From Caldovatus aquaticus (lineage in GTDB: Bacteria; Pseudomonadota; Alphaproteobacteria; Acetobacterales; Acetobacteraceae), in assembly GCF_019458025.1 (NCBI RefSeq), contig NZ_JAHZUY010000014.1:1-64000 (forward strand): a DNA stretch of 64,000 nt, given 5' to 3'. Position 1 is the first letter of the stretch. Every line of letters starts with the position of its first letter. The notes beneath the pieces were generated by a model. That model saw only the letters and a list, made by a program, of their open reading frames with translations. It ran no database searches and was not told the origin of the DNA. Positions 1 through 64,000 of the stretch are shown here, in pieces. Position numbers and translations under genes: made by a program.

Positions 1-108
1 CACGGCTGGCGCCGCGTCCGCCGCCGCAGCCTGCGGCGCAACGGCGCCCCTCTGCACCTGCCCTGCACCGCCATGAACCTCCGCCGCGCCGAACGCCTCC
101 TCGCCTGA
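1..108 (+). pseudogene. possible transposase C-terminal remnant (cut by window edge)
   Basis: An open frame enters from the left edge and stops at 106–108. The last 35 residues are basic and end in TAMNLRRAERLLA. This resembles the C-terminal tail of IS5/IS1182-type transposases, where a basic stretch precedes an N-L-(K/R)-R motif near the end. Only the tail is visible, so the family cannot be fixed and a non-transposase origin is possible. Its position beside two truncated genes fits a mobile-element-associated rearrangement. Confidence 0.35.
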
Positions 109-179
109 CAGGCGACGCGCGCCCCCCGGCCTGCCGCCAGACACCGAAACCGAACACAAAGGCCGCTTCCAGGCCGCCC

Positions 180-1356
180 TCACACCTGCCTCACCCGATC
201 GGGCGCGTTTCGCAGGGGTCTCCGCGGGGGCTGATCCTGGCCGCCTTCGCGCTGTTCGGCGTCGCGGTCGGCCACGTGCCGTCCGGCGGGGCGGCCGGCG
301 CGATCTGGCTGATGGCCGGGCTCTATCTGGCCGCCGCGGGGATGCAGGTGCTCCTGATCGGCCGGCAGCCGCCGAGCCAGCGCGAGCAGGTGCTGATGCA
401 CGCCGTGGACATCGCGTCGGTTTACCTGGCGGCGGGCCCGACGAGCCCGTTCTTCGTGTTCTTCGCCTTCATCCTCCTCGCCGGGACGCTGCGCTGGAAC
501 TGGCGCGGCGCGCTGTGGACGGCGGCGCTGCTGGCGGCCGTGTTCGCGGCGCTGGTCGGCCTCTTCGGCGGGCGTCCCGCGGGCGAGCCCCCCGGCCAGC
601 TCGACGAGCCCGTGCTCCGCTTCGGCTACCTGCTCGTGGCCGGCGCCATGCTCGGCTATGTCGGCGCGTACCGCGAGCGCAGCCGCTTCCGCCTGGCCCG
701 GCTCGTGGCCTGGCCGGGGCCCGACCGCGGGGCCGAGGGCGCGGCGCCGCCCATCGCCGCGGCCCTTGCCCACGCCGCGGCGCTGATGCAGGCGCGCCGC
801 GTGCTCGTCGTGTGGGAGCAGGCGGCGGAGCCGTCCCGGCACGTCGCCCTGTGGTCGGAGGGCCGCCTGCGCCACAGCCGCGAGCGCGCCGGCCGCTTCG
901 GGACGCTCGTCGCCGCGCGCCGCGCCGGGGACACCTTCGCGATCCCGCGTGCGGAGCCGCGGGACGGGCACGCCGCGCCCGCCCTCCTCGACGAGGAGCT
1001 GCGGCAGGCCTTCGAGATCCGCGATGCCCTGACGGCGCCGTTCCGCCTGCCGCTCTGCCGCGGCCGGGTGTTCCTGCTCGACCGGCGCCGCGCCGGCAAC
1101 GACGATCTGCTTCTCGCCGGCTTCGTCGCGCTGCGCGTGGGCGTCGATCTCGAACACCATCTCCTGCGCAGCCAGTCCGAGACGAACGCGGCGATGGCCG
1201 AACGGGTGCGTCTCGCGCGCGACCTGCACGACGGCGTGCTGCAGAGCCTGACGGCGGCGAACATCCAGCTCAAGCCGCTCGCGCAGCGCACGGAGGGCGA
1301 GCTGGCCGGCCGCCTCACCGGGATCCGGCAGTGCCTGACCGAGGAGCAGCGCCGCG
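180..1356 (+). pseudogene. sensor histidine kinase (HisKA_3 type), 3'-truncated
   Basis: The reading frame encodes a membrane sensor with several N-terminal hydrophobic segments (the first at about 231–275, before the first GTG at 276). A GAF-like sensing region follows, then a NarL/LiaS-type dimerisation and phosphoacceptor segment with the signature RVRLARDLHDGVLQSL. Similarity stops just after EEQRR at about 1356, and no ATPase domain follows. Beyond that point the frame reads the antisense of the next gene. The true start is unclear because the hydrophobic segment precedes the first start codon. It is probably non-functional as a kinase. The break coincides with truncation of the opposing gene, so one event damaged both. 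Confidence 0.7.
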
Positions 1357-1896
1357 CGTCGGGATCCGCGCGATCTCGGCATTGCGCTGCTCGCTCGTCA
1401 TCTGCGCCGGGTCGCCGCCGGCGCCGCGCGCCGCTCCGCCGACCATCGCGGAGACGCCCTGGAAGGCGGTGCTCGCCGTTCCGGCGATCACGTTGCCGAG
1501 CAGCACCGCCGGGATCAGGTAGCCGACCGCCCAGGCCGAGAGCCCGTGCAGGATCCCGTCCGTGTCGTCCGAGGTGCCGGAGAGCCGCGCGGCGACGTAG
1601 CCGCCGGCGCCGAGGCCGACCAGGTTGGCGACCGGCGGCCAGAGGCCGGCGGCGATGCCGAAGCTGGAGGCGGACGGCGTCTCGCCCGGCGTCGTCGCGT
1701 CCACGGTGCTGCCCCCGATGGCGAGGCCGAGGACGTTCAGCATCGCGCCCACGGCGACGGCGACCACCCCGCCGGCGAAGACGGCGCCCCAGGAGATGCG
1801 GGGCGGCAGGGCCGGCGTTCCCTCCGGCACGGCGACGGCGAGCGTGCCGGCGCCCTGCCCCGCCGTCGTCGTGCCGGTCCCGGTGCGGTCCGGCAT
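1315..1896 (-). pseudogene. PhnA-like multi-pass membrane protein, 3'-truncated
   Basis: The ATG at 1896 has a strong GGAAGGAG site upstream. The protein begins with a polar N-terminus, then ISWGAVFAGGVVAVAVGAML and further glycine/alanine-rich membrane segments. This pattern is seen in alphaproteobacterial membrane proteins often labelled PhnA-like; they are unrelated to phosphonate metabolism as far as is known. After NAEIARI (about 1365–1372) the sequence becomes antisense of the histidine kinase fragment and stops by chance at 1315. The usual C-terminal membrane segments are missing. It faces the truncated kinase tail to tail across the same junction. Confidence 0.6.
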
Positions 1897-1984
1897 GGCT
1901 TGCTCCTTCCGTCCGGACTCCGGCCTGCAACGCGGCGTTGCGCGGAAGGTTTGGCCCTGGCGCGGATCGTCCGGCCGCCCGCCG

Positions 1985-2079
1985 CGGCTGGAGCCGCTGC
2001 CGCCCGGCCGCGCGCGCGGCAGCGGCGCCGGCGCGTGGCCCGTCGCGCGGATTCGCGCCCCCGGCCGTCCGCGATCCGC
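1985..2079 (-). repeat. dispersed intergenic repeat, copy A
   Basis: Read on the minus strand it opens with GCGGATCGCGGACGGCCGG, continues with a GCGAATC block, and ends with a perfect 11-bp inverted repeat (arms 1993–2003 and 2016–2026, 12-nt loop). The same order occurs at 19929–20030 and in part at 33630 and 44308. All copies are intergenic. Relative to the 19929 copy, one stem position changes from a T·A to a C·G pair on both sides, so pairing is preserved. Confidence 0.65.
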
Positions 2080-2100
2080 CCTCGGCGCCGGCGGCGGCGC

Positions 2101-3786
2101 TCAGCGCGCCCGCGCGATCCGCCCGTCCGTCCGGGGCGCCAGCGGCGAGTGCGCGGCGAGGTAGGGCGCGACCGCCTCCTCGAGCGGCGGGCCGGTGTCG
2201 TAGGCCTCGAGCGCCCGGTCGCGCAGCACCGCGTAGCCGTCGCCGCCGCGGCGCAGGTAGCTGTGCGTCACCACGCGATAGACCCGCTCCGGGTCGAGCG
2301 GGACGAAGCGGCCGCTCTCCCGCTCCGCCACCGCCACGGCCTCCACCCGCTGGCCCGGCGGCGCCGCCGGGTTCCAGCGCAGGCGCAGCCCGGCGACCTG
2401 CGGGAAGCGGCCGGAGGGCGCGGGGGCGCGCGAGAGGCCGTTCTCCAGCGCCGCGCGCAGGTCGGCCCCGCGCAGGCGCAGCACGGCGAGCGTGTTGCCG
2501 AAGGGCAGCACCGTCAGCAGGTCGCCGAGGCTGATCGCCCCGGCCGGCAGGCCCGCGCGCATCCCGCCGCCGTTGTGGATCGCGACCTCGGCCGCCGGCA
2601 CGGCGGCGAGCATCGCCTCGGCGAGCAGGGTGCCGAGCGCGCACTCGCCGCTGCGGCAGCCGCCGAGGCCGAAGGCGGCGGCCGCGTGCGCGACCGGCCG
2701 CCGGCGCGTCGCCTCGAGCGGCGCGGCGAGCCGCGCGACCAGGGCGGCCACCTCCGGATCCTCCGGCGCGTCCGCGCCGACCGGCCGGCACGCGCCGCCA
2801 TGCGCCGCCACCCGCCCGTCCGGCGCGAGGTCGAGGTCGAGCCGGCCGAGCCAGCGCCCGTAGGCGCCCGCCTGCACGATGCGCACCGGCCGGTCCGGCC
2901 CGTCCGCCACCAGCGGATGCGGCCCGGCCGCCCCCGCCAGCCCGTCCGCGAGCAGGGTGTGCGAATGCCCGCCGATGATCACGTCCACGCCGCGCACCCG
3001 CTCGGCGAGGCGGAGATCGGCGGCGAGGCCGCGATGCGACAGCAGCACCACCGTCAGCGGCCGGCCCTCCGCCGCGTCACGGGCGGCGGCGATGGCGCGC
3101 TCCGCCGCCGCCTCGGCCTCGGTGAAGCGGAGACGCGGGCCGGGGGAGGAGATGCCGGGCGTGTCCTCGGTGATCAGGCCGATCAGGGCGATGCGCGCGC
3201 CGCCGCGCTCGAACAGCCGTCCGGCGCGGATCTTCCCCTCGAGCGCCGGCTCCGCCCCGGTGTCGAGGTTGGCGGCGAGCAGCGGGAAGGGCGCAGCGGC
3301 GGCGAAGCGGGCGAGGTTCTCGGGGCCGTTGTCGAATTCGTGGTTGCCGAGCGCCATCGCCTCGCAGCCCCAGGCGCGCAGCACCGCGAGCTCCGCGTCG
3401 CCGCGGTAGTGGGTGTAGAACAGGCTGCCCATGAACTGGTCGCCCGCGTCGAGGGCGAGCGGCGCGCGCCCCTCCGCCGCGGCGGCGCGGCGCGCCGCGG
3501 CGATCGCGCCGGCCAGCCGGGGACTGCCGCCGAGGCAGGTGGCGCCGCCCTCGCTCCCCGCCGCCGCCCGGCACGCGGCGGCGCTCCGCGCCTCCACCGG
3601 CTCGTGGCGCGCGTGGAAGTCGTTGAGGTGGATCAGCGCGACCCGCGCCGCGGCCTCGGCCGCGACGGGGCGGCGGATCGCCGGCGCGGCGGGGATCGCG
3701 CCGGCGGTGGCGGCCGCGGCGAGGGCGCCGGCCCGCGCCAGGAGGGCGCGGCGGGAGACCGGCGGCCGGACGAGATCGTTCGTCAT
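2101..3786 (-). CDS. 5'-nucleotidase / 2',3'-cyclic phosphodiesterase family, Tat-exported
   Basis: A 561-residue UshA-family enzyme that hydrolyses nucleotides in the periplasm. The start at 3786 (MTNDLVRPPV) gives a twin-arginine-type leader (SRRALLARAG plus an alanine-rich stretch). The N-terminal calcineurin-like metallophosphatase domain shows its metal ligands in order: HLNDFHARHE, DAGDQFMGS, GNHEFDNG, LSHRGL and GGHSHT. The C-terminal 5'-nucleotidase domain carries NGGGMRAGLP and the substrate-stacking region near HSYLRRGGDGY. Length is normal for the family. It faces the TauE/SafE gene, so it is probably transcribed alone. The exact nucleotide preference cannot be read from sequence. 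Confidence 0.9.
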   Translation of the reverse strand: MTNDLVRPPVSRRALLARAGALAAAATAGAIPAAPAIRRPVAAEAAARVALIHLNDFHARHEPVEARSAAACRAAAGSEGGATCLGGSPRLAGAIAAARRAAAAEGRAPLALDAGDQFMGSLFYTHYRGDAELAVLRAWGCEAMALGNHEFDNGPENLARFAAAAPFPLLAANLDTGAEPALEGKIRAGRLFERGGARIALIGLITEDTPGISSPGPRLRFTEAEAAAERAIAAARDAAEGRPLTVVLLSHRGLAADLRLAERVRGVDVIIGGHSHTLLADGLAGAAGPHPLVADGPDRPVRIVQAGAYGRWLGRLDLDLAPDGRVAAHGGACRPVGADAPEDPEVAALVARLAAPLEATRRRPVAHAAAAFGLGGCRSGECALGTLLAEAMLAAVPAAEVAIHNGGGMRAGLPAGAISLGDLLTVLPFGNTLAVLRLRGADLRAALENGLSRAPAPSGRFPQVAGLRLRWNPAAPPGQRVEAVAVAERESGRFVPLDPERVYRVVTHSYLRRGGDGYAVLRDRALEAYDTGPPLEEAVAPYLAAHSPLAPRTDGRIARAR

Positions 3787-4023
3787 GGCGCGTGACCATA
3801 GCCCGCGGCCCCGACATCGCCACAATCCCGCGCCCATCCTGGCGGCGGACCGTCCGGCCCGGGATGCCGCCGCGGCGCCCCGGCAACGCCCGCGCGGAAT
3901 CGCGGCGCGCGCCCGGGCGGGCCGCGGCGACGCCCTTGCGCGTCAGGGCGTGCCGGGCCAAACCCGATGGCCACCCGAACCGCAACGAAGCCGGACGAGC
4001 GGGCGAGAGCGAGCGCGCGCGCA

Positions 4024-4932
4024 ATGCAGGTCTACCTGCCGATCGCCGAGATGTCGGTGGATGCCCTGCTGCTGCTCGGCATCGGCTTCGGCGTGGGCTG
4101 GCTCTCCGGCCTGTTCGGCGTGGGCGGGGGGTTCCTGCTGACGCCGCTCTTGATCCTGATCGGCATCCCGGCGCCGGTGGCGGTGGCCTCCGGCGCCAAC
4201 CAGACGCTCGGCGCCTCGGTCTCCGGGCTGATCGCGCAGTGGCGGCGCGGCAACGTGGACTGGCGCATGGGGCTGGTGCTGGTCGTCGGCGGCTTCACCG
4301 GATCGGCGCTCGGCGTGCAGTTCTTCGTGCTGCTGCGCCGGATCGGCCAGGTGGATCTGGTGGTGGCGCTGTTCTACATCGTCGTGCTCGGCATCGTCGG
4401 CGCGCTGATGGTGATGGAGAGCGTGCGCGCCATGCTGCGCCGGCGCCGCGCCGCGCCGGCCCGGCTGCACGAGCACACCTGGCTGCACGGCCTGCCCTTC
4501 AAGATGCGCTTCCGCAAGTCGCGGCTCTATATCTCGGTGATCCCGCCGCTGCTGGTGGGCGCGGGCATCGGCATCCTCTCGGCCGTGATGGGCGTGGGCG
4601 GCGGCTTCATGCTGGTGCCGGCGATGATCTACATCCTCGGCATGCCGACCAGCGTGGTGATCGGCACCTCGCTGTTCCAGGTGGTGTTCGTCTCGGCGAA
4701 CGTGACGCTGCTGCAGGCGCTGCAGACCGGCGCCGTGGACATCGTGCTGGTGCTGCTGCTGCTGGCCGGCGGCGTGGCCGGGGCCCAGTTCGGCGCGGCG
4801 ATGGGCACGCGGCTGCGCGGCGAGGAGACCCGCGCCCTGCTCGGCCTGCTGGTGCTGGCGGTGGCCGCCAACCTGCTCTGGGGCCTGGTGACGCCGCCGC
4901 CGAGTCCGTTCGTCATCGCGCCGCTGCCATGA
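4024..4932 (+). CDS. TauE/SafE-family anion exporter
   Basis: A 302-residue inner-membrane permease of the sulfite exporter TauE/SafE family. Two homologous halves are visible, each with a glycine-rich signature: GLFGVGGGFLLTPLL near residue 30 and VMGVGGGFMLVPAM near residue 185. Starting at 4024 (MQVYLPIAEMSV) matches the usual N-terminus of relatives; an in-frame ATG at 3967 would add 19 charged residues. The stop overlaps the start of the next gene (ATGA at 4929), which indicates translational coupling. The substrate is probably sulfite, sulfoacetate or a related organosulfur anion, but the family is broad. Confidence 0.85.
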   Translation: MQVYLPIAEMSVDALLLLGIGFGVGWLSGLFGVGGGFLLTPLLILIGIPAPVAVASGANQTLGASVSGLIAQWRRGNVDWRMGLVLVVGGFTGSALGVQFFVLLRRIGQVDLVVALFYIVVLGIVGALMVMESVRAMLRRRRAAPARLHEHTWLHGLPFKMRFRKSRLYISVIPPLLVGAGIGILSAVMGVGGGFMLVPAMIYILGMPTSVVIGTSLFQVVFVSANVTLLQALQTGAVDIVLVLLLLAGGVAGAQFGAAMGTRLRGEETRALLGLLVLAVAANLLWGLVTPPPSPFVIAPLP

Positions 4933-5705
4933 GGCGCGCGGCGGCGAGGCTGGCGGCCGTGCTGCTCGGCGCGTGGCTCGCGGCCCCGGCCGGTGCGCAG
5001 CCGCCGCCCGCGCCCGCCCGCGCCGTGCCCGCGCTGGTGACGGAGCTGTCGCAGCGGCGGGTCGAGATCACCACCGGCTTCACCGGCGCCGACATCCTGG
5101 TCTTCGGCAGCACCGAGCGGCCGATCGGCGAGGGCTCCGACGAGGTGCTGGTGGTCGCCGTCGGCCCGCCGCAGCCGATGGTGGTGCGGCGCAAGGTCCG
5201 GCTGCTCGGCTTCTGGGTGAACGGGCCCGCGGCGACCTTCCCGGAAGTGCCCGGCTTCTACGCCATCGCCGGCACCCGCCCGGCCTGGCAGATGCTGCCC
5301 GAGGAGGCGCGCCAGTCGAACCGGCTCGGGCTCGACGCGCTGCCGCTGCGCGCGGTCGGCGCGCAGGGGCCGGCGTTCCGCGCGGCGCTGCTGGAACTCA
5401 AGAAGGACGCCGGGCTTTGGGTGGAGGACGTGGCGCCCGTCGCGGTCACGGGCGGGCGCCTGTTCCACGCCCGGCTGCCGCTGCCCGCGACCGTGACGCC
5501 CGGCGCCTACCGGGTCGAGGCGCTGCTGGTGCGCGACCGCCGCATCGTCGCCCGCCAGGAGCTGGAATTCGACGTGGTGCGGGTCGGCGCCGCCGCCGGG
5601 ATCGCCAATGTCGCGGACCGGCGGCCGATGCTCTACGGTATGGCCTGCATCGCTCTCGCCGCGCTGGCCGGCTGGCTCGGCAGCGTGCTGTTCCGCAGGA
5701 GCTGA
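4929..5705 (+). CDS. TIGR02186 family membrane-anchored protein
   Basis: A 258-residue protein with a cleavable-looking N-terminal signal (residues 1–24, ending AGAQ), a periplasmic body, and one C-terminal membrane helix followed by FRRS. The motif LSQRRVEITTGFTGADILVFG is typical of the TIGR02186 family. That family is regularly found directly downstream of TauE/SafE-type exporters, and here the two genes overlap by 4 nt. The function is unknown; an accessory or periplasmic binding role for the exporter is inferred from the pairing. A universal stress protein gene follows after 4 nt, so the three genes probably form one transcript. Confidence 0.8.
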   Translation: MRRAAARLAAVLLGAWLAAPAGAQPPPAPARAVPALVTELSQRRVEITTGFTGADILVFGSTERPIGEGSDEVLVVAVGPPQPMVVRRKVRLLGFWVNGPAATFPEVPGFYAIAGTRPAWQMLPEEARQSNRLGLDALPLRAVGAQGPAFRAALLELKKDAGLWVEDVAPVAVTGGRLFHARLPLPATVTPGAYRVEALLVRDRRIVARQELEFDVVRVGAAAGIANVADRRPMLYGMACIALAALAGWLGSVLFRRS

Positions 5706-5709
5706 GACC

Positions 5710-6222
5710 ATGGCCTCCGAGCCCACCGAGGAAGCCGCCGCCGCGAAGGAGCCGGCCAAGCGCGACCGGGTGTTCCTGGTGGTGGTGGACGACAGCCCGG
5801 AGCGCACGGTGGCGCTGAAATACGCCTGCCTGCGCGCGCGCAAGGGCGGCGGACGGGTGGCGCTGCTGCGCGTGATCGAGCCGGTCGGCCTGGTCGAGTG
5901 GGCGGGCGTGGGCGTGATGATGCAGGAGGAGCGCCGCGCCGAGGCCGAGAAGCTGCTCTCCGCGCTCGCCGCCGAGGTGCAGGAGATCACCGGCGGCTAC
6001 CCGATCCTGCTGATCCGCGAAGGCGACCCGCGCGACGAGCTGCTGGCGCTGCTCGAGGAGGACCCGCGCATCTCGGTGCTGGTGCTGGCGAGCGGGGCCG
6101 GGCTCGGCGGGAAGGACCCGCTGATCACCGCGCTCACCGGGCGCTACGCGAGCCGGCTGACGGTGCCGATGACGATCGTGCCGGGAACGCTCGACGACAA
6201 GGAGCTCGAGCGGGTGACGTGA
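5710..6222 (+). CDS. universal stress protein (UspA family)
   Basis: A 170-residue single-domain cytoplasmic protein. After a charged 20-residue extension the alpha/beta fold starts with VFLVVVDDSPERTVALKYA and ends with LTVPMTIVPG. The nucleotide-binding GxxG(9x)G(S/T) signature is only partly recognisable (SGAGLGGKDPLI), so ATP binding is uncertain. It sits 4 nt after the TIGR02186 gene and probably shares the exporter's transcript. This exporter–partner–Usp order suggests a stress-linked transport unit, which is inference. Confidence 0.85.
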   Translation: MASEPTEEAAAAKEPAKRDRVFLVVVDDSPERTVALKYACLRARKGGGRVALLRVIEPVGLVEWAGVGVMMQEERRAEAEKLLSALAAEVQEITGGYPILLIREGDPRDELLALLEEDPRISVLVLASGAGLGGKDPLITALTGRYASRLTVPMTIVPGTLDDKELERVT

Positions 6223-6298
6223 GGCGCGCACTTGCGCCGGCGGGCGGCACGGGCGCACTCCTGCGGGGCGCCGGGGTTCCGGCGGGAAGGAGGCGTCC

Positions 6299-6747
6299 CT
6301 GGCGGCGGACCAGGAGCAGCAGGAGCCCGCCCGGATCGGCGGCGCCGCGCGGCTGCGCTCCCTCTGCGCCGAGCACGCGCGGGGCAACCGCGCGGCGCTC
6401 TACGGCGCGCTGTCGGAGGACGTGGTGTGGCGCTCCTGCGGCGAGGGCGCACTCCCCTGGTCCGGCGAATGGCGCGGCGCGGACGGGGTCGCGGCCTACC
6501 ACGCGGCGTTCGACGCCTTCGTCCGCGTCGTCGGCTACGAGATCGAGTGCGTCATCGCCGAGGGCGACTGGTGGTCGTGCTGGCCACCGCGCAGGTGCAG
6601 CCGCTCGCCACGGGCGAGATCCATGCCTGCCCGAAGGCGGAGGTGTTCCGGCTGGCGGGCGACGGCCGGATCGCCGAGTTCCGCGACTACTACGACACCG
6701 CGACGGCGCTCGCCCGGTGCTGCGCGGCGCCGCCGGGCGGCGGCTGA
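6299..6747 (+). pseudogene. NTF2-like (SnoaL-type) protein with a one-base frameshift
   Basis: Two adjacent frames together give one NTF2-like domain. The first runs from about 6299 to 6570 and contains ALYGALSEDVVWRSCGEG, ending GYEIECVIAEGDW. The second runs on as VVLATAQVQPLATGEIHACP and AEFRDYYDTATALA to the stop at 6747. Inserting a single G in the TGGTGG at about 6570 would restore one continuous frame. No ATG, GTG or TTG lies near the strong GAAGGAGG site at 6286–6293; a CTG at 6299 is in frame and correctly spaced. It is either a recent pseudogene or a sequencing indel. Intact relatives are small polyketide-cyclase-fold proteins of varied or unknown function. Confidence 0.7.
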
Positions 6748-6773
6748 GGCCGCGGCCCGCGCCCGCCCCCCGG

Positions 6774-7064
6774 TCAGCGCTCCGGCGCCCCGTCCGCGCC
6801 CCGCCGGCGGGCCGTCGTCTCGCCGGCCCGGGCGAAGGGCGCGCGGAACAGGTCGGCCATGGCGCGCTGGACGGCCTCCGGCGTCGCCGGGGCCAGGGGC
6901 ATCCACAGGCGGATCAGCGCCTCGGGCGAGAGCGCATCGGCGGCGTCGAGCATCTGCCGCTCCATGCGCCTGAGCACCGCCTCCTGCAGCGGCGCGACGT
7001 CGGGCAGGCCGAAGAAGCGGCGGGCCTCGTCCGGCGTGCAATCGATGTCCAGGGTGATCTTCAT
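6774..7064 (-). CDS. DUF6489-like small protein (alternative separate gene)
   Basis: The ATG at 7064 opens MKITLDIDCTPDEARRFFGLP, an independent-looking N-terminus of a 96-residue DUF6489-like protein common in Rhodospirillales. A GGGAGA sequence lies about 10 nt upstream. Such proteins are normally stand-alone, and small phasin-associated genes often neighbour them, so this segment is probably a separate gene downstream of the CBS/phasin gene. It happens to be in the same frame because of the intervening G/C tract. Function is unknown. Confidence 0.65.
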   Translation of the reverse strand: MKITLDIDCTPDEARRFFGLPDVAPLQEAVLRRMERQMLDAADALSPEALIRLWMPLAPATPEAVQRAMADLFRAPFARAGETTARRRGADGAPER

Positions 7065-8294
7065 CGGCGTGGCGGTCTCCCGGCCGGCGGGAGCGCCGGG
7101 GGGGGGCCCCCCCCCCGGGGGGGCCCCCCCCCCGCCCCACAGACGCACGCCCGGCGCCGCCAGGGGGCCGTTTCCGCCGGCCGCCTGGCGCGCCGTGAGA
7201 TCGGACAGCGCGATCAGGCCGAGGAAGCGGTGGTCGTCGCGCGAGACCACGGGCAGGCCTCCCAGCCTCTGGCCGGCCATGGTCTCGACGGCACGCCCGG
7301 CGTCCTCGTCCGGGAAGAGACAGGGCGGCTCGGTGCGCATCACCTCCCGGATCCTGGTGCGGGCCGGGTCGCGGCCCTCGGCGATCAGCCGCACCGCGAG
7401 ATCGCGCCCGGTGACGACGCCGAGCAGGCGCCCCTCCTCGCCGACCGGGAGGACCGAGACGTCCTCCTCGCTCATCAGGCGCGCCGCCTGCTGGATGGTC
7501 TCGTCCGGGCCCACCATGCGCATGCCCGTGCGCATCACCTCGCCGGCGCTGGGAGAGGACTGCTGCTGGAGCCGTTGTCCGCCCTGGCCCCAGCGCCCGC
7601 CGCCGTCCTCGGTGCGACGGCCGCCGCGCACCTGCTCGAGCTCCTCCTCCATCGGGCGGAGCGTCTCCTCGGCGGAACGGCGCGCGGCGCGCAGCACCTG
7701 CGTGCTGCCCTCCATCAGCGCCCCGACGCATTCGCGCACGACGCGGCGCTGCAGATCCACCACGGGGGTGGGATCGGCGAGGCGCATGATCTCGCGCGCG
7801 ATGCGGAGGTTGACGGCCGCCATGCCGTCCAGGAGCTCGCCCATGGCCTGCTGCGCCTCGCGCAGGGCGCCGTTGGCGATGCGCGGCAGGACCATCATCC
7901 GCCGCATCTCGCCGGCGGTCTCCTCGACCGCGCGGGCGACGCGGCGGCCGATCTCCTCGAACTCGCCGGCGGCATCGTCCATCAGCTCGCGGCCGCCCTC
8001 GGCGAGGACCCGGGAGGTGCGGCGGGTGGTCTCGGCGGCGGCCGCGCCGGCGGCGCGCATGCCGTGCCCGGCGGCGCGGCCGGCCTCTCCGGCCATCTCG
8101 CCGGCGGCCTCGGCGCCGCGGCGGATCATGTCGGCGCCGCCCTGCGGCGCCGCCGAGGCGGCCGCGCCGCGCCGCCCGCCGCCCGCTTCGGCGGCGGCTC
8201 CGGGCGGCTGGGGAGCGCTGCGCTCGCGCTCCGCCTCGCCGTCGGCCTGCGATGGCTGGTTCGAGCGCGTCTGCGGCCTGGGGGTGTCTGCCAT
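6774..8294 (-). CDS. phasin-like / tandem CBS-domain protein, open into DUF6489
   Basis: The literal frame from ATG 8294 encodes 506 residues. A low-complexity N-terminus is followed by a phasin-like helical region (about residues 50–215), then two CBS domains (about 245–365; GEVMRTGMRMVGPDETIQQA and IREVMRTEPPCLFPDEDAG). CBS pairs bind adenosyl ligands and act as energy or redox sensors; phasins coat polyhydroxyalkanoate granules. After the second CBS domain the frame crosses a pure G/C tract at 7098–7133, giving Gly/Pro repeats, and then reads a DUF6489-like domain with its own plausible start at 7064. The single fused protein is doubtful: a lost stop or miscounted homopolymer is likelier. 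An alternative start at 8312 adds six residues. Confidence 0.65.
   Translation of the reverse strand: MADTPRPQTRSNQPSQADGEAERERSAPQPPGAAAEAGGGRRGAAASAAPQGGADMIRRGAEAAGEMAGEAGRAAGHGMRAAGAAAAETTRRTSRVLAEGGRELMDDAAGEFEEIGRRVARAVEETAGEMRRMMVLPRIANGALREAQQAMGELLDGMAAVNLRIAREIMRLADPTPVVDLQRRVVRECVGALMEGSTQVLRAARRSAEETLRPMEEELEQVRGGRRTEDGGGRWGQGGQRLQQQSSPSAGEVMRTGMRMVGPDETIQQAARLMSEEDVSVLPVGEEGRLLGVVTGRDLAVRLIAEGRDPARTRIREVMRTEPPCLFPDEDAGRAVETMAGQRLGGLPVVSRDDHRFLGLIALSDLTARQAAGGNGPLAAPGVRLWGGGGAPPGGGPPPGAPAGRETATPMKITLDIDCTPDEARRFFGLPDVAPLQEAVLRRMERQMLDAADALSPEALIRLWMPLAPATPEAVQRAMADLFRAPFARAGETTARRRGADGAPER
7098..7133. repeat. pure G/C homopolymer tract G9-C10-G7-C10
   Basis: Thirty-six consecutive bases consist only of alternating G and C runs. 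The tract can fold on itself as a very stable hairpin in several registers. It lies between the second CBS domain and the DUF6489 start. Coding through it gives only Gly and Pro. Run lengths here are hard to sequence, so the frame across it should not be trusted. Confidence 0.85.
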
Positions 8295-8636
8295 TGCGAA
8301 TGTCCGTCCCATGGAATGGCGCCTGCGCCGGCACGTGCCGGCGTGCCCGCGAACTCCCGGCGGTGCGCGCCGGCGCTTCGGGGCCGAGGGCCGAACAGGG
8401 TCCCTGCGACGGAGTTCCTTCCGGCGCCGAGTATTCCCCAGAAAAAACTCACCGATACGGTGACAAATACTTCCCGATTCCCAAATTATTCATGCTTTCT
8501 TATGGAAAGCGCGGGTTGAATTCTACGCCGCATCGCAACAACGCGGAGGTCGCGCGCCGCCGGGGCGCCCCGCGCCGCCCGCCGGAGCCGGTCGAGCCGG
8601 AGCCGTCGCCGCGGGCACGGCCGGGCGAAGGCGGCC
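8295..8636. other. gene-free stretch with an A/T-rich island
   Basis: No convincing gene lies between the CBS/phasin start and the exonuclease III stop. Bases about 8438–8520 are far more A/T-rich than the surroundings (A6 run, AAATACTT, AAATTATTCATG). This is probably the promoter region for the minus-strand CBS/phasin gene. The remainder is ordinary GC-rich spacer. Confidence 0.6.
8449..8463. promoter_or_regulatory. inverted repeat, possible operator
   Basis: TCACCG-ATA-CGGTGA is a perfect 6-bp inverted repeat with a 3-nt spacer, set in the A/T-rich island about 155 nt upstream of the CBS/phasin start. The size fits a dimeric repressor site. No regulator gene sits beside it, so the assignment is tentative. 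Confidence 0.4.
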
Positions 8637-9500
8637 CTAGCGCGGCGCCAGCTCCACCATCACCGGCACGTGGTCCGAGGCCTGCGGCCAGCCGCGCGCG
8701 CGCCGCAGCACCACCTGGCCGCGCAGCGCGCCGGCGAGGTCCTGGCTGACCCAGATGTGGTCGAGCCGCCGCCCGCGGTCGGAGGCGGCCCAGTCGCGCG
8801 CCCGGTAGCTCCACCAGGTGTAGAGCTTCTCCGGCGGCGGGACGAAGTGGCGCACCGCGTCGTGCCACGCGCCGGCGCGCTGCCAGGCGGCGAGCGCCTC
8901 GACCTCGACCGGGGTGTGGGAGACGACGTCGAGAAGCTGGGCGTGCGACCAGACGTCGCATTCGAGCGGCGCGATGTTGAAGTCGCCCAGCACCACCATC
9001 CGCCGCGCCGGCCCGCGCGCGCGGGCCCATTCGGTCGCCTCGCGCAGGAAGTCGAGCTTATGGGCGAATTTCGGATTGGCCGCCGGATCGGGAACGTCGC
9101 CGCCGGCGGGGACGTAGAAGTTATGCAGCTCGATCGGCCCGCCCGGCGCGTCCAGCTCGACGCCGAGGTGGCGGCAGTCGCCCCTCGCGCACCAGTCCGG
9201 GTCGCCCTCGCGCGGCGCGAAGGGCAGGCGCGAGAGGATCGCCACGCCGTTGTAGCCCTTCATCCCGCGCGCCGCGATGTGCGGGAAGCCGAGCGCGGCG
9301 AGCGACTCGCGCGGCAGCAGCTCGTCCGGGCACTTGGTCTCCTGCAGGCAGAGCACGTCGGGCGCGAGGTCGGCGACGAGCTTCTTCAGCAGCGGCAGGC
9401 GCAGCCGGACGCTGTTGATGTTCCAGGTGGCGACGCGGATGGCGCGCCGCGCGGTCGCGCGCGCGACCGCCGGCGTCGCCCCCTTCCCCTCCCCGGCCAT
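8637..9500 (-). CDS. xthA: exodeoxyribonuclease III
   Basis: A 287-residue AP endonuclease/exonuclease of the base-excision repair pathway. The endonuclease/exonuclease/phosphatase fold shows its catalytic landmarks in order: ATWNINSVR, LQETKCPDE (metal-binding Glu), FNIAP within GDFNIAP, and SDHVPVMVEL (catalytic His). About 20 residues precede the core, so translation could start slightly later, but no other Met is available there. The FAA hydrolase gene ends 16 nt upstream on the same strand, so the two are probably co-transcribed. Confidence 0.92.
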   Translation of the reverse strand: MAGEGKGATPAVARATARRAIRVATWNINSVRLRLPLLKKLVADLAPDVLCLQETKCPDELLPRESLAALGFPHIAARGMKGYNGVAILSRLPFAPREGDPDWCARGDCRHLGVELDAPGGPIELHNFYVPAGGDVPDPAANPKFAHKLDFLREATEWARARGPARRMVVLGDFNIAPLECDVWSHAQLLDVVSHTPVEVEALAAWQRAGAWHDAVRHFVPPPEKLYTWWSYRARDWAASDRGRRLDHIWVSQDLAGALRGQVVLRRARGWPQASDHVPVMVELAPR

Positions 9501-9516
9501 GGCGCGCGGCGCGGCC

Positions 9517-10203
9517 TCACACGATCCGGCAGCGCACCTCGCCGACGCCCTCGACGAAGCCTTCGAGCAGGTCGCCGCGCTGCACCGCGGCCACCCCCTC
9601 CGGGGTCCCGGTCATGATCAGGTCGCCGGGCGCGAGGCGCACCAGGCGCGAGAGGTTGGCGATGATCTCCGGCACGCTCCAGATCATCTTCGCGAGGTCG
9701 CTCGCCTGCCGCAGCGCGCCGTTCACGCGCAGCTCGATGCGCCCGCGCGAGGGATCGAAGCCCTGCGCCGGGCGCAGCGCGCCGATCGGGGCGGAGCAGT
9801 CGAAGCCCTTGCCCATGTCCCAGGGGCGGCCGGTCTTCTTGGCCTCGTTCTGCAGGTCGCGCCGGGTCATGTCGAGGCCGGCGGCGTAGCCCCAGACGTG
9901 CCTCAGCGCGTCCGCCACGGCGATGTCGGCGCCGCCTTCGCCGATGGCGACGACGAGCTCCATCTCGTGGTGCAGTTCCCGGCTCAGCGGCGGGTAGGGC
10001 ATGTCGGCGCCGTTCACCACCACCGCGTCCGCCGGCTTGGTGAAGTAGAAGGGCGGCTCGCGCGTCGGGTCGGAGCCCATCTCGATCGCGTGCTCGGCGT
10101 AGTTGCGGCCGACGCAGAAGATCCGGCGCACCGGGAACAGCTGCGAGGAGCCCTGCACCGGCAGGGCGGGGATCGCCGGCGGGGCGATGACGTAGTCGGG
10201 CAT
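9517..10203 (-). CDS. fumarylacetoacetate hydrolase family protein
   Basis: A 228-residue soluble enzyme of the FAH superfamily, which cleaves or decarboxylates acylpyruvate-type substrates using a divalent metal. The core begins RRIFCVGRNYAEHAIEMG. The metal-binding E-x-E is visible in HHEMELVVAIG, with the conserved KGFD and TGTPEGV further on. Starting at 10203 (MPDYVIAPP) gives the normal length of the short acylpyruvase-like class (maleylpyruvate/fumarylpyruvate hydrolase or oxaloacetate decarboxylase). The substrate cannot be decided. It precedes xthA by 16 nt. The terminator and candidate RNA lie upstream of its start. Confidence 0.87.
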   Translation of the reverse strand: MPDYVIAPPAIPALPVQGSSQLFPVRRIFCVGRNYAEHAIEMGSDPTREPPFYFTKPADAVVVNGADMPYPPLSRELHHEMELVVAIGEGGADIAVADALRHVWGYAAGLDMTRRDLQNEAKKTGRPWDMGKGFDCSAPIGALRPAQGFDPSRGRIELRVNGALRQASDLAKMIWSVPEIIANLSRLVRLAPGDLIMTGTPEGVAAVQRGDLLEGFVEGVGEVRCRIV

Positions 10204-10409
10204 GGAGGGTTCGGCTCCGGCTCGCTGGCTCAGGTGGGATGGCGAGGCGGCGGACGATAGCCGCGCCGCGCGGGGCGGCAAAGCCGCCCCCGCCGTGCCG
10301 CCCGCCCGGGGACGGCGCGTTTTCCGCCCTTGCGCTTCCGCTGCGGAGGCGCCACCCTGCCGCGCGAGCCGATTCGCTGTCGATTCGCGGCGCTGGGCGC
10401 GAGGGAAAC

Positions 10410-10444
10410 AAAAAAAGCGCCCGGACAGGGGGGTGTCCGGGCGC
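10410..10444 (-). terminator. intrinsic terminator of the candidate small RNA
   Basis: Perfect 11-bp arms GCGCCCGGACA (10417–10427) and TGTCCGGGCGC (10434–10444) enclose six bases. On the minus strand they are followed by seven T residues (10416–10410). It would also stop any read-through from the upstream glutamine amidotransferase gene. On the plus strand only a weak T-rich stretch follows. Confidence 0.85.
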
Positions 10445-10526
10445 CGTGTTATTGTTTTCCGATCGGAAAGGTCGGGCGAGCCGGCAGGGGACACCGGAGC
10501 TCGACCGTCGGCCGTATCCGGCCGAC
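10410..10526 (-). ncRNA. candidate small RNA (about 117 nt)
   Basis: A free-standing minus-strand transcription unit is visible. A promoter (TTGCGT, 17-nt spacer, TATTAT) points to a start near 10526. From its first base the RNA would form an 8-bp hairpin with a GAUA loop (10507–10526). A second, bulged hairpin follows (10477–10503, C-rich loop), then a TTTCCGATCGGAAA palindrome (10456–10469), an unpaired AACAAUAACA linker, and an 11-bp terminator with a CCCCCC loop and T7. No reading frame is present. C-rich exposed loops resemble those of alphaproteobacterial regulatory RNAs that pair with ribosome binding sites. I do not recognise it as 6S, SRP RNA, tmRNA or RNase P. Confidence 0.6.
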
Positions 10527-10532
10527 GCAAGC

Positions 10533-10561
10533 ATAATAGCGCCTTATCCACAGGGACGCAA
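10533..10561 (-). promoter_or_regulatory. promoter of the candidate RNA, with a DnaA box in its spacer
   Basis: On the minus strand TTGCGT (10561–10556) and TATTAT (10538–10533) are separated by exactly 17 nt. The spacer contains a perfect DnaA box, TTATCCACA on the plus strand at 10544–10552, where a bound protein would sit between the promoter elements. No second box occurs nearby, so this is not an origin. Confidence 0.55.
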
Positions 10562-10711
10562 AAGGGATTTTGCCCACTTTTGCGCGAGTTACCGCGCCCG
10601 TTCCCGGCGGCGCGGGACCGTGAACGTTCCGGCCGACGGACCGCCGCCGCCCGGCTTGGCCAAGCCCCCGCGTGCGGTCCGGGGGGCGAGGCCTGGCCGC
10701 CCGTCCCGATC

Positions 10712-11551
10712 CTATTCCGCGGCCTGCGGGAGGGGCTGGGCCTCCGCCGCCCGCCCGGCCCCCGGCGCTGCGGTCCGCCGCGCCGCCCAGGCGGCGACGG
10801 CGCGACCGAAGGCTTCGAAGATCGCCCGGCTGTTGCTGTCCTGCTCCCAGTCGTATTCGGGGTGCCACTGGACGCCCAACGCGAAGCCGGGCGCGTCGGC
10901 CACCCGCACCGCCTCGATGGTCCCGTCCGGCGCCCAGGCCTCGGCGATCAGCCGCGCGGCGAGGCGCGCCACGCCCTGGTTGTGCAGCGAGTTCACCGCG
11001 ATCGCGGCGCCGCGCGGCCCGGCGTCCCAGCCCGGCGGCAGCAGCGAGGCGAGCAGGCCGGCGCGGTCCACCCGCACGAGATGGGCCTTCGCGGTCCGCA
11101 CCGGCGCGTGCGGCTGGTCGGCCGGCGTGGCGTGGTCCAGCCGGCCCGGCAGGTCCTGGATGCGCTGGTCCAGCGTGCCGCCGAGCGCGACGTTCAGCTC
11201 CTGCATGCCGCGGCAGATCGCGAGCACCGGCAGCCCGGCGGCGATCGCGGCGCGGATCAGCGGCAGCGTGGTGGCGTCGCGCGCATGGTCCTCCGGCGTG
11301 CCCGCGGCGTGCGGCGGGCCGCCGTAGTGCCGCGGGCAGACATTGGAGCGGCTGCCGGTGAGGAGCAGGCCGTCGAGCCGCGGCAGGAGCTCCGCGGCCA
11401 GGCACGCGCCGGCGGCGGGCAGCAGCACCGGAACCGCGCCCACCGGGCCAAGCACGACCCGCACGTAGCTGTCCGAGGCTGCGTGATTGGGCGTGTTGAA
11501 GGGGCCGAACCCCTTCACGCAGCACGAGATTCCGACCAGCGGTCGCGGCAT
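10712..11551 (-). CDS. gamma-glutamyl-gamma-aminobutyrate hydrolase family (class I glutamine amidotransferase-like)
   Basis: A 279-residue peptidase C26 / PuuD-like cytoplasmic hydrolase. The nucleophile elbow is AICRGMQELNVALGG and the His–Glu pair is in GVQWHPEYDW, so all three catalytic residues are present. Starting at 11551 (MPRPLVGISC) places an AAGGAAG site 5 nt upstream; an upstream Met at 11563 is less well supported. PuuD homologues release GABA or similar amines from gamma-glutamyl conjugates in polyamine breakdown, but no other put genes are adjacent. The last 30 residues are low-complexity. Confidence 0.88.
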   Translation of the reverse strand: MPRPLVGISCCVKGFGPFNTPNHAASDSYVRVVLGPVGAVPVLLPAAGACLAAELLPRLDGLLLTGSRSNVCPRHYGGPPHAAGTPEDHARDATTLPLIRAAIAAGLPVLAICRGMQELNVALGGTLDQRIQDLPGRLDHATPADQPHAPVRTAKAHLVRVDRAGLLASLLPPGWDAGPRGAAIAVNSLHNQGVARLAARLIAEAWAPDGTIEAVRVADAPGFALGVQWHPEYDWEQDSNSRAIFEAFGRAVAAWAARRTAAPGAGRAAEAQPLPQAAE

Positions 11552-11698
11552 GTCTTCCTTCATCGCCCGCGGGCGTGGCGGGATCAAGGCAGATCTCCCC
11601 GCGCGCGCAACAAGCCCGCTCCCCGGGGTTCGCATGCCACGGCCGCCGGCGCGAGGCGACGCCCCCTGTGGCGCCGCTGCGGCGCGGGCGGCGCCGGG

Positions 11699-12094
11699 TC
11701 AGCCGGCATCCAGCGCGTGGGCGCGCAGGTGCTCGAGGCGCAGCACCTCGAGCGCCGCCACATGGGTCGCCTCCAGCAGCACGGGCGGCGCGACGCCGGC
11801 GCGGCGCGCCTCCTCCCAGCGCGCGGCGCAGAGGCACCAGCGGTCGCCGGGACGGAGGCCGGGGAAGCCGAGCTCCGGCCGCGGGGTGAAGAGGTCGTTG
11901 CCGGCCGCCTCGCTGAAGGCGAGGAACTCCGCCGTCATCTCGGCGCAGACCGCGTGCAGCCCGTGATCCTCCGGCCCGGTGTTGCAGCAGCCGTCGCGGA
12001 AGAAGCCGGTCAGCGGCGCGACCGAGCAGGGCAGCAGCGGCCCGCCGAGCACGCTCCGTCCGCCGATGCGGCGCGGCTGGCTCCGTGGCGGCAT
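11699..12094 (-). CDS. DUF2237 family protein
   Basis: A 131-residue protein matching DUF2237 almost throughout, with LTGFFRDGCCNTGPEDHG, VCAEMTAEFLAFS, GNDLFTPRPELGFPGL and GDRWCLCAARWEEA. The conserved cysteines (GCC, VCAEM, WCLC) suggest a metal or redox site. No function has been established for the family to my knowledge. It lies 28 nt upstream of the pckA stop on the opposite flank of that gene, transcribed in the same direction and probably separately, with 147 nt to the amidotransferase start downstream. Confidence 0.85.
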   Translation of the reverse strand: MPPRSQPRRIGGRSVLGGPLLPCSVAPLTGFFRDGCCNTGPEDHGLHAVCAEMTAEFLAFSEAAGNDLFTPRPELGFPGLRPGDRWCLCAARWEEARRAGVAPPVLLEATHVAALEVLRLEHLRAHALDAG

Positions 12095-12122
12095 GGGGCG
12101 CTCCTCCCGGGCGGCGGCCGTG

Positions 12123-13721
<1,599 letters not shown>

Positions 13722-13820
13722 CCGCTTCCTCCGGGAAAGGTCAGGCGCCCGGAGCCCGCGCCGAGGGGACTCCGGTCTGCCAGCGAAAGGTCGTGGCCTA
13801 TTGGGCGGGAGTGCGGGCGA

Positions 13821-13849
13821 AATTACGGCGGCGTCCGGAATCGGGTCAA
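13821..13849 (-). promoter_or_regulatory. probable pckA promoter
   Basis: On the minus strand TTGACC (13849–13844) is followed after 17 nt by GTAATT (13826–13821). This puts a start about 90 nt upstream of the pckA ATG. It is the best sigma70-like match in the gap between HugZ-like and pckA. Confidence 0.45.
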
Positions 13850-13870
13850 CCGAGCCCCCCGCGGGCGCGG

Positions 13871-14674
13871 TCACGATGGCGCCAAGCCGCCGTCGGTCCC
13901 GTCTCCCGCGCCGTGCTGCGGCGCGGCAAGCCGCGCGCGGGCCGCGCGGGCGGCGGCGACCAGCGCGGCGCGCACGCCCTCGGCGTCGGCGACCGGGGCC
14001 GGGAAGTGGAGCCGCGCGACGGCGAGCGGCCGCGGCTCCGCCCCGCCGCCCTCCGCGGCGAGGTCGCAGCCGTCCACGTCCACGCCGACCAGCCGCCAGG
14101 CGCCGGCCCGGGGCTGGCCCAGCAACCCTTCGGCGATCGTCGCCAGGGCGTCGGCGTGATCGCGGTTGACGTGCTCGAGGATGCCCGGCTCGGCCTCGGC
14201 GACGGCGGCGACCGCCCCCGGGTCGGGCAGCAGGTCGGCGGCGCGCAGCCGCGTCGCGCGGGCGAAGCCGGCGACCAGCAGGGCCGCCACGGGCCTGACG
14301 CGCCACAGCGCGAAGTCGGCGAAGTCGGCATAGGCGGCCGCGTAGGGGTGCCGCGCCAGCCAGCGGGCCTTGAGCGGCGGCGCCTCCGCCGGCGGCACCG
14401 GCTCGGCGAGGCCGGTCACGGTCACGCGCGGCGCGGTCTGCGGGTTCGGGCCCGCCGCCGGCCCCTGGAACAGCAGGGCGCAGCGCGGCTCGGCGCGGAG
14501 CTGGCGGGTGTGTTCCGACAGGGCCGAGAGCCAGAGCAGCAGGGTCAGGCCGGGCGCGGCGGCCGGCGTGACCAGGGCGGCGAAGGGCTGGCCCCCGGCC
14601 TGGGTGGCGAGCACCGCGCCCGCCGCCCCGCGGATCAGCCGCCGCGCCTCGAAGCCGGCCTCGTCGGATGCCAT
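13871..14674 (-). CDS. HugZ-like pyridoxamine 5'-phosphate oxidase-fold protein
   Basis: A 267-residue protein with an N-terminal split-barrel flavin-binding-like domain (residues about 5–155; [24 protein letters not shown]). A C-terminal DUF2470 domain follows (about 165–250; [18 protein letters not shown]), as in heme-utilisation proteins of the HugZ family. Such proteins bind or degrade heme, or handle flavins; the histidine-rich end of HugZ is not seen here. The start at 14674 follows family alignments. It points away from chvI, with a 113-nt shared upstream region. No heme transport genes are nearby, so a heme role is uncertain. Confidence 0.8.
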
Positions 14675-14691
14675 ATGCCGTCCGTCCCCGG

Positions 14692-14719
14692 TTGCGCCAC
14701 AATCGCGCACCAATATAGC
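14692..14719 (+). promoter_or_regulatory. probable chvI promoter
   Basis: TTGCGC (14692–14697), a 16-nt spacer and TATAGC (14714–14719) point toward chvI, about 70 nt before its ATG. The form matches other promoter-like sites in this window. Confidence 0.45.
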
Positions 14720-14787
14720 GGACGAAGCCAAGCCCCGGCCGGGGGGTTCCGAGGAGGGCCCCCCGCCCGCCGCACCGGAAGATCACG

Positions 14788-15489
14788 ATGCCGCACACCA
14801 TCGCCCTGGTGGATGACGACCGCAACATCCTCACCTCCGTCTCCATGACCCTGGAGCAGGAAGGCTTCCAGGTGCGCACCTACACCGACGGCGAGAGCGC
14901 GCTGCAGGGCCTGCTCGCGCGGCCCGTGGACCTCGCCGTGCTGGACATCAAGATGCCGCGCATGGACGGGATGGAGCTCCTGCAGCGGCTGCGCCAGCGC
15001 AGCGCCGTGCCGGTCATCTTCCTCACCTCCAAGGACGAGGAGGTGGACGAGCTGATGGGGCTGCGCCTCGGCGCCGACGACTACATCACCAAGCCGTTCA
15101 GCCAGCGCCTGCTGCTCGAGCGCATCCGCGCCCTGCTCCGCCGCAACGAGGTGAGCCGCGCCGAGGGCAGCGGCGCGCCGCCGGGCGGGGTGATCACCCG
15201 CGGCGAGCTCGTGCTCGACGAGAGCAAGCACACCTGCACCTGGAAGGGGCAGCCGATCCAGCTCACGGTCACCGAGTTCCTGCTGGTCAAGGCGCTGGCG
15301 CTCCGCCCCGGCATGGTGAAGACGCGCGACCAGCTCATCGACGCCGCCTACGGCGAGAACATCTACGTGGACGACCGCACGATCGACAGCCACGTCAAGC
15401 GCGTGCGCAAGAAGTTCCGCCAGGTGGACCCGGACTTCTCGCAGATCGAGACGCTCTACGGCATCGGCTACCGCTACAAGGAGGGCTGA
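14788..15489 (+). CDS. chvI: response regulator ChvI
   Basis: A 233-residue OmpR-type regulator. The receiver domain starts [11 protein letters not shown], the phosphoacceptor is Asp53 ([11 protein letters not shown]), the switch residues are [18 protein letters not shown], and the Lys is in YITKPFSQ. The C-terminal winged helix (about 140–230) contains [12 protein letters not shown] and [16 protein letters not shown]. Both match ChvI closely. The system responds to acidity and envelope stress, and in relatives controls pckA and exopolysaccharide. chvG follows 18 nt downstream. Confidence 0.95.
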
Positions 15490-15507
15490 GGCACGGAGCG
15501 CGTCGCC

Positions 15508-17223
15508 ATGCCCGAGGGCGCCGCCGCGGCGGCGGCGCCGCCCGTGCCGGAGCGCGAGGCCGCCGAGCCGCGGCCGCTCGCGCCGCCGCGCCGGCGCTCC
15601 TCGCCGCTGCTCCGGCGCATCCTGCTGCTCAACGCGCTGCCGCCGGCGCTGCTCGCCGCCTCGCTGCTCTACCTCGACCAGTACCAGAACGGCCTGCTCG
15701 CCGCCGAGGTGGAGGCGCTCCGCACCCAGGCGCGGATCTACGCCGGCGGCATCGCCGAGGCGGCGACGCGGGTGCAGGAGGAGCGCCCGGTGCTGGTGCC
15801 GGAGCTGGCCCGGCCGCTGCTCCGCCGCCTGACCGAGCCCTCGCCCAACACCCAGGCCAAGCTGTTCGACACCACCGGCCTGCTCGTCGCCGACAGCCGC
15901 GTGCGCGAGGGCGAGGGCGGGGCGATCGTGAGCGAGCCCCTGCCGCCGTCCGAGCCGCGCGGCCCGCTCTCCGCCACCGTCGCCCGGGTCTACGACTGGC
16001 TGGTCGCGGTGCTGCCGAACGCCCTGTTCCATGGCGCCCGGCGCGACGGCGTGGTGGTGGACGTGAACCCGGACGCCCCCTCCTTCGACTGGCAGCCCGA
16101 CCTCGGCCCCGACCGGCGCGAGGAGCTGCGCATGGCGCTCGAGGGCGGCGTCACGCCCTACATCCGCCGCACCGCCGAGGGGCGCCTGCTGGTGAGCGTC
16201 GCCGAGCCGGCGCGGCGGGGCAACCAGTCGGTCGGCATCGTGCTGCTGACGCGCGAGGCGCGCGAGGTGGACCGCCGGCTGTTCGAGATCCGCGCCTCGG
16301 TGCTGCTGCTCTTCGCCACGGCGCTGGTGCTGACGGTGGCGCTCTCCTTTTACCTCGCGCGCACCATCGCCACGCCGATGCTCCAGCTCGCCCGCGCCGC
16401 GGCGCGCATGCGCGAGGGCGAGGGGCGCGGCGGCTCGGTGCCGGAGGAGCTGCAGCGGCGCGAGGACGAGATCGGCGTCCTCGCGCGCGACCTGCAGAAC
16501 TCCGCCCGCGCGCTCTGGGCGCGCATCGACGCCAACGAGCGCTTCGCCGCCGACGTCGCGCACGAGCTCCGGAACCCGCTCACCTCGATCCGCAGCGCGA
16601 TCGAGACGCTGCGGCGGATCGAGAACCCGGAGCAGCAGAAGCGCCTGCTCTCCATCATCGCCGAGGACGCGGTGCGGATGGACCGGCTGATCGCCGACAT
16701 CAGCGATTCCTCGCGGGTGGACGCCGAGCTGTCGCGCACCGTGGCGCAGCCGGTGGACGTGGGGCCGATCCTCTCGACCCTCGCCGAGCTGCACAACGCG
16801 ACGCGCAAGGGCGAGGCCGACCCGAAGGTGGCGCTGGAGATGCCCGCCGGGGCGCGCCTCGTCGTGCGCGGGGTCGAGGGCCGGCTGGTGCAGGTGTTCC
16901 GCAACCTGCTCGGCAACGCGCTGAGCTTCTCGCCGCCGGGCGGCACGGTGTGGGTGCGGGCGCGGCCCACCGGGGCGATGGTCGAGGTCACGGTGGACGA
17001 CGAGGGGCCGGGCATCCCGGAGCAGAAGCTCGAGAGCATCTTCGAGCGCTTCTATTCCGAGCGCCCGCGCGGCGAGCGCTTCGGCCAGCACTCGGGGCTC
17101 GGCCTCTCGATCAGCCGCCAGATCGTGGAGGGGCTGCGCGGGCGGATCTCGGCCGAGAACCGGCGCGACGCGGCGGGCAGGGTGGTCGGCGCGCGCTTCG
17201 TGGTGCGGCTGCCGGCGACGTGA
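15508..17223 (+). CDS. chvG: sensor histidine kinase ChvG
   Basis: A 571-residue membrane kinase partner of ChvI. A proline/arginine-rich N-terminus precedes membrane helix 1 (about residues 37–55), then a periplasmic sensor region of about 190 residues. Membrane helix 2 (about 255–273) leads to a HAMP segment, the H-box DVAHELRNPLTSI with His352, and the ATPase motifs NLLGNALSF, DDEGPGIP and GLGLSISRQIVE. In many relatives the operon continues with hprK and a PTS EIIA gene. Here the next gene is on the opposite strand, so that part is absent at this locus. Confidence 0.94.
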   Translation: MPEGAAAAAAPPVPEREAAEPRPLAPPRRRSSPLLRRILLLNALPPALLAASLLYLDQYQNGLLAAEVEALRTQARIYAGGIAEAATRVQEERPVLVPELARPLLRRLTEPSPNTQAKLFDTTGLLVADSRVREGEGGAIVSEPLPPSEPRGPLSATVARVYDWLVAVLPNALFHGARRDGVVVDVNPDAPSFDWQPDLGPDRREELRMALEGGVTPYIRRTAEGRLLVSVAEPARRGNQSVGIVLLTREAREVDRRLFEIRASVLLLFATALVLTVALSFYLARTIATPMLQLARAAARMREGEGRGGSVPEELQRREDEIGVLARDLQNSARALWARIDANERFAADVAHELRNPLTSIRSAIETLRRIENPEQQKRLLSIIAEDAVRMDRLIADISDSSRVDAELSRTVAQPVDVGPILSTLAELHNATRKGEADPKVALEMPAGARLVVRGVEGRLVQVFRNLLGNALSFSPPGGTVWVRARPTGAMVEVTVDDEGPGIPEQKLESIFERFYSERPRGERFGQHSGLGLSISRQIVEGLRGRISAENRRDAAGRVVGARFVVRLPAT

Positions 17224-17288
17224 GGGCGCCGCCGCCGCGGGCGGGAAACGGCCGCGCCCGGGCGCGCCCTGACCCGGCGGGCGGCGCG

Positions 17289-17741
17289 TCAGGGGCCGCG
17301 CGGCGCCAGCGGGTCGCAGGCGCCGCCCTGCTGCCGCAGCAGCGCATGCAGGCGATCGGCCTCCGCCGCCGGGGCGCGCACCGTCACCGTGGCCGCGCCG
17401 CCGCGCTCCTCGTGCAGCGCGACGCAGCGGCGGTCCAGCGGCCCCTCCCGCACCAGCGCCTCGATGGCGAGCTTGGCCGCCTCGTGGCCGGCGAAGCGCG
17501 CCGTCAGGAGGACGGTGCCGGCCGTCGGCGCCGCGGCGTCGTCGCGCAGCAGGCGCTCCGGCGGCACCGCGCGGGATCCCTGCACGGTGGTGGCGGAGAG
17601 GGGATCGCTCGCCGGGAAGGTGTCGCGGACGCCGGCCTCGACGTTGTCGTCCGGCGTCAGCTCGGGCCGTTCCTCCGGCGCGGCGCGCCGGCCGCCCGGC
17701 GGGCCGCGGCTGGCGCCGCCCTGGTTGCGCGGCTTCGGCAT
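17289..17741 (-). CDS. hypothetical protein, possible stress-related
   Basis: A 150-residue soluble protein I cannot assign. The N-terminal third is polar and glycine/arginine-rich. A short motif VRDTFPASDPLSAT resembles one that recurs in small alphaproteobacterial stress proteins. The C-terminal half (GTVLLTARFAGHEAAKLAIEAL and following) looks like a small alpha/beta domain that could pair with general-stress-protein-17M-like folds. It has a candidate EcfG-type promoter upstream (17771–17795), which would place it in the general stress response; that link is inference. Confidence 0.6.
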   Translation of the reverse strand: MPKPRNQGGASRGPPGGRRAAPEERPELTPDDNVEAGVRDTFPASDPLSATTVQGSRAVPPERLLRDDAAAPTAGTVLLTARFAGHEAAKLAIEALVREGPLDRRCVALHEERGGAATVTVRAPAAEADRLHALLRQQGGACDPLAPRGP

Positions 17742-17770
17742 GATCGGGTCCCTTCTGCTCGAACCCTGGC

Positions 17771-17795
17771 AACGCGCCCGCGCGCCGCGGGTTCT
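17771..17795 (-). promoter_or_regulatory. EcfG (sigma-T)-like promoter candidate
   Basis: On the minus strand AGAAC, a 16-nt spacer and CGTT approximate the alphaproteobacterial general stress consensus GGAAC-N16/17-CGTT, about 30 nt upstream of the gene starting at 17741. One consensus base is missing. Confidence 0.35.
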
Positions 17796-18009
17796 GCGGA
17801 CCGTTCCGGCGACGGCGACCGCGGGACGCGCGCGGCCGGCGCACGGGTGCGCAAGGGCGCATGCCGCAGCGGAGGACGGGGAGGCCGCCGCCCCGGCCCC
17901 CGGGCGCGACCGGCCTGGCGCGCACCGCCCGGGCGAAGGCCCCGACCGTGCCCGGCTCGCCCCGGCGCGGCGGGGCGGGGGCGCCCTTCACCTTCCGGAC
18001 AGGCGCACG

Positions 18010-18034
18010 GGAACGTTGAACCGCGACCCCGGTT
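18010..18034 (+). promoter_or_regulatory. EcfG (sigma-T)-like promoter candidate
   Basis: GGAAC (18010–18014), a 16-nt spacer and GGTT (18031–18034) approximate GGAAC-N16/17-CGTT, about 40 nt upstream of the DUF1194 start. It mirrors the site at 17771 in the same 331-nt divergent gap, which is otherwise featureless. Confidence 0.4.
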
Positions 18035-18072
18035 TGCGCTTCGGTGTGCGGACTGCGCGAGGAGAGGCGCCC

Positions 18073-18840
18073 ATGCGCCGACGCACCTTGCTCGTCTCGG
18101 CCGCCGGCTTCGGCGCGGCCGCGACGCTTCCGGCCATTGCCGACGCCCGTTTCGAGGGGCTCCGGACGGCGCAGGCCGACACAGGCGCGGCCGCTCCGGT
18201 GGATGTGAACCTGGTGCTGGCGGTGGACGTCAGCCGCTCCATCGACGAGGACGAGGCGCGGCTGCAGCGCGAGGGCTACCGCACCGCGATCGCGAGCCCC
18301 CAGGTGGTGGAGGCGATCAAGGCCGGCACCTTCGGCGCGATCGGTCTCGCCTATGTCGAATGGGGCGGCATCGAGTACCAGCGCACCGTGCTGCCCTGGT
18401 TCCGCATCGCCGGCCAGGAGCAGGCCGAGCAATGGGCGGAGATGCTCGCCCGCGCGCCGCGGGTCTCGCTCTCCTGGACCTCGATCTCCGGCGGCATCGA
18501 GCACTCCCGGCGGCTGTTCGCGGAGAGCCCGTGGGAGGCGACGCGGCGGGTGATCGACGTCTCGGGCGACGGCGTCAACAACAGCGGCCCGCCGGCGGAG
18601 GAGGCGCGCGACCGGGCGGTGGCCGAGGGCATCACGATCAACGGCCTGCCGATCATGAACGACCGCCCGACCTTCGGCCGGCTGCCGCAGGTCCCGCTCG
18701 ACGACTACTACCGGGAGAGCGTGATCGGCGGCCCGGGGGCCTTCGTCATCGTGGCCGAGGACTTCACGAGCTTCGGGATCGCGGTGAAGCGCAAGCTGAT
18801 CCGCGAGATCGCGCGCGGCGCCGGACCGGCGTTCGCGTAG
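18073..18840 (+). CDS. DUF1194 / von Willebrand A-like secreted protein
   Basis: A 255-residue protein with an N-terminal export signal (MRRRTLLVSAAGFGAAATLPA; a Tat-like arginine run) followed by a VWA-type fold. The metal-site signature DVSRSIDEDEARLQREGYR and the later DVSGDGVNNSG match DUF1194 proteins, which are predicted periplasmic adhesion or metal-coordination modules of unknown function. GGAGAGG lies 6 nt before the ATG. It stands alone between opposing genes. Confidence 0.85.
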   Translation: MRRRTLLVSAAGFGAAATLPAIADARFEGLRTAQADTGAAAPVDVNLVLAVDVSRSIDEDEARLQREGYRTAIASPQVVEAIKAGTFGAIGLAYVEWGGIEYQRTVLPWFRIAGQEQAEQWAEMLARAPRVSLSWTSISGGIEHSRRLFAESPWEATRRVIDVSGDGVNNSGPPAEEARDRAVAEGITINGLPIMNDRPTFGRLPQVPLDDYYRESVIGGPGAFVIVAEDFTSFGIAVKRKLIREIARGAGPAFA

Positions 18841-18885
18841 CGGGGCACCCGCCGGCCGGCCGGGCCGCGGCGGCCCGCCCGCCGC

Positions 18886-19323
18886 TCAGTCGGTCCGGAT
18901 CGTCCCCTCGCGGATCATCCGCAGGCAGCCCTGCACCACCGGCGCGCAGGCGGCGTCCCGCGCCACGCCCAGCTCGTTGGTGCCGCTGATGCTGATGCGC
19001 GTCACCCGCCCCTCCACGATCTGGAAGGTCGCCCGGCACATGCCGCCGCCGGAAAGGTTGACGCTGCCCCCGGCCATCGGCACCGGCACCGAGACGCCGC
19101 CGCCGGGGGGCGAGCGGTCGTAGGTCCAGAACTCCCCGGCCTCCGAGCTCTCGCGCTTGTCCGCCGGGCCGGCGCAGAGCCGGAGGTCGTCGGCGCGCAG
19201 CCCGACCATCCGCGTGCGCGCCTCGTCGGCGAGCGACGCGTCGCGCGCCACGCAACTGCCGAGGGCGAGGAGAAGGGCGACCGGCGCGAACGCCGCCGGC
19301 GCCCGGCGGGGTAGCAGCGACAC
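18886..19323 (-). CDS. hypothetical lipoprotein
   Basis: A 145-residue protein with a signal peptide and lipobox (LLLALGSC, Cys at about residue 24), so it should be lipid-anchored in the envelope. The mature part contains RMVGLRADDLRLCAGPADKRE and a C-terminal GRVTRISISGTNELGVARDAACAPVVQGCLR. This pattern of paired cysteines is seen in small uncharacterised alphaproteobacterial lipoproteins, some near SmpA/BamE-like proteins. I see no enzymatic motif. Confidence 0.75.
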   Translation of the reverse strand: MSLLPRRAPAAFAPVALLLALGSCVARDASLADEARTRMVGLRADDLRLCAGPADKRESSEAGEFWTYDRSPPGGGVSVPVPMAGGSVNLSGGGMCRATFQIVEGRVTRISISGTNELGVARDAACAPVVQGCLRMIREGTIRTD

Positions 19324-19487
19324 GCCGGCTTCTTAAACCGGAACGCGCCGGAGGTGAATTGCGGGACACGCCCGGCCCGCCGGCGCAACGGCGGGACCCG
19401 CCGCCGGCGCCGCTCCCGCCCGGCCGCGCGCGGCGCCGGCCCCCGCCCGCCGCCGGGAGGGCCGGCTCCCGCCGTCCGCGCCCGGCG

Positions 19488-19910
19488 CTACCGCTCCAGG
19501 TCCTCGAGCGAGAGCCCGAAGGCCGCCACGCCCTCGGCGAGGAGGTCGCCCAGCAGATCCATGGTCAGCAGGTACTGCGCCGTGTCGCGCCCTGCGCCGC
19601 GCTCGCGCGCCAGCCGCAGCGCCTCGTCCCACTCCGAGGCGTCGTAGTCGCCGCGGCCCACCCAGGCGAGGGCGATCAGCGCCGCCTGCTCGTCCTCGTT
19701 GAGGTCGTTGATGAAGGCGCGCAGCGCGTCCTCGGTGACGTCCTCCGCCTCCCCCTCGAGCAGCGCGGCCTCGCTGTCCTCGTCCCCGGCAAGCTGCTCG
19801 CGGTCGGCGGGGTCCTTGGCCTGCAGCGCGCGGGCGTAGTCGGCCACGGTCGCGACCGTCTCCAGGCTGATGCCGAGGTCCACCTCGTCCTCGTCGTCCC
19901 TGTCGGCCAT
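19488..19910 (-). CDS. DUF3775 family protein
   Basis: A 140-residue acidic cytoplasmic protein. The core reads ISLETVATVADYARALQAKD, then LRAFINDLNEDEQAALIALA, then WVGRGDYDASEWDEALRLA, as in DUF3775. The start at 19910 has GGAGGAG about 6 nt upstream. The N-terminal 30 residues are almost all Asp and Glu. Function is unknown. A copy of the dispersed repeat lies immediately upstream of its start. Confidence 0.82.
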   Translation of the reverse strand: MADRDDEDEVDLGISLETVATVADYARALQAKDPADREQLAGDEDSEAALLEGEAEDVTEDALRAFINDLNEDEQAALIALAWVGRGDYDASEWDEALRLARERGAGRDTAQYLLTMDLLGDLLAEGVAAFGLSLEDLER

Positions 19911-19928
19911 GGGCAGCTCCTCCATCAG

Positions 19929-20030
19929 AGCGGATCGCGGACGGCTGGAGACAGCCGGGAGCGTGAATCCGCTCGACCAACGACAGGCCGGAGCCGTTGC
20001 CGCGCGCACGGCCGGGCGGCAACGGCTCGA
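19929..20030 (+). repeat. dispersed intergenic repeat, copy B
   Basis: It begins GCGGATCGCGGACGGCTGG, continues through GTGAATCCGCTCGAC, and ends in a perfect 13-bp inverted repeat (arms 19991–20003 and 20016–20028) with loop GCGCACGGCCGG. The copy at 1985–2079 has loop GCGCGCGGCCGG in the same register. It sits upstream of the DUF3775 gene, on the strand opposite to it. Confidence 0.7.
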
Positions 20031-20149
20031 ACGCGCCCCGGGCAGGGGCGGGGCGCGCGCCGCTGCCCCATTAGGCCATGGCGCGGCCGGCGGTTCCACG
20101 GTCCCCTGCGCGCCGGCGCCGCTCCCAGGCGGCGGGCGGCGCCGCGGCC

Positions 20150-20869
20150 TCAGCGCCAGACGCTGCGGGGGTCCGTGGCCGCGTCAGGACCGGCAAGGGG
20201 GTTGCGCGGGCCCGCGGCCGCCGCGCCGGCGCCGCGGCCGCCGGGCCGCCCCGGCATCGCCGCCTCGGGCGGCGCCGGCGCCGCGACCGGCGGTGCCGCG
20301 CGCCGGGCGTGGTGCGGCAGCACCCGCCGCCGGAAGCAGTCGTGGAAGCGGTCCACCAGAGCGGCGGTGCCGTCGAGCGGCGCGGCGATGACCTGCCCGT
20401 CCGGCAGCCGCACCGTCAGCCGGTGCCCCTGCCGCAGCGCCGCCAGGATGCGCGCCGCGCTGTCGGGGGCGGCCGAGAGGTCCACCTCGATCCGGTCGGG
20501 CGCGGCCTGCGCGGCGCGCAGGACGGCGCCGTAGGGCGCCGGGCCGCCCTCGATCTCCAGCCGCACCAGCCCCGTGGTGCCGGGCGGGATGCGCCAGCGC
20601 AGATCGCGCAGCGAGAGGCGGAACGCGAAGGGCTGGCTCAGCATCGCCAGCCGCACATGCCCGCCTGCCGTCCCGGCGGGGCGCTCGCTCTCCAGGATGC
20701 AGGCGGCGCGCTCGCGCACCTGGCCGGTGCGGTAGAGCCAGGCGCCGGCGCGCTGCTCCTCGATCGAGCGCATCTGCGCCGCGCCGGGCGCGGGCAGGGC
20801 GAGGGCCGCCGCCAGCGCGAGGCGCGCGGCGCGGCGCGATCCGGCGCGGGAGGAGGCGGGCGGCGGCAT
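20150..20869 (-). CDS. hypothetical secreted protein
   Basis: A 239-residue protein with an N-terminal signal peptide (hydrophobic residues about 14–31, ending GAAQ). The body contains a beta-rich region (AWLYRTGQVRERAACILES, LRDLRWRIPPGTTGLVRLE) and RLTVRLPDGQVIAAPLDGTAALVDRFHDCFRR. This resembles uncharacterised periplasmic proteins that end in a helical G-(T/S)-x-x-L-x-x-F-x-x-C motif. The last 45 residues are Pro/Ala/Gly-rich. It starts 10 nt after the aldo/keto reductase stop, so the two are probably co-transcribed. Confidence 0.7.
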   Translation of the reverse strand: MPPPASSRAGSRRAARLALAAALALPAPGAAQMRSIEEQRAGAWLYRTGQVRERAACILESERPAGTAGGHVRLAMLSQPFAFRLSLRDLRWRIPPGTTGLVRLEIEGGPAPYGAVLRAAQAAPDRIEVDLSAAPDSAARILAALRQGHRLTVRLPDGQVIAAPLDGTAALVDRFHDCFRRRVLPHHARRAAPPVAAPAPPEAAMPGRPGGRGAGAAAAGPRNPLAGPDAATDPRSVWR

Positions 20870-20879
20870 GGCGGCGGCC

Positions 20880-21737
20880 TCAGCTCTCCCAGTCCGGAGC
20901 GAAGGACGGGTCCACCAGCCGCCGGTCCTTCGGCAGGGCGGCGATCGCGGCGAGGTCCTCGGCGTCGAGCCGCAGCGCCAGCGCCGCGAGATTGGCGCGC
21001 TGGTGCGCCTCGCTCGCCGCCTTCGGGATGGCGGCGACGAGGTCCTGGCGCAGCAGCCAGGCGAGCGCCACCTGGCTCGGCGTGCAGCCGTGCTTCGTCG
21101 CGATCCGCCGCACGGCCGGGTCGCGCTCGGCGGCGCCCTTGGCGACGGGGGCGTAGGCGGTGAGCGGGATGCCGCGCGGGCGGGTGATCTCCAGCAGGCG
21201 TGCCTGGGAGAGGTAGAGGTGGTACTCGACCTGGACGCAGGAGACCGCCTCCGGCGCGATCTCCAGCGCCCGGCGCAGCAGGCCGGGCGGGACGTTGCAG
21301 AGGCCGGTGGCGCGGGCGAGGCCGTCCTCCTTCAGCCGCCGCAGCGCGCCGAGCACGGCGGCGAGGTCCATGTCCGGGCGCGGCCAGTGGACCAGGAACA
21401 GGTCGGCATGGGCGAGGCGCAGGCGGCGCAGCGACGCCGCGCAGGAGGCGCGGATGCCCTCGGGCGTGAGCCGGTCGTACCAGACCTTGGTGACGACGAA
21501 GATCTCCTCGCGCGGCACGCCGGAGCCGGCGATCGCGGCGCCGATGTCGGCCTCGTTGCCGTACATCGCGGCGGTGTCGAGGTGGCGGTAGCCGAGCCCG
21601 AGGGCGGATTCGACGGCGCGCCGGCATTCCGCCCCCGCCATCGGCCACGTGCCGAGGCCAAGCCGCGGCATGCGGACGCCCGCGGCGTGCGGGAGGACGA
21701 GCGCCGGGATGGCGGGCGAGGGGGGTGCGGCGGCCAT
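20880..21737 (-). CDS. aldo/keto reductase
   Basis: A 285-residue NADPH-dependent oxidoreductase with a TIM-barrel fold. The catalytic tetrad is visible: Asp and Tyr in HLDTAAMYGNE, Lys in VVTKVW and His in FLVHWPRPD. The cofactor-phosphate region near the C-terminus is AIPKAASEAHQRANLAAL. It resembles the 2,5-diketo-gluconate reductase / YeaE-like group. The substrate is not predictable. The start at 21737 leaves a short disordered N-terminus of 15–20 residues before the fold. Confidence 0.9.
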   Translation of the reverse strand: MAAAPPSPAIPALVLPHAAGVRMPRLGLGTWPMAGAECRRAVESALGLGYRHLDTAAMYGNEADIGAAIAGSGVPREEIFVVTKVWYDRLTPEGIRASCAASLRRLRLAHADLFLVHWPRPDMDLAAVLGALRRLKEDGLARATGLCNVPPGLLRRALEIAPEAVSCVQVEYHLYLSQARLLEITRPRGIPLTAYAPVAKGAAERDPAVRRIATKHGCTPSQVALAWLLRQDLVAAIPKAASEAHQRANLAALALRLDAEDLAAIAALPKDRRLVDPSFAPDWES

Positions 21738-21810
21738 GCGCCGCAGCATATCGCCGGCGACGCCGCGAGGCACGCGCCGGGCGCGGGTCGTGCCGGCCCG
21801 CGCGGCCGGG

Positions 21811-22857
21811 CTACCGCTTCGAGAGGTCCACCAGCCCCGCGAACCCCGTCTCGGTGCCGAAGGCGAGCGCGGTGCCCGCGGCGTTCCACGCCAGCGCCGA
21901 GACCGGGCCGCGTCCCGGCGCCGCCACCGGCAGCACGCGCCCCGAGGCGATCTCCGCGATCGCCACCAGCCCGTCGGCGAAGCCCGCCGCCACCACCTCC
22001 TGCTGCGGATGGCAGGCGACCGCGGTGCACGGCACGCCGTCGCCGCCGGCGAGCTCGGTCGGCGCCTTGCCCATCGGCCCGCCGCCGAAGAACGGCCACA
22101 GCACGACGCTCTCCGCCCCGCTGGTGGCGAGCCAGCGCCCGCGGGCGGTGAAGCAGAGCGACTTGGTCTTGGCCGGGTAGCCGGACATGCGCATGTGCTG
22201 CCCGTCGGCGAGGCGCCAGCCGTGCAGCGCGTTCTCCTGCATCGCGGTCACGACGTGCGTGCCGTCCGGCGAGATCGCGATCGCGCCGTGGCTGCCCTTC
22301 CACTCCAGGAGGCGCGGCTTGTCCTCCTTCGCCGCGACGAACCAGAGCGAGCAGCCGTTGTAGTGGCTCGCCGCCACGCGCTTGCCCCTGGCGTCGAAGG
22401 CGACCCCGCCGACGCTCGAGGGGTGGGCGAGCGACTTCAGCGCCCGGCCGGCGGCATCGAGCAGGTGCACCGTCCTGCCGACCGCCGCCGCGCGCACCCC
22501 CGATTCGTGCGCCGCGACGTGCTCGACCCACCTGCTGCCGTAGCGCGCCAGCTCCTCAGCGGTGCCGTCCGGCGCGATGCGCACCAGGCGGCCGTCGTCG
22601 CCGCCCGAAAGCGCGCCGTCCCGCACGTCGGCGCAGAGGGCGAGGCAGGCGCCCGCGGGGTGCGCGGCGACGCTGCGCCACTCCTCCGCCGGCGCGCCCG
22701 GCGCGGCGAGGCGCACCGTGCCGTCGCCGAGGCCGAAGGCGCAGACGCGCCCCTCGCGCCCGAAGGCGACGCCGACCACCCAGGCCCCGAGCTCGGCCGA
22801 GCGGCCGCGGGCCTGGAGCAGGAAGTCGGCGCCCTCGATGCCCGCTCCGCCGCTCAC
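21811..22857 (-). CDS. WD40-repeat protein linked to a CobW GTPase
   Basis: A 348-residue predicted seven-bladed beta-propeller. Repeat-like segments occur throughout, for example [62 protein letters not shown] and [18 protein letters not shown]. No signal peptide is seen, so it is cytoplasmic. Its ATG overlaps the stop of the CobW gene by 4 nt, which implies coupled translation. The same pairing occurs in other alphaproteobacteria, suggesting a partner or scaffold role in metal homeostasis. That role is inferred. Confidence 0.83.
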
Positions 22858-23876
22858 GTCCGGTCCGTCCCGGCCGCCGCCGGCGCCTCCGCCTGGCAGG
22901 CCTCGAAGCCGCGGCGCAGCGCCGGGCGGTTGAGGTCGCGGCCGATGAAGACGATGCGGCTGCGGCGCGGCTCGCCCTCGCGCCAGGGACCGATGAAGTC
23001 GCCGTCGGCCAGCATGTGCACCGCCTGGAAGGCGAAGCGCCGGTCCTCGCCGGCGTAGTGCAGGATGCCCTTGGTGCGCAGCAGGTCCTGGCCCTTGGTG
23101 GCGAGGAGCTGGGTGATCCAGGCGTTGAACCGCTCGGGGTCGAGCGGCCGCTCGACCTCGAGGCTGACCGAGACGACGTCCGAATCGTGCTCGTGCTCGT
23201 TCCCCTCGGCGAGGAACTCCGGCTCGCGCTCGAGGATGCGCTCGAGGCTGAAGGCGTCGCGGCCGATCACGCTCTCGATCGGCACCGCGGCCCGCACCGC
23301 GCGGCGGATCTCGGCCCAGGGGTTGATGGCGCGGATGCGGCGCTCGACCTCGGCCGCCTCCTCGGGCGTGACGAGGTCCATCTTGTTGAGCACGACGATG
23401 TCGGCGAAGGCGATCTGCTCCTCGGCCTCGGGGCTGTCGGCGAGCCGCGCGGGCAGATGCCTCGCGTCCACCACGGTGACGATGGCGTCGAGCTTCGTGG
23501 CGCGCCGCACGTCCTCGTCGGCGAAGAAGGTCTGGGCCACCGGGGCGGGGTCGGCGAGGCCGGTGGTCTCGACGATGATGCCGTCGAAGCGGTCGCGGCG
23601 CTTCATCAGGCCGCCGATGATGCGGATCAGGTCGCCGCGCACCGTGCAGCAGATGCAGCCGTTGTTCATCTCGAACACCTCCTCGTCGGCGTCCACGACG
23701 AGGTCGTTGTCCACGCCGAGCTCGCCGAACTCGTTGATCACCACGGCGAACCTCCGGCCGTGGTTCTCGGTGAGGATGCGGTTGAGCAGCGTGGTCTTGC
23801 CGGCGCCGAGATAGCCGGTCAGCACGGTGACGGGGATCTGCGCCCGCGGGCCGGGGGCGTTGGTCGGATCGCTCAC
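22854..23876 (-). CDS. CobW/COG0523-family metal-chaperone GTPase
   Basis: A 340-residue G3E GTPase. Walker A is [12 protein letters not shown], the metal-binding CxCC is [13 protein letters not shown], switch elements follow in [10 protein letters not shown], and the base-specificity motif is NKMD. The C-terminal CobW_C domain starts near [15 protein letters not shown] and includes a short His/Glu stretch (EHEHDSD). Members deliver zinc or cobalt, often under zinc limitation. The start is a GTG at 23876 with AAGGA upstream, overlapping the previous gene by 4 nt. No Zur box was recognised. Confidence 0.9.
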
Positions 23877-24721
23877 GAGGGGTGGTCCTTCGGATCGGAG
23901 GGTGATGGCTTCGGTCCGGATATGGGGGCTGCGCCGGCGCCGTGCCGCGCCTCCCGGTCGCGGCGGAGCGCGGCGCGCAGCGCGACCAGGCTGGCGAGGA
24001 GCGGCGGCAGCAGCGCGTTGCGCCGCTCCGGCGCCGCGGCGAGGGCGCGCGCCGCCGCCGGGGCGGCGAGGGCGCCGAGCGGGGCCAGGGCGGCGGCGAT
24101 CGCCTCCGCCGCCTCCCGCACCGCGCCCGGGCCCACGGGGCCGGCGCGCAGCGCCAGCGCCCGCTCGCCGGCGAGGCGCATCGCCGCCTCGTCGGCCGCC
24201 GCCAGCGCCGGCGGATCGAGCCGGGCGGCGAGGGCGTCGCGCAGATCGGCGTTCAGCGGCCCGGGGCCCCAGCGCGCCCGCGCCGCGCGGCGCAGCGCCT
24301 CGGCCAGCGCCGCCGGCTCCGGCACCAGCTCGGGGAGGGCGTGGTCGAAGCCGGCGGCGGCGAGGTCGCGGCGCTGGCGCTCGCTCGTCGTCGGGGCGAG
24401 GGCGAGCAGGGCGATCCGCCCGAGCGGCGGCGGCAGGGCGCGCAGGGCCCGCGCCAGGGCGAGCACCGGCGCCGCGGGCGGGCGGAAGGCGGCGACGAGC
24501 GCGTCGTAGGGGACGAGGTGCAGCCGGTCGAGCGCCGCCGCCGGCGCGGCCGCGGCGGCGGCGCGGGGTCCGGCGGCGCGCCGCCGGGCGGAGAGCCGCC
24601 CGCGCAGGTCGGGCCGGTCCGTCAGCACCAGCACGGCGAGCGGCCCCTCCGGCCCGTCGCGGGGGCCGGCGTGCAGCAGCACCGCGGCGGAGGGGACCCG
24701 GGGCAGCGGGCGGGGCGCCAT
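23873..24721 (-). CDS. hypothetical protein, first gene of the CobW operon
   Basis: A 282-residue Ala/Leu/Arg-rich protein I do not recognise. The 4-nt overlap with CobW (GTGA) and a start at 24721 support it as a real gene. Residues about 60–135 alternate hydrophobic strands with helices ([37 protein letters not shown]), loosely like a degenerate receiver domain. The C-terminal half is helical. Alanine content is extreme, so homology by eye is unreliable. Confidence 0.55.
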
Positions 24722-24757
24722 GGCGGTCTCCGGCGCGGGGGGGGCGGGCGGCGCCGC

Positions 24758-26092
<1,335 letters not shown>

Positions 26093-26287
26093 GCGGGCGG
26101 CCCTCAGCGCGGTCGGGGGACAGAAGCGCAGCGCGGGCGCGGCGGCAAGCGGCGCCGGTGCGGCCGCGCCGCCTTCCGCTCACGAGACGGGGAGCGCGGG
26201 CGCGGCGCCCGCGGACACGGCTGGCGGAACGGCCGGGGAGGGGCAAGATTCCCCGGGCCGGGGGAATTCCGCGGGAGGACAGCCACG

Positions 26288-26668
26288 ATGAACGCCGTCG
26301 CGACCCCGATCCACAACCCGATCCTGCGCTACTGGCAGGGCCGGGGGCGTCTTGCCCCGCTCTACTGGGGCTGGGGCGTGGCCGGCAGCATCCTGCTCGC
26401 GATCCTGGTGGCCGGGCCGCCGCTGCTCGACCTTGCCGGGCTGCCCTGGGCGCTCGGCGGGATCGCGGTCGGCGCGCTCTACACGCTCTGGATCCTGGTT
26501 TCGATCTGGCGCTGCTCCGGCAACATCGAGCACCCGGCGCCGCTCGGCGTGCCGCGCGAGGTGTGGGGGATGCTGGCGCGCTGGCTCACCGTCGCCTGGG
26601 CGATCAACGCCGGCGGCATGGCGGTGATGCTGCTGCAGAGCCTGATCTATCCGGCGCTCGGGCGCTGA
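26288..26668 (+). CDS. small membrane protein, unknown function
   Basis: A 126-residue protein with an amphipathic N-terminus ([21 protein letters not shown]) and about three membrane helices (residues 28–48, 53–74 and 98–118). A GGGAGGA site lies about 10 nt before the ATG. The motif FWxWG/YWxGxxxLxxxYWxxG is seen in small uncharacterised inner-membrane proteins. It stands alone between opposing genes. Confidence 0.72.
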
Positions 26669-26714
26669 TCGCCGGCCCCGGCCGCGCGGGCGGCGCGCCT
26701 CGGCGCGGGCGCGC

Positions 26715-28202
26715 CTACCCCGCCGCCGCGCCGGGCGCCGCGGGGGCGGCCGGCAGCCACACCCGGAAGGTCGCGCCCCGGCCTTCCTCGCTCTCGATCA
26801 GCAATTGGCCGCGGTGGCGGCTGACGATGTGCTTGACGATGGCGAGGCCGAGCCCCGTGCCGCCGGCGGCGCGGGAGCGGCCGCGGTCCACGCGGTAGAA
26901 GCGCTCGGTCAGGCGCGGGATGTGCTCGCGCGGGATGCCCGGGCCGTCGTCGGCCACGCTCAGCAGCACGCCGCCCGGCCGCGATGCGCCGCGGGGCGCC
27001 TCCGCCTGCGCCACGGCGAGGCGCACCGCGCCGCCCTCGGCGCAGCCGTGCCGCAAGGCGTTGTCGAGCAGGTTGCGCACCACCTGGGCGAGCTGCTCCG
27101 CATCCGCCGGCTCCGCCACCGCCGTCCCCTCCGGCGCCAGGTCGAGGGCGAGCGTCACCCGCCGCGCGGCGAAGAGCGGCGCCATCGCCTCGGCCTCGGC
27201 GCGCGCCAGCGCGGCGAGGTCCGCGCGGCCCGCGGGCGGCGTATGCTCCGTGAGCTCGATGCGGGTCAGGCCGAGCAGGTCGTCGATCAGCCGGCGCATG
27301 CGCTCCGCCTGCTCCGCCATGATGGCGAGGAAGCGCGCGCGCGCCTCCGCATCGTCCTCGGCGGGGCCGCGCAGCGTCTCGATGAAGCCGATCAGCGAGG
27401 CGAGCGGCGTGCGCAGCTCGTGCGAGGCGTTGGCGACGAAGTCGGCGCGCATGCGCTCGACCGCGCGCTCGCGCGTGCGGTCGGAGAGCACGACGAGGAG
27501 GCGCCCGCCGTCGGCGAGCGGCGGATCGAGCGGGATCGCCGTCGCCGCCAGCTCGCGCGCCACCGGCACGGGGAGGGTGAGGTCGGCGGCCTGCGCCTGT
27601 CCCGTCGCGGCCGCGCGGTGCACCGCCTCGGCCAGCACGGGATGCCGCAGCAGCGCCGCGACGTCGCCGGAGGCGCCCTGCGGGGAGGCGCCGAACAGGG
27701 CGCGCGCCGCGGCATTGGCGCGCAGCGGCGCGAGGGGGCCCGCGCCGCCGAGCACCAGCAGCGGATCGGGCAGGGCCTCGACGATCGCGACGTCGGCGCG
27801 GCGCAGCGCGGCGAGCTCGGCGCGGCGCTCCTGCATCTGCCGGGCGAGGCGCGCGAGGCCCTCGGCCAGTTCGCGCACCGCCGGCAGCAGCGGCGCCGCC
27901 GCGCCGGCGGGGCGGGGCGGGGCCGGGGCGCCGTCCTCCGCCTCCTCCGCGGCGGCCTCGCGCAGCGCCGCGGCAAGGCGCGCCAGGTCGCGGAGCAGGA
28001 GCCGGGCGAGCGCGGCGGCGGCAAGCAGCGTCGCCGCCAGCGCCGCGAGGCCCGGTCCCGGCGCCAGCCAGCCGCCGGCGAGCAGCACGAGCAGGGCCGC
28101 CGCGGGCGCCCCGCCGAGCAGCAGGGCGGTGCGCAGCCAGCGCCCGGCCGGGACGGGCGGGACGGACGGCGCGCGGCGCGGCGGGGGACGAGCCGGGGTC
28201 AT
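26715..28202 (-). CDS. PhoR-like sensor histidine kinase without adjacent regulator
   Basis: A 495-residue kinase. Two N-terminal hydrophobic segments (about residues 22–70) are followed by a PAS-like domain (about 130–235). The HisKA box is FVANASHELRTPLASL with phosphoacceptor His261. ATPase motifs are NLLDNALRH, DDGPGIP, RFYRVDRGRSR and GTGLGLAIVKHI. The layout matches PhoR, but no phoB, pst or phoU gene is near. It starts 41 nt after the LpoA-like gene, in the same direction. Confidence 0.87.
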   Translation of the reverse strand: MTPARPPPRRAPSVPPVPAGRWLRTALLLGGAPAAALLVLLAGGWLAPGPGLAALAATLLAAAALARLLLRDLARLAAALREAAAEEAEDGAPAPPRPAGAAAPLLPAVRELAEGLARLARQMQERRAELAALRRADVAIVEALPDPLLVLGGAGPLAPLRANAAARALFGASPQGASGDVAALLRHPVLAEAVHRAAATGQAQAADLTLPVPVARELAATAIPLDPPLADGGRLLVVLSDRTRERAVERMRADFVANASHELRTPLASLIGFIETLRGPAEDDAEARARFLAIMAEQAERMRRLIDDLLGLTRIELTEHTPPAGRADLAALARAEAEAMAPLFAARRVTLALDLAPEGTAVAEPADAEQLAQVVRNLLDNALRHGCAEGGAVRLAVAQAEAPRGASRPGGVLLSVADDGPGIPREHIPRLTERFYRVDRGRSRAAGGTGLGLAIVKHIVSRHRGQLLIESEEGRGATFRVWLPAAPAAPGAAAG

Positions 28203-28243
28203 GCCGGGCGCCGCCGCCTCCGCTCCGCGCGCGCCGCGCCGGC

Positions 28244-29488
28244 TCAGATCCCGGCCGGGCCCGGCGGGGCGGCCGGCTCCACCAGCCGCGGCGCGCCCGA
28301 GCCGTCGAAGGTGAAGACGGCGAGGCCGCGCGCCGTCTGCCCGCCGGGCAGCAGCCGGATCGGCCCGTCGGCGCCGAGGAACAGCTCGCCGGAGCCGAGC
28401 ATCGGCGCCCCCCCGCCGCGGCCGCCGGCGACCGCCCGCGCGGCGATGCCGGCGGCGTCGTAGGCGACCGAGGCGAGGCGCGAGGGGGCCTCGTCGAAGG
28501 CCGCCTGGTAGCGCGCGACGAAGCCCGCCCGCGCCGCCGGGTCCGGCGCGGCGAACATCGCCCCCGCGAGCGCCGGATCCCGCGCCAGCGTCTCGTCCCC
28601 GAGCCACAGCGCGTGGCCGAGCAGGCGCGGCGGCGCGGCGAAGCCGGCGCCGGCGATCGCCGCGGCGGCCTGGCGGGCGCGCTCGCCGCTGTCGCCGACC
28701 AGCACCGCATCCAGCGCGCCGCCGGCGGCGTCGTGGAGCTGGCGCGCCGCGACGGCCAGGTCGCCGCGCGGCGCGTGCATCACCGCCACCGGCGGCGGCA
28801 GGGCGAGCTCCGCGGCCGCGGCGCGCGCGGACTGGGCGAGGCGGCGGCCGAACTCGTTCTCCGGCGCGAGCACGCCGATCCGCCGCGCGCCGCCGCCGGC
28901 GGCCGCCTCCATCACCCGGCGGACCTGCTGCTGCGGGGTGATGCCGAGCGTCCAGACGCCGGGCCCCGCCTGCGCCGCGTCGTTGGTCAGCGCCAGCATC
29001 GGCACGCCGGCGGCGCGCGCGGTGCCGGCCGCGGCGGAGGTCTCGCTCGCGGTCAGCGGCCCGACGAGGACGCGCGCCCCGCCCGCCACCGCCGCGCGGG
29101 CCGCTCCGGCGGCGCCGGCCGGGCTGCCGCCGGTGTCGTAGGGGACGAACTCGACGCTCCGGTCGGCCTGCTCGAACAAGGCGAGCTGCGCGGCGTTGAG
29201 CATCGCCCGCCCGAGCTGGGCGTTGCCGCCCGAGAGCGGCAGCAGCAGCGCGACGCGGCTGCGCGGCACCTCCGCCGGGCCCGGCGCGCCGAAGGGCGGG
29301 AAGCCGCCGAAGGGGCGCGGCGGGGCTTGCGGTGCGCAGGCGGCGAGGGCGAGAAGCGAGGCCAGCAGGACACGCCGCGCCGGCCCTCCGGCGCGGCACG
29401 GCAGCGCGGGGAGGGCCGGACGTGGCCGCGGCAGCAGCGGGCGGAGAAGACGAAGCGGGCGGCGAGGCAACGCGGCGATCGGGGACAA
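28244..29488 (-). CDS. LpoA-like penicillin-binding protein activator lipoprotein
   Basis: About 414 residues: a lipoprotein signal (RRVLLASLLALAACA, lipobox Cys) followed by a periplasmic-binding-protein fold (VALLLPLSGGNAQLGRAML, VLVGPLTASETSAAAG, RIGVLAPENEFGRRL). It matches the LppC/LpoA C-terminal domain that activates bifunctional PBPs in peptidoglycan synthesis. The start is uncertain: a TTG at 29488 fits a signal peptide, and no ATG is in place. Its 5' end overlaps the divergent rsmI start. The rsmI–lpoA divergence is also found in enterobacteria. Confidence 0.82.
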   Translation of the reverse strand: MSPIAALPRRPLRLLRPLLPRPRPALPALPCRAGGPARRVLLASLLALAACAPQAPPRPFGGFPPFGAPGPAEVPRSRVALLLPLSGGNAQLGRAMLNAAQLALFEQADRSVEFVPYDTGGSPAGAAGAARAAVAGGARVLVGPLTASETSAAAGTARAAGVPMLALTNDAAQAGPGVWTLGITPQQQVRRVMEAAAGGGARRIGVLAPENEFGRRLAQSARAAAAELALPPPVAVMHAPRGDLAVAARQLHDAAGGALDAVLVGDSGERARQAAAAIAGAGFAAPPRLLGHALWLGDETLARDPALAGAMFAAPDPAARAGFVARYQAAFDEAPSRLASVAYDAAGIAARAVAGGRGGGAPMLGSGELFLGADGPIRLLPGGQTARGLAVFTFDGSGAPRLVEPAAPPGPAGI

Positions 29489-30363
29489 ACGGGCCTCCTC
29501 CGGGGCTGCTGACGCTGGTGGCGACACCGATCGGCAATCTCGGCGACCTCTCGCCCCGGGCGCTGGAGGCGTTGCGGAGCGCCGACGCGGTGCTGTGCGA
29601 GGATACCAGGGTCACGGGCGCCCTGCTGGCAAGGCATGGCGTGTCCGTGCCCCTCGTCCCCTTGCACGAACACAACGAGGCGGCGCAAGTGCCGAGGGTG
29701 ATCGGGCGCCTGGCGGCCGGGGAGAAGCTGGCGCTCGCCTCCGACGCCGGCACGCCGCTGATGAGCGACCCGGGGTATCGGCTGGTGCGCGCGGCGATCG
29801 CGGCCGGGCTGCCGGTGACCGCGGTGCCGGGGCCGAACGCCGCGGTGATGGCGGTGACGCTCTCCGGTCTGCCGCCGCACCCCTTCCTGTTCGTCGGCTT
29901 CCTGCCGGCGCGGGCGGCGGCGCGGGCGGCCGAGCTCGGCGGGCTGCGCGCGGCGGAGCGGGCGGGGCTGCGCGCGACGCTGGTGTTCTACGAGGCGCCG
30001 CACCGCCTAGCCGAGGCGCTGGCGGCGATGGCGGAGGCGCTGGGCGGCGACCGCCCGGCGGCGGTGGCGCGGGAGCTGACCAAGCGCTTCGAGGAGGTGC
30101 GGCGGGGGAGCCTCGCCGAGCTCGCCGCCTGGTACGCGCGCCACGAGGCGCGCGGCGAGGTGGTGGTGGTGGTCGGCCCGCCCGCGCCGGAGGCGCCGGC
30201 GGGGGAGGCGGAGCTCGACGCACGGCTGCGCGAGGCGCTGGCGGCAGGGATAAGCGTGCGCGACGCGGCGGCGGCGGTCGCCGCGGCGACCGGCGCGGCG
30301 CGCAAGGCCGTGTACCGGCGGGCGCTCGAGATCGCGCGCGCGGCGGCGGGCAAGGCGGGCTGA
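29422..30363 (+). CDS. rsmI: 16S rRNA (cytidine1402-2'-O)-methyltransferase
   Basis: A 313-residue SAM-dependent tetrapyrrole-methylase-fold enzyme that 2'-O-methylates C1402 in the decoding centre. Signatures are VATPIGNLGDL, LCEDTRVTGALL, SDAGTPLMSDPGYRLV and VPGPNAAVMAVTLSGLP, with a C-terminal helical domain. The GTG at 29422 has GGGGAGGG 6 nt upstream and is the best start, although it adds about 28 residues before the fold. It diverges from the LpoA-like gene with about 67 nt of 5' overlap. The usual downstream yraN is absent. Confidence 0.92.
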   Translation: MAAAAAGGEDEAGGEATRRSGTNGPPPGLLTLVATPIGNLGDLSPRALEALRSADAVLCEDTRVTGALLARHGVSVPLVPLHEHNEAAQVPRVIGRLAAGEKLALASDAGTPLMSDPGYRLVRAAIAAGLPVTAVPGPNAAVMAVTLSGLPPHPFLFVGFLPARAAARAAELGGLRAAERAGLRATLVFYEAPHRLAEALAAMAEALGGDRPAAVARELTKRFEEVRRGSLAELAAWYARHEARGEVVVVVGPPAPEAPAGEAELDARLREALAAGISVRDAAAAVAAATGAARKAVYRRALEIARAAAGKAG

Positions 30364-30411
30364 GGGCGGCCCGGCCGGCGCCTGGCGCCCGTCCCCCGCC
30401 CGGGCGCCGCG

Positions 30412-31392
30412 TCACTCGGCCGTCGCGCCGGAGGCGCGCACCAGCGGGCCCCAGGCCGCGATCTCGGCGCCGATGAAGGCCTCCGCCTCGGCGAGGAAGA
30501 GCCGGCCCGGCCGGGCGGCGGTCTCGGCGTAGCGCCGCGCCACGGCGGGCGCCGCCATCGCCTCGCGCAGCGCCGCGGCGAGGCGCTCGAGGACCGGGCG
30601 CGGCGTGCCGGCCGGGGCGGCGAGCCCGGCCCAGCCGTCGGCGACCACCTCGGGGAGGCCGAGCTCGGCGAAGGTCGGGATCCCGGGGAAGTCGGCGACG
30701 CGCGCGCCGGCGGTGACGGCGAGCGGGCGCAGCGCCCCGGCGCGGATGTTGGCCGCGGCCGAGGTCAGGCTGTCGATCACCGCCGGGACGACGCCGGCGA
30801 TCGCGTCCGTCGCCGCCTGCGCGCCGCTGCGGTAGGGCACGGGCTGCAGCGCGATCCCCGCCGCCCGGGCGAGGCGGAGCCCGACCAGGTGCGGCAGCGA
30901 GCCCACCCCGCCGTGCGCGTAGGCGAGGCCCGGCGGGATGCGGGCACGGGCGATGAAGTCGGCCAGCGTCGCGTCCGGCTCGCGCGGGTTGACCAGCAGC
31001 AGGTAGGGCGTGCCCAGCATCAGGCCGATGTGGGCGAAGCTCCTCAGCGCGTGCCAGCCGAGCCGCTGCTCGCCGTAGAGCGCCGGCGCGACCGCGAGGC
31101 CGCTGACGGTCGAGACGAGCAGCGTGTAGCCGTCCGGCGCGGCGCGGGCGACGAGGCCGGTGCCGAGGGTGGCGCCGGCGCCGGGGCGGTTCTCGACGAC
31201 GATCGCCTGGCCGAGGCGGCGGCCCATCTCCTCCGCAACCAGGCGGGCGATGAGGTCGGTGCTGCCGCCGGCGCCGAAGGGGACGATCAGGCGGATCGGG
31301 CCGCCCTGCGGCCAGGGCGGCCCCTGCGCGCGGGCGGCGGGGACGGCGGCGAGGGCGGCGGCCAGCGCGCCGCGCCGCGCAAGGGCCGGCAC
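30412..31392 (-). CDS. Bug/TctC-family periplasmic solute receptor
   Basis: A 326-residue tripartite-tricarboxylate-type receptor. A signal peptide ends AARAQ, then the family landmarks IRLIVPFGAGGSTDLIARLV, ENRPGAGATLGTGLVARA, PDGYTLL and DFPGIPTFAELGLPEV appear. No TctA/TctB membrane genes are near, as is usual for the many orphan Bug receptors in these bacteria. The GTG start at 31392 lies 8 nt after the stop of the amino-acid receptor gene, so the two share a transcript. The ligand is unknown. Confidence 0.88.
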   Translation of the reverse strand: MPALARRGALAAALAAVPAARAQGPPWPQGGPIRLIVPFGAGGSTDLIARLVAEEMGRRLGQAIVVENRPGAGATLGTGLVARAAPDGYTLLVSTVSGLAVAPALYGEQRLGWHALRSFAHIGLMLGTPYLLLVNPREPDATLADFIARARIPPGLAYAHGGVGSLPHLVGLRLARAAGIALQPVPYRSGAQAATDAIAGVVPAVIDSLTSAAANIRAGALRPLAVTAGARVADFPGIPTFAELGLPEVVADGWAGLAAPAGTPRPVLERLAAALREAMAAPAVARRYAETAARPGRLFLAEAEAFIGAEIAAWGPLVRASGATAE

Positions 31393-31400
31393 GGCGGGAC

Positions 31401-32474
31401 TCAGCGCAGCGGCAGCGCGTATTGCAGCCCGCCGCGGGTCCAGAGGTCGTTCAGCCCGCGCTCCAGCCCGATCGGCGATTGCTTGCCGAGGGTGCGCTCG
31501 AACACCTCGCCGTAGTTCCCGACCTGGCGGATGATCTGGTAGGCCCAGTCCTCGCCGACGCCGAGGGCGCGGCCGAAGCCCGGGACGACGCCGAGGAAGC
31601 GCTGGATGTTCGGGTCCTGGCTGGTGCGGCGCAGCTCCTCGACATTGGCGCGGGTGATGCCGAGCTCCTCGGCCTCGACCATGGCGAAGTGCACCCACTG
31701 CACGAGGTCGCGCCACTGCTCGTCGCCGTGGCGCACCATCGGGCCGAGCGGCTCCTTGCTGATGCGCTCGGGCAGGATGACGTGGTCCTCCGGGCGGCCG
31801 CTCACCGCCGAGACGCGCAGCGCGGCGAGCTGCGAGGCGTCGGTGGTGACCGCGTCGCAGCGCCCGGCGTTGTAGGCCGGCAGCATCTCCTCGAAGGTGC
31901 CGCTGACCACGGGGTTGATGCGGATGCGCTCGCGCCGGGCGAAGTCGGCGAGGTTCAGCTCCGAGGTCGAGCCGGCGACGACGCAGACGCTCGCGCCGTC
32001 GAGCTGGCGCGCGCTGGTGACGCCGGCGGCGCGGCGGACCATGAAGCCCTGGCCGTCGTAGAAGTTCACCCCGGCGAAGTTGAAGCCGAGATTGGTGTCG
32101 CGCGTCAGGGTCTGGGTGACGTTGCGCGCGAGCACGTCCACCTCGCCCGACTGCAGCGCGACGAAGCGGGTCTGGTGGGTGGTGGGGACGAAGCGGACCC
32201 TGCTCGCGTCGCCGAACATCGCCGCGGCGATGGCGCGGCAGTATTCGGCGTCCAGCCCCTGGTAGGTGCCGCGGGCGTCGGGGGCGGAGAAGCCGGCGAC
32301 GCCGGTGTTGACGCCGCAGATCACCTGGCCGCGGGCCTTCACCGCGTCGAAGGTCTGGCCCGCGGCGGCGGGCGAGGGCGCGGCGAAGGCGCCGGCGACG
32401 GCCAGCGCGGCGGCGGTGACGAGGCCGGCGGCGGAGCGGCGGCGGAGCGGCGGGCGGGGACGGGTTCGGTGCAT
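31401..32474 (-). CDS. amino-acid ABC transporter substrate-binding protein (AapJ-like)
   Basis: A 357-residue periplasmic binding protein of family 3. The signal peptide ends about residue 39. The mature part starts FDAVKARGQVICGVNTGVAGF and carries GLDAEYCRAIAAAMFGD, RFVALQSGEVDVLARNVT and GKQSPIGLERGLNDLWTRGG. These match the general L-amino-acid receptor AapJ. The usual aapQMP permease and ATPase genes are missing here, so it must use a transporter encoded elsewhere or act as an orphan. Confidence 0.9.
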   Translation of the reverse strand: MHRTRPRPPLRRRSAAGLVTAAALAVAGAFAAPSPAAAGQTFDAVKARGQVICGVNTGVAGFSAPDARGTYQGLDAEYCRAIAAAMFGDASRVRFVPTTHQTRFVALQSGEVDVLARNVTQTLTRDTNLGFNFAGVNFYDGQGFMVRRAAGVTSARQLDGASVCVVAGSTSELNLADFARRERIRINPVVSGTFEEMLPAYNAGRCDAVTTDASQLAALRVSAVSGRPEDHVILPERISKEPLGPMVRHGDEQWRDLVQWVHFAMVEAEELGITRANVEELRRTSQDPNIQRFLGVVPGFGRALGVGEDWAYQIIRQVGNYGEVFERTLGKQSPIGLERGLNDLWTRGGLQYALPLR

Positions 32475-32573
32475 GGGAGGCTCTCCTCGACCGCGCCGGA
32501 GCCTAGAGCCTCCCGCTTGCGGGGCGCCAGACCCTCAACGAGAAGTAGAAGAACCACGGACAAATACCTGCTT

Positions 32574-32600
32574 CACGGAACCGTGATCGCTGTGCGATCA
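32574..32600. promoter_or_regulatory. two overlapping inverted repeats before a small ORF
   Basis: CACGG-AA-CCGTG (32574–32585) and TGATCGC-TGT-GCGATCA (32584–32600) are both perfect. They overlap by 2 nt in an unusually A/T-rich gap between the amino-acid receptor gene (minus) and the small gene at 32628 (plus). They could be operators for either gene or a stem pair in the leader of the small gene. Confidence 0.45.
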
Positions 32601-32627
32601 TGAACCCATGCACTCGGGAGTTGAATC

Positions 32628-32855
32628 ATGAGCGCCTCGATCGCCCTGGATAAGCGGCGGGCCAGGCAGGTGGACCGCTCGGCGCTGCTGCTGATGCTGT
32701 CCTACATCGAGGCCGAATGCCGCCGGATCGGCGCGACCGCCGCCGCGGACCACGCGGCGCTGGCGGCCGCGCTGGTGCCCCCGGGGAACGGCGGGCGGGG
32801 GAGGACGGCGGCGACCGCCGCCCCGCGGCGGAGGGCGCGTGGCCGCCTGCATTGA
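32628..32855 (+). CDS. small hypothetical protein
   Basis: A 75-residue protein. The first 50 residues form a plausible helical pair (LLLMLSYIEAECRRIGATAAADHAALAAAL) of a kind seen in small uncharacterised alphaproteobacterial proteins. The C-terminus is low-complexity basic. The ATG lies 27 nt after the inverted repeats. Coding status is moderately supported by the A/T-rich upstream region. Confidence 0.5.
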   Translation: MSASIALDKRRARQVDRSALLLMLSYIEAECRRIGATAAADHAALAAALVPPGNGGRGRTAATAAPRRRARGRLH

Positions 32856-32921
32856 CCCTCGCGCCGCCGGGCCGGGCGGGGGCCCGGCCGGTGAGGCCGG
32901 CGCCCCTGTCCGCCCCGCGGC

Positions 32922-33593
32922 TCATCCCGGCCCCGGGGCTTCCCCCGGCCGGGCCTGGCGCAGCAGGAACAGGGCCTGCTCGCCGAACAGGTTGGCGAGC
33001 CAGACGGACCGCGTCCACGGCGCCTTGAGCCCGCGTTCGTCCGCCGCCAGCCAGCGCTCGACCACATAGCCGTCGAGCCGGCAGAGGGCGAAGAAGTCGC
33101 GGATCGTGCAGGGGTGGATGTTGGGCGTCTCGTACCAGGGGCGGTCCCAGGTCTCGGTCTCCGGCATCCGGCCGCCGACGAGCAGGCGCCAGCGCACCTG
33201 CCAGTGGCCGAAATTGGGGAAGCTGACGATGGCGTGCCGGCCGATGCGCAGCATCTGCCGCAGCACCTCGCGCGGCCGCTCCACCGCCTGCAGGGTGCGG
33301 GAGAGGACGACGTAGTCGAAGGCGCCGTCGGGGTAGAAGGCGAGGTCGGTGTCGGCGTCGCCGTGGATCACCGCGAGCCCCGCGGCGACGGCGCGGGTGG
33401 CGAGCGCCATGTCGATCTCGATGCCGCGGGCGTCGGCCCCCTTCTCGCGCGTCAGGTGCTCGATCAGGGTGCCGTCGCCGCAGCCGATGTCGAGCACGCG
33501 CGCGCCCGCGGGGATCATCTCCGCGATCAGGCGGAGGTCGAGGCGCATGTTCTTGGCGACGTAGCGGATGTCGGGGGGCGGGGCTTCGGGCAT
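32922..33593 (-). CDS. metW: methionine biosynthesis protein MetW
   Basis: A 223-residue SAM-methyltransferase-fold protein. It shows GARVLDIGCGDGTLIEHL (motif I), RGIEIDMALATRAVAAGLAVIHGDADTDL, FPNFGHWQVRWRLLVGGRMP and PWYETPNIHPCTIRDF, all typical of MetW. MetW pairs with MetX and stimulates or stabilises homoserine acylation; its own reaction is not settled. It lies 113 nt downstream of metX on the same strand, with a partial repeat copy in the gap. Confidence 0.92.
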   Translation of the reverse strand: MPEAPPPDIRYVAKNMRLDLRLIAEMIPAGARVLDIGCGDGTLIEHLTREKGADARGIEIDMALATRAVAAGLAVIHGDADTDLAFYPDGAFDYVVLSRTLQAVERPREVLRQMLRIGRHAIVSFPNFGHWQVRWRLLVGGRMPETETWDRPWYETPNIHPCTIRDFFALCRLDGYVVERWLAADERGLKAPWTRSVWLANLFGEQALFLLRQARPGEAPGPG

Positions 33594-33629
33594 CGGGCGC
33601 CTGCGGGCGACGGGCCGCCTCCCTTAAGG

Positions 33630-33650
33630 CAGATCGCGGACGGCCGGAAG
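33630..33650 (+). repeat. dispersed intergenic repeat, partial copy C
   Basis: The core AGATCGCGGACGGCCGGAA matches the head of the other copies; the rest is too divergent to align by eye. It lies between metX and metW. Confidence 0.45.
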
Positions 33651-33706
33651 CGGCCCTGCCCTCGCGCGCGCCGGCGCCGCGGCGCCGCCGGGCCGCGGGC
33701 GCGGCC

Positions 33707-34861
<1,155 letters not shown>

Positions 34862-34872
34862 GGCGGGCCGCA

Positions 34873-34901
34873 GCAATAGGGCGCGCCCCGCGGAGGGGCA
34901 A
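34873..34901 (-). promoter_or_regulatory. metX promoter
   Basis: On the minus strand TTGCCC (34901–34896), a 17-nt spacer and TATTGC (34878–34873). Transcription would start within about 5–8 nt of the metX ATG. The GCAGCAATAG block is the reverse complement of the matching block in the divergent promoter. Confidence 0.6.
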
Positions 34902-34953
34902 GGAAAGGCGGCGCGGCGCGCGCCCGGCCGGGCGGGTGCCCGGCGGGCCCGGC

Positions 34954-34982
34954 TTGGCGGGCGGCGCGGCGGCGTCTATTGC
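34954..34982 (+). promoter_or_regulatory. promoter of the chorismate mutase–hisC–tyrA operon
   Basis: TTGGCG (34954–34959), a 17-nt spacer and TATTGC (34977–34982), about 24 nt before the ATG at 35006. It mirrors the metX promoter; the two –10 blocks form a 10-bp inverted repeat (CTATTGCTGC). Confidence 0.6.
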
Positions 34983-35005
34983 TGCCCGCCCATTCCGCGC
35001 GCGCG

Positions 35006-35923
35006 ATGTCACAGAGCCGATCACCCGAGTCCCCCGCCGCCGTCGCCCGGGCGGCGCCCGCGGTCCCGCCGGCCTCCGCCTCGCGGGAGCCGCCGTCCGC
35101 CCTCGATCTCGCCGCCCTCCGCGCCGAGCTCGACGCGCTCGACGACGCCCTGCACGACCTGCTGATGCGCCGCTTCGCCCTGGTCGGCCGGCTGGCGGAG
35201 AGCCGCGCCAAGGGCGACGGCCCGGCGCTGCGCCCGGGGCGGGAGGCGCAGATCCTGCGCCGCCTGCTCGCGCGCCATGCCGGGCCGATGCCGGCCGCCG
35301 CCCTGGTGCGGCTCTGGCGCGAGATCCTCGCCGCCTCCACCGCCCTGCAGGGGCCGTTCTCGGTCGCCGTCTTCGCCCCCTCGGCCGGCTCGGGCCATGC
35401 GCGGCTCGCGCGCGAGCACTTCGGCGCCGCGACCCCGATCCGCCCCCTGCCCACGCCGGCGCAGGCGCTCGCCGCCGTCGCCGCCGGCGAGGCCTCGGTC
35501 GCCGTGCTGCCGGCCCCGGAGGAGGAGGACACCCCCGAGGCCGCCTGGTGGACCAAGCTCGATTCGCCCCGCACCCAGGTGGTCGCGCGCCTGCCCTTCT
35601 ACCGCCCGCGCTTCGTCGCGGGCGACCCGGAGGCGCTGGTCGTCTCCGTGCTGCCCGCCGATCCGACCGGGCGCGACCGCACGCTGATCCGGCTGGAGGC
35701 CGAGGCGGGGCAGAGCCGCGCGCGCCTCGCCGCCGCGCTCGCCGCCGCGGGGTTCGCGCCGCTCAGCCTGATGCTGCAGCGGGAGGGGGCGGCGACGCTG
35801 GCGCTCGCCGAGGTGGAGGGCTACCTCGCCGGCGATGCCGGGGCGCTGGCGCGGCTCGCCGCGCTGCCCTTCGCGCGGGCGCAGCTCCTCGGCGCCTACG
35901 CCGTGCCCGAGACCGGAGAGTGA
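35006..35923 (+). CDS. chorismate mutase-domain protein
   Basis: A 305-residue protein. A Pro/Ala-rich leader of about 30 residues precedes an AroQ-type chorismate mutase domain (about 31–110; [33 protein letters not shown]). The C-terminal part (about 118–290) resembles a prephenate-dehydratase-like or ACT-type regulatory fold, but the dehydratase catalytic T-R-F motif is not seen. It should convert chorismate to prephenate for the TyrA and HisC encoded downstream. It ends 4 nt before hisC starts. Confidence 0.85.
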
Positions 35924-35927
35924 CGCG

Positions 35928-37034
35928 ATGGCCGCGCCGAAGCCCCGCCCCTCGATCCTCGCCGTCGAGCCCTATGTCGGCGGCGAGGGGACGCTGCCGG
36001 GCGTGAACCGGGTGGTGAAGCTCTCCTCCAACGAGGGCGCCTTCGGCACCCCGCCCGGCGCGCAGGCGGCGATCGCGGCGATGGCGCGGGAGGCCCACCG
36101 CTACCCGGACGGCGGCGCGGAGGCGCTGCGCCAGGCGATCGGCGCCCGCTTCGGCCTCGACCCGGCGCGCATCGTGGTCGGCAACGGCTCGGACGAGCTG
36201 CTCGCCCTCCTGATCCTCGCCTATGGCGGCGAGGGGACCGAGCTGGTGATGTCCGCCCACGGCTTCCTGATGTACGAGATCACCGGCACCTGGGCCGGCT
36301 GCCGCGTCATCAAGGTGCCGGAGCGGAACCTGACCGCGGACGTGGACGCGATCCTCGCCGCCGTCGGGCCGCGCACCCGCCTCGTCATCCTCGCCAACCC
36401 CAACAACCCCACCGGGAGCCTGCTGCCGGCCGCCGAGGTGGCGCGGCTGCGCCAGGGCCTGCGCGAGGACGTGCTGCTGGTGCTGGATGCCGCCTACGCC
36501 GAGTACGTGACGCGGCCGGACTACGACCCCGGTGCCGCGCTGGTGGACGCCTCCGCGGCCGGCAACGTCGTGATGACGCGCACCTTCAGCAAGGTGTTCG
36601 GCCTCGGCGGCCTCCGGCTCGGCTGGGCCTACGCGCCGCCGGCGGTGGTGGACGTGCTGAACCGCGTGCGCGGGCCGTTCAACGTCAACGCCGCGGCGAT
36701 GGCGGCGGGCATCGCCGCGCTCGCCGAGCCGGGCTGGGTGGAGCGGAGCGTCGCCCACAACACGGAATGGCGGGCGCGGCTGAGCGAGGGGCTGCGCGCC
36801 GCCGGCATCACCGTCTGGCCGAGCGAGGGCAACTTCGTGCTGGCCGATTTCGGCGCCCCGGCGCGGGCGCGGGCGGCGGATGCGGCGCTGCGCGCGCGCG
36901 GCCTGATCGTGCGCGCGATGGGCGCCTACGGGCTGCCGGGGTGCCTGCGCATCACCGTCGGCACCGCCGAGGAGTGCACGATGGTGATCGAGGCGCTGAC
37001 CGCCTTCATGCGCGCCGGGCCCGGGCATGGCTGA
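35928..37034 (+). CDS. hisC: histidinol-phosphate / aromatic aminotransferase
   Basis: A 368-residue fold-type I PLP aminotransferase. Landmarks are [43 protein letters not shown], the Schiff-base Lys in [17 protein letters not shown], and the C-terminal Arg in [10 protein letters not shown]. The family acts on histidinol phosphate and often on aromatic 2-oxo acids. Placement between chorismate mutase and prephenate dehydrogenase suggests it also aminates aromatic precursors. Its stop overlaps the tyrA start by 8 nt. Confidence 0.9.
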
Positions 37035-37914
37035 GCCGCTGTTCGAGCGCCTGTGCCTGATCGGCGTCGGGCTGATCGGCAGCTCGATCGCTCGCGTCGC
37101 CCGCGCCCGCGGCGACATCGCGCGCTGCGTGGTGGCGAGCGCGCGGACCGAGGCGACGCTCCGGCGGGTGCGCGAGCTCGGCATCGCCGACGAGGTGGAG
37201 GCCGACCCGGCGCGCGCCGTGCGGGGCGCCGACGGCGTGATCCTCTGCGTTCCGGTCGGCGTCTATACGCAGGTGATGGAGGCGATCGCGCCGCACCTCG
37301 CGCCGGGCTCCGTGCTGTCCGACGTCGGCTCGACCAAGGGCAGCGTGCTGCGCGACCTGCTGCCGCTCACGCCCTCGACGGTGCACCTGGTGCCGGCGCA
37401 TCCGCTGGCCGGCACCGAGCATTCCGGCCCCGACGCCGGCTTCGCCGAGCTGTTCCAGGGGCGCTACTGCATCCTGACGCCGCCGCCCGGCAGCGACCCG
37501 GTGGCGGTGGAGCGGATCGCCGAGCTGTGGCGCCGCTGCGGCAGCATCGTCGAGACGATGGACGCGGCGACGCACGACAAGGTGCTGGCGATCGTCTCCC
37601 ACCTGCCGCACCTGATCGCCTTCACCATCTGCGGCACCGCCGACGATCTCGCCCAGGAGACGCGCGAGGCGGTGCTGAAGTACGCAGCCTCCGGCTTCCG
37701 CGACTTCACGCGCATCGCCGCCTCGGACGTGGACATGTGGCGCGACATCTTCCTCAACAACCGCGAGGCGGTGCTGGAGATGCTGGCGCGCTTCACCGAG
37801 GACGCGCAGGCCTTCGGCCGCGCCATCCGCTGGGGGCAGGCGGAGTTCATCGAGGACCGCATCCGGCGGGGCCGCAAGATCCGGCGCGGGCTGATCGAGC
37901 GCAAGCAGGCCTGA
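37027..37914 (+). CDS. tyrA: prephenate/arogenate dehydrogenase
   Basis: A 295-residue NAD(P)-dependent enzyme of tyrosine synthesis. The Rossmann motif is [19 protein letters not shown]. The catalytic segment is [14 protein letters not shown] then [18 protein letters not shown]. The dimer domain includes [17 protein letters not shown] and [20 protein letters not shown]. No ACT domain follows, so feedback control must use another mode. Operon mate of hisC and chorismate mutase. Confidence 0.93.
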
Positions 37915-38133
37915 GGGCCTTGCGCCGGGCCGGCCCGCGGCCGTCGCGCGCGGCGGGCGCGGCCCCGCGGTCCGTCCCTCCGGGCTCCCGGCCGCCGGGC
38001 CCCGGCGCCTCTGCGCCCGCCGCCGGCGTGGGGGAGGGGGAACCACGGGCCGCCGAGCCCGCCGGCCGGACCACGGCACGGGCCGGAGCCGCTCAACCGC
38101 TCACGATGGCAGGAGAACCGCCGGGTGGGGGCA

Positions 38134-38209
38134 TGGTGGAGCCAAGGGGAGTCGAACCCCTGACCTCGTGAATGCCATTCACGCGCTCTCCCAACTGAGC
38201 TATGGCCCC
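38134..38209 (-). tRNA. tRNA-Ala (anticodon GGC)
   Basis: A 76-nt cloverleaf on the minus strand with encoded CCA. The acceptor stem is GGGGCCA paired to TGGCTCC with one G·U pair, the D arm is TAGCTCAGTTGGGAGAGC, the anticodon loop is ATGGCAT, and the T arm is GGGGTTCGACTCCCC. The GGC anticodon reads GCC, one of the commonest codons in a genome this GC-rich. Confidence 0.97.
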
Positions 38210-38225
38210 CCGGGAAGCGGGCGGC

Positions 38226-38254
38226 GATATAGCGCCGCGGGCGGCCTCCGGCAA
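38226..38254 (-). promoter_or_regulatory. tRNA-Ala promoter
   Basis: On the minus strand TTGCCG (38254–38249), a 17-nt spacer and TATATC (38231–38226). The predicted start is about 10 nt before the mature tRNA 5' end, a normal distance. Confidence 0.6.
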
Positions 38255-38358
38255 GGCCCTTGACGACCCGCGCGCCCGCTCTCCTCCCGCCCTTCCCTCG
38301 CCCGCCCGGCGCGATTAGCTTGCGCCCACCCAGCAACCAGGGTGCGGAGGTGGGGCCG

Positions 38359-39090
38359 ATGAAGAAGGTCTATCCGGACGCGAGGGCCGCGCTCGCCGGC
38401 CTGCTGCGCGACGGGATGACGATCATGTCCGGCGGATTCGGCCTCTGCGGCATCCCGGCGCTGCTGATCGAGGCGATCCGCGAGAGCGGCGTGAAGGACC
38501 TCACCGTCATCTCGAACAACGCCGGGATCGACGGCGTCGGCCTCGGCGTGCTGCTCGAGACGCGCCAGATCCGCAAGATGATCTCCTCCTACGTCGGCGA
38601 GAACGCGGAATTCGCCCGCCAGTACCTCGCCGGGGAGCTGGAGATCGAGTTCAACCCGCAGGGCACGCTGGCCGAGCGCATCCGCGCCGGCGGTGCCGGC
38701 ATCCCCGCCTTCTTCACCCGCACCGGCGTCGGCACCGCGGTCGCCGAGGGCAAGGAGACGCGCGAGTTCGACGGCGAGATCTACGTGATGGAGCGCGGCC
38801 TGTTCGCCGACCTCGCCATCGTCCACGCCTACATGGGCGACACCGAGGGCAACCTCCGCTACCGCAAGACCGCGCGCAACTTCAACCCGATCATGGCGAC
38901 CGCCGCCAAGGTGACGGTGGCGCAGGTCGAACACCTGGTGAAGCCGGGCGAGATGGATCCGGACTGCATCCACACCCCGGGCGTGTTCGTGAAGCGCATC
39001 ATCCAGTGCCCGCCGGGCTACGAGAAGCGCATCGAGCAGCGCACGGTGCGCAAGCGCGAGCCGGCCGCCGCCGCCGGCGAGGAGGTCTGA
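38359..39090 (+). CDS. scoA: 3-oxoacid CoA-transferase subunit A
   Basis: A 243-residue family I CoA-transferase alpha subunit. It shows GMTIMSGGFGLCGIPALLIEAI (CoA-binding), GVLLETRQIRKMISSYVGENAEF, GTGVGT-like FTRTGVGTAVAEGKE and YRKTARNFNPIMATAA. The A and B subunits transfer CoA from succinyl-CoA to acetoacetate or another 3-oxoacid. Four nucleotides separate it from the B subunit. The ATG at 38359 follows GGAGGTGGG at a distance of about 4 nt. Confidence 0.93.
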   Translation: MKKVYPDARAALAGLLRDGMTIMSGGFGLCGIPALLIEAIRESGVKDLTVISNNAGIDGVGLGVLLETRQIRKMISSYVGENAEFARQYLAGELEIEFNPQGTLAERIRAGGAGIPAFFTRTGVGTAVAEGKETREFDGEIYVMERGLFADLAIVHAYMGDTEGNLRYRKTARNFNPIMATAAKVTVAQVEHLVKPGEMDPDCIHTPGVFVKRIIQCPPGYEKRIEQRTVRKREPAAAAGEEV

Positions 39091-39093
39091 GCC

Positions 39094-39747
39094 ATGCCCT
39101 GGACCCGCGACGAGATGGCCGCCCGCGCGGCGCGCGAGCTCAAGGACGGCTTCTACGTCAATCTCGGCATCGGCATCCCGACGCTGGTCGCCAACCACGT
39201 CCCGCCCGGGATCAACGTGCAGCTCCAGAGCGAGAACGGCATGCTCGGCCTCGGCCCCTTCCCCTACGAGGGCGAGGAGGACCCGGACCTGATCAACGCC
39301 GGCAAGCAGACCATCACCGAGCTGCCGACCAGCTCCTACTTCGATTCCGCCCAGTCCTTCGCGATGATCCGCGGCGGGCACATCGATCTCTCGATCCTCG
39401 GCGCGCTGCAGGTGGCGCAGAACGGCGACCTCGCCAACTGGATGATCCCGGGCAAGATGGTGAAGGGGATGGGCGGGGCGATGGACCTCGTCGCCGGAGT
39501 CAAGCGCGTGGTGGTGCTGATGGAGCACACCGCGGGCGGCAAGCCGAAGCTGCTCCGGCGCTGCACCCTGCCGCTGACCGGCGCGCGGGTGGTCGACCTG
39601 GTGATCACCGACCTCGGCGTGTTCGAGATCGCGCGCCGGGGGCCGGAGCGGATGCGCCTGATCGAGCTCGCCCCCGGCGTCACCGAGGCCGAGGTGCGCG
39701 CCAGGACCGAGGCGGACTACGAGGTGGCGCTCGCCGGGGCCGCGTAG
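39094..39747 (+). CDS. scoB: 3-oxoacid CoA-transferase subunit B
   Basis: A 217-residue beta subunit. The catalytic Glu lies in [14 protein letters not shown], preceded by [38 protein letters not shown] and [14 protein letters not shown] follow. All match SCOT-type subunit B. With subunit A it completes a functional heteromer. Whether the preferred acceptor is acetoacetate or an aromatic-pathway 3-oxoadipate cannot be told; no other catabolic genes are adjacent. Confidence 0.93.
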
Positions 39748-39811
39748 GCGGCGGCCGCCCCCTGCCCCCGCCCGCGGGCGGGGACAGGCGGGCGAGCCGG
39801 GCCGGGTGCCC

Positions 39812-40239
39812 TCAGCGGCGGGCCTTGGCGAGCGTCAGGCGCCAGGCGCAGTCGCCGCCGCGGACCTCGCCGGTGAAGCGGTTGCCCGCGATCCGGCCGC
39901 GGCCGGTCCCGTTCGCCGAGGCCAGCGCCAGCGTGCCGTCCGCCGCCACCGTCCCCTCGAGCGGCGCCGCGCGGCCGCTGCCGGCGGTGAGCGAGGCCTG
40001 CCCGTTGCGCACCGTCAGCGTCGCCGGCAGCGTCCGCCGCGTGCACATCGCCGAGGCGCGCGAGGTGCGGGTCGCCGTCCCGGTGTAGCGCCCGTCGTAG
40101 CGCGTCACGGGCAGGGGCGGCGGGGGCGGCGGGGCCGGCTGCACCCGGCGTTGGCCGGCGGCGGCGCGGGCTGCTCCGCGCAGGCGGCGAGCGCCGCGCA
40201 GCAGGCGGCGATGGCGAGCAGGAGGTGCGGTCTGGGCAT
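39812..40239 (-). pseudogene. small lipoprotein gene with a one-base frameshift
   Basis: The N-terminus starting at 40239 (MPRPHLLLAIAACCAALAAC, lipobox) runs to NAG at about 40157. The natural continuation QPAPPPPPPLPVTRYDGRY is in the next frame and runs to 39812, with RYTGTATRTS, RTLPATLTVRNGQASLTAG and RIAGNRFTGEVRGGDCAWRL. Adding one G in the GGG before TGCAG restores a single 142-residue protein. The beta-rich C-terminus resembles small envelope proteins of unknown function. It is either a sequencing indel in a G/C run or a young pseudogene. Confidence 0.65.
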
Positions 40240-40383
40240 CGGGCGGTCCCCGCTTGGTGTTGGCATCCGCCGGCCGGCGCCGGCGGGCGGCCGTCGCGCC
40301 GCGCGCCGGGCACGGCCGCGAGGGCGCGGCAAGGCTACGGGCCTGGGGCGGCAAGGCCCGGCCGCGGCGGGCCTGCCGTCCGG

Positions 40384-41373
40384 TCAGTCGGCGCGGATCC
40401 CGGCGTCGCGGACCACCCGCTCCCACTTCGCCAGCTCGGTCTCGAGGATGCGCCGGAACTCCGCCGGCCCGGCGTCGCGCGGATCGAGGCCGGCGCCGGC
40501 GATCCGCTCGCGCACCGCCGGCGCGGCCACCGCGGCGGCGATGTCGCGGTGCAGCGCCGCGAGGACCGGCGCGGGCAGCTGCGCCGGCCCGAGGAAGCCG
40601 TACCAGGCGCCGACCTCGAAGCCGGCATGGCCCAGCTCGGCGACGGCCGGCAGCTCCGGCAGCTCGCGCCAGCGCTCGAGGCCGGTCGCGGCAAGGCCGC
40701 GCAGCCGGCCGGCGCGGACCTGCTGCGTCGCGACCGTCGCGTTGAGGAAGGAGCACTGCACCTGCCCCGACAGCAGCGCCGTCATCGCCGGCGCCGAGCC
40801 GTTGTAGGGCACGTGGGTGAAGGCGAACCCCGCCGCGGCGCCGAGCAGCGCGGCCGCGAGGTGGGAGGCGTTGCCGACACCGGCCGACCCGACCGTGACG
40901 CCGCCCGGCTGGCGCCGCGCCAGCTCCAGGAACTCGGCGAAGCTGTTGGCCGGCACCGCGGGATGCACGACCAGGATCATCGGGTGGTAGGCCACCTGCA
41001 GGATCGGCGTGAAGTCGCGCACCGGATGGTAGGGCAGGCGCGGCATCAGCGGCGGGTTCATCACATGCGCCGAGGCGGCGAGCAGCAGCGTATGCCCGTC
41101 CGGCGCGGCGCGGGCGACGTGCTCGGCGCCGATCGCGGCGCCGGCGCCGGGGCGGTTCTCCACCACTACCGGCTGGCGCCAGGCGGCGAACAGCCGCTCG
41201 GCGACCGCGCGGGCGATGATGTCGCTCGGCCCGCCGGCCGCGTAGGGGACCACGATGCGCACCGCCCGCCCGGGAAAGCCTTCCTGCGCGCGGGCCGGGC
41301 GCGCCGCGGCGAGGGCGGCGCCGGTTCCGGCGGCGAGCAGCGGTCGGCGGCGGATTCCGGGGCGCCGTGTCAC
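40384..41373 (-). CDS. Bug/TctC-family periplasmic solute receptor
   Basis: A 329-residue receptor. The GTG at 41373 has GGGAGGAAA 7 nt upstream and gives a Tat-like signal (TRRPGIRRRPLLAAG, ending AARPARAQ). Family motifs are VRIVVPYAAGGPSDIIARAV, VENRPGAGAAIGAEHVARAAPDG, YHPMILVVHPAVP and FEVGAWYGFLGPAQLPAPVL. No TctAB genes accompany it. It shares only family features with the receptor at 30412, so the two probably bind different carboxylates. Confidence 0.88.
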   Translation of the reverse strand: MTRRPGIRRRPLLAAGTGAALAAARPARAQEGFPGRAVRIVVPYAAGGPSDIIARAVAERLFAAWRQPVVVENRPGAGAAIGAEHVARAAPDGHTLLLAASAHVMNPPLMPRLPYHPVRDFTPILQVAYHPMILVVHPAVPANSFAEFLELARRQPGGVTVGSAGVGNASHLAAALLGAAAGFAFTHVPYNGSAPAMTALLSGQVQCSFLNATVATQQVRAGRLRGLAATGLERWRELPELPAVAELGHAGFEVGAWYGFLGPAQLPAPVLAALHRDIAAAVAAPAVRERIAGAGLDPRDAGPAEFRRILETELAKWERVVRDAGIRAD

Positions 41374-41610
41374 GGTGGGTTTCCTCCCTGCCGGCGCGCG
41401 ACTATGGCACGGCGCGGCGCGGCGCGCAGCGGTCCCCGGGGCGGCCGGGCTCCGCGCCTGGCCTGCCCGCCGCCGGCGGCGGCCGGCGGCGCGGCGCGGG
41501 GGTTGTGGCGGCGCCGCGCGTGGACCCATGTCGTCCGTGACCGGGACACACGCCCCCGCCACGGCCGCCGTCGCGGGGGCGCGTCCCTTCGGGCAGCCCG
41601 CGGAGCAGGC

Positions 41611-42237
41611 ATGACCGGATTCCCCACCGCCTTCGGGCTCACCATCTGCGGCATCGAGGAACTGGGCGCGCAGTGCGCCGCCGGCCCGAGCCACGTGCTG
41701 TCCATCCTCGATCCGGACTGGCCCGTGCCGGCGGCGTTCGGCGGCTTCGCCGCGCACCGCCGGCTGGAGCTGCGCTTCCACGACGTCATCGAGGACCTGC
41801 CCGGGACCGCGCCGCCGCGCCCCGGGCACGTGCGGGAGATCCTGGCCTTCGGCCGCGATCTCCTGGCCGGACCGGCGCCGGCCGCGCATCTGCTGGTCCA
41901 CTGCCATGCCGGGGTGTCCCGCTCCACCGCGGCGATGGCCCTCATCCTGGCGCAGGCGCTGCCGGACCTGCCGGCCGGCCGGATCCTCGGCGAGATCCTG
42001 CGCATCCGGCCCCAGGCCTGGCCGAACCTGCGCCTGCTGGAGCTGGGCGATGCCCTGCTCGGCCGGCGCGGCGAGATGGTTGCGGCGGCGGGCGAGGTCT
42101 ATCGCCGGCAGATCGCGCTGTTCCCGGGGCTGGCGGAGCAGATGGAGCAGGGGAGGCGCGGCCGGGAGGTGGCCGTGGCCCTGGGCCGGCGCGCGGCCTC
42201 CTCCGCGGCGCAATCGCCCGCCGGCGCGGCGCGTTGA
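41611..42237 (+). CDS. protein-tyrosine-phosphatase-like protein
   Basis: A 208-residue cysteine phosphatase fold. The P-loop is VHCHAGVSRSTAAMAL with catalytic Cys98 and the CX5R arginine. An upstream acidic stretch (HDVIEDLPGTAPPRPGHV) could supply the general acid. Such proteins are common in alphaproteobacteria as stand-alone dual-specificity-like phosphatases; the substrate is unknown. A small coiled-coil gene follows 62 nt downstream. Confidence 0.82.
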   Translation: MTGFPTAFGLTICGIEELGAQCAAGPSHVLSILDPDWPVPAAFGGFAAHRRLELRFHDVIEDLPGTAPPRPGHVREILAFGRDLLAGPAPAAHLLVHCHAGVSRSTAAMALILAQALPDLPAGRILGEILRIRPQAWPNLRLLELGDALLGRRGEMVAAAGEVYRRQIALFPGLAEQMEQGRRGREVAVALGRRAASSAAQSPAGAAR

Positions 42238-42299
42238 GAGGGTGCCGGCCGCGGCCCGGCGCGCGCCGGGCGGAGCACGGACGGACAGGGGAGCGGTCC

Positions 42300-42593
42300 A
42301 TGCCGACGGAGGACGACCTCGACGAGTTGCGCGGCGAGATCGTCGCGCTCGAGACCGCCCTCGCCGCCGCCTTCGGCGAGATCGCGGCGCTGCGCGCGGC
42401 GATCGAGGGCGGCGGGGTGGAGGTGGCGCAGCGCGCGACGGAGGACATGGCGGCGCAGCTCGAGGGCGCGCTCCTGCGCGGCGTCCTCGGCGCGGAGGCG
42501 GCCGGGCGTCCGGCCGCGGCGGCGGGGTTCGAGCGGCGCATGGAGCTCATCGCCCACGCCCTGCGCAACGCGATCGCCTTCCGGGATCGCTGA
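42300..42593 (+). CDS. small coiled-coil protein
   Basis: A 97-residue, mostly helical acidic protein with heptad-like patterning in LDELRGEIVALETALAAAF and GEIAALRAAIEGGG, then RRMELIAHALRNAIAFRD. No known domain is recognised. It follows the phosphatase gene and ends 40 nt before the convergent FixK-like gene. Confidence 0.6.
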   Translation: MPTEDDLDELRGEIVALETALAAAFGEIAALRAAIEGGGVEVAQRATEDMAAQLEGALLRGVLGAEAAGRPAAAAGFERRMELIAHALRNAIAFRDR

Positions 42594-42632
42594 GTGCCCG
42601 CGGCGGCCCCCGCGGCCGGCGCGGGCGCGCCG

Positions 42633-43382
42633 TCAGTGGCGGGTGACCGCGCCGAAGCGCGCGAGCGCCGCGGGGTCGCGGATCTCGATGCCGCAGCGGG
42701 TCGGCGCGATCGCCCCCGTGCGGCAGAGCCGGGCCATGGTGCGCGAGACGGTCTCGATGGTGAGGCCGAGATGGTCGGCCATGTCGGCGCGGGTCATCGG
42801 CAGCGCCACCGGCCCCTGGCCGTCCTGCGCGGCGCCGCGCCGCGCCATCTCGAGCAGGAAGGCGGCGACCCGCTCGCCCGCCGACTTGCGGCCGAGGAGG
42901 AACATCTTCTCGTGCGCCCGGCGCAGGCTGCGCAGCGTGAGGTCGCGCAGCCGGCGCGCCAGCGCGCCGTTCTGCTCCGCCAGCGCCTCCACCGCGCGGC
43001 GCGGGTAGCAGACCACGACCGTGTCGGTCAGGGCCTCGGCCGTGAGGTGGTGGGTGTCGAGCGCATCGAAGCCGAACAGGTCGCCGGGAAGCAGGAACTC
43101 CGCGATCTGCCGCCGGCCGTCCTCGTCGAGGCCGACGGTGCGCACGCAGCCGCTGACGATCCGGTAGCAGAAGCGCGCCGGGTCGCCGGCCGCGTAGAAT
43201 TCGTGGCCGCGGCGCACGGCGCGGCGGGTGCCGAACTGGTCGAGCAGGTCGAGCCCGTCCTGCGGCGCCTGTCCGTCCGCCGGCCGCGTCGTCGGCGTCG
43301 TCCGCAGCCCGTTCCCGATGGCGGCGCGGGCGCCGTCGGGAAGCCGGTTCGCCGGGGTCGCCTGTGCCTGCCGAGCCTGCAT
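42633..43382 (-). CDS. Crp/Fnr-family regulator, FixK-like
   Basis: A 249-residue transcription factor. A 50-residue leader precedes the cyclic-nucleotide-type beta-barrel (RRGHEFYAAGDPARFCYRIVSGCVRT, FLLPGDLFGFDALDTHHLTAEAL). The Crp helix-turn-helix is TRADMADHLGLTIETVSRTMARL, with the Glu and Arg that read TTGA half-sites. The four-cysteine cluster of FNR is absent, as expected for FixK. GGAGGGG precedes the ATG. The neighbouring FixL and FixJ make FixJ-dependent expression likely; an anaerobox lies 1.1 kb away before the lone receiver gene. Confidence 0.87.
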   Translation of the reverse strand: MQARQAQATPANRLPDGARAAIGNGLRTTPTTRPADGQAPQDGLDLLDQFGTRRAVRRGHEFYAAGDPARFCYRIVSGCVRTVGLDEDGRRQIAEFLLPGDLFGFDALDTHHLTAEALTDTVVVCYPRRAVEALAEQNGALARRLRDLTLRSLRRAHEKMFLLGRKSAGERVAAFLLEMARRGAAQDGQGPVALPMTRADMADHLGLTIETVSRTMARLCRTGAIAPTRCGIEIRDPAALARFGAVTRH

Positions 43383-43686
43383 CGTTTTCCCCTCCGAATT
43401 CCGACGTTTGATGTCCGGTTGGTCCGGTCCGCATGTATGGAGGGCGGAGGGGCGCCGAAATTCGGGGTTGCCCGTAAGGGGAATCCCGTAGCCGGCGCGC
43501 CGGCCGGGGGACGAGGCGCGCCGCCTCGCGGCCCGACGGCGGGCGGCGCGCTGGACCGGCGCGGGGCCTTCGGCTATCCCGAGCGAGCCCGTCGGGAATG
43601 GCGGTCCGTCGGCGCGGCGGCCGCAGGTGGCGCAGGGATCGGAGGGGCGGCGGGTGGACGTTCTGGCTGAGCGGGGGGCTGTTCCG

Positions 43687-44304
43687 ATGGCTGACGACGC
43701 CGCCGTCCACGTCATTGACGACGACGACGCGGTCCGCGATTCGCTCGCCTTCCTGTTCGCCTCCGCGGGGCTTCCGGCGCGCACCTACGACACCGCCGAG
43801 GCCTTCGTCGCCGTCGCCGCGGGCCTGCGCGCCGGCTGCGTGCTGACCGACGTGCGCATGCCGGGCATGGACGGGCTCGAGCTGCAGCGTCGGCTGCGGG
43901 AGATCGGCCTGAGGCTGCCCGTAATCGTCATGACCGGGCACGCCGACGTGCCGATCGCGGTCCAGGCGCTCAAGGCCGGTGCCGCGGACTTCATCGAGAA
44001 GCCGTTCGACGACGAGGCGCTGCTCGCCGCCGTCCGCGCCGCCCTCGACGCCGACCGGGAGGCGCGGGCGCGCGAGGCCGAGGTCGAGGAGATCGCCGCG
44101 CGTCTCGCCATCCTCACGCCGCGCGAGCGCCAGGTGCTCGAACGGCTGGTGCTCGGGCAGCCGAACAAGATCATCGCCTACGAGCTCGGCACCAGTCCGC
44201 GGACGGTCGAGGTCCATCGCGCGCGGGTGATGGACAAGATGCGTGCGCGCAGCCTTTCCGAGCTGGTGCGCATGGCGCTGCGCGTCGGCATCGCCGTCGG
44301 CTAG
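43687..44304 (+). CDS. fixJ: FixJ-family response regulator
   Basis: A 205-residue two-domain regulator. The receiver shows VHVIDDDDAVRDSLAFL, phosphoacceptor Asp55 in CVLTDVRMPGMDG, VIVMTGHADVPIAVQALKAGA and FIEKPF. The LuxR-type helix-turn-helix includes LTPRERQVLERLVLGQPNKI and GTSPRTVEVHRARVMDKM. This is the FixJ/TodR layout. The start at 43687 fits the family; an upstream Met at 43627 adds 20 residues. It is separated from fixL by a stand-alone receiver gene, and fixL is on the opposite strand. Confidence 0.9.
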   Translation: MADDAAVHVIDDDDAVRDSLAFLFASAGLPARTYDTAEAFVAVAAGLRAGCVLTDVRMPGMDGLELQRRLREIGLRLPVIVMTGHADVPIAVQALKAGAADFIEKPFDDEALLAAVRAALDADREARAREAEVEEIAARLAILTPRERQVLERLVLGQPNKIIAYELGTSPRTVEVHRARVMDKMRARSLSELVRMALRVGIAVG

Positions 44305-44307
44305 AAG

Positions 44308-44372
44308 CGGATCGCGGACGGCCGGAACCGAGGGGAAGCGCGAATCGGCTCGACGGACGACGGGCCGAGGCC
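44308..44372 (+). repeat. dispersed intergenic repeat, copy D
   Basis: GCGGATCGCGGACGGCCGGAA starts 3 nt after the fixJ stop and continues with GCGAATCGGCTCGACGGACG, matching copies A and B. The distal hairpin is replaced by a shorter GGCCGCC/GGCGGCC inverted repeat just downstream (about 44372–44395). Confidence 0.6.
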
Positions 44373-44458
44373 GCCTCCGCCCGCCGGCGGCCCCGGCCAT
44401 GCCGGCGGCGCCGCGTCGCCTCCGGCCGCCTTGTGCCGTCCGCGCCCGCGCCGGGGCA

Positions 44459-44472
44459 CTGATCCAGGTCAA
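44459..44472. promoter_or_regulatory. FNR/FixK box (anaerobox)
   Basis: CTGATCCAGGTCAA differs from the textbook TTGATCNNGATCAA / TTGATCCAGGTCAA by one base. It lies about 80 nt upstream of the lone receiver gene at 44551, a normal position for FixK activation. The FixK-like regulator gene is at 42633–43382. Confidence 0.6.
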
Positions 44473-44550
44473 GGCACAATGATCCGTCCCGGCCTACAAG
44501 GTCCGCGTGCCTGAACGCGTTCCTGCCCGCCGCCGGGTCCGGGTGCCCCG

Positions 44551-44925
44551 ATGACCAGCCAGGCTCGCCGCGTGATCGCGGTCGTGGACGACGATCCGGG
44601 CGTGCGCGCCTCCCTGCGCTTCCTGCTCGAGACCGCCGGGCACGTGGTGGAGACCTACGACTCCGGCGTCCGCTTCCTGGCCGAGGCGGACCCCGCCCGG
44701 ATCGCCTGCCTGGTGCTCGACCAGCAGATGCCGAGCCTCGCCGGGCTCGACCTGCTGGCGCGGCTGCGCGCGGCGGGCGTGACCACGCCGGCGCTCCTGA
44801 TCGTGAGCACGCCGGCCGCCGCGGTCGCCCGCCGCGCCGCCCAGCTCGGCGTCCGCCAGGTGCTGGAGAAGCCGCTGGCGCAGGACGACCTCCTCGCCCG
44901 GATCGCGGCGGCGACGGCGGCCTGA
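44551..44925 (+). CDS. stand-alone receiver domain protein (FixJ-like)
   Basis: A 124-residue protein that is only a receiver domain: IAVVDDDPGVRASLRFLLE, phosphoacceptor Asp57 in CLVLDQQMPSLAGLD, and Lys in VLEKPLAQDD. No output domain follows. The switch Thr position is a Ser in LIVSTPAAA. It resembles the single-domain regulators (FixT- or FixJ-N-like) that modulate FixL. Position between fixJ and fixL behind an anaerobox suggests a feedback phosphate sink or FixL modulator; this is inference. Confidence 0.83.
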   Translation: MTSQARRVIAVVDDDPGVRASLRFLLETAGHVVETYDSGVRFLAEADPARIACLVLDQQMPSLAGLDLLARLRAAGVTTPALLIVSTPAAAVARRAAQLGVRQVLEKPLAQDDLLARIAAATAA

Positions 44926-44956
44926 CGGGGCGGCCGGGGCGCCGCCCGGGCGCGGC

Positions 44957-46522
44957 TCAGTCGGGATCGGTCGCGAGCGGCGCGGCAGGCAGGGTGAAGC
45001 GGAACACGGTGCCGGCCCCCTCGGGGTTGGGCTCGGTCCAGATGCGCCCGCCATGGGCCTCGACGATGGTGCGGCAGATCGAGAGGCCCATGCCGAGGCC
45101 GTGCGTCTTGGTCGAGACGAAGGGCTGGAAGAGCTGGGCCGCGACCTGCGGCGTGAGGCCCGCGCCGGTGTCGGCGACGCTGAACAGCGCCGCCGCGCCC
45201 CCTTCCGCCGGCGCCGGGGCGACGGCGATGACGAGCTCGCGCCGCGGGGTCTCGCGCATCGCCTCGAAGGCGTTGCGGATCAGGTTGAGCAGCACCTGCT
45301 GGATCTGCACGCGGTCGGCGAGGACCCAGGGCGTGTCCGGATCGAGGCGCATCCGCACGTGGACGCCCCGCTCCTTGACCCCGACCAGGGCCAGCGCGCT
45401 CGCCTCCTCCGCCAGCTTGACGGCGCTCTCCGGCCGCCGCTCGGTCTCGCCGCGGGCGACGAAGTCGCGCAGGCGGCGGATGATCTGCCCGCTGCGCAGC
45501 GTCTGCTCGGCGGCCAGCGCCAGCGCCTGGCGCGCCCGCGCCAGCTCGGCCCCGCTCTCGCCCGCGGCCGCCGCGCCGTCGAGCAGCCGCTGGCAGGCGC
45601 GCAGGTAGTTGGTCGTCGCGGTCAGCGGCTGGTTCAGCTCGTGCGCGAGGGCGGCCGCCATCTGCCCCATCACGCTCACGCGCGAGACGTGGAACAGCTC
45701 GGCCTGCAGCTCGTGCATCCGGGCCTCGGTCTCCTGCCGCTCGGTGACGTCGCGCACGAAGCCGGTGAAGAGGCGGCGCCCGGCGCTCTTCACCTCGCCC
45801 ACCGACAGTTCCATCGGGAAGGTGCTGCCGTCGCGGCGCTGCCCGACCACGAGGCGGCCGATGCCGATGATCCGCCGCTCCCCGGTCCGGAGGTAGCGCT
45901 CGATGTAGGCGTCGTGCGCGTCGCGGTAGGGCGGGGGCATCAGCATGCTGACGTTGCGCCCGCGCACCTCGGACTCGGCGTAGCCGAAGAGGCGCTCCGC
46001 CGCGGCGCTGAAGGACTGGATCAGCCCGCGCTCGTCGATGACGACCAGCGCGTCCGGGATGGTGTCGAGGATCGAGCGCAGGAGCGCCTCGCGCTGCGCG
46101 AACGCCTCCTGCGCCTGCCGCGTCCCGGTGAGGTCGTCGTGCAGGACGACGGCGCCCTCGGGCCGGCCCGGGACGCGCGGGACGGCGCGGATGCGGAACC
46201 AGCGCCGCGCGCCGGCGGCGGGATACTCCAGGGCGAACTCCCCGCCCCGGCCGGCGAGCGCCTCGCGCAGGCCGGCGGCGATGGCGCGCGCCACGTCCGG
46301 CGCGACCGCGCCGGACTCCGCGCAGGCCTGCAGGTAGTCCGCGCCCGGCCCGGAGCAGGCGCCCGCGAAGGGCGCGCCGGCCTCGGCCAGGCGGCGCCAG
46401 GCCGCGCTCACGGCGAGGACCCGGCCGTCCGGGCCGAGCAGCGCGACCGGCATCGCCAGCGCATCGAGGATCGCGGCCTCGGCCTCGCCGGCGGAGGGGC
46501 GGGCTTGGTCGTTCTCGGGCAT
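44957..46522 (-). CDS. fixL: oxygen-sensing histidine kinase FixL
   Basis: A 521-residue soluble kinase. PAS 1 is at about residues 18–135. PAS 2 is at about 145–265 and carries the FixL heme signature [20 protein letters not shown] with proximal ligand His203, followed by [20 protein letters not shown] with the ligand-signalling arginines. The H-box is [10 protein letters not shown] (His294), and the ATPase motifs are [15 protein letters not shown] and [14 protein letters not shown]. Heme-bound oxygen should inhibit the kinase, so FixJ is phosphorylated at low oxygen. Unlike rhizobial FixL it lacks membrane helices. It converges with the receiver gene, 31 nt apart. Confidence 0.92.
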
Positions 46523-46637
46523 GGGCTGCGGCGCGGGCTCCGGTCGGGCGAGGGGGCTCGGTGGTCCGCGTCCACTTTCGCCCTCCCGGCGCGCGCGCTC
46601 AAGCGGGCGCGCGGGGGCGGCGGCCCCGGCGACGGCG

Positions 46638-47513
46638 TCAGGCCTGCGCCGCGGCCGGCCCGCCGATCAGGCGGCGGCGCAGGCGGGCGGAGAGCGCGTC
46701 GATCGCGGCCACCGTGACGATCAGGAGGAGGATGATGAAGGCGACCTCGTCCCAGTGGCGCACGCGGATCCGCTCGGCGATCTGCAGCCCGATGCCGCCC
46801 GCGCCGACCACGCCGAGGACGGCGGCGGAGCGCACGTTGCTCTCGAAGAAGTAGAGCGCCTGGGCGAGGATCACCGGCGCCACCTGCGGCAGCAGGCCGA
46901 AGCGGAGCTGGGCGAGGCGCCCGCCGCCGACGGCGGCGATGCCCTCGACCGGGCGGCGGTCGGCGTTCTCGATCGCCTCGGCGTAGATCTTGGCGAGCAC
47001 CGCGACGTCGGCGCTGGCGACGGCGAGCACGCCGGCGAGCGGCCCGAGCCCCACCGCGCGGACATAGGCGAGCGCCCAGACGAGCTGGTCCACCCCGCGC
47101 ATCCCGTCGAACAGCCGGCGCAGCGAGAAGCGCAGCAGCCCCACGGTCAGCACGTTGCGCGCGCCGAGCGCGCCGAGCGGCAGCGCCAGCACCGCCGCGA
47201 GCAGCGTGCCGAGGAAGGCCATGGCGAGGCTCTCGCCGAGGCCGCGCAGGATCTCCGCCCACTGCTCGCCGGGCGAGGGCGGGACCATCAGGCGCAGGAT
47301 CGTCGCCAGTCCCGACAGGCCGTTCCACAGGCGACCGGGGGAGAAGCCGAAATGCCAGAGCGCCCAGGCGAGCCAGGCGAGGAAGGCGGCGCCGAGCGCC
47401 CGGTGCAGCGCCCGCCGCGCCGGCGGCGGGGCGAAGGCGCGCGGCATCCGCGCCCGCCACGCCGCGACCTCGGGCGCCGGCGCGAGGGCGGGGCGACGGG
47501 CCGTGCCGCTCAT
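46638..47513 (-). CDS. phnE: phosphonate-type ABC transporter permease 2
   Basis: A 291-residue inner-membrane permease with about six helices. The EAA-type loop is [19 protein letters not shown] and the C-terminal segment is [21 protein letters not shown], as in PhnE. Its start overlaps the other permease stop by 4 nt (ATGA). Together they form a heterodimeric channel. No C–P lyase genes (phnG–M) are present in the window. Confidence 0.88.
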
Positions 47514-48427
47514 CGCGGCGCGCTCCCCATCGCCCCGATCACCGCATGGCGCAGGCGCTCCGAGGCCAGGTCCACGCAGGCGACGGCGAGGATGATCAGC
47601 AGCATGATGGCGCTGACCTCCTCGTAGTAGTTGGAGGCGATGGCAGCGTAGAGCTCCTCGCCGATGCCGCCGGCGCCGACGAAGCCGATCACGCTCGCCG
47701 AGCGCAGGTTGATCTCGAAGCGCAGCAGGCCGTAGCTGAGGAGGTTCGGCAGCACCTGCGGCAGCACGCCGAAGCGGCAGGCCTCGGCCCAGGTGCCGCC
47801 GGCGGCGCGCACCCCCTCGAAGGGGCGGAGATCGGCGTTCTCGATCGCCTCGGCGAACAGCTTGCCGAGCGCGCCGGTGCTGTGCAGGGCGATCGCCAGG
47901 ATGCCGGCCAGCGGCCCGACGCCGAAGGCCCAGACCAGGATCAGCGCCACCACCAGCTCCGGCACCGTGCGCAGCGCCTCGAGCGAGCGCCGCGCGAGGT
48001 GGAAGGCGAGAGGGCCGGGCGCCAGGGTGCGCGCCGCCGGGAAGGCGAGCGGCACCGCGGCGGCGAAGCCGAGCAGGGTCGCCAGCGCCGCCATCTGCGC
48101 CGTCTCCCACAGCAGCAGCGCCCAGGAGTCGAGGCGGTAGAACCAGAAGGCGAGGCTGCCCTCGGTCTCGGCCGAGGCGAACAGGACCTCCCACCGCAAG
48201 GCCGGCAGGATGCGCCGGAAGTACTCGCCGATCCGCGGCAGCCCGGCGCGGAGCGTCGCCGGGTCGGCCTCGGCGACCCAGGCGGAGAGGAGGAGGCAGG
48301 CGAGCAGGATCGCCGCCCCGAGCAGCCGCGCGCGCCGCCGGCGGCACCGCGCCGCGCGGAAGGCGGCCTCGCCGCGCGCGACGGCGGCGGAGACCCCGGC
48401 GGCGGTCGTCGCGGCCCCCGCCCGCAT
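47510..48427 (-). CDS. phnE: phosphonate-type ABC transporter permease 1
   Basis: A 305-residue permease. The cytoplasmic N-terminus is Arg-rich, with the first helix at about residues 35–52. Other landmarks are LRTVPELVVALILVWAFGVG, the loop AIENADLRPFEGVRAAGG, and FEINLRSASVIGFVGAGGIG. It starts 5 nt after phnD ends. The close similarity to permease 2 in the loop and final helices suggests an old duplication. Confidence 0.88.
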   Translation of the reverse strand: MRAGAATTAAGVSAAVARGEAAFRAARCRRRRARLLGAAILLACLLLSAWVAEADPATLRAGLPRIGEYFRRILPALRWEVLFASAETEGSLAFWFYRLDSWALLLWETAQMAALATLLGFAAAVPLAFPAARTLAPGPLAFHLARRSLEALRTVPELVVALILVWAFGVGPLAGILAIALHSTGALGKLFAEAIENADLRPFEGVRAAGGTWAEACRFGVLPQVLPNLLSYGLLRFEINLRSASVIGFVGAGGIGEELYAAIASNYYEEVSAIMLLIILAVACVDLASERLRHAVIGAMGSAPR

Positions 48428-48432
48428 CGGCG

Positions 48433-49425
48433 TCAGTTCCGCCGCCGCCGCTCCCGCGCCTCCTCGCGGCGCAACTCCACCATGAACCGGTACTGCTCGT
48501 GGGTCACCTCGCGGTAGCCCGCCCCGCCGCCGCGCTCGATCTGGCGGTAGATCTCGGGATGGGCGCGCGGCAGCGCGAGGTGGAACAGCTTCATGTCCTC
48601 CTTGAACGAGGCCGGGAGGTCGGCGCGCACCGTGGTCGGGCCGTTGATGATCGGCTCGCTGCGCCAGATCACCCGCAGCTCGCGCATGTCCACCATGCCC
48701 TTCTCGACCATCGAGCGCAGCGCGCCGCGGGTGAAGCCCTGCGCCTCGTCGCCGATGCCGGAGGCCCAGGTCACGGCGGCGTCGTACTGGCGCTGCAGCA
48801 CGGCGACGATCGCCTGCTCGTGCCCGCCGGCGAAGCCGGTGCGGGAGAAGTACTGGTCGGGGTTGATGCCCTGGCGGCGCAGCGAGAAGCGGGGGATCAG
48901 GTAGCCGGAGGCGCTGTTCGGGTCGGACCAGACGATGCTGCGCCCGCGCATCTCCGCGAGGCTGGTGATGCCGGAATCGGCGCGCACCACCATCACCGCG
49001 ACGTAGGAGATCGAGCCGTCCGCCTCCTCGGTGCAGAGGATCGGCTCGACCCCCCCGTTGGTCTCGATCCAGGCGGCGGCGTAGGCGGCCGGGCTCATGG
49101 TCGCGATCTCGAGCTGGCGGGCGGCGAAGGCCTGGACGACGCCGGCGTAGTCGCTCGCCAGGAACAGGCGCGCGGGGACCTCGAAGGTGCGCTCCAGCAG
49201 GTCGCGATAGGGGCCGTAGCGGCCGAGGCGGTCGGCCTCGTTCTCGCCGCCGAGCACGCCGATGCGCAGCCGCGGCACCTCGCGGGCCCAGTCACGCCGC
49301 CCGGGCGCGGGGAAGACGATGCCCGGGTCGCTGCTGCGGCGCTCCGCGCGCGCGCCGCCGGGCGGCGGGAGCGCGCCGAGGGCGGCGCCCGCGGCGAGGA
49401 GCAGGTGGCGTCGGCGGAGAAGCAC
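48433..49425 (-). CDS. phnD: phosphonate/phosphite ABC transporter substrate-binding protein
   Basis: A 330-residue periplasmic receptor of the PhnD family. The signal peptide RRRHLLLAAGAALGAL is followed by LRIGVLGGENEADRLGRYGP, ATMSPAAYAAAWIE, WSDPNSASGYLIPRF and VTWASGIGDEAQGF. The GTG at 49425 has a GGAG site embedded at the end of a (GA) dinucleotide run. PhnD-like receptors bind 2-aminoethylphosphonate, methylphosphonate or phosphite; the ligand here is unknown. Confidence 0.88.
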   Translation of the reverse strand: MLLRRRHLLLAAGAALGALPPPGGARAERRSSDPGIVFPAPGRRDWAREVPRLRIGVLGGENEADRLGRYGPYRDLLERTFEVPARLFLASDYAGVVQAFAARQLEIATMSPAAYAAAWIETNGGVEPILCTEEADGSISYVAVMVVRADSGITSLAEMRGRSIVWSDPNSASGYLIPRFSLRRQGINPDQYFSRTGFAGGHEQAIVAVLQRQYDAAVTWASGIGDEAQGFTRGALRSMVEKGMVDMRELRVIWRSEPIINGPTTVRADLPASFKEDMKLFHLALPRAHPEIYRQIERGGGAGYREVTHEQYRFMVELRREEARERRRRN

Positions 49426-49433
49426 GCGATCTC

Positions 49434-49448
49434 CTCTCTCTCTCTCTC
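49434..49448. repeat. dinucleotide repeat overlapping the phnD ribosome binding site
   Basis: Fifteen bases of alternating C and T on the plus strand read as a GA run on the minus strand, immediately upstream of GGAGATCGC-GTG. Changes in repeat number would shift the sequence just upstream of the Shine–Dalgarno motif. Confidence 0.75.
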
Positions 49449-49474
49449 GATCCCCGGCGGGCCGCCCGCCCGCG

Positions 49475-50305
49475 TCAGCGGGCGAGGGCCGCAGCCCCCG
49501 AGGCTGCCGGCGCCGCCGCCGGCCCGGTCCCGGCCGGCTCGCCGGGGGCGGCGTCCGCGCTGCCGAAGATCGTCTCCTCCCGCGCGGCGTCAAGCGCGGC
49601 CGGGGGGCCGTCGAACACCACCCGCCCCTGGCGCAGCCCGACGATGCGCTCGCAATAGGCGCGCGCCATCGCGACCTGGTGCAGGTTGCAGAGCACGGTC
49701 AGGCCGTGCTCCCGGTTCGCCTCGCGGAGCGCCTCCATCACCGCCTCGGCGTTGGCGGGGTCGAGGCTCGCGATCGGCTCGTCGGCGAGGATCAGCCGCG
49801 GCTCCTGCATCAGCGCGCGGCAGATGGCGACGCGCTGCTGCTGGCCGCCGGAGAGGGTCTCCACCCGCTGCAGCGCCGCCTCGGCGAGGCCGAAGCGGTC
49901 GAGCAGGGAGAGCGCGCGGGCGCGCTCCTCGGCGCCGAACAGGCCGAGCAGGCCGGCGAGCCCGGCGAGCGGCCCCGCCTCGCGGCGGCGGTGCAGCCGG
50001 CCGATCAGCACGTTGGTCAGCACGTCGAGCCGCGGCACCAGGTTGAACTGCTGGAAGATCATGGCGCAGTCGGCGCGCCAGGCGCGCAGCGCGCGCCCCG
50101 AGAGCGCCGTGATGTCGCGGCCGTGGTAGAGCACGCGCCCCGCGGTCGGCTCGGTCAGCCGGTTGATCATGCGCAGCAGGGTGGACTTGCCGGCGCCGGA
50201 GCGGCCGACGATGCCGACCATCTGCCCGTCGGGGACGGCGAGGCTCACCGCGTCCACCGCCGTGACCGTCCCGAAGCGCCGGGTGAGTTCCTGCAGCTCG
50301 AGCAT
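49475..50305 (-). CDS. phnC: phosphonate-type ABC transporter ATP-binding protein
   Basis: A 276-residue ATPase. Walker A is VGRSGAGKSTLLRMI, then the PhnC-typical long insertion with CAMIFQQFNLVPRLDVLTNVLIGRL. The signature is TLSGGQQQRVAICRAL, Walker B is LILADEPIASLDP and the switch His is in CNLHQVAMA. First gene of the phnCDEE unit, all on one strand. The C-terminal 25 residues are Ala/Pro-rich. Confidence 0.92.
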   Translation of the reverse strand: MLELQELTRRFGTVTAVDAVSLAVPDGQMVGIVGRSGAGKSTLLRMINRLTEPTAGRVLYHGRDITALSGRALRAWRADCAMIFQQFNLVPRLDVLTNVLIGRLHRRREAGPLAGLAGLLGLFGAEERARALSLLDRFGLAEAALQRVETLSGGQQQRVAICRALMQEPRLILADEPIASLDPANAEAVMEALREANREHGLTVLCNLHQVAMARAYCERIVGLRQGRVVFDGPPAALDAAREETIFGSADAAPGEPAGTGPAAAPAASGAAALAR

Positions 50306-50563
50306 CGCCCGCCTCTCGTCCGGGCGGCGGGGCCGGCGCCGGCTGCCGCCGGCGCCGCGGGGAGGCGCCACCCGCCCGCCTCTCCGCGGCGGACGGAGGA
50401 TCCATAGCGCAGGCGCCCGCCCGGCACAGCCCGCCGCGGCGGGCGCGCCGCGCGCGGAGCGGGCGCGGAACGGCCGCGCGCCGCCGCGGCGTGCAGGATT
50501 CCGCGCTTGGCGGGCGGACGGCGCGGGGCGACGCGGCGCCCCGCGCCAGGAGAGGGGACGCCG

Positions 50564-51625
50564 ATGGACCCGGATGCCGCAGGCGAGGCGGCGCTTGCCG
50601 AGAAGGTCGCGTTCCTCAGCCGCCCGGAGTCCTATCCGGAGGGCACGCGGGCGGTCGAGGTGCGCGAGACGCGCATGTCGTTCGTCTTCCTCACCGACCG
50701 CCACGCCTACAAGATGAAGAAGCCGCTCGCCACGCGGCACCTCGATTTCCGCAGCCTGGCGCTGCGGCGCGCCTATTGCGAGGAGGAGGTGCGGCTCAAC
50801 GCGCCCCTCGCCGCCGGCGTCTATCTCGGCACCGCCGCCCTGCTGCGCGGGCCGGACGGGCGGCTCCGCCTCGGCGACGAGCGGGAGGCGGCGGGCGAGG
50901 TGGTGGAATGGCTGGTACGGATGCGGCGGCTGCCGGCCGAGCACATGCTCGACGCGGCGATCCGCCGCGGCGCGGTGGAGCCCGCCCGGATCGAGGCGGT
51001 GGCCGACCTGCTCGCGGCGTTCTACGCGGCGGCGGCGCCGGTCGCGCTCGGCCAGGCCGAGTATCTCGGGCGCTTCCTCGAGGACCAGGCCACCAACCGC
51101 GAGCTGCTCTGCGCGCCGGCCTTCGGCCTTCCGCGCGAGGAGGTCGAGCGGGTGCTCGCGCCGGTGGACGCGATGCTGCGCGACGAGCCGGGGCCGCTCC
51201 TCGCCCGCCTCGCGCAGCGGCGCATCGTCGAGGGGCACGGCGACCTGCGTCCGGAGCACGTCTTCCTCGGCGAGCCGGTGGCGGTGATCGACCGGCTGGA
51301 GTTCAGCCGCCGGCTGCGCCTGCTCGATCCGTACGAGGAGCTCGCCTTCCTCGGCATGGAATGCGCCGCGGCAGGCGCGGCCTGGATCGGGCCGGCGATG
51401 ATCGCCCGTTGCGCCGCCCGCCTCGGCGGGCCGGCGCCGGAGCCCCGCCTGCTCGCCTTCTACGCCGCGTTCCGCGCCGCGCTGCGCGCCCGCCAGGCGG
51501 TCGCGCACCTGCTCGACCCGAAGCCGCGCGAACCCGCGAAGTGGCTGCCGCAGGCGCGGCGCTACCTCGCGGCCGGCGCGGCGGCGGCGGCGGCGCTCAG
51601 TCCCCGCGCTCCAGCAGGTCGGTGA
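50564..51625 (+). CDS. COG2187 aminoglycoside-phosphotransferase-like protein
   Basis: A 353-residue soluble protein of the COG2187 family. A kinase-like fold starts with AEKVAFLSRPESYPEGTRAVEVRETRMSFVFL-type sequence (key part SFVFLTDRHAYKMKKPLA). The catalytic-loop equivalent is VEGHGDLRPEHVFLGEPVAVID, where HGDLRPEH corresponds to the H-x-D-x(4)-N/H loop of aminoglycoside kinases. The substrate is unknown. GGAGAGGGG precedes the ATG. Its 3' end overlaps the convergent PRPP synthetase gene by 29 nt. Confidence 0.82.
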   Translation: MDPDAAGEAALAEKVAFLSRPESYPEGTRAVEVRETRMSFVFLTDRHAYKMKKPLATRHLDFRSLALRRAYCEEEVRLNAPLAAGVYLGTAALLRGPDGRLRLGDEREAAGEVVEWLVRMRRLPAEHMLDAAIRRGAVEPARIEAVADLLAAFYAAAAPVALGQAEYLGRFLEDQATNRELLCAPAFGLPREEVERVLAPVDAMLRDEPGPLLARLAQRRIVEGHGDLRPEHVFLGEPVAVIDRLEFSRRLRLLDPYEELAFLGMECAAAGAAWIGPAMIARCAARLGGPAPEPRLLAFYAAFRAALRARQAVAHLLDPKPREPAKWLPQARRYLAAGAAAAAALSPRAPAGR

Positions 51626-52574
51626 TCGAGCCGCCCTCGTGCAGGCGCCGGATCGCCGCGGCGAACAGCGGCGCGGCGCCGACCACCTCGACGCGCGTCC
51701 CGAGCAGCCCGGGCGGCAGGCGGAAGGGCGGCACGGTGTCGGTGACGAGCGTGCGCGCGAGGGCCGGCGCGGCGATCGCCTCCGCCGCGCCGCCGGTGAA
51801 CAGGCCGTGGGCCGCGACCGCGAGGACGCGCGCCGCGCCCCGGGAGAGGCACGCCTCCGCCGCGCGGCGCATCGTCCCGCCGCTGGCGATCAGGTCGTCC
51901 ACCACGACCACCGTGGCGCCGGCGACCTCGCCGACCAGCAGCTCGCCGCTCACCACGCCGCCGCTGCGGCGCTTCTCCATGAAGGCGGCGCCGACCTCGC
52001 GGCCGAGCGTCGCCTCGAAGGTCTCGCGGAAGAGCTGCGCGCGCTTCACCCCGCCGGGGTCCGGCGAGGCCACCACCACCGGGCCGTCGCCCACCATCCC
52101 GTGCAGCCGGCGCGCGAAGAGGAGGCGGCTGTCGAGGTGCTCGGCGCGGCAGCGGAAGGCATTCTGGAACGCCGCCACGTTGTGCACGTCGAACGTGACG
52201 ACGGCGTCCACGCCCATCGCCTCGAGCAGCTGCGCGACGTAGCGCGTCGTGAGGGGGTCGCGCGGCTTGGTGCGCCGGTCCTTGCGCGCATAGGCGAGGT
52301 AGGGGATCACCGCCGTGACCCGCGCCGCGCCCGCGTCGCGCACCGCGCCGAGGAAGAACAGCAGCCGGCAGAGCTTGTCGTTCGGGCTCTGCTCCGGCCC
52401 GCCGTGCAGGCCCTGGACCACGTACACGTCGGCGCCGCGCACGCCCTCGAGCGGGCGCGCCTTGTGCTCGCCGTCCTCGAACTCGCGCTCCTCGTGCGCG
52501 GCGAGCGCGACGCCGAGCGCGGCGGCGACCGCCTCCCCGAAGGCGCGGCTCGCGCCGAGCGCGAATACCCGCAT
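51597..52574 (-). CDS. prs: ribose-phosphate pyrophosphokinase-like enzyme
   Basis: A 325-residue protein with the PRPP synthetase fold: EREFEDGEHKARPLEGVRG, the ATP-binding PYLAYARKDRRTKPRDPLT, and the PRPP loop VVVVDDLIASGGTM. It is divergent from housekeeping Prs (for example no classic FSDGE motif but FEDGE). It is therefore probably a secondary PRPP synthetase. It diverges from nicotinate phosphoribosyltransferase, which consumes PRPP, so it may supply NAD salvage. Confidence 0.88.
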   Translation of the reverse strand: MRVFALGASRAFGEAVAAALGVALAAHEEREFEDGEHKARPLEGVRGADVYVVQGLHGGPEQSPNDKLCRLLFFLGAVRDAGAARVTAVIPYLAYARKDRRTKPRDPLTTRYVAQLLEAMGVDAVVTFDVHNVAAFQNAFRCRAEHLDSRLLFARRLHGMVGDGPVVVASPDPGGVKRAQLFRETFEATLGREVGAAFMEKRRSGGVVSGELLVGEVAGATVVVVDDLIASGGTMRRAAEACLSRGAARVLAVAAHGLFTGGAAEAIAAPALARTLVTDTVPPFRLPPGLLGTRVEVVGAAPLFAAAIRRLHEGGSITDLLERGD

Positions 52575-52662
52575 GGCCTGATCCTCCTCGCCTGCCCTAT
52601 GGTGGCGCGGCAGCGCCGGGCCCGGCCCGGCCCGCAGCCGCCTGCGCAACGGAGCGAAACCC

Positions 52663-54024
52663 ATGCCGCCGCCCGCCTGCCCGCCCGTGCCGGCCGGGCT
52701 GGAACTGTTCACCGACCTCTACGAGCTGCGCATGGCGCGCGCCTACCGCGCGCTCGGCATGGACCGGCAGGAGGCCGTGTTCAGCCTGTTCGTCCGCCGC
52801 CTGCCGCGCAACCGCAATTACCTGCTCGCCTGCGGCGTGGAGGACCTGCTCGACACCCTCGAGGGGCTGCGCTTCGGCCCGGAGAGCCTGGCCTACCTCC
52901 GCTCGCTCGGCGAGTTCCCGGAGGAGTTCCTGCGCTGGCTCGCGGGCTTCCGCTTCACCGGCGCGGTCCGCGCGGTGCCGGAGGGCACCCCCGTCTTCGC
53001 CGAGGAGCCGATCCTCGAGGTGGTGGCGCCGGTCGCCGAGGCGCAGCTGATCGAGACCCTGGCGATGAACCAGGTGGGGGTGCAGACGCTGCTCGCCTCC
53101 AAGGCCGCGCGCGTGGTCGCGGCGGCGGCGGGGAGGCCGGTGGTGGATTTCGGCAGCCGCCGCGCGCAGGGGGTGGACGCGGCGGTGGCCGGGGCGCGCG
53201 CCTTCCACCTCGCCGGCGTCGCCGCCACCTCGAACCTGCTCGCCGGCGCCCGCTACGGCATCCCGGTCGCCGGCACCATGGCGCACAGCTTCGTGCAGGC
53301 CTTCGACAGCGAGGCCGAGGCGTTCCGCGCCTACGTCCGGCTCTACCCGGAGACGATCCTGCTCGTGGACACGTACGACACGCTGGCGGGCGTGCGCCGG
53401 GTCGTCGCGCTCGCCGCCGAGCTCGGCGACGCGTTCCGCGTGCGCGGCGTGCGGCTCGATTCCGGCGACCTGCTCGCCCTGTCGCGCGAGGCGCGCGCGA
53501 TCCTCGACGCGGCGGGGCTGCGGCAGGTGCAGATCTTCGCCAGCGGCGGCCTCGACGAGGAGCGGATCGCCGCGCTGCTCGCCGCCGGCGCGCCGATCGA
53601 CGCCTTCGGCGTCGGCACCGACATGAGCGTCTCGGCCGACGCGCCGGCGCTCGACCTCGCCTACAAGCTCACCGCCTACGCCGGGGCCGGGCGCACCAAG
53701 CTCTCCCCCGGCAAGCGCATCCTGCCGGGGCGCAAGCAGGTGTTCCGCCGGTTCCGCGACGGCCTGGCGGAGGGCGACACGATCGCGCGCGCCGAGGAGC
53801 CGCCGCTGCCGGGCGAGCCCCTGCTCGTGCCCGTCATGCGCGACGGCCGGCGCCTGCGGCCGCGCCCCCCGCTCGCGCAGGCGCGCGCCGAGACGGCGGC
53901 GCGCATCGCGGCCCTGCCGGCGCGGCTGCGCGGCCTCGGCGCGGCCGATCCGCCCTATCCGGTCGCGATCAGCGAGGCCCTCGCCGCGCACGAGCGCGAG
54001 GTGCGCGCGCGCGTCGCGTCCTGA
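52663..54024 (+). CDS. pncB: nicotinate phosphoribosyltransferase
   Basis: A 453-residue NAD-salvage enzyme that joins nicotinate and PRPP. The N-terminus shows LFTDLYELRMARAYRALGM. Active-site segments include VVDFGSRRAQGVDAAVAGAR, IPVAGTMAHSFVQAF, LLVDTYDTLAGVRRVV, RLDSGDLLALSREAR and FGVGTDMSVSADAPAL. It belongs to the shorter bacterial NAPRTase class. The gene starts 88 nt from the divergent prs, implying a shared control region. Confidence 0.93.
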   Translation: MPPPACPPVPAGLELFTDLYELRMARAYRALGMDRQEAVFSLFVRRLPRNRNYLLACGVEDLLDTLEGLRFGPESLAYLRSLGEFPEEFLRWLAGFRFTGAVRAVPEGTPVFAEEPILEVVAPVAEAQLIETLAMNQVGVQTLLASKAARVVAAAAGRPVVDFGSRRAQGVDAAVAGARAFHLAGVAATSNLLAGARYGIPVAGTMAHSFVQAFDSEAEAFRAYVRLYPETILLVDTYDTLAGVRRVVALAAELGDAFRVRGVRLDSGDLLALSREARAILDAAGLRQVQIFASGGLDEERIAALLAAGAPIDAFGVGTDMSVSADAPALDLAYKLTAYAGAGRTKLSPGKRILPGRKQVFRRFRDGLAEGDTIARAEEPPLPGEPLLVPVMRDGRRLRPRPPLAQARAETAARIAALPARLRGLGAADPPYPVAISEALAAHEREVRARVAS

Positions 54025-54065
54025 GCGCGGCTCCGCGCGCGCGCCGGGGGTACCGGCCGGCGGCC

Positions 54066-54554
54066 TCATCGCCCCCCGCCCTCCGGCTCGAGAAAGCGCC
54101 AGCCGTCGGGCCCGAGGGCGATCGGCGGGCAGTCGGGGCGGTGGATCATCCACCAGGTCCTGCCCCGCTTCTCGACCCGCACCGGCCCGAGCGCGCAGTG
54201 CCGGTAGCGGCCCGGCGCGCGCTGCGCGGGCGGCAGGACCGGTGCGGCCGCCTTGCGCTCCCGCAGCAGGCGCTTGGCCTCCTCGAGCACGGCGCGGCGC
54301 TCCGCGCTCAGCGTGCGACCCGCGCGGTTGGCGAAGAAGGTCACCATGCGGATCGCCGCGCCGAGGCCGCCGGGCGACACCTCGGGCCGCGCCATGGTGT
54401 CGGCGATGGTGCGCGCATCGCGCGTGAACAGGCCGGCCGGGGGGAAGGTGGAAGCGGTCGCGACCGCATGCGACCAGCGCCTCCGCCGGGCGGCGCGCGC
54501 GCCGCGCGCGCGGGGATCCGCGCCGCGTGCTGCCGGGATGGACGACGATGCCAT
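54066..54554 (-). CDS. DUF3175 protein with C-terminal extension
   Basis: A 162-residue protein. Residues about 22–105 match DUF3175: RRWSHAVATASTFPPAGLFT, DARTIADTMARPEVSPGGLG and MVTFFANRAGRTLSAERRAVLEEAKRLLR. A further 55 residues (RYRHCALGPVRVEKRGRTWW, MIHRPDCPPIALGPDGWRFL) form an extra module not usual for DUF3175, which is normally about 100 residues. Its Trp/His/Cys content suggests a small separate domain. Function unknown. Confidence 0.75.
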   Translation of the reverse strand: MASSSIPAARGADPRARGARAARRRRWSHAVATASTFPPAGLFTRDARTIADTMARPEVSPGGLGAAIRMVTFFANRAGRTLSAERRAVLEEAKRLLRERKAAAPVLPPAQRAPGRYRHCALGPVRVEKRGRTWWMIHRPDCPPIALGPDGWRFLEPEGGGR

Positions 54555-54736
54555 CGCGCGTGGCCAGCCTCGGACCGCCGGCCGCCGGGAGCGGACGGGC
54601 GGCGCACGCCGCGCGCGCGAGGCCGTCCGCCGCCCTGCGGCGGCTCCATCATAGGCGGCACGCTCTCCGCGCCGCAATCGCTGCGGCCGGCGGCAGCAAT
54701 GGGCTTCCGTGCGCGCGGCCCGGCGCGGAGCGGGCG

Positions 54737-54765
54737 TTGACTCCCCCGGAGCCTCGTCCTCCAAT
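54737..54765 (+). promoter_or_regulatory. probable promoter of the liv-type transporter operon
   Basis: TTGACT (54737–54742), a 17-nt spacer and TCCAAT (54760–54765), ending about 40 nt before the receptor gene ATG. The –35 element is good, the –10 weak. Confidence 0.4.
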
Positions 54766-54804
54766 GGCGCCGCGCGCGAAAGAACCACCCAGGGAGAGGC
54801 GTCC

Positions 54805-55989
54805 ATGCCCGGCATCGCAAAGCGTTCCCTCGCCGCCTCCGCGTTCGCGCTCGGCCTCGTTCTCGCCGGCGGCGCGGCGGCGCAGACCGCCTGCGAGATC
54901 AAGCTCGGCGCGCTCGGCCCGATGTCCGGCCCGGCCGCGCAATGGGGCCTCGCCATGCTCGGCGCGGCGGAGCTCGCGGCGGCGGAGGCGAACGCGCGCG
55001 GCGGCCTGCAGGTCGGCAGCCAGCGCTGCAGCGTGAGCGTGCTCAGCTACGACACGCGCTACACCGCCGAGGGCGCGGCGGCGGGCGTCAACAACCTCGC
55101 CAGCCAGGGCGTGCGCTTCATCATCGGCCCCGTCGGCTCGCCCGAGGTGACGGGCGCGAAGCCGGTGGCGACGCGGCACCGGCTGCTGATGTTCGCCAAC
55201 AGCTACGCCAAGAACGCGATCGGCCCGCAGTGGCCGCTGGTGTTCCACCTCGGCCCCGGGCCGAGCGAGTGGGCGCCGCCGATCGTGCGCCTCGCGAAGG
55301 AGCAGTTCGGGATGCGCTCGGTCGCCATCGTCGCCCCCAACGACCAGGGCGGCACCGACATCGCGAGCGTGGACGCCGAGGTCTACCGCCGCCACGGCAT
55401 CGCCGCGACAGAGGAGTACTACCAGCGCGGCACGACCAACTTCGCGCCGATCGTCACGCGCCTGCTCGCGTCGCGGCCCGACGTGGTGGACACCGCGTCC
55501 TCGCCGCCCGGCGACGCCGGGCTGATCATCCGCCAGCTCCGCCAGGCCGGCTTCACCGGCCCGATCGGGCGCCTCGGCGGGCCCGGCACGGAGGAGATCA
55601 TCCGGGTCGCCGGCGGCATCGACGTGGTGCGCAACTTCTACTGGTACGAGGTCGCGCCGACCGAGGACCCGCGCGTGCGCGCCATCTCCGACGAGTACCG
55701 CCGCCTGCTCAACAGGGAGCCGCCCGAGAACACCAACATGTGGCTCTGGGTCGTCGGCGCCCGCATGACGCTGCGCGCCATCGAGCGCGCCGGCACCGCG
55801 ACCGACACCGGCCGCGTCGCCGCCGCGCTGCGCGAGCTTCCGGTGGAGGACCCGAATCTCGGCCGCGGCGCCTGGACCGGCCAGAGCTTCTTCGGCATCA
55901 ACCAGGAGCTCTCGCTCCCGTTCGGCATGGGCATGATCCTGGACGGGCGGATGGTCGGCGTGCGCCGCATCGACGTCTCGCCGCAGTAG
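54805..55989 (+). CDS. branched-chain amino-acid-type ABC transporter receptor
   Basis: A 394-residue periplasmic receptor of the Leu/Ile/Val-binding family. The signal peptide ends GGAAAQ; the mature protein starts CEIKLGALGPMSGPAAQWG. Binding-fold landmarks are GVNNLASQGVRFIIGPVGSPEVTG, VAIVAPNDQGGTDIASV and TNFAPIVTRLLASRPDVVDT. GGGAGAGG lies 5 nt before the ATG. Ligands of this family range from amino acids to aromatic acids and amides. It heads a five-gene operon. Confidence 0.9.
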   Translation: MPGIAKRSLAASAFALGLVLAGGAAAQTACEIKLGALGPMSGPAAQWGLAMLGAAELAAAEANARGGLQVGSQRCSVSVLSYDTRYTAEGAAAGVNNLASQGVRFIIGPVGSPEVTGAKPVATRHRLLMFANSYAKNAIGPQWPLVFHLGPGPSEWAPPIVRLAKEQFGMRSVAIVAPNDQGGTDIASVDAEVYRRHGIAATEEYYQRGTTNFAPIVTRLLASRPDVVDTASSPPGDAGLIIRQLRQAGFTGPIGRLGGPGTEEIIRVAGGIDVVRNFYWYEVAPTEDPRVRAISDEYRRLLNREPPENTNMWLWVVGARMTLRAIERAGTATDTGRVAAALRELPVEDPNLGRGAWTGQSFFGINQELSLPFGMGMILDGRMVGVRRIDVSPQ

Positions 55990-56004
55990 CGGCGGGCGGG
56001 GCCG

Positions 56005-56871
56005 GTGCACGAGTTCCTGACCGCCGGGATCATCGGCATCAGCCTGGGCGCGCAGTACGCGCTGCTCGCCCTCGGCTTCACGCTGATCTTCGGCATCCTC
56101 GGCGTGATCAACTTCGCCCACGGCGGCTTCTACGCGCTCGGCGGCTACGTCGCCTACGCGGCGGTGAGCCAGGCGGGCCTGCCCTTCCCGCTGGCGGTGC
56201 TCGTGGCGGTGGTCGCCACCGCCGCGCTCGGCGCGCTCTACGAGCGGTTCCTGATCGAGCGCCTGGTGGACGACCACCTAGCGACGATGATGCTGACGCT
56301 CGGCCTCTACCTGGTGATCTCGACGAGCCTGCTCGCGGTGTTCGGGCCGCAGTCGCCGGAGTTCAGCTTCCCGGTCAAGGGCACGCTGCGCGCCGGCACG
56401 CTCTACCTGCCGCTCGAGAACCTGGTCGTGCTCGCCGTCTGCGCCGCGGCGATCGGCGGGCTGTGGCTGCTGATCTACCGCACCGACTTCGGCCGCGCGC
56501 TGCGGGCGCTGGCCGACGACCGGCGGGTGGCGATGACGCAGGGGATGCGGCCGGGGCTGCTGTTCCCGCTCGCCTTCGGCCTCGCCACCGGGCTCGCCGG
56601 CCTGACCGGGGCGCTGGTGACGCCGATCCTCGCCCTCTCGCCGAGCGCGGGCGATCCGGTGCTCGTCACCTCCTTCCTCACGGTGATCCTCGGCGGGCTC
56701 GGCAGCATCGCCGGAGCGGTGGTGGCGGCGCTCATCGTCGGCTTCGTCGAGGCCTACGCGAGCGTCTATCTCGGCGGCTCCACCGGCGCGCTGATCCTGT
56801 TCGTGACCGTGCTGGTGATCCTGCTGGCGCGGCCGACCGGCCTGTTCGGGCGCGAGATCCGTGGCGCCTGA
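56005..56871 (+). CDS. livH: branched-chain amino-acid-type ABC permease (LivH-like)
   Basis: A 288-residue inner-membrane permease with about eight helices. It begins at a GTG (56005): HEFLTAGIIGISLGAQYALLALG, then GVINFAHGGFYALGGYVAY, a LivH signature. The C-terminal EAA-like loop is VTSFLTVILGGLGSIAGAVV. It overlaps livM by 11 nt. Confidence 0.91.
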   Translation: MHEFLTAGIIGISLGAQYALLALGFTLIFGILGVINFAHGGFYALGGYVAYAAVSQAGLPFPLAVLVAVVATAALGALYERFLIERLVDDHLATMMLTLGLYLVISTSLLAVFGPQSPEFSFPVKGTLRAGTLYLPLENLVVLAVCAAAIGGLWLLIYRTDFGRALRALADDRRVAMTQGMRPGLLFPLAFGLATGLAGLTGALVTPILALSPSAGDPVLVTSFLTVILGGLGSIAGAVVAALIVGFVEAYASVYLGGSTGALILFVTVLVILLARPTGLFGREIRGA

Positions 56872-57886
56872 GCCGCCGATGGAGGCGCGCAGCCCCTCGC
56901 GCTGGGGCGCGCAGGAGTGGGCGGCGGTGGCGATCTTCGCCGCCGCGCTCGCGGTGCCCTGGGCGACCGACGACCTGCTGGTCCACTCCATCGTCAACCG
57001 CGTGCTGATCGGCGCCATGGCCGCGCTCAGCGTGTTCATCATGCTGCGCATGGACCTGCTCAGCTTCGCCACCCCGGCCTTCATGGCGCTCGGCGGCTAC
57101 GCGGCGGTGCTGCTGGCGATGAACGGCGTGACGGAGGTGCTGCTGATCGTGCCGGCGAGCTTCCTCGTGCCGGCACTGGTCGCGCTGCCGCTCGGCGCGC
57201 TGGTCCTCCGGCTGCGCGGCGTCTATTTCGTGCTGGTCACCTTCGTGCTGACGGAGATCCTGCAGCTCGTCCTGTTCATGACGCCGCGCCTGACCGGCGG
57301 CGCGGACGGGCTCGCCGGCTTCCCGGCGCCGACCCTGCTCGGGACGGAGCTGAGCGACGCGCGGTCCGTGCTCGCGCTCGCCGCGGCGATGGCGCTGCTC
57401 GCGGCGGCGGTCACGGCGGCGCTGACCGCGCACTTCCGCCAGCACTTCGCCGCGATCGAGGAGAACGAGGTGCTGGCCGAGAGCCTCGGCCTCGTGGTCT
57501 GGCGCTACAAGGCGATGGGCTTCGTGGTCGCGGCGGGGATCGCGGGCATGGCGGGGTTCTCTCTCGGCAACATGCTGCTCACGGTGCATCCGACCTCGTT
57601 CGGCGCGCAGCAGGCGGTGGACACGATCGTCTATGCCATCGTCGGCGGGCGCGGCTCGATCCTCGGGCCGGTGGCCGGCGCCGCGCTGCTCGTCACCGCT
57701 TCCGATTTCCTCGGCAACCAGGGGCAGTACGCCCCGGGGCTGTTCGGCCTGCTGCTGATCCTCGTCACCCTCGTCGCGCGCGGCGGCATCGCCGGCGCGG
57801 TGGCGGCGCTGGCGCGGCGGCGGCGGGCGCCGCGCGTGGCGGCCGCGCCGGCGGCGGCGCCCGGGGCGGCGCGCGGGGGGGCCTGA
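56861..57886 (+). CDS. livM: branched-chain amino-acid-type ABC permease (LivM-like)
   Basis: A 341-residue permease, partner of LivH. Landmarks are LSFATPAFMALGGYAAVLLAM, VYFVLVTFVLTEILQLVLF, LAESLGLVVWRYKAMGFVV and YAIVGGRGSILGPVAGAALLV. The GTG at 56861 overlaps livH; the in-frame ATG at 56879 is an alternative. The C-terminal 30 residues are Ala/Arg-rich. Confidence 0.91.
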   Translation: MAPEPPMEARSPSRWGAQEWAAVAIFAAALAVPWATDDLLVHSIVNRVLIGAMAALSVFIMLRMDLLSFATPAFMALGGYAAVLLAMNGVTEVLLIVPASFLVPALVALPLGALVLRLRGVYFVLVTFVLTEILQLVLFMTPRLTGGADGLAGFPAPTLLGTELSDARSVLALAAAMALLAAAVTAALTAHFRQHFAAIEENEVLAESLGLVVWRYKAMGFVVAAGIAGMAGFSLGNMLLTVHPTSFGAQQAVDTIVYAIVGGRGSILGPVAGAALLVTASDFLGNQGQYAPGLFGLLLILVTLVARGGIAGAVAALARRRRAPRVAAAPAAAPGAARGGA

Positions 57887-57890
57887 GACG

Positions 57891-58649
57891 ATGGCTCCCG
57901 CCGCGGGCGTCGAGGAACTGCGCGTCGAGAACCTGACCAAGCGCTTCGGCGGCCTGCGCGTGCTGGAGGGCATCAGCTTCGCCCTCGCCCCCGGCGACCT
58001 CCTCGGCGTGATCGGGCCGAACGGCGCCGGCAAGACGACGCTGATCAACGTCATTACCGGCCGCACCCCGCCCTCCGGCGGGCGCATCCTGCTCGGCGGC
58101 CAGGACATCACCGGCAGGCCGACGCATGCGGTGAGCCGCCTCGGCGTGGTGCGCAGCTTCCAGCAGACCAACACCTTCAAGGCCGCCTCGGTGCGCGAGA
58201 ACGTCTCGCGCGCGCTGCGCTTCAGCGGCGGCGCGGGGCCGCAGGGCTGGGCGCGCGTGGCGCCGCTGCTCGAGGCCTTCGGCCTCGCGGCGCGGCTCGA
58301 GGAGCAGAGCGACAAGCTGCCCTACGGGCTGCAGAAGATGCTCGGCCTCACCCTCGCCTACGCCGCCGATCCCAAGGTGCTGCTGCTCGACGAGCCGGCC
58401 GCCGGGCTCGAGCGCAGCGAGCGGACGCGGGTGGACGAGTTCGTGCACCACGTCCGCGCCCGCGGCTGCTCGGTGCTGATCGTCGAGCACGACATGGACC
58501 TGGTGCGCCGCCTCTGCCCGCGCATCATCGTCCTCGACGCCGGCGTGGTGCTGGCCGAGGGGCCGCCGGCCGAGGTGCTTTCCCGCCAGGACGTGATAGA
58601 CGCCTATGTCGGCGCCGACGCGGCGGAGGAGGCGGGGGCGGCCGCGTGA
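57891..58649 (+). CDS. livG: branched-chain amino-acid-type ABC ATPase (LivG-like)
   Basis: A 252-residue ATPase. Walker A is GVIGPNGAGKTTLINVITG, the LivG-type insert is RLGVVRSFQQTNTFKAASV, Walker B is KVLLLDEPAAGLERSE and the switch is IVEHDMDLV. The signature motif reads LPYGLQKML rather than LSGGQ, which is usual in LivG. It starts 5 nt after livM and overlaps livF by 4 nt (GTGA). Confidence 0.92.
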   Translation: MAPAAGVEELRVENLTKRFGGLRVLEGISFALAPGDLLGVIGPNGAGKTTLINVITGRTPPSGGRILLGGQDITGRPTHAVSRLGVVRSFQQTNTFKAASVRENVSRALRFSGGAGPQGWARVAPLLEAFGLAARLEEQSDKLPYGLQKMLGLTLAYAADPKVLLLDEPAAGLERSERTRVDEFVHHVRARGCSVLIVEHDMDLVRRLCPRIIVLDAGVVLAEGPPAEVLSRQDVIDAYVGADAAEEAGAAA

Positions 58650-59341
58650 TGCTGGAGATCCGCGACCTCGAGGTGCGCTACGGCGGCATCACCGCGCTGC
58701 GCGGCCTCTCGCTCGAGGTCCGCCAGGGCGAGACGGTGCTGCTGGTCGGCGCCAACGGCGCCGGCAAGTCGAGCACGATCAACGCGGTGATCGGCCTGGT
58801 GCGGCCCGTGCGCGGCGCCATCCGGCTGGACGGCCGGGACCTCGCCGCCATCCCCTGCGAGCGGCGCGCGCGCCTCGGCATCGGCTACGCGCCGGAGGGG
58901 CGGCGCGTCTTCCCCTCGATGACGGTGCGGGAGAACGTGCTCTCCGGCGCCTTCGGCCTGGGGGCGCGGCGGCAGCGCCAGGCGCTGGAGTGGCTGGTCT
59001 CGGTGTTCCCCTTCCTCGGCGAACGCGCCTCGCAGCCCGCCGGGCAGCTCTCCGGGGGGCAGCAGCAGCTCGTCGCCATCGCCCGCGCCATGTGCGCGCA
59101 GCCGCGCCTGCTGCTGCTCGACGAGCCCTTCCTCGGCCTCGCGCCGATCTGGGTGCGCCAGATCAGCGAGGCGATCCGCGAGATGCAGCGCCGCGGCACC
59201 ACCATCCTGATGACCGAGCAGATGGCCCGCCCGGCGCTCCGCCTCGCCAGCCGCGGCTACGTCATGCGCGGCGGCGAGGTGCGGCGCGCGGGCACGGTCG
59301 CCGAGATCCGCGACAGCGCGCTCGCCGAGGAATACCTCTGA
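58646..59341 (+). CDS. livF: branched-chain amino-acid-type ABC ATPase (LivF-like)
   Basis: A 231-residue ATPase. Walker A is [19 protein letters not shown], the LivF marker [20 protein letters not shown] follows, then [15 protein letters not shown] and [13 protein letters not shown]. It starts at the GTG at 58646 or the adjacent ATG at 58649. It completes the transporter; an old-yellow-enzyme gene follows 26 nt later, suggesting co-transcription. Confidence 0.92.
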
Positions 59342-59367
59342 TCCATCCCTGACGACCGGAACCGCCC

Positions 59368-60552
59368 ATGCCCACGCCCCTGCTGTTCACGCCGATCCGC
59401 CTGCGCGACGTCACGCTCAAGAACCGCGTGGTGGTCGCGCCGATGCACCAGTACGCGGCGGTGAAGGGCTTCGCCACCGACTGGCACCTGATGAACGCCG
59501 GCCGCTTCGCCGCCGGCGGCGCCGGCCTCGTCATCATGGAGTCCACCAAGGTGGAGCGCCGCGGCTGCGGCACGGTCGGCGACACCGGGCTGTGGGACGA
59601 CGCCTTCATCCCCGGCCTCGCGCGCTGCGCGGCGTTCATCCGCGCGCACGGCGCCGTGCCGGGCATCCAGCTCGGCCATTCCGGGCGCAAGGCGCGGCGC
59701 TTCCGGCCCTGGGAGGGCGGCAGACCGCTCACCCCCTCGCCGGAGATCGAGGACTGGGAGGCATGGGAGCTGGTCGCGCCCTCGGCCGTCCAGTGGCCCG
59801 AGGACGAGCCGCTGCCGCGCGCGCTGACGCGCGCCGAGATCCCCCGCGTCGTGGAGGCCTGGGCAGAGGCGGCGCGGCGCGCCGACCGGGCCGGGTTCGA
59901 CATGCTCGAGATCCACGGCGCGCACGGCTACCTGATCCACGAATTCCTCTCCCCCTTCAGCAACCGCCGCACCGACGAGTACGGCGGGTCGGAGCTGAAC
60001 CGCATGCGCTTCGCGATCGAGGTGGTGGAGGCGGTGCGCGCCGTCTGGCCGCCCGGCAAGCCGCTGTTCCTCCGCCTCTCCTGCGAGGACGACGCGGGCT
60101 GGGACCTGGCGCAGAGCATCCGCCTCGCGCGCCTCGTCGGCCCGAAGGGCGTGGACGTGATCGACTGCTCCTCGGGCGGCATGCGCGGCGCGCCGGTGGT
60201 CAGCGCCGGCCCGGTCGGCTACGGCTACCAGGTGCCCTACGCCGAGGCGATCCGGCGCGAGGCCGGCATCATGACGATGGCGGTCGGACTGATCGTGCAC
60301 GCCGACCAGGCGGAGGCGATCCTCGAGGAGGGCCGCGCCGACCTGGTCGCGCTCGCGCGCGAACTGCTCTACAACCCGAACTGGCCGATGGACGCCGCGC
60401 GCAAGCTCGGCGTCGAGGGCGCGTTCGACACCGTGCCGCCGCCCCAGGCCTACTGGCTCGCCAAGCGGGCGAGCTCGGTCCGGGGGGTGGTGCCCTCGAC
60501 CTACGGCCCCGGCCTCGAGGCCGCGCGGCGCGCGGCGGCCCCGGGCGCCTGA
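59368..60552 (+). CDS. NADH:flavin oxidoreductase (old yellow enzyme family)
   Basis: A 394-residue FMN-dependent TIM-barrel reductase. It shows [51 protein letters not shown] with the catalytic histidine pair, [18 protein letters not shown] and the late FMN-binding [20 protein letters not shown]. It lacks the C-terminal iron–sulfur/FAD module of 2,4-dienoyl-CoA reductases, so it is the YqjM-like short form. Adjacent transport genes hint that it acts on the imported compound; this is inference. Confidence 0.9.
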
Positions 60553-60731
60553 CGTCGCCGCGCCGGGCGGCCGGCGGGGGCCGGGGGCGGGCGGCCGGCG
60601 GGCGCGCCTCTTGCCCGGCAGCCGGCCGATCCCATTGCTATGCGGCGCGGCAGCCGGGAGCCGGGCCCCGCCCGGGCGGTCGCGGCTGCCGCCCAGGCAT
60701 TCCGGGCCAGAGGGAAGGGCAGAGGACAGGC

Positions 60732-62084
60732 ATGACCGCCCCCGTCCACGTCATCGGCGCCGGCCTCGCCGGCAGCGAGGCCGCATGGCAGATCGCCGCC
60801 GCCGGCGTGCCGGTGGTGCTGCACGAGATGCGGCCCGCGCGCATGACCGAGGCGCATCGCACGGGCGGCTTCGCCGAGCTCGTCTGCTCCAATTCCTTCC
60901 GCGCCGACGATCCGCTCTCCAGCGCGGTCGGCCTGCTGCACGAGGAGATGCGCCGCGCCGGGTCGCTGATCCTCGCCGCCGCCGACGCGCACCGCCTGCC
61001 GGCGGGCGGCGCGCTCGCGGTGGACCGGGAGGGCTTCTCGGCCGAGGTCACGCGCCGGCTGGAGGCGCACCCCCTCGTCGCCGTGCGGCGCGCGGCGGTG
61101 GAGCGCCTGCCGCCGGCCGAGCGGGGGCCGGCGATCGTCGCCACCGGCCCGCTCACCGCCCCGGCGCTGGCCGAGGACATCCGCCGCCTGACCGGCGAGG
61201 ATTCGCTCGCCTTCTTCGACGCCATCGCGCCGATCGTGCACCGCGACAGCATCGACATGGACATCGCCTGGATGCAGTCGCGCTACGGCAAGGGCGACGG
61301 CGCCGACTACATCAACTGCCCGCTCGACCGCGCGCAGTACGAGGCCTTCCTCGCCGCCCTGCTCGCCGCCGAGAAGACCGCGTTCCGCGAGTGGGAGACG
61401 GACACGCCCTATTTCGAGGGCTGCCTGCCGATCGAGGTGATGGCCGCGCGCGGGCCCGACACGCTGCGCTTCGGCCCGATGAAGCCCGTGGGCCTCCGCG
61501 ACCCGCGCACCGGGCGGCGCCCCTACGCGGTGGTGCAGCTCCGCCAGGACAACGCGCTCGGCACGCTGTGGAACATGGTCGGCTTCCAGACCAAGCTGAA
61601 GCACGCCGAGCAGGTGCGGGTGTTCCGCACGATCCCGGGGCTCGAGCGGGCGGAGTTCGCGCGGCTCGGCGGGCTGCACCGCAACACCTTCCTCAACAGC
61701 CCGCGCCTGCTCGATCGGCTGCTGCGCCTGAAGGCCGCGCCGCACCTCCGCTTCGCCGGCCAGGTCACGGGGGTGGAGGGCTACGTCGAGTCGGCGGCGA
61801 TCGGGCTGCTCGCCGGCCGCTTCGCCGCCGCCGAGGCGAGGGGCGAGGCGCCCGCCCCGCCGCCGCCCGAAACCGCCCTCGGCGCGCTGCTCGCGCACAT
61901 CACGGGCGGCGCGACGGCCGAGACCTTCCAGCCGATGAACGTCAATTTCGGCCTGTTCCCGCCGCTTCCCGGCGCGCCGAAGGGGCGCGAGCGCAAGCGC
62001 GCCTATTGCGAGCGGGCGCTGCGCGCGCTGGACGCCTGGCTCGGCCGGCCGCATGTCCTGCCCGCGCCGCGCGAGGCGGCGTAG
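60732..62084 (+). CDS. trmFO: folate-dependent tRNA (uracil-54-C5-)-methyltransferase
   Basis: A 450-residue flavoenzyme that makes ribothymidine-54 using methylenetetrahydrofolate. The FAD site is [18 protein letters not shown]. Catalytic cysteines lie in [12 protein letters not shown] and [15 protein letters not shown]; other landmarks are [33 protein letters not shown] and [20 protein letters not shown]. The ATG at 60732 has AGAGGACAGG upstream. The gene stands alone. Confidence 0.95.
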
Positions 62085-62160
62085 GCGAGGGCCGGTCCGC
62101 GGCGGGGCCGCGGCCGCGCGGGAAGGCCGGCGCGGAACGGCGGGCGTTCCGCGCCGGGGC

Positions 62161-63291
62161 TCAGAGGTAGTGCTCGGCGAGCGGCTTGAAGCCGTTGAAG
62201 CCCTGGCTCGCGTAGGTCGTCACATACGCCCCGGTGGCCAGGAGCTCCACCTTGTCCCCCGCCGCCAGCTTGAGCGGCAGGCGGTAGTTCGACTTCTCGT
62301 ACAGCGTGTCCACGCTGTCGCAGCTCGGCCCCGCCACCGTCACCGGGCCCTCCGCCGTGCCGTCGTGCGGGGTGCGGATGGCGTACCTGATCGCCTCGCC
62401 CTCGGTCTCGGCCAGGCCGCCGAAGCGGCCGATGTCGAGATAGACCCAGCGCACCGGGTCGTCCTTGGCCTTGCGGCTGACCAGCACCACCTCGGACTGC
62501 ACCACGCCCGCGTCGCCGACGATGAAGCGGCCCGGCTCGACGATGATCTCCGGCAGGGCGTTGCCGAAGTGCTCGACCAGCGCGCCCATGATGGCGGTGC
62601 CGAAATCCTCGATCTCCGGCACCGCCTCGCGGTAGCGCACCGGGAAGCCGCCGCCGAGGTTGACGAGCCTGACCTTCACCCCCGCCTCGCGCAGGTCGGT
62701 GAACAGCATCGCCACCCTGGCGATCGCCGCCTCGTAGGCCGCGGTCGTCGTCTGCTGCGAGCCGACGTGGAAGCTGAGGCCGACGGGATCGAGGCCCATC
62801 TCCCCCGCGGCGAGCATCAGCTCGCGCGCCATCCCGGCCTCGCAGCCGAACTTGCGGCTGAGCGGCCACTCGGCGCCCTCGTTGCCGACCAGGATGCGGC
62901 AATAGACCTGCGCGCCCGGCGCGGCGCGGGCGAGCTTCGCCAGCTCCTCCTCCGAATCGAAGGCGAACAGGCGCACGCCGCGCTCGAAGGCGGCGCGGAT
63001 GTCGCGCTCCTTCTTCACGGTGTTGCCGTAGGAGACGGCCGCGCCGCACGCGCCGGCGGCGAGGCAGGCCTCGACCTCCTCGAAGCTCGCGGCGTCGAAG
63101 AACGAGCCGAGCCGGACCAGCCGCTCCAGGATCGGCGCGGCGGGGTTGGCCTTCACGGCGTAGTAGATGCGGGCGAGCGGCAGCGCCGCCTGCAGCCGGC
63201 GGTAATTCTCCTCCACCCGGTCCACGTCCAGCACCAGGCAGGGCGTGGCGGGCGCGGACTCGCGCAGGAAGCGTGCGATCTTGGGGGTCAT
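62161..63291 (-). CDS. ornithine/lysine decarboxylase, PLP fold type III
   Basis: A 376-residue eukaryotic-type decarboxylase making putrescine (or cadaverine). PLP Lys is in RIYYAVKANPAAPILERL. Other motifs are FDAASFEEVEACLAAG, SFHVGSQQTTTAAYEAAIARV, NLGGGFPVRY, IIVEPGRFIVGDAG and the cross-dimer active-site segment GPSCDSVDTLYEK, whose Cys–Asp pair is typical of ODC. GGGGAGGG precedes the ATG at 63291. The mRNA carries an unusually long structured leader. Confidence 0.92.
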   Translation of the reverse strand: MTPKIARFLRESAPATPCLVLDVDRVEENYRRLQAALPLARIYYAVKANPAAPILERLVRLGSFFDAASFEEVEACLAAGACGAAVSYGNTVKKERDIRAAFERGVRLFAFDSEEELAKLARAAPGAQVYCRILVGNEGAEWPLSRKFGCEAGMARELMLAAGEMGLDPVGLSFHVGSQQTTTAAYEAAIARVAMLFTDLREAGVKVRLVNLGGGFPVRYREAVPEIEDFGTAIMGALVEHFGNALPEIIVEPGRFIVGDAGVVQSEVVLVSRKAKDDPVRWVYLDIGRFGGLAETEGEAIRYAIRTPHDGTAEGPVTVAGPSCDSVDTLYEKSNYRLPLKLAAGDKVELLATGAYVTTYASQGFNGFKPLAEHYL

Positions 63292-63511
63292 CGCACCACC
63301 CTCCCCTAGGCAGCCGGGCCGCCCGTCGCGGCGGCGGCCCGTCAGTTGACGAAACGGTCGAACGAACCAGCGACCAAGAGTGTCCCGCGGCGCGCACCGC
63401 GGGGGTTGCCAGAACGCTTGACGTCGTTGCGTAAACCTTGCGCCGGGGCGGACCCTGTTCGTGCGGCGGGTCCGTGGCCTGGGGCCAGAGGCACGTGCGT
63501 ACTGCGTCTGG
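63292..63511 (-). ncRNA. structured 5' leader of ornithine decarboxylase (speF-type candidate)
   Basis: From a predicted start near 63511 to the ATG lies a 220-nt leader. It contains perfect inverted repeats at 63450–63473 (GGACCC/GGGTCC), 63384–63403 (CCCGCGG/CCGCGGG) and 63316–63340 (GGGCCGCC/GGCGGCCC), the last just before the ribosome binding site. A conserved RNA element, the speF motif, is known upstream of this gene class in alphaproteobacteria. The location fits, but I cannot confirm the motif by eye. Arg-rich short frames cross the leader, so peptide-based control is also possible. Confidence 0.5.
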
Positions 63512-63517
63512 CGCGCC

Positions 63518-63545
63518 ATATAGGCGCGGCGGCCCCCGCTGCAAA
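63518..63545 (-). promoter_or_regulatory. probable ornithine decarboxylase promoter
   Basis: On the minus strand TTTGCA (63545–63540), a 16-nt spacer and CTATAT (63523–63518). This is the best sigma70-like match in the 700 nt upstream of the gene and defines the long leader. Confidence 0.45.
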
Positions 63546-64000
63546 GCGAAAAATCACCCCCTCCGCCCGGTCCTTTTCGCATGGAGGGGTTGTCGTTCCG
63601 GAAAACCGCCCCGCGACTCGGCCCTGTGGCGGGAAGCCTCGCGGGTGGAATGCTGCGGCGGCGGAAGTCCTCTGGCGGCGGGGGCGCGATCCCGGCCGGT
63701 GCCCGCCCCGCTCCGGGGGGCGAATCGGCGCCCCGCGGAGGGAGGGCGCCGGTGCCGGCGAAGGCCCGGGCGCCTGCGGTGGCGGCGCGCCGTCCCGCAC
63801 CGCGGCGTCGGCAGAGGCGCCGTGCCGCCGCAGGCCCGCCGGGAAGCGGCCGGTGGTCCTCCGGGCCGGCGGGGGAGCCGTCGGCATTCCGGGCAGGGCG
63901 AGCGCCGGTCGCGCCGGTCGCCGCGAGGCGGCGCCGTCCGTCCGGCCGTCCCCCGGGGCCTTTCCCGCCGCGCTCCCGCCGGGCCCGCCCCGCCTTCAGG
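63546..64000. other. gene-free right end of the window
   Basis: I see no supportable gene, RNA or repeat here. Open frames are present on both strands, but their products are low-complexity Pro/Arg/Ala/Gly sequences without recognisable domains or start signals. Confidence 0.5.

Follow-up and report, generated by a model that had tools for sequence, protein, structure and literature searches.

The segment from position 10526 to 10410 on the minus strand of the window, the 64,000-nucleotide stretch of Caldovatus aquaticus DNA that was analysed, is a real small RNA (sRNA) gene. It very probably encodes a trans-acting regulatory RNA that belongs to the RusT family and represents it in Acetobacteraceae, because its locus, its length, its four stem-loops and the UCCCCU motif in the second loop match those of RusT.

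Structure of the small RNA gene and its promoter

On the minus strand a promoter was followed by three hairpins (8-bp, bulged and small, in this order), an A-rich linker, a terminator hairpin and a T run (Table 1). From the sequence reading, the start was predicted at about 10526 and the end of the U-run at about 10410, corresponding to 117 nt. The folding energy of this segment was -65 kcal/mol versus -42.5 +/- 3.8 kcal/mol for shuffled sequences (z-score -5.98), and 0 of 200 shuffles equalled it. An independent small RNA at this place had been proposed in an earlier note; the fold agreed with this proposal, as did conservation and covariation in relatives. The promoter, the 8-bp and bulged hairpins and the terminator were located where the note had placed them. 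However, it had counted three stems, whereas four were found, stem-loop 3 (10469-10456) having been missed in front of the A-rich linker; its terminator with a C6 loop was recovered with a stem of 12 pairs instead of 11.

The sRNA is predicted to be made from its own sigma-70-type promoter and to end at its own terminator. The ideal spacing that had been claimed for a sigma70-like promoter was found (17-nt spacer), whereas the -35 box had been overstated, since TTGCGT is a poor box, with only three consensus bases out of six. A scan with a strict promoter consensus did not list this promoter. The promoter elements TTTTGC and GCTAT/GCTAAT were kept in the upstream regions of relatives, and CTTTTGC occurred in 12 of 22 Acetobacteraceae upstream regions versus 0.7 in shuffles.

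Mechanically called open reading frames run across the sRNA segment. The indels among related copies were not multiples of three, which indicated that the segment is not coding, in agreement with the absence of a protein-coding frame noted earlier.

Table 1. Features of the sRNA locus in the window.
Feature	Position	Strand	Basis
sRNA gene, very probably RusT family, ~117 nt	10410..10526	-	fold, relatives, covariance models
-35 element TTGCGT, within conserved CTTTTGC	10556..10561	-	sequence and relatives
-10 element TATTAT, 17-nt spacer	10533..10538	-	sequence; aligned GCTAT/GCTAAT in relatives
Inverted repeat GCAAAATCCCTTTTGC overlapping the -35 region, candidate operator, lineage-specific	10558..10573	-	enrichment versus shuffles
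Stem-loop 1, 8-bp hairpin, sequence variable, pairing kept	10507..10526	-	fold and covariation
Stem-loop 2, carries seed loop	10470..10506	-	covariation, 67 members
UCCCCU in loop 2, proposed base-pairing seed, equivalent of RusT loop nt 45-57 (C53)	10486..10491	-	conservation
Stem-loop 3, small hairpin UUUCC-GAUC-GGAAA, putative Hfq-binding element by analogy	10456..10469	-	fold
Stem-loop 4, intrinsic terminator, 12-bp stem	10416..10445	-	terminator scan and covariation
CCCCCC terminator loop, possible second pairing site	10428..10433	-	conservation
Terminator U-run	10410..10415	-	sequence
Class C26 gamma-glutamyl hydrolase-like (PuuD-like) gene, upstream neighbour	10712..11635	-	PF07722 1.7e-62
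Fumarylacetoacetate (FAA) hydrolase family gene, downstream neighbour, start approximate	9517..10203	-	PF01557 2e-54
Exodeoxyribonuclease III gene (xth), downstream neighbour	8637..9500	-	TIGR00633 above cut-off

Distribution, covariation and gene neighbourhood

A DNA search of 100 related genomes revealed the sRNA in its own genus and in other genera of Acetobacteraceae. The covariance model R1, built from 14 sequences, detected it in 85 of 299 Acetobacteraceae genomes; the remaining 214 gave no match to R1, through loss or divergence. Weaker R1 matches were obtained in 41 other genomes of the class, not all of which are members, since several of them lacked the neighbours and the seed. For stem-loops 2 to 4 a further model (R2) was built on a diverse set of 31 sequences. 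At E <= 0.001, and counted by E-value alone, 83 of the 385 genomes searched in the class had a match to R2; the window, which belongs to its seed set, scored 69.6 bits. Pattern hits in Actinobacteria and other phyla were rejected as members; they had similar terminators only and no conserved neighbours.

The sRNA is a conserved RNA with strong covariation in its stems. In an alignment of 67 members, which was fitted to the model and thus leans towards structure, 83.7% of the cells were in standard pairs, and the covariation score was 0.399 versus 0.183 in shuffles and at most 0.127 with the partners slid. Sequence-only alignments agreed more weakly (0.289 versus 0.175 for A8, 0.270 versus 0.135 for A5), and RNAalifold on A8 recovered the terminator stem alone, with 6 of 11 pairs compensatory. 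The earlier note had suggested a search for stem covariation with covariance models, which yielded two-sided changes at 21 of the 25 pairs over the 67 members, and had named missing conservation in close relatives as evidence against the RNA; promoter, stems and terminator were all kept.

Two-sided changes were found at 4 of 6 pairs of stem-loop 1 in Acetobacteraceae and, among the 67 members, at all 10 modelled pairs of stem-loop 2 and at 7 of 11 pairs of the terminator stem, where 99.5% of the cells were paired. Inner terminator pairs changed together (A-U, U-A, C-G; C-G, G-C, U-A). The loops were far more constant: UCCCC(U/C) was present in loop 2 of 63 of the 67 members, TCCCCT of this loop was invariant in the alignment of Acetobacteraceae relatives, and so was ACCCCCCT around the terminator loop in the alignment of relatives.

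Further variation was observed within the stems. On the 3' side of stem-loop 2 (10484-10470), CCGGCUCGCCCGACC was nearly invariant in the window and the Acetobacteraceae relatives, while its 5' partner drifted and sometimes mispaired with it (GGUCG to GGACG); therefore the conservation of this strand may serve more than base pairing. In the Roseomonas-type lineage, TTCCGATCGGAA in stem-loop 3 (10469-10456) is perfectly palindromic as DNA; in other lineages this hairpin differs in sequence. Seven loci (L057, L059, L075, L076, L087, L239, L245) formed a branch with AUCCCCUCC in loop 2 and a GCGC-type stem-loop 3; in L059 and L245, the neighbour found was a MOSC-domain gene in place of lolA/xth.

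Analysis of all loci by tblastn gave the gene order lolA, C26, sRNA, FAA hydrolase, xth, with losses. This order was shared by Roseomonas, Roseicella, Neoroseomonas, Azospirillum, Paramagnetospirillum, Novispirillum, Insolitispirillum, Caenispirillum and others. At least one conserved neighbour was present in 61 of the 67 aligned members, with strand and side always as expected (on the upstream side LolA in 36 and C26 in 41; on the downstream side FAA hydrolase in 29 and xth in 36), and in 27 of 30 loci fetched with R2, many of them from genomes already in the model. lolA was not found within the window, which keeps the C26/FAA/xth part of the locus alone. In transcriptome papers on Azospirillum and Gluconobacter, the terms for the sRNA neighbour genes were absent from the main texts.

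Relationship to RusT

The earlier note recognised no named RNA family. This holds for the curated families, as no Rfam family reached its threshold for the sRNA (ar7, ar14, ftsZ-DE, SNORA77 and others stayed below cut-off), but the literature does contain a named relative, RusT (PMC11005374). RusT (CCNA_R0199) of C. crescentus is an RNA of 118 nt encoded between lolA and xth, with four stem-loops of which the last is a Rho-independent terminator; Hfq binds to its stem-loop 3 (published site nt 73-84), and the conserved seed lies in loop 2 (nt 45-57), where C53 has been probed by a point mutation (PMC11005374). It was described in 2024, with orthologues reported within Caulobacteraceae only (PMC11005374).

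The window sRNA resembles RusT in length (117 versus 118 nt), in its four stem-loops with the terminator as the last, in the UCCCCU of loop 2 (for RusT, read from Caulobacteraceae copies) and in its place on the xth side of the locus, here with the FAA hydrolase gene between. The host genome likewise encodes Hfq and NtrYX, the genes for NtrY, NtrX and Hfq lying within a few kilobases of each other. The common model R2 recognised the window RNA as well as Caulobacteraceae copies: with no lolA-xth Caulobacteraceae RNA knowingly included in its seed set, its hits in Brevundimonas lutea (40.2 bits, E 6e-8) and in a second Caulobacteraceae genome (33.2 bits) both fell between lolA and xth, and the five best R2 hits of a scan of 80 Caulobacteraceae genomes were all located between lolA and xth. 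In the Caulobacteraceae copy L284, four stem-loops were found, loop 2 was exactly nt 45-57 (ACUAUAUCCCCUC), UCCCCU corresponded to nt 51-56 with C53 inside, and stem-loop 3 lay over the published Hfq site nt 73-84; these nucleotide numbers were counted on L284 with an assumed start, and C. crescentus RusT was compared by its published description. From this comparative in silico analysis we infer that the window RNA and the Caulobacteraceae lolA-xth RNA form one family.

However, the two RNAs also differ. In the window the RNA is flanked by the C26 and FAA hydrolase genes, the stem sequences are different, and primary-sequence identity to the Caulobacteraceae copies was low outside UCCCCU and the terminator stem. 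The terminator loop, CCCCCC here, had this sequence in only 3 of the 12 Caulobacteraceae copies listed.

Predicted mode of action and control

RusT represses mRNAs through its loop 2 in an Hfq-dependent manner; NtrX acts on RusT as a direct repressor, and RusT is induced by iron starvation or zinc; its targets are mostly outer-membrane transporters, and it represses TonB-dependent receptors and OmpW (PMC11005374). By analogy, the window sRNA is inferred to be expressed, bound by Hfq, under the control of NtrYX and repressing mRNAs of outer-membrane transporters, with loop 2, assisted by Hfq, as the probable means of mRNA repression. Following the RusT model, Hfq would probably be held by the U-rich end together with stem-loop 3. 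Stem-loop 2 would pair through its exposed UCCCCU with G-rich stretches at or near the starts of target mRNAs, and this pairing would block translation or accelerate decay. The least certain steps are that NtrYX, encoded beside hfq, might relieve repression upon a disturbance of iron or envelope homeostasis, and that the main targets might be outer-membrane transporters such as TonB-dependent receptors.

As the earlier note had argued, C-rich loops suit pairing with G-rich start regions. The GGGGAGGG sites of the window, to which it had pointed, gave no evidence of this: GGGGAGGG was not enriched as a target signature (7 sites in the window versus 6.8 expected). One site in the window had AGGGGA seven bases before an ATG. 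The note had also put forward the terminator loop as a pairing site; C-rich loop pairing as such fits the analogy with RusT, which supports primarily the UCCCCU of stem-loop 2 and not the terminator.

The C6 terminator loop was present in 60 of the 67 members, which were from outside Caulobacteraceae. That this loop hardly varies while the adjacent pairs covary suggests that it has its own function, and it may add a second contact. A possible but rather unlikely extension, put forward tentatively, is that the Acetobacterales/Rhodospirillales-type RNA is a two-seed RusT variant. The C6 loop would then be a second functional pairing or protein-binding site, lacking in most Caulobacteraceae copies, so that the G-rich start sites under control would be others, or more numerous.

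Palindromes were enriched in the upstream regions of the sRNA. GCAA-N5..9-TTGC occurred in 6 of 22 Acetobacteraceae upstream regions versus 0.66 in shuffles, and in none of 43 elsewhere. At 17 of 43 non-Acetobacteraceae loci (versus 1.4 in shuffles) ATGC-N4..7-GCAT was found, often followed by another ATGC (for example in L085, L060, L117, L082 and L127). CAA-N3..5-TTG is an NtrX-type site; as an upstream signal it was rejected, being present in 5 of 80 regions versus 10.3 in shuffles, that is, below shuffles. As the upstream palindromes differ by lineage, control by NtrX may not be common to the family.

Alternatively, the main partner of the conserved C-rich loops could be a G-rich small RNA that they sponge, instead of mRNAs, as in the CrfA-SisA pair of Caulobacter. 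Such pairs do occur in the class, where C-rich seeds of ar8 RNAs are sponged by the G-rich CrfA (PMC12559287). RusT, however, represses mRNA reporters directly, with compensatory mutations for two targets (PMC11005374), and we regard a role mainly as a sponge as very improbable.

Comparison with other C-rich RNA families

The sRNA might be a divergent member of the anti-Shine-Dalgarno families ar7 (Smr7C), ar14 (NfeR1/CcsR-type) or ar8 (MmgR/SisA-D) that inherited its C-rich loops, as all three have C-rich loops in hairpins and a terminator at the end, and the Rfam model of ar7 aligned over its full length. The scores, however, were far below the gathering thresholds (31 bits versus 60 for ar7, 26.1 versus 58.8 for ar14). 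With ar7 (Smr7C/SmelC023, RF02342) the sRNA shares C-rich hairpin loops and the terminator end, but S. meliloti Smr7C (sra03) is located at polA, not xth, whereas the window sRNA lies beside C26, FAA hydrolase and xth. The ar7 model gave no hit in any of 142 genomes of the class, the source genome among them; the controls were equally silent, so this search is uninformative on Rhizobiaceae. Its near-hits in Rhodobacteraceae were mostly CCUCCUCCC hairpin arrays without lolA, xth or C26 neighbours. For ar14 (NfeR1 and CcsR-like arrays, RF02344), C-rich loops read as anti-Shine-Dalgarno are the common feature, but the ar14 loops are CCUCCUCCC, which the window sRNA lacks, and the neighbours differ. 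The ar8 RNAs (MmgR, SisA-D) have a C-rich conserved element and are Hfq-associated in the studied cases; however, MmgR is about 77 nt long, and the single-stranded UUUCCUCCCU core and the N-formylglutamate amidohydrolase (FGase) neighbour that ar8 requires were both absent at the window sRNA. The resemblance of the three families to the window sRNA is thus one of C-rich loops only, and common membership is very improbable.

Two kinds of C-rich arrangement were seen among other loci below these cut-offs. Rhodobacteraceae-like loci (L199, L205-L217) had long tandem CCUCCUCCC hairpin arrays of the CcsR/cuckoo type (below the ar7 and ar14 cut-offs), and L200 (G077, small-genome family f19) encoded a three-hairpin RNA with CCUCCC-type loops that scored 46 bits with ar14.

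The segment could also belong to the transcript of the neighbouring operon as a leader or 3' end, such as an attenuator between the C26 and FAA hydrolase genes. This would fit the common strand and conserved order of the neighbours but is very improbable, as the sRNA has promoter elements and a terminator of its own, stays while its flanks vary (C26 or FAA hydrolase lost; lolA and xth directly in Caulobacteraceae), and has at the same place in C. crescentus an independent, Hfq-bound transcript, RusT (PMC11005374).

Significance of the probable RusT-type RNA

With the window segment assigned to the RusT family, RusT-type RNAs with the same locus, architecture and seed would occur across many alphaproteobacterial families, including Acetobacteraceae and relatives of Azospirillum and Magnetospirillum, a wider distribution than published. 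A family model, a seed and a locus are now available, so that RusT function becomes testable outside Caulobacter. The distribution points to an old post-transcriptional layer, which may be linked to NtrYX and to the control of iron and the envelope.
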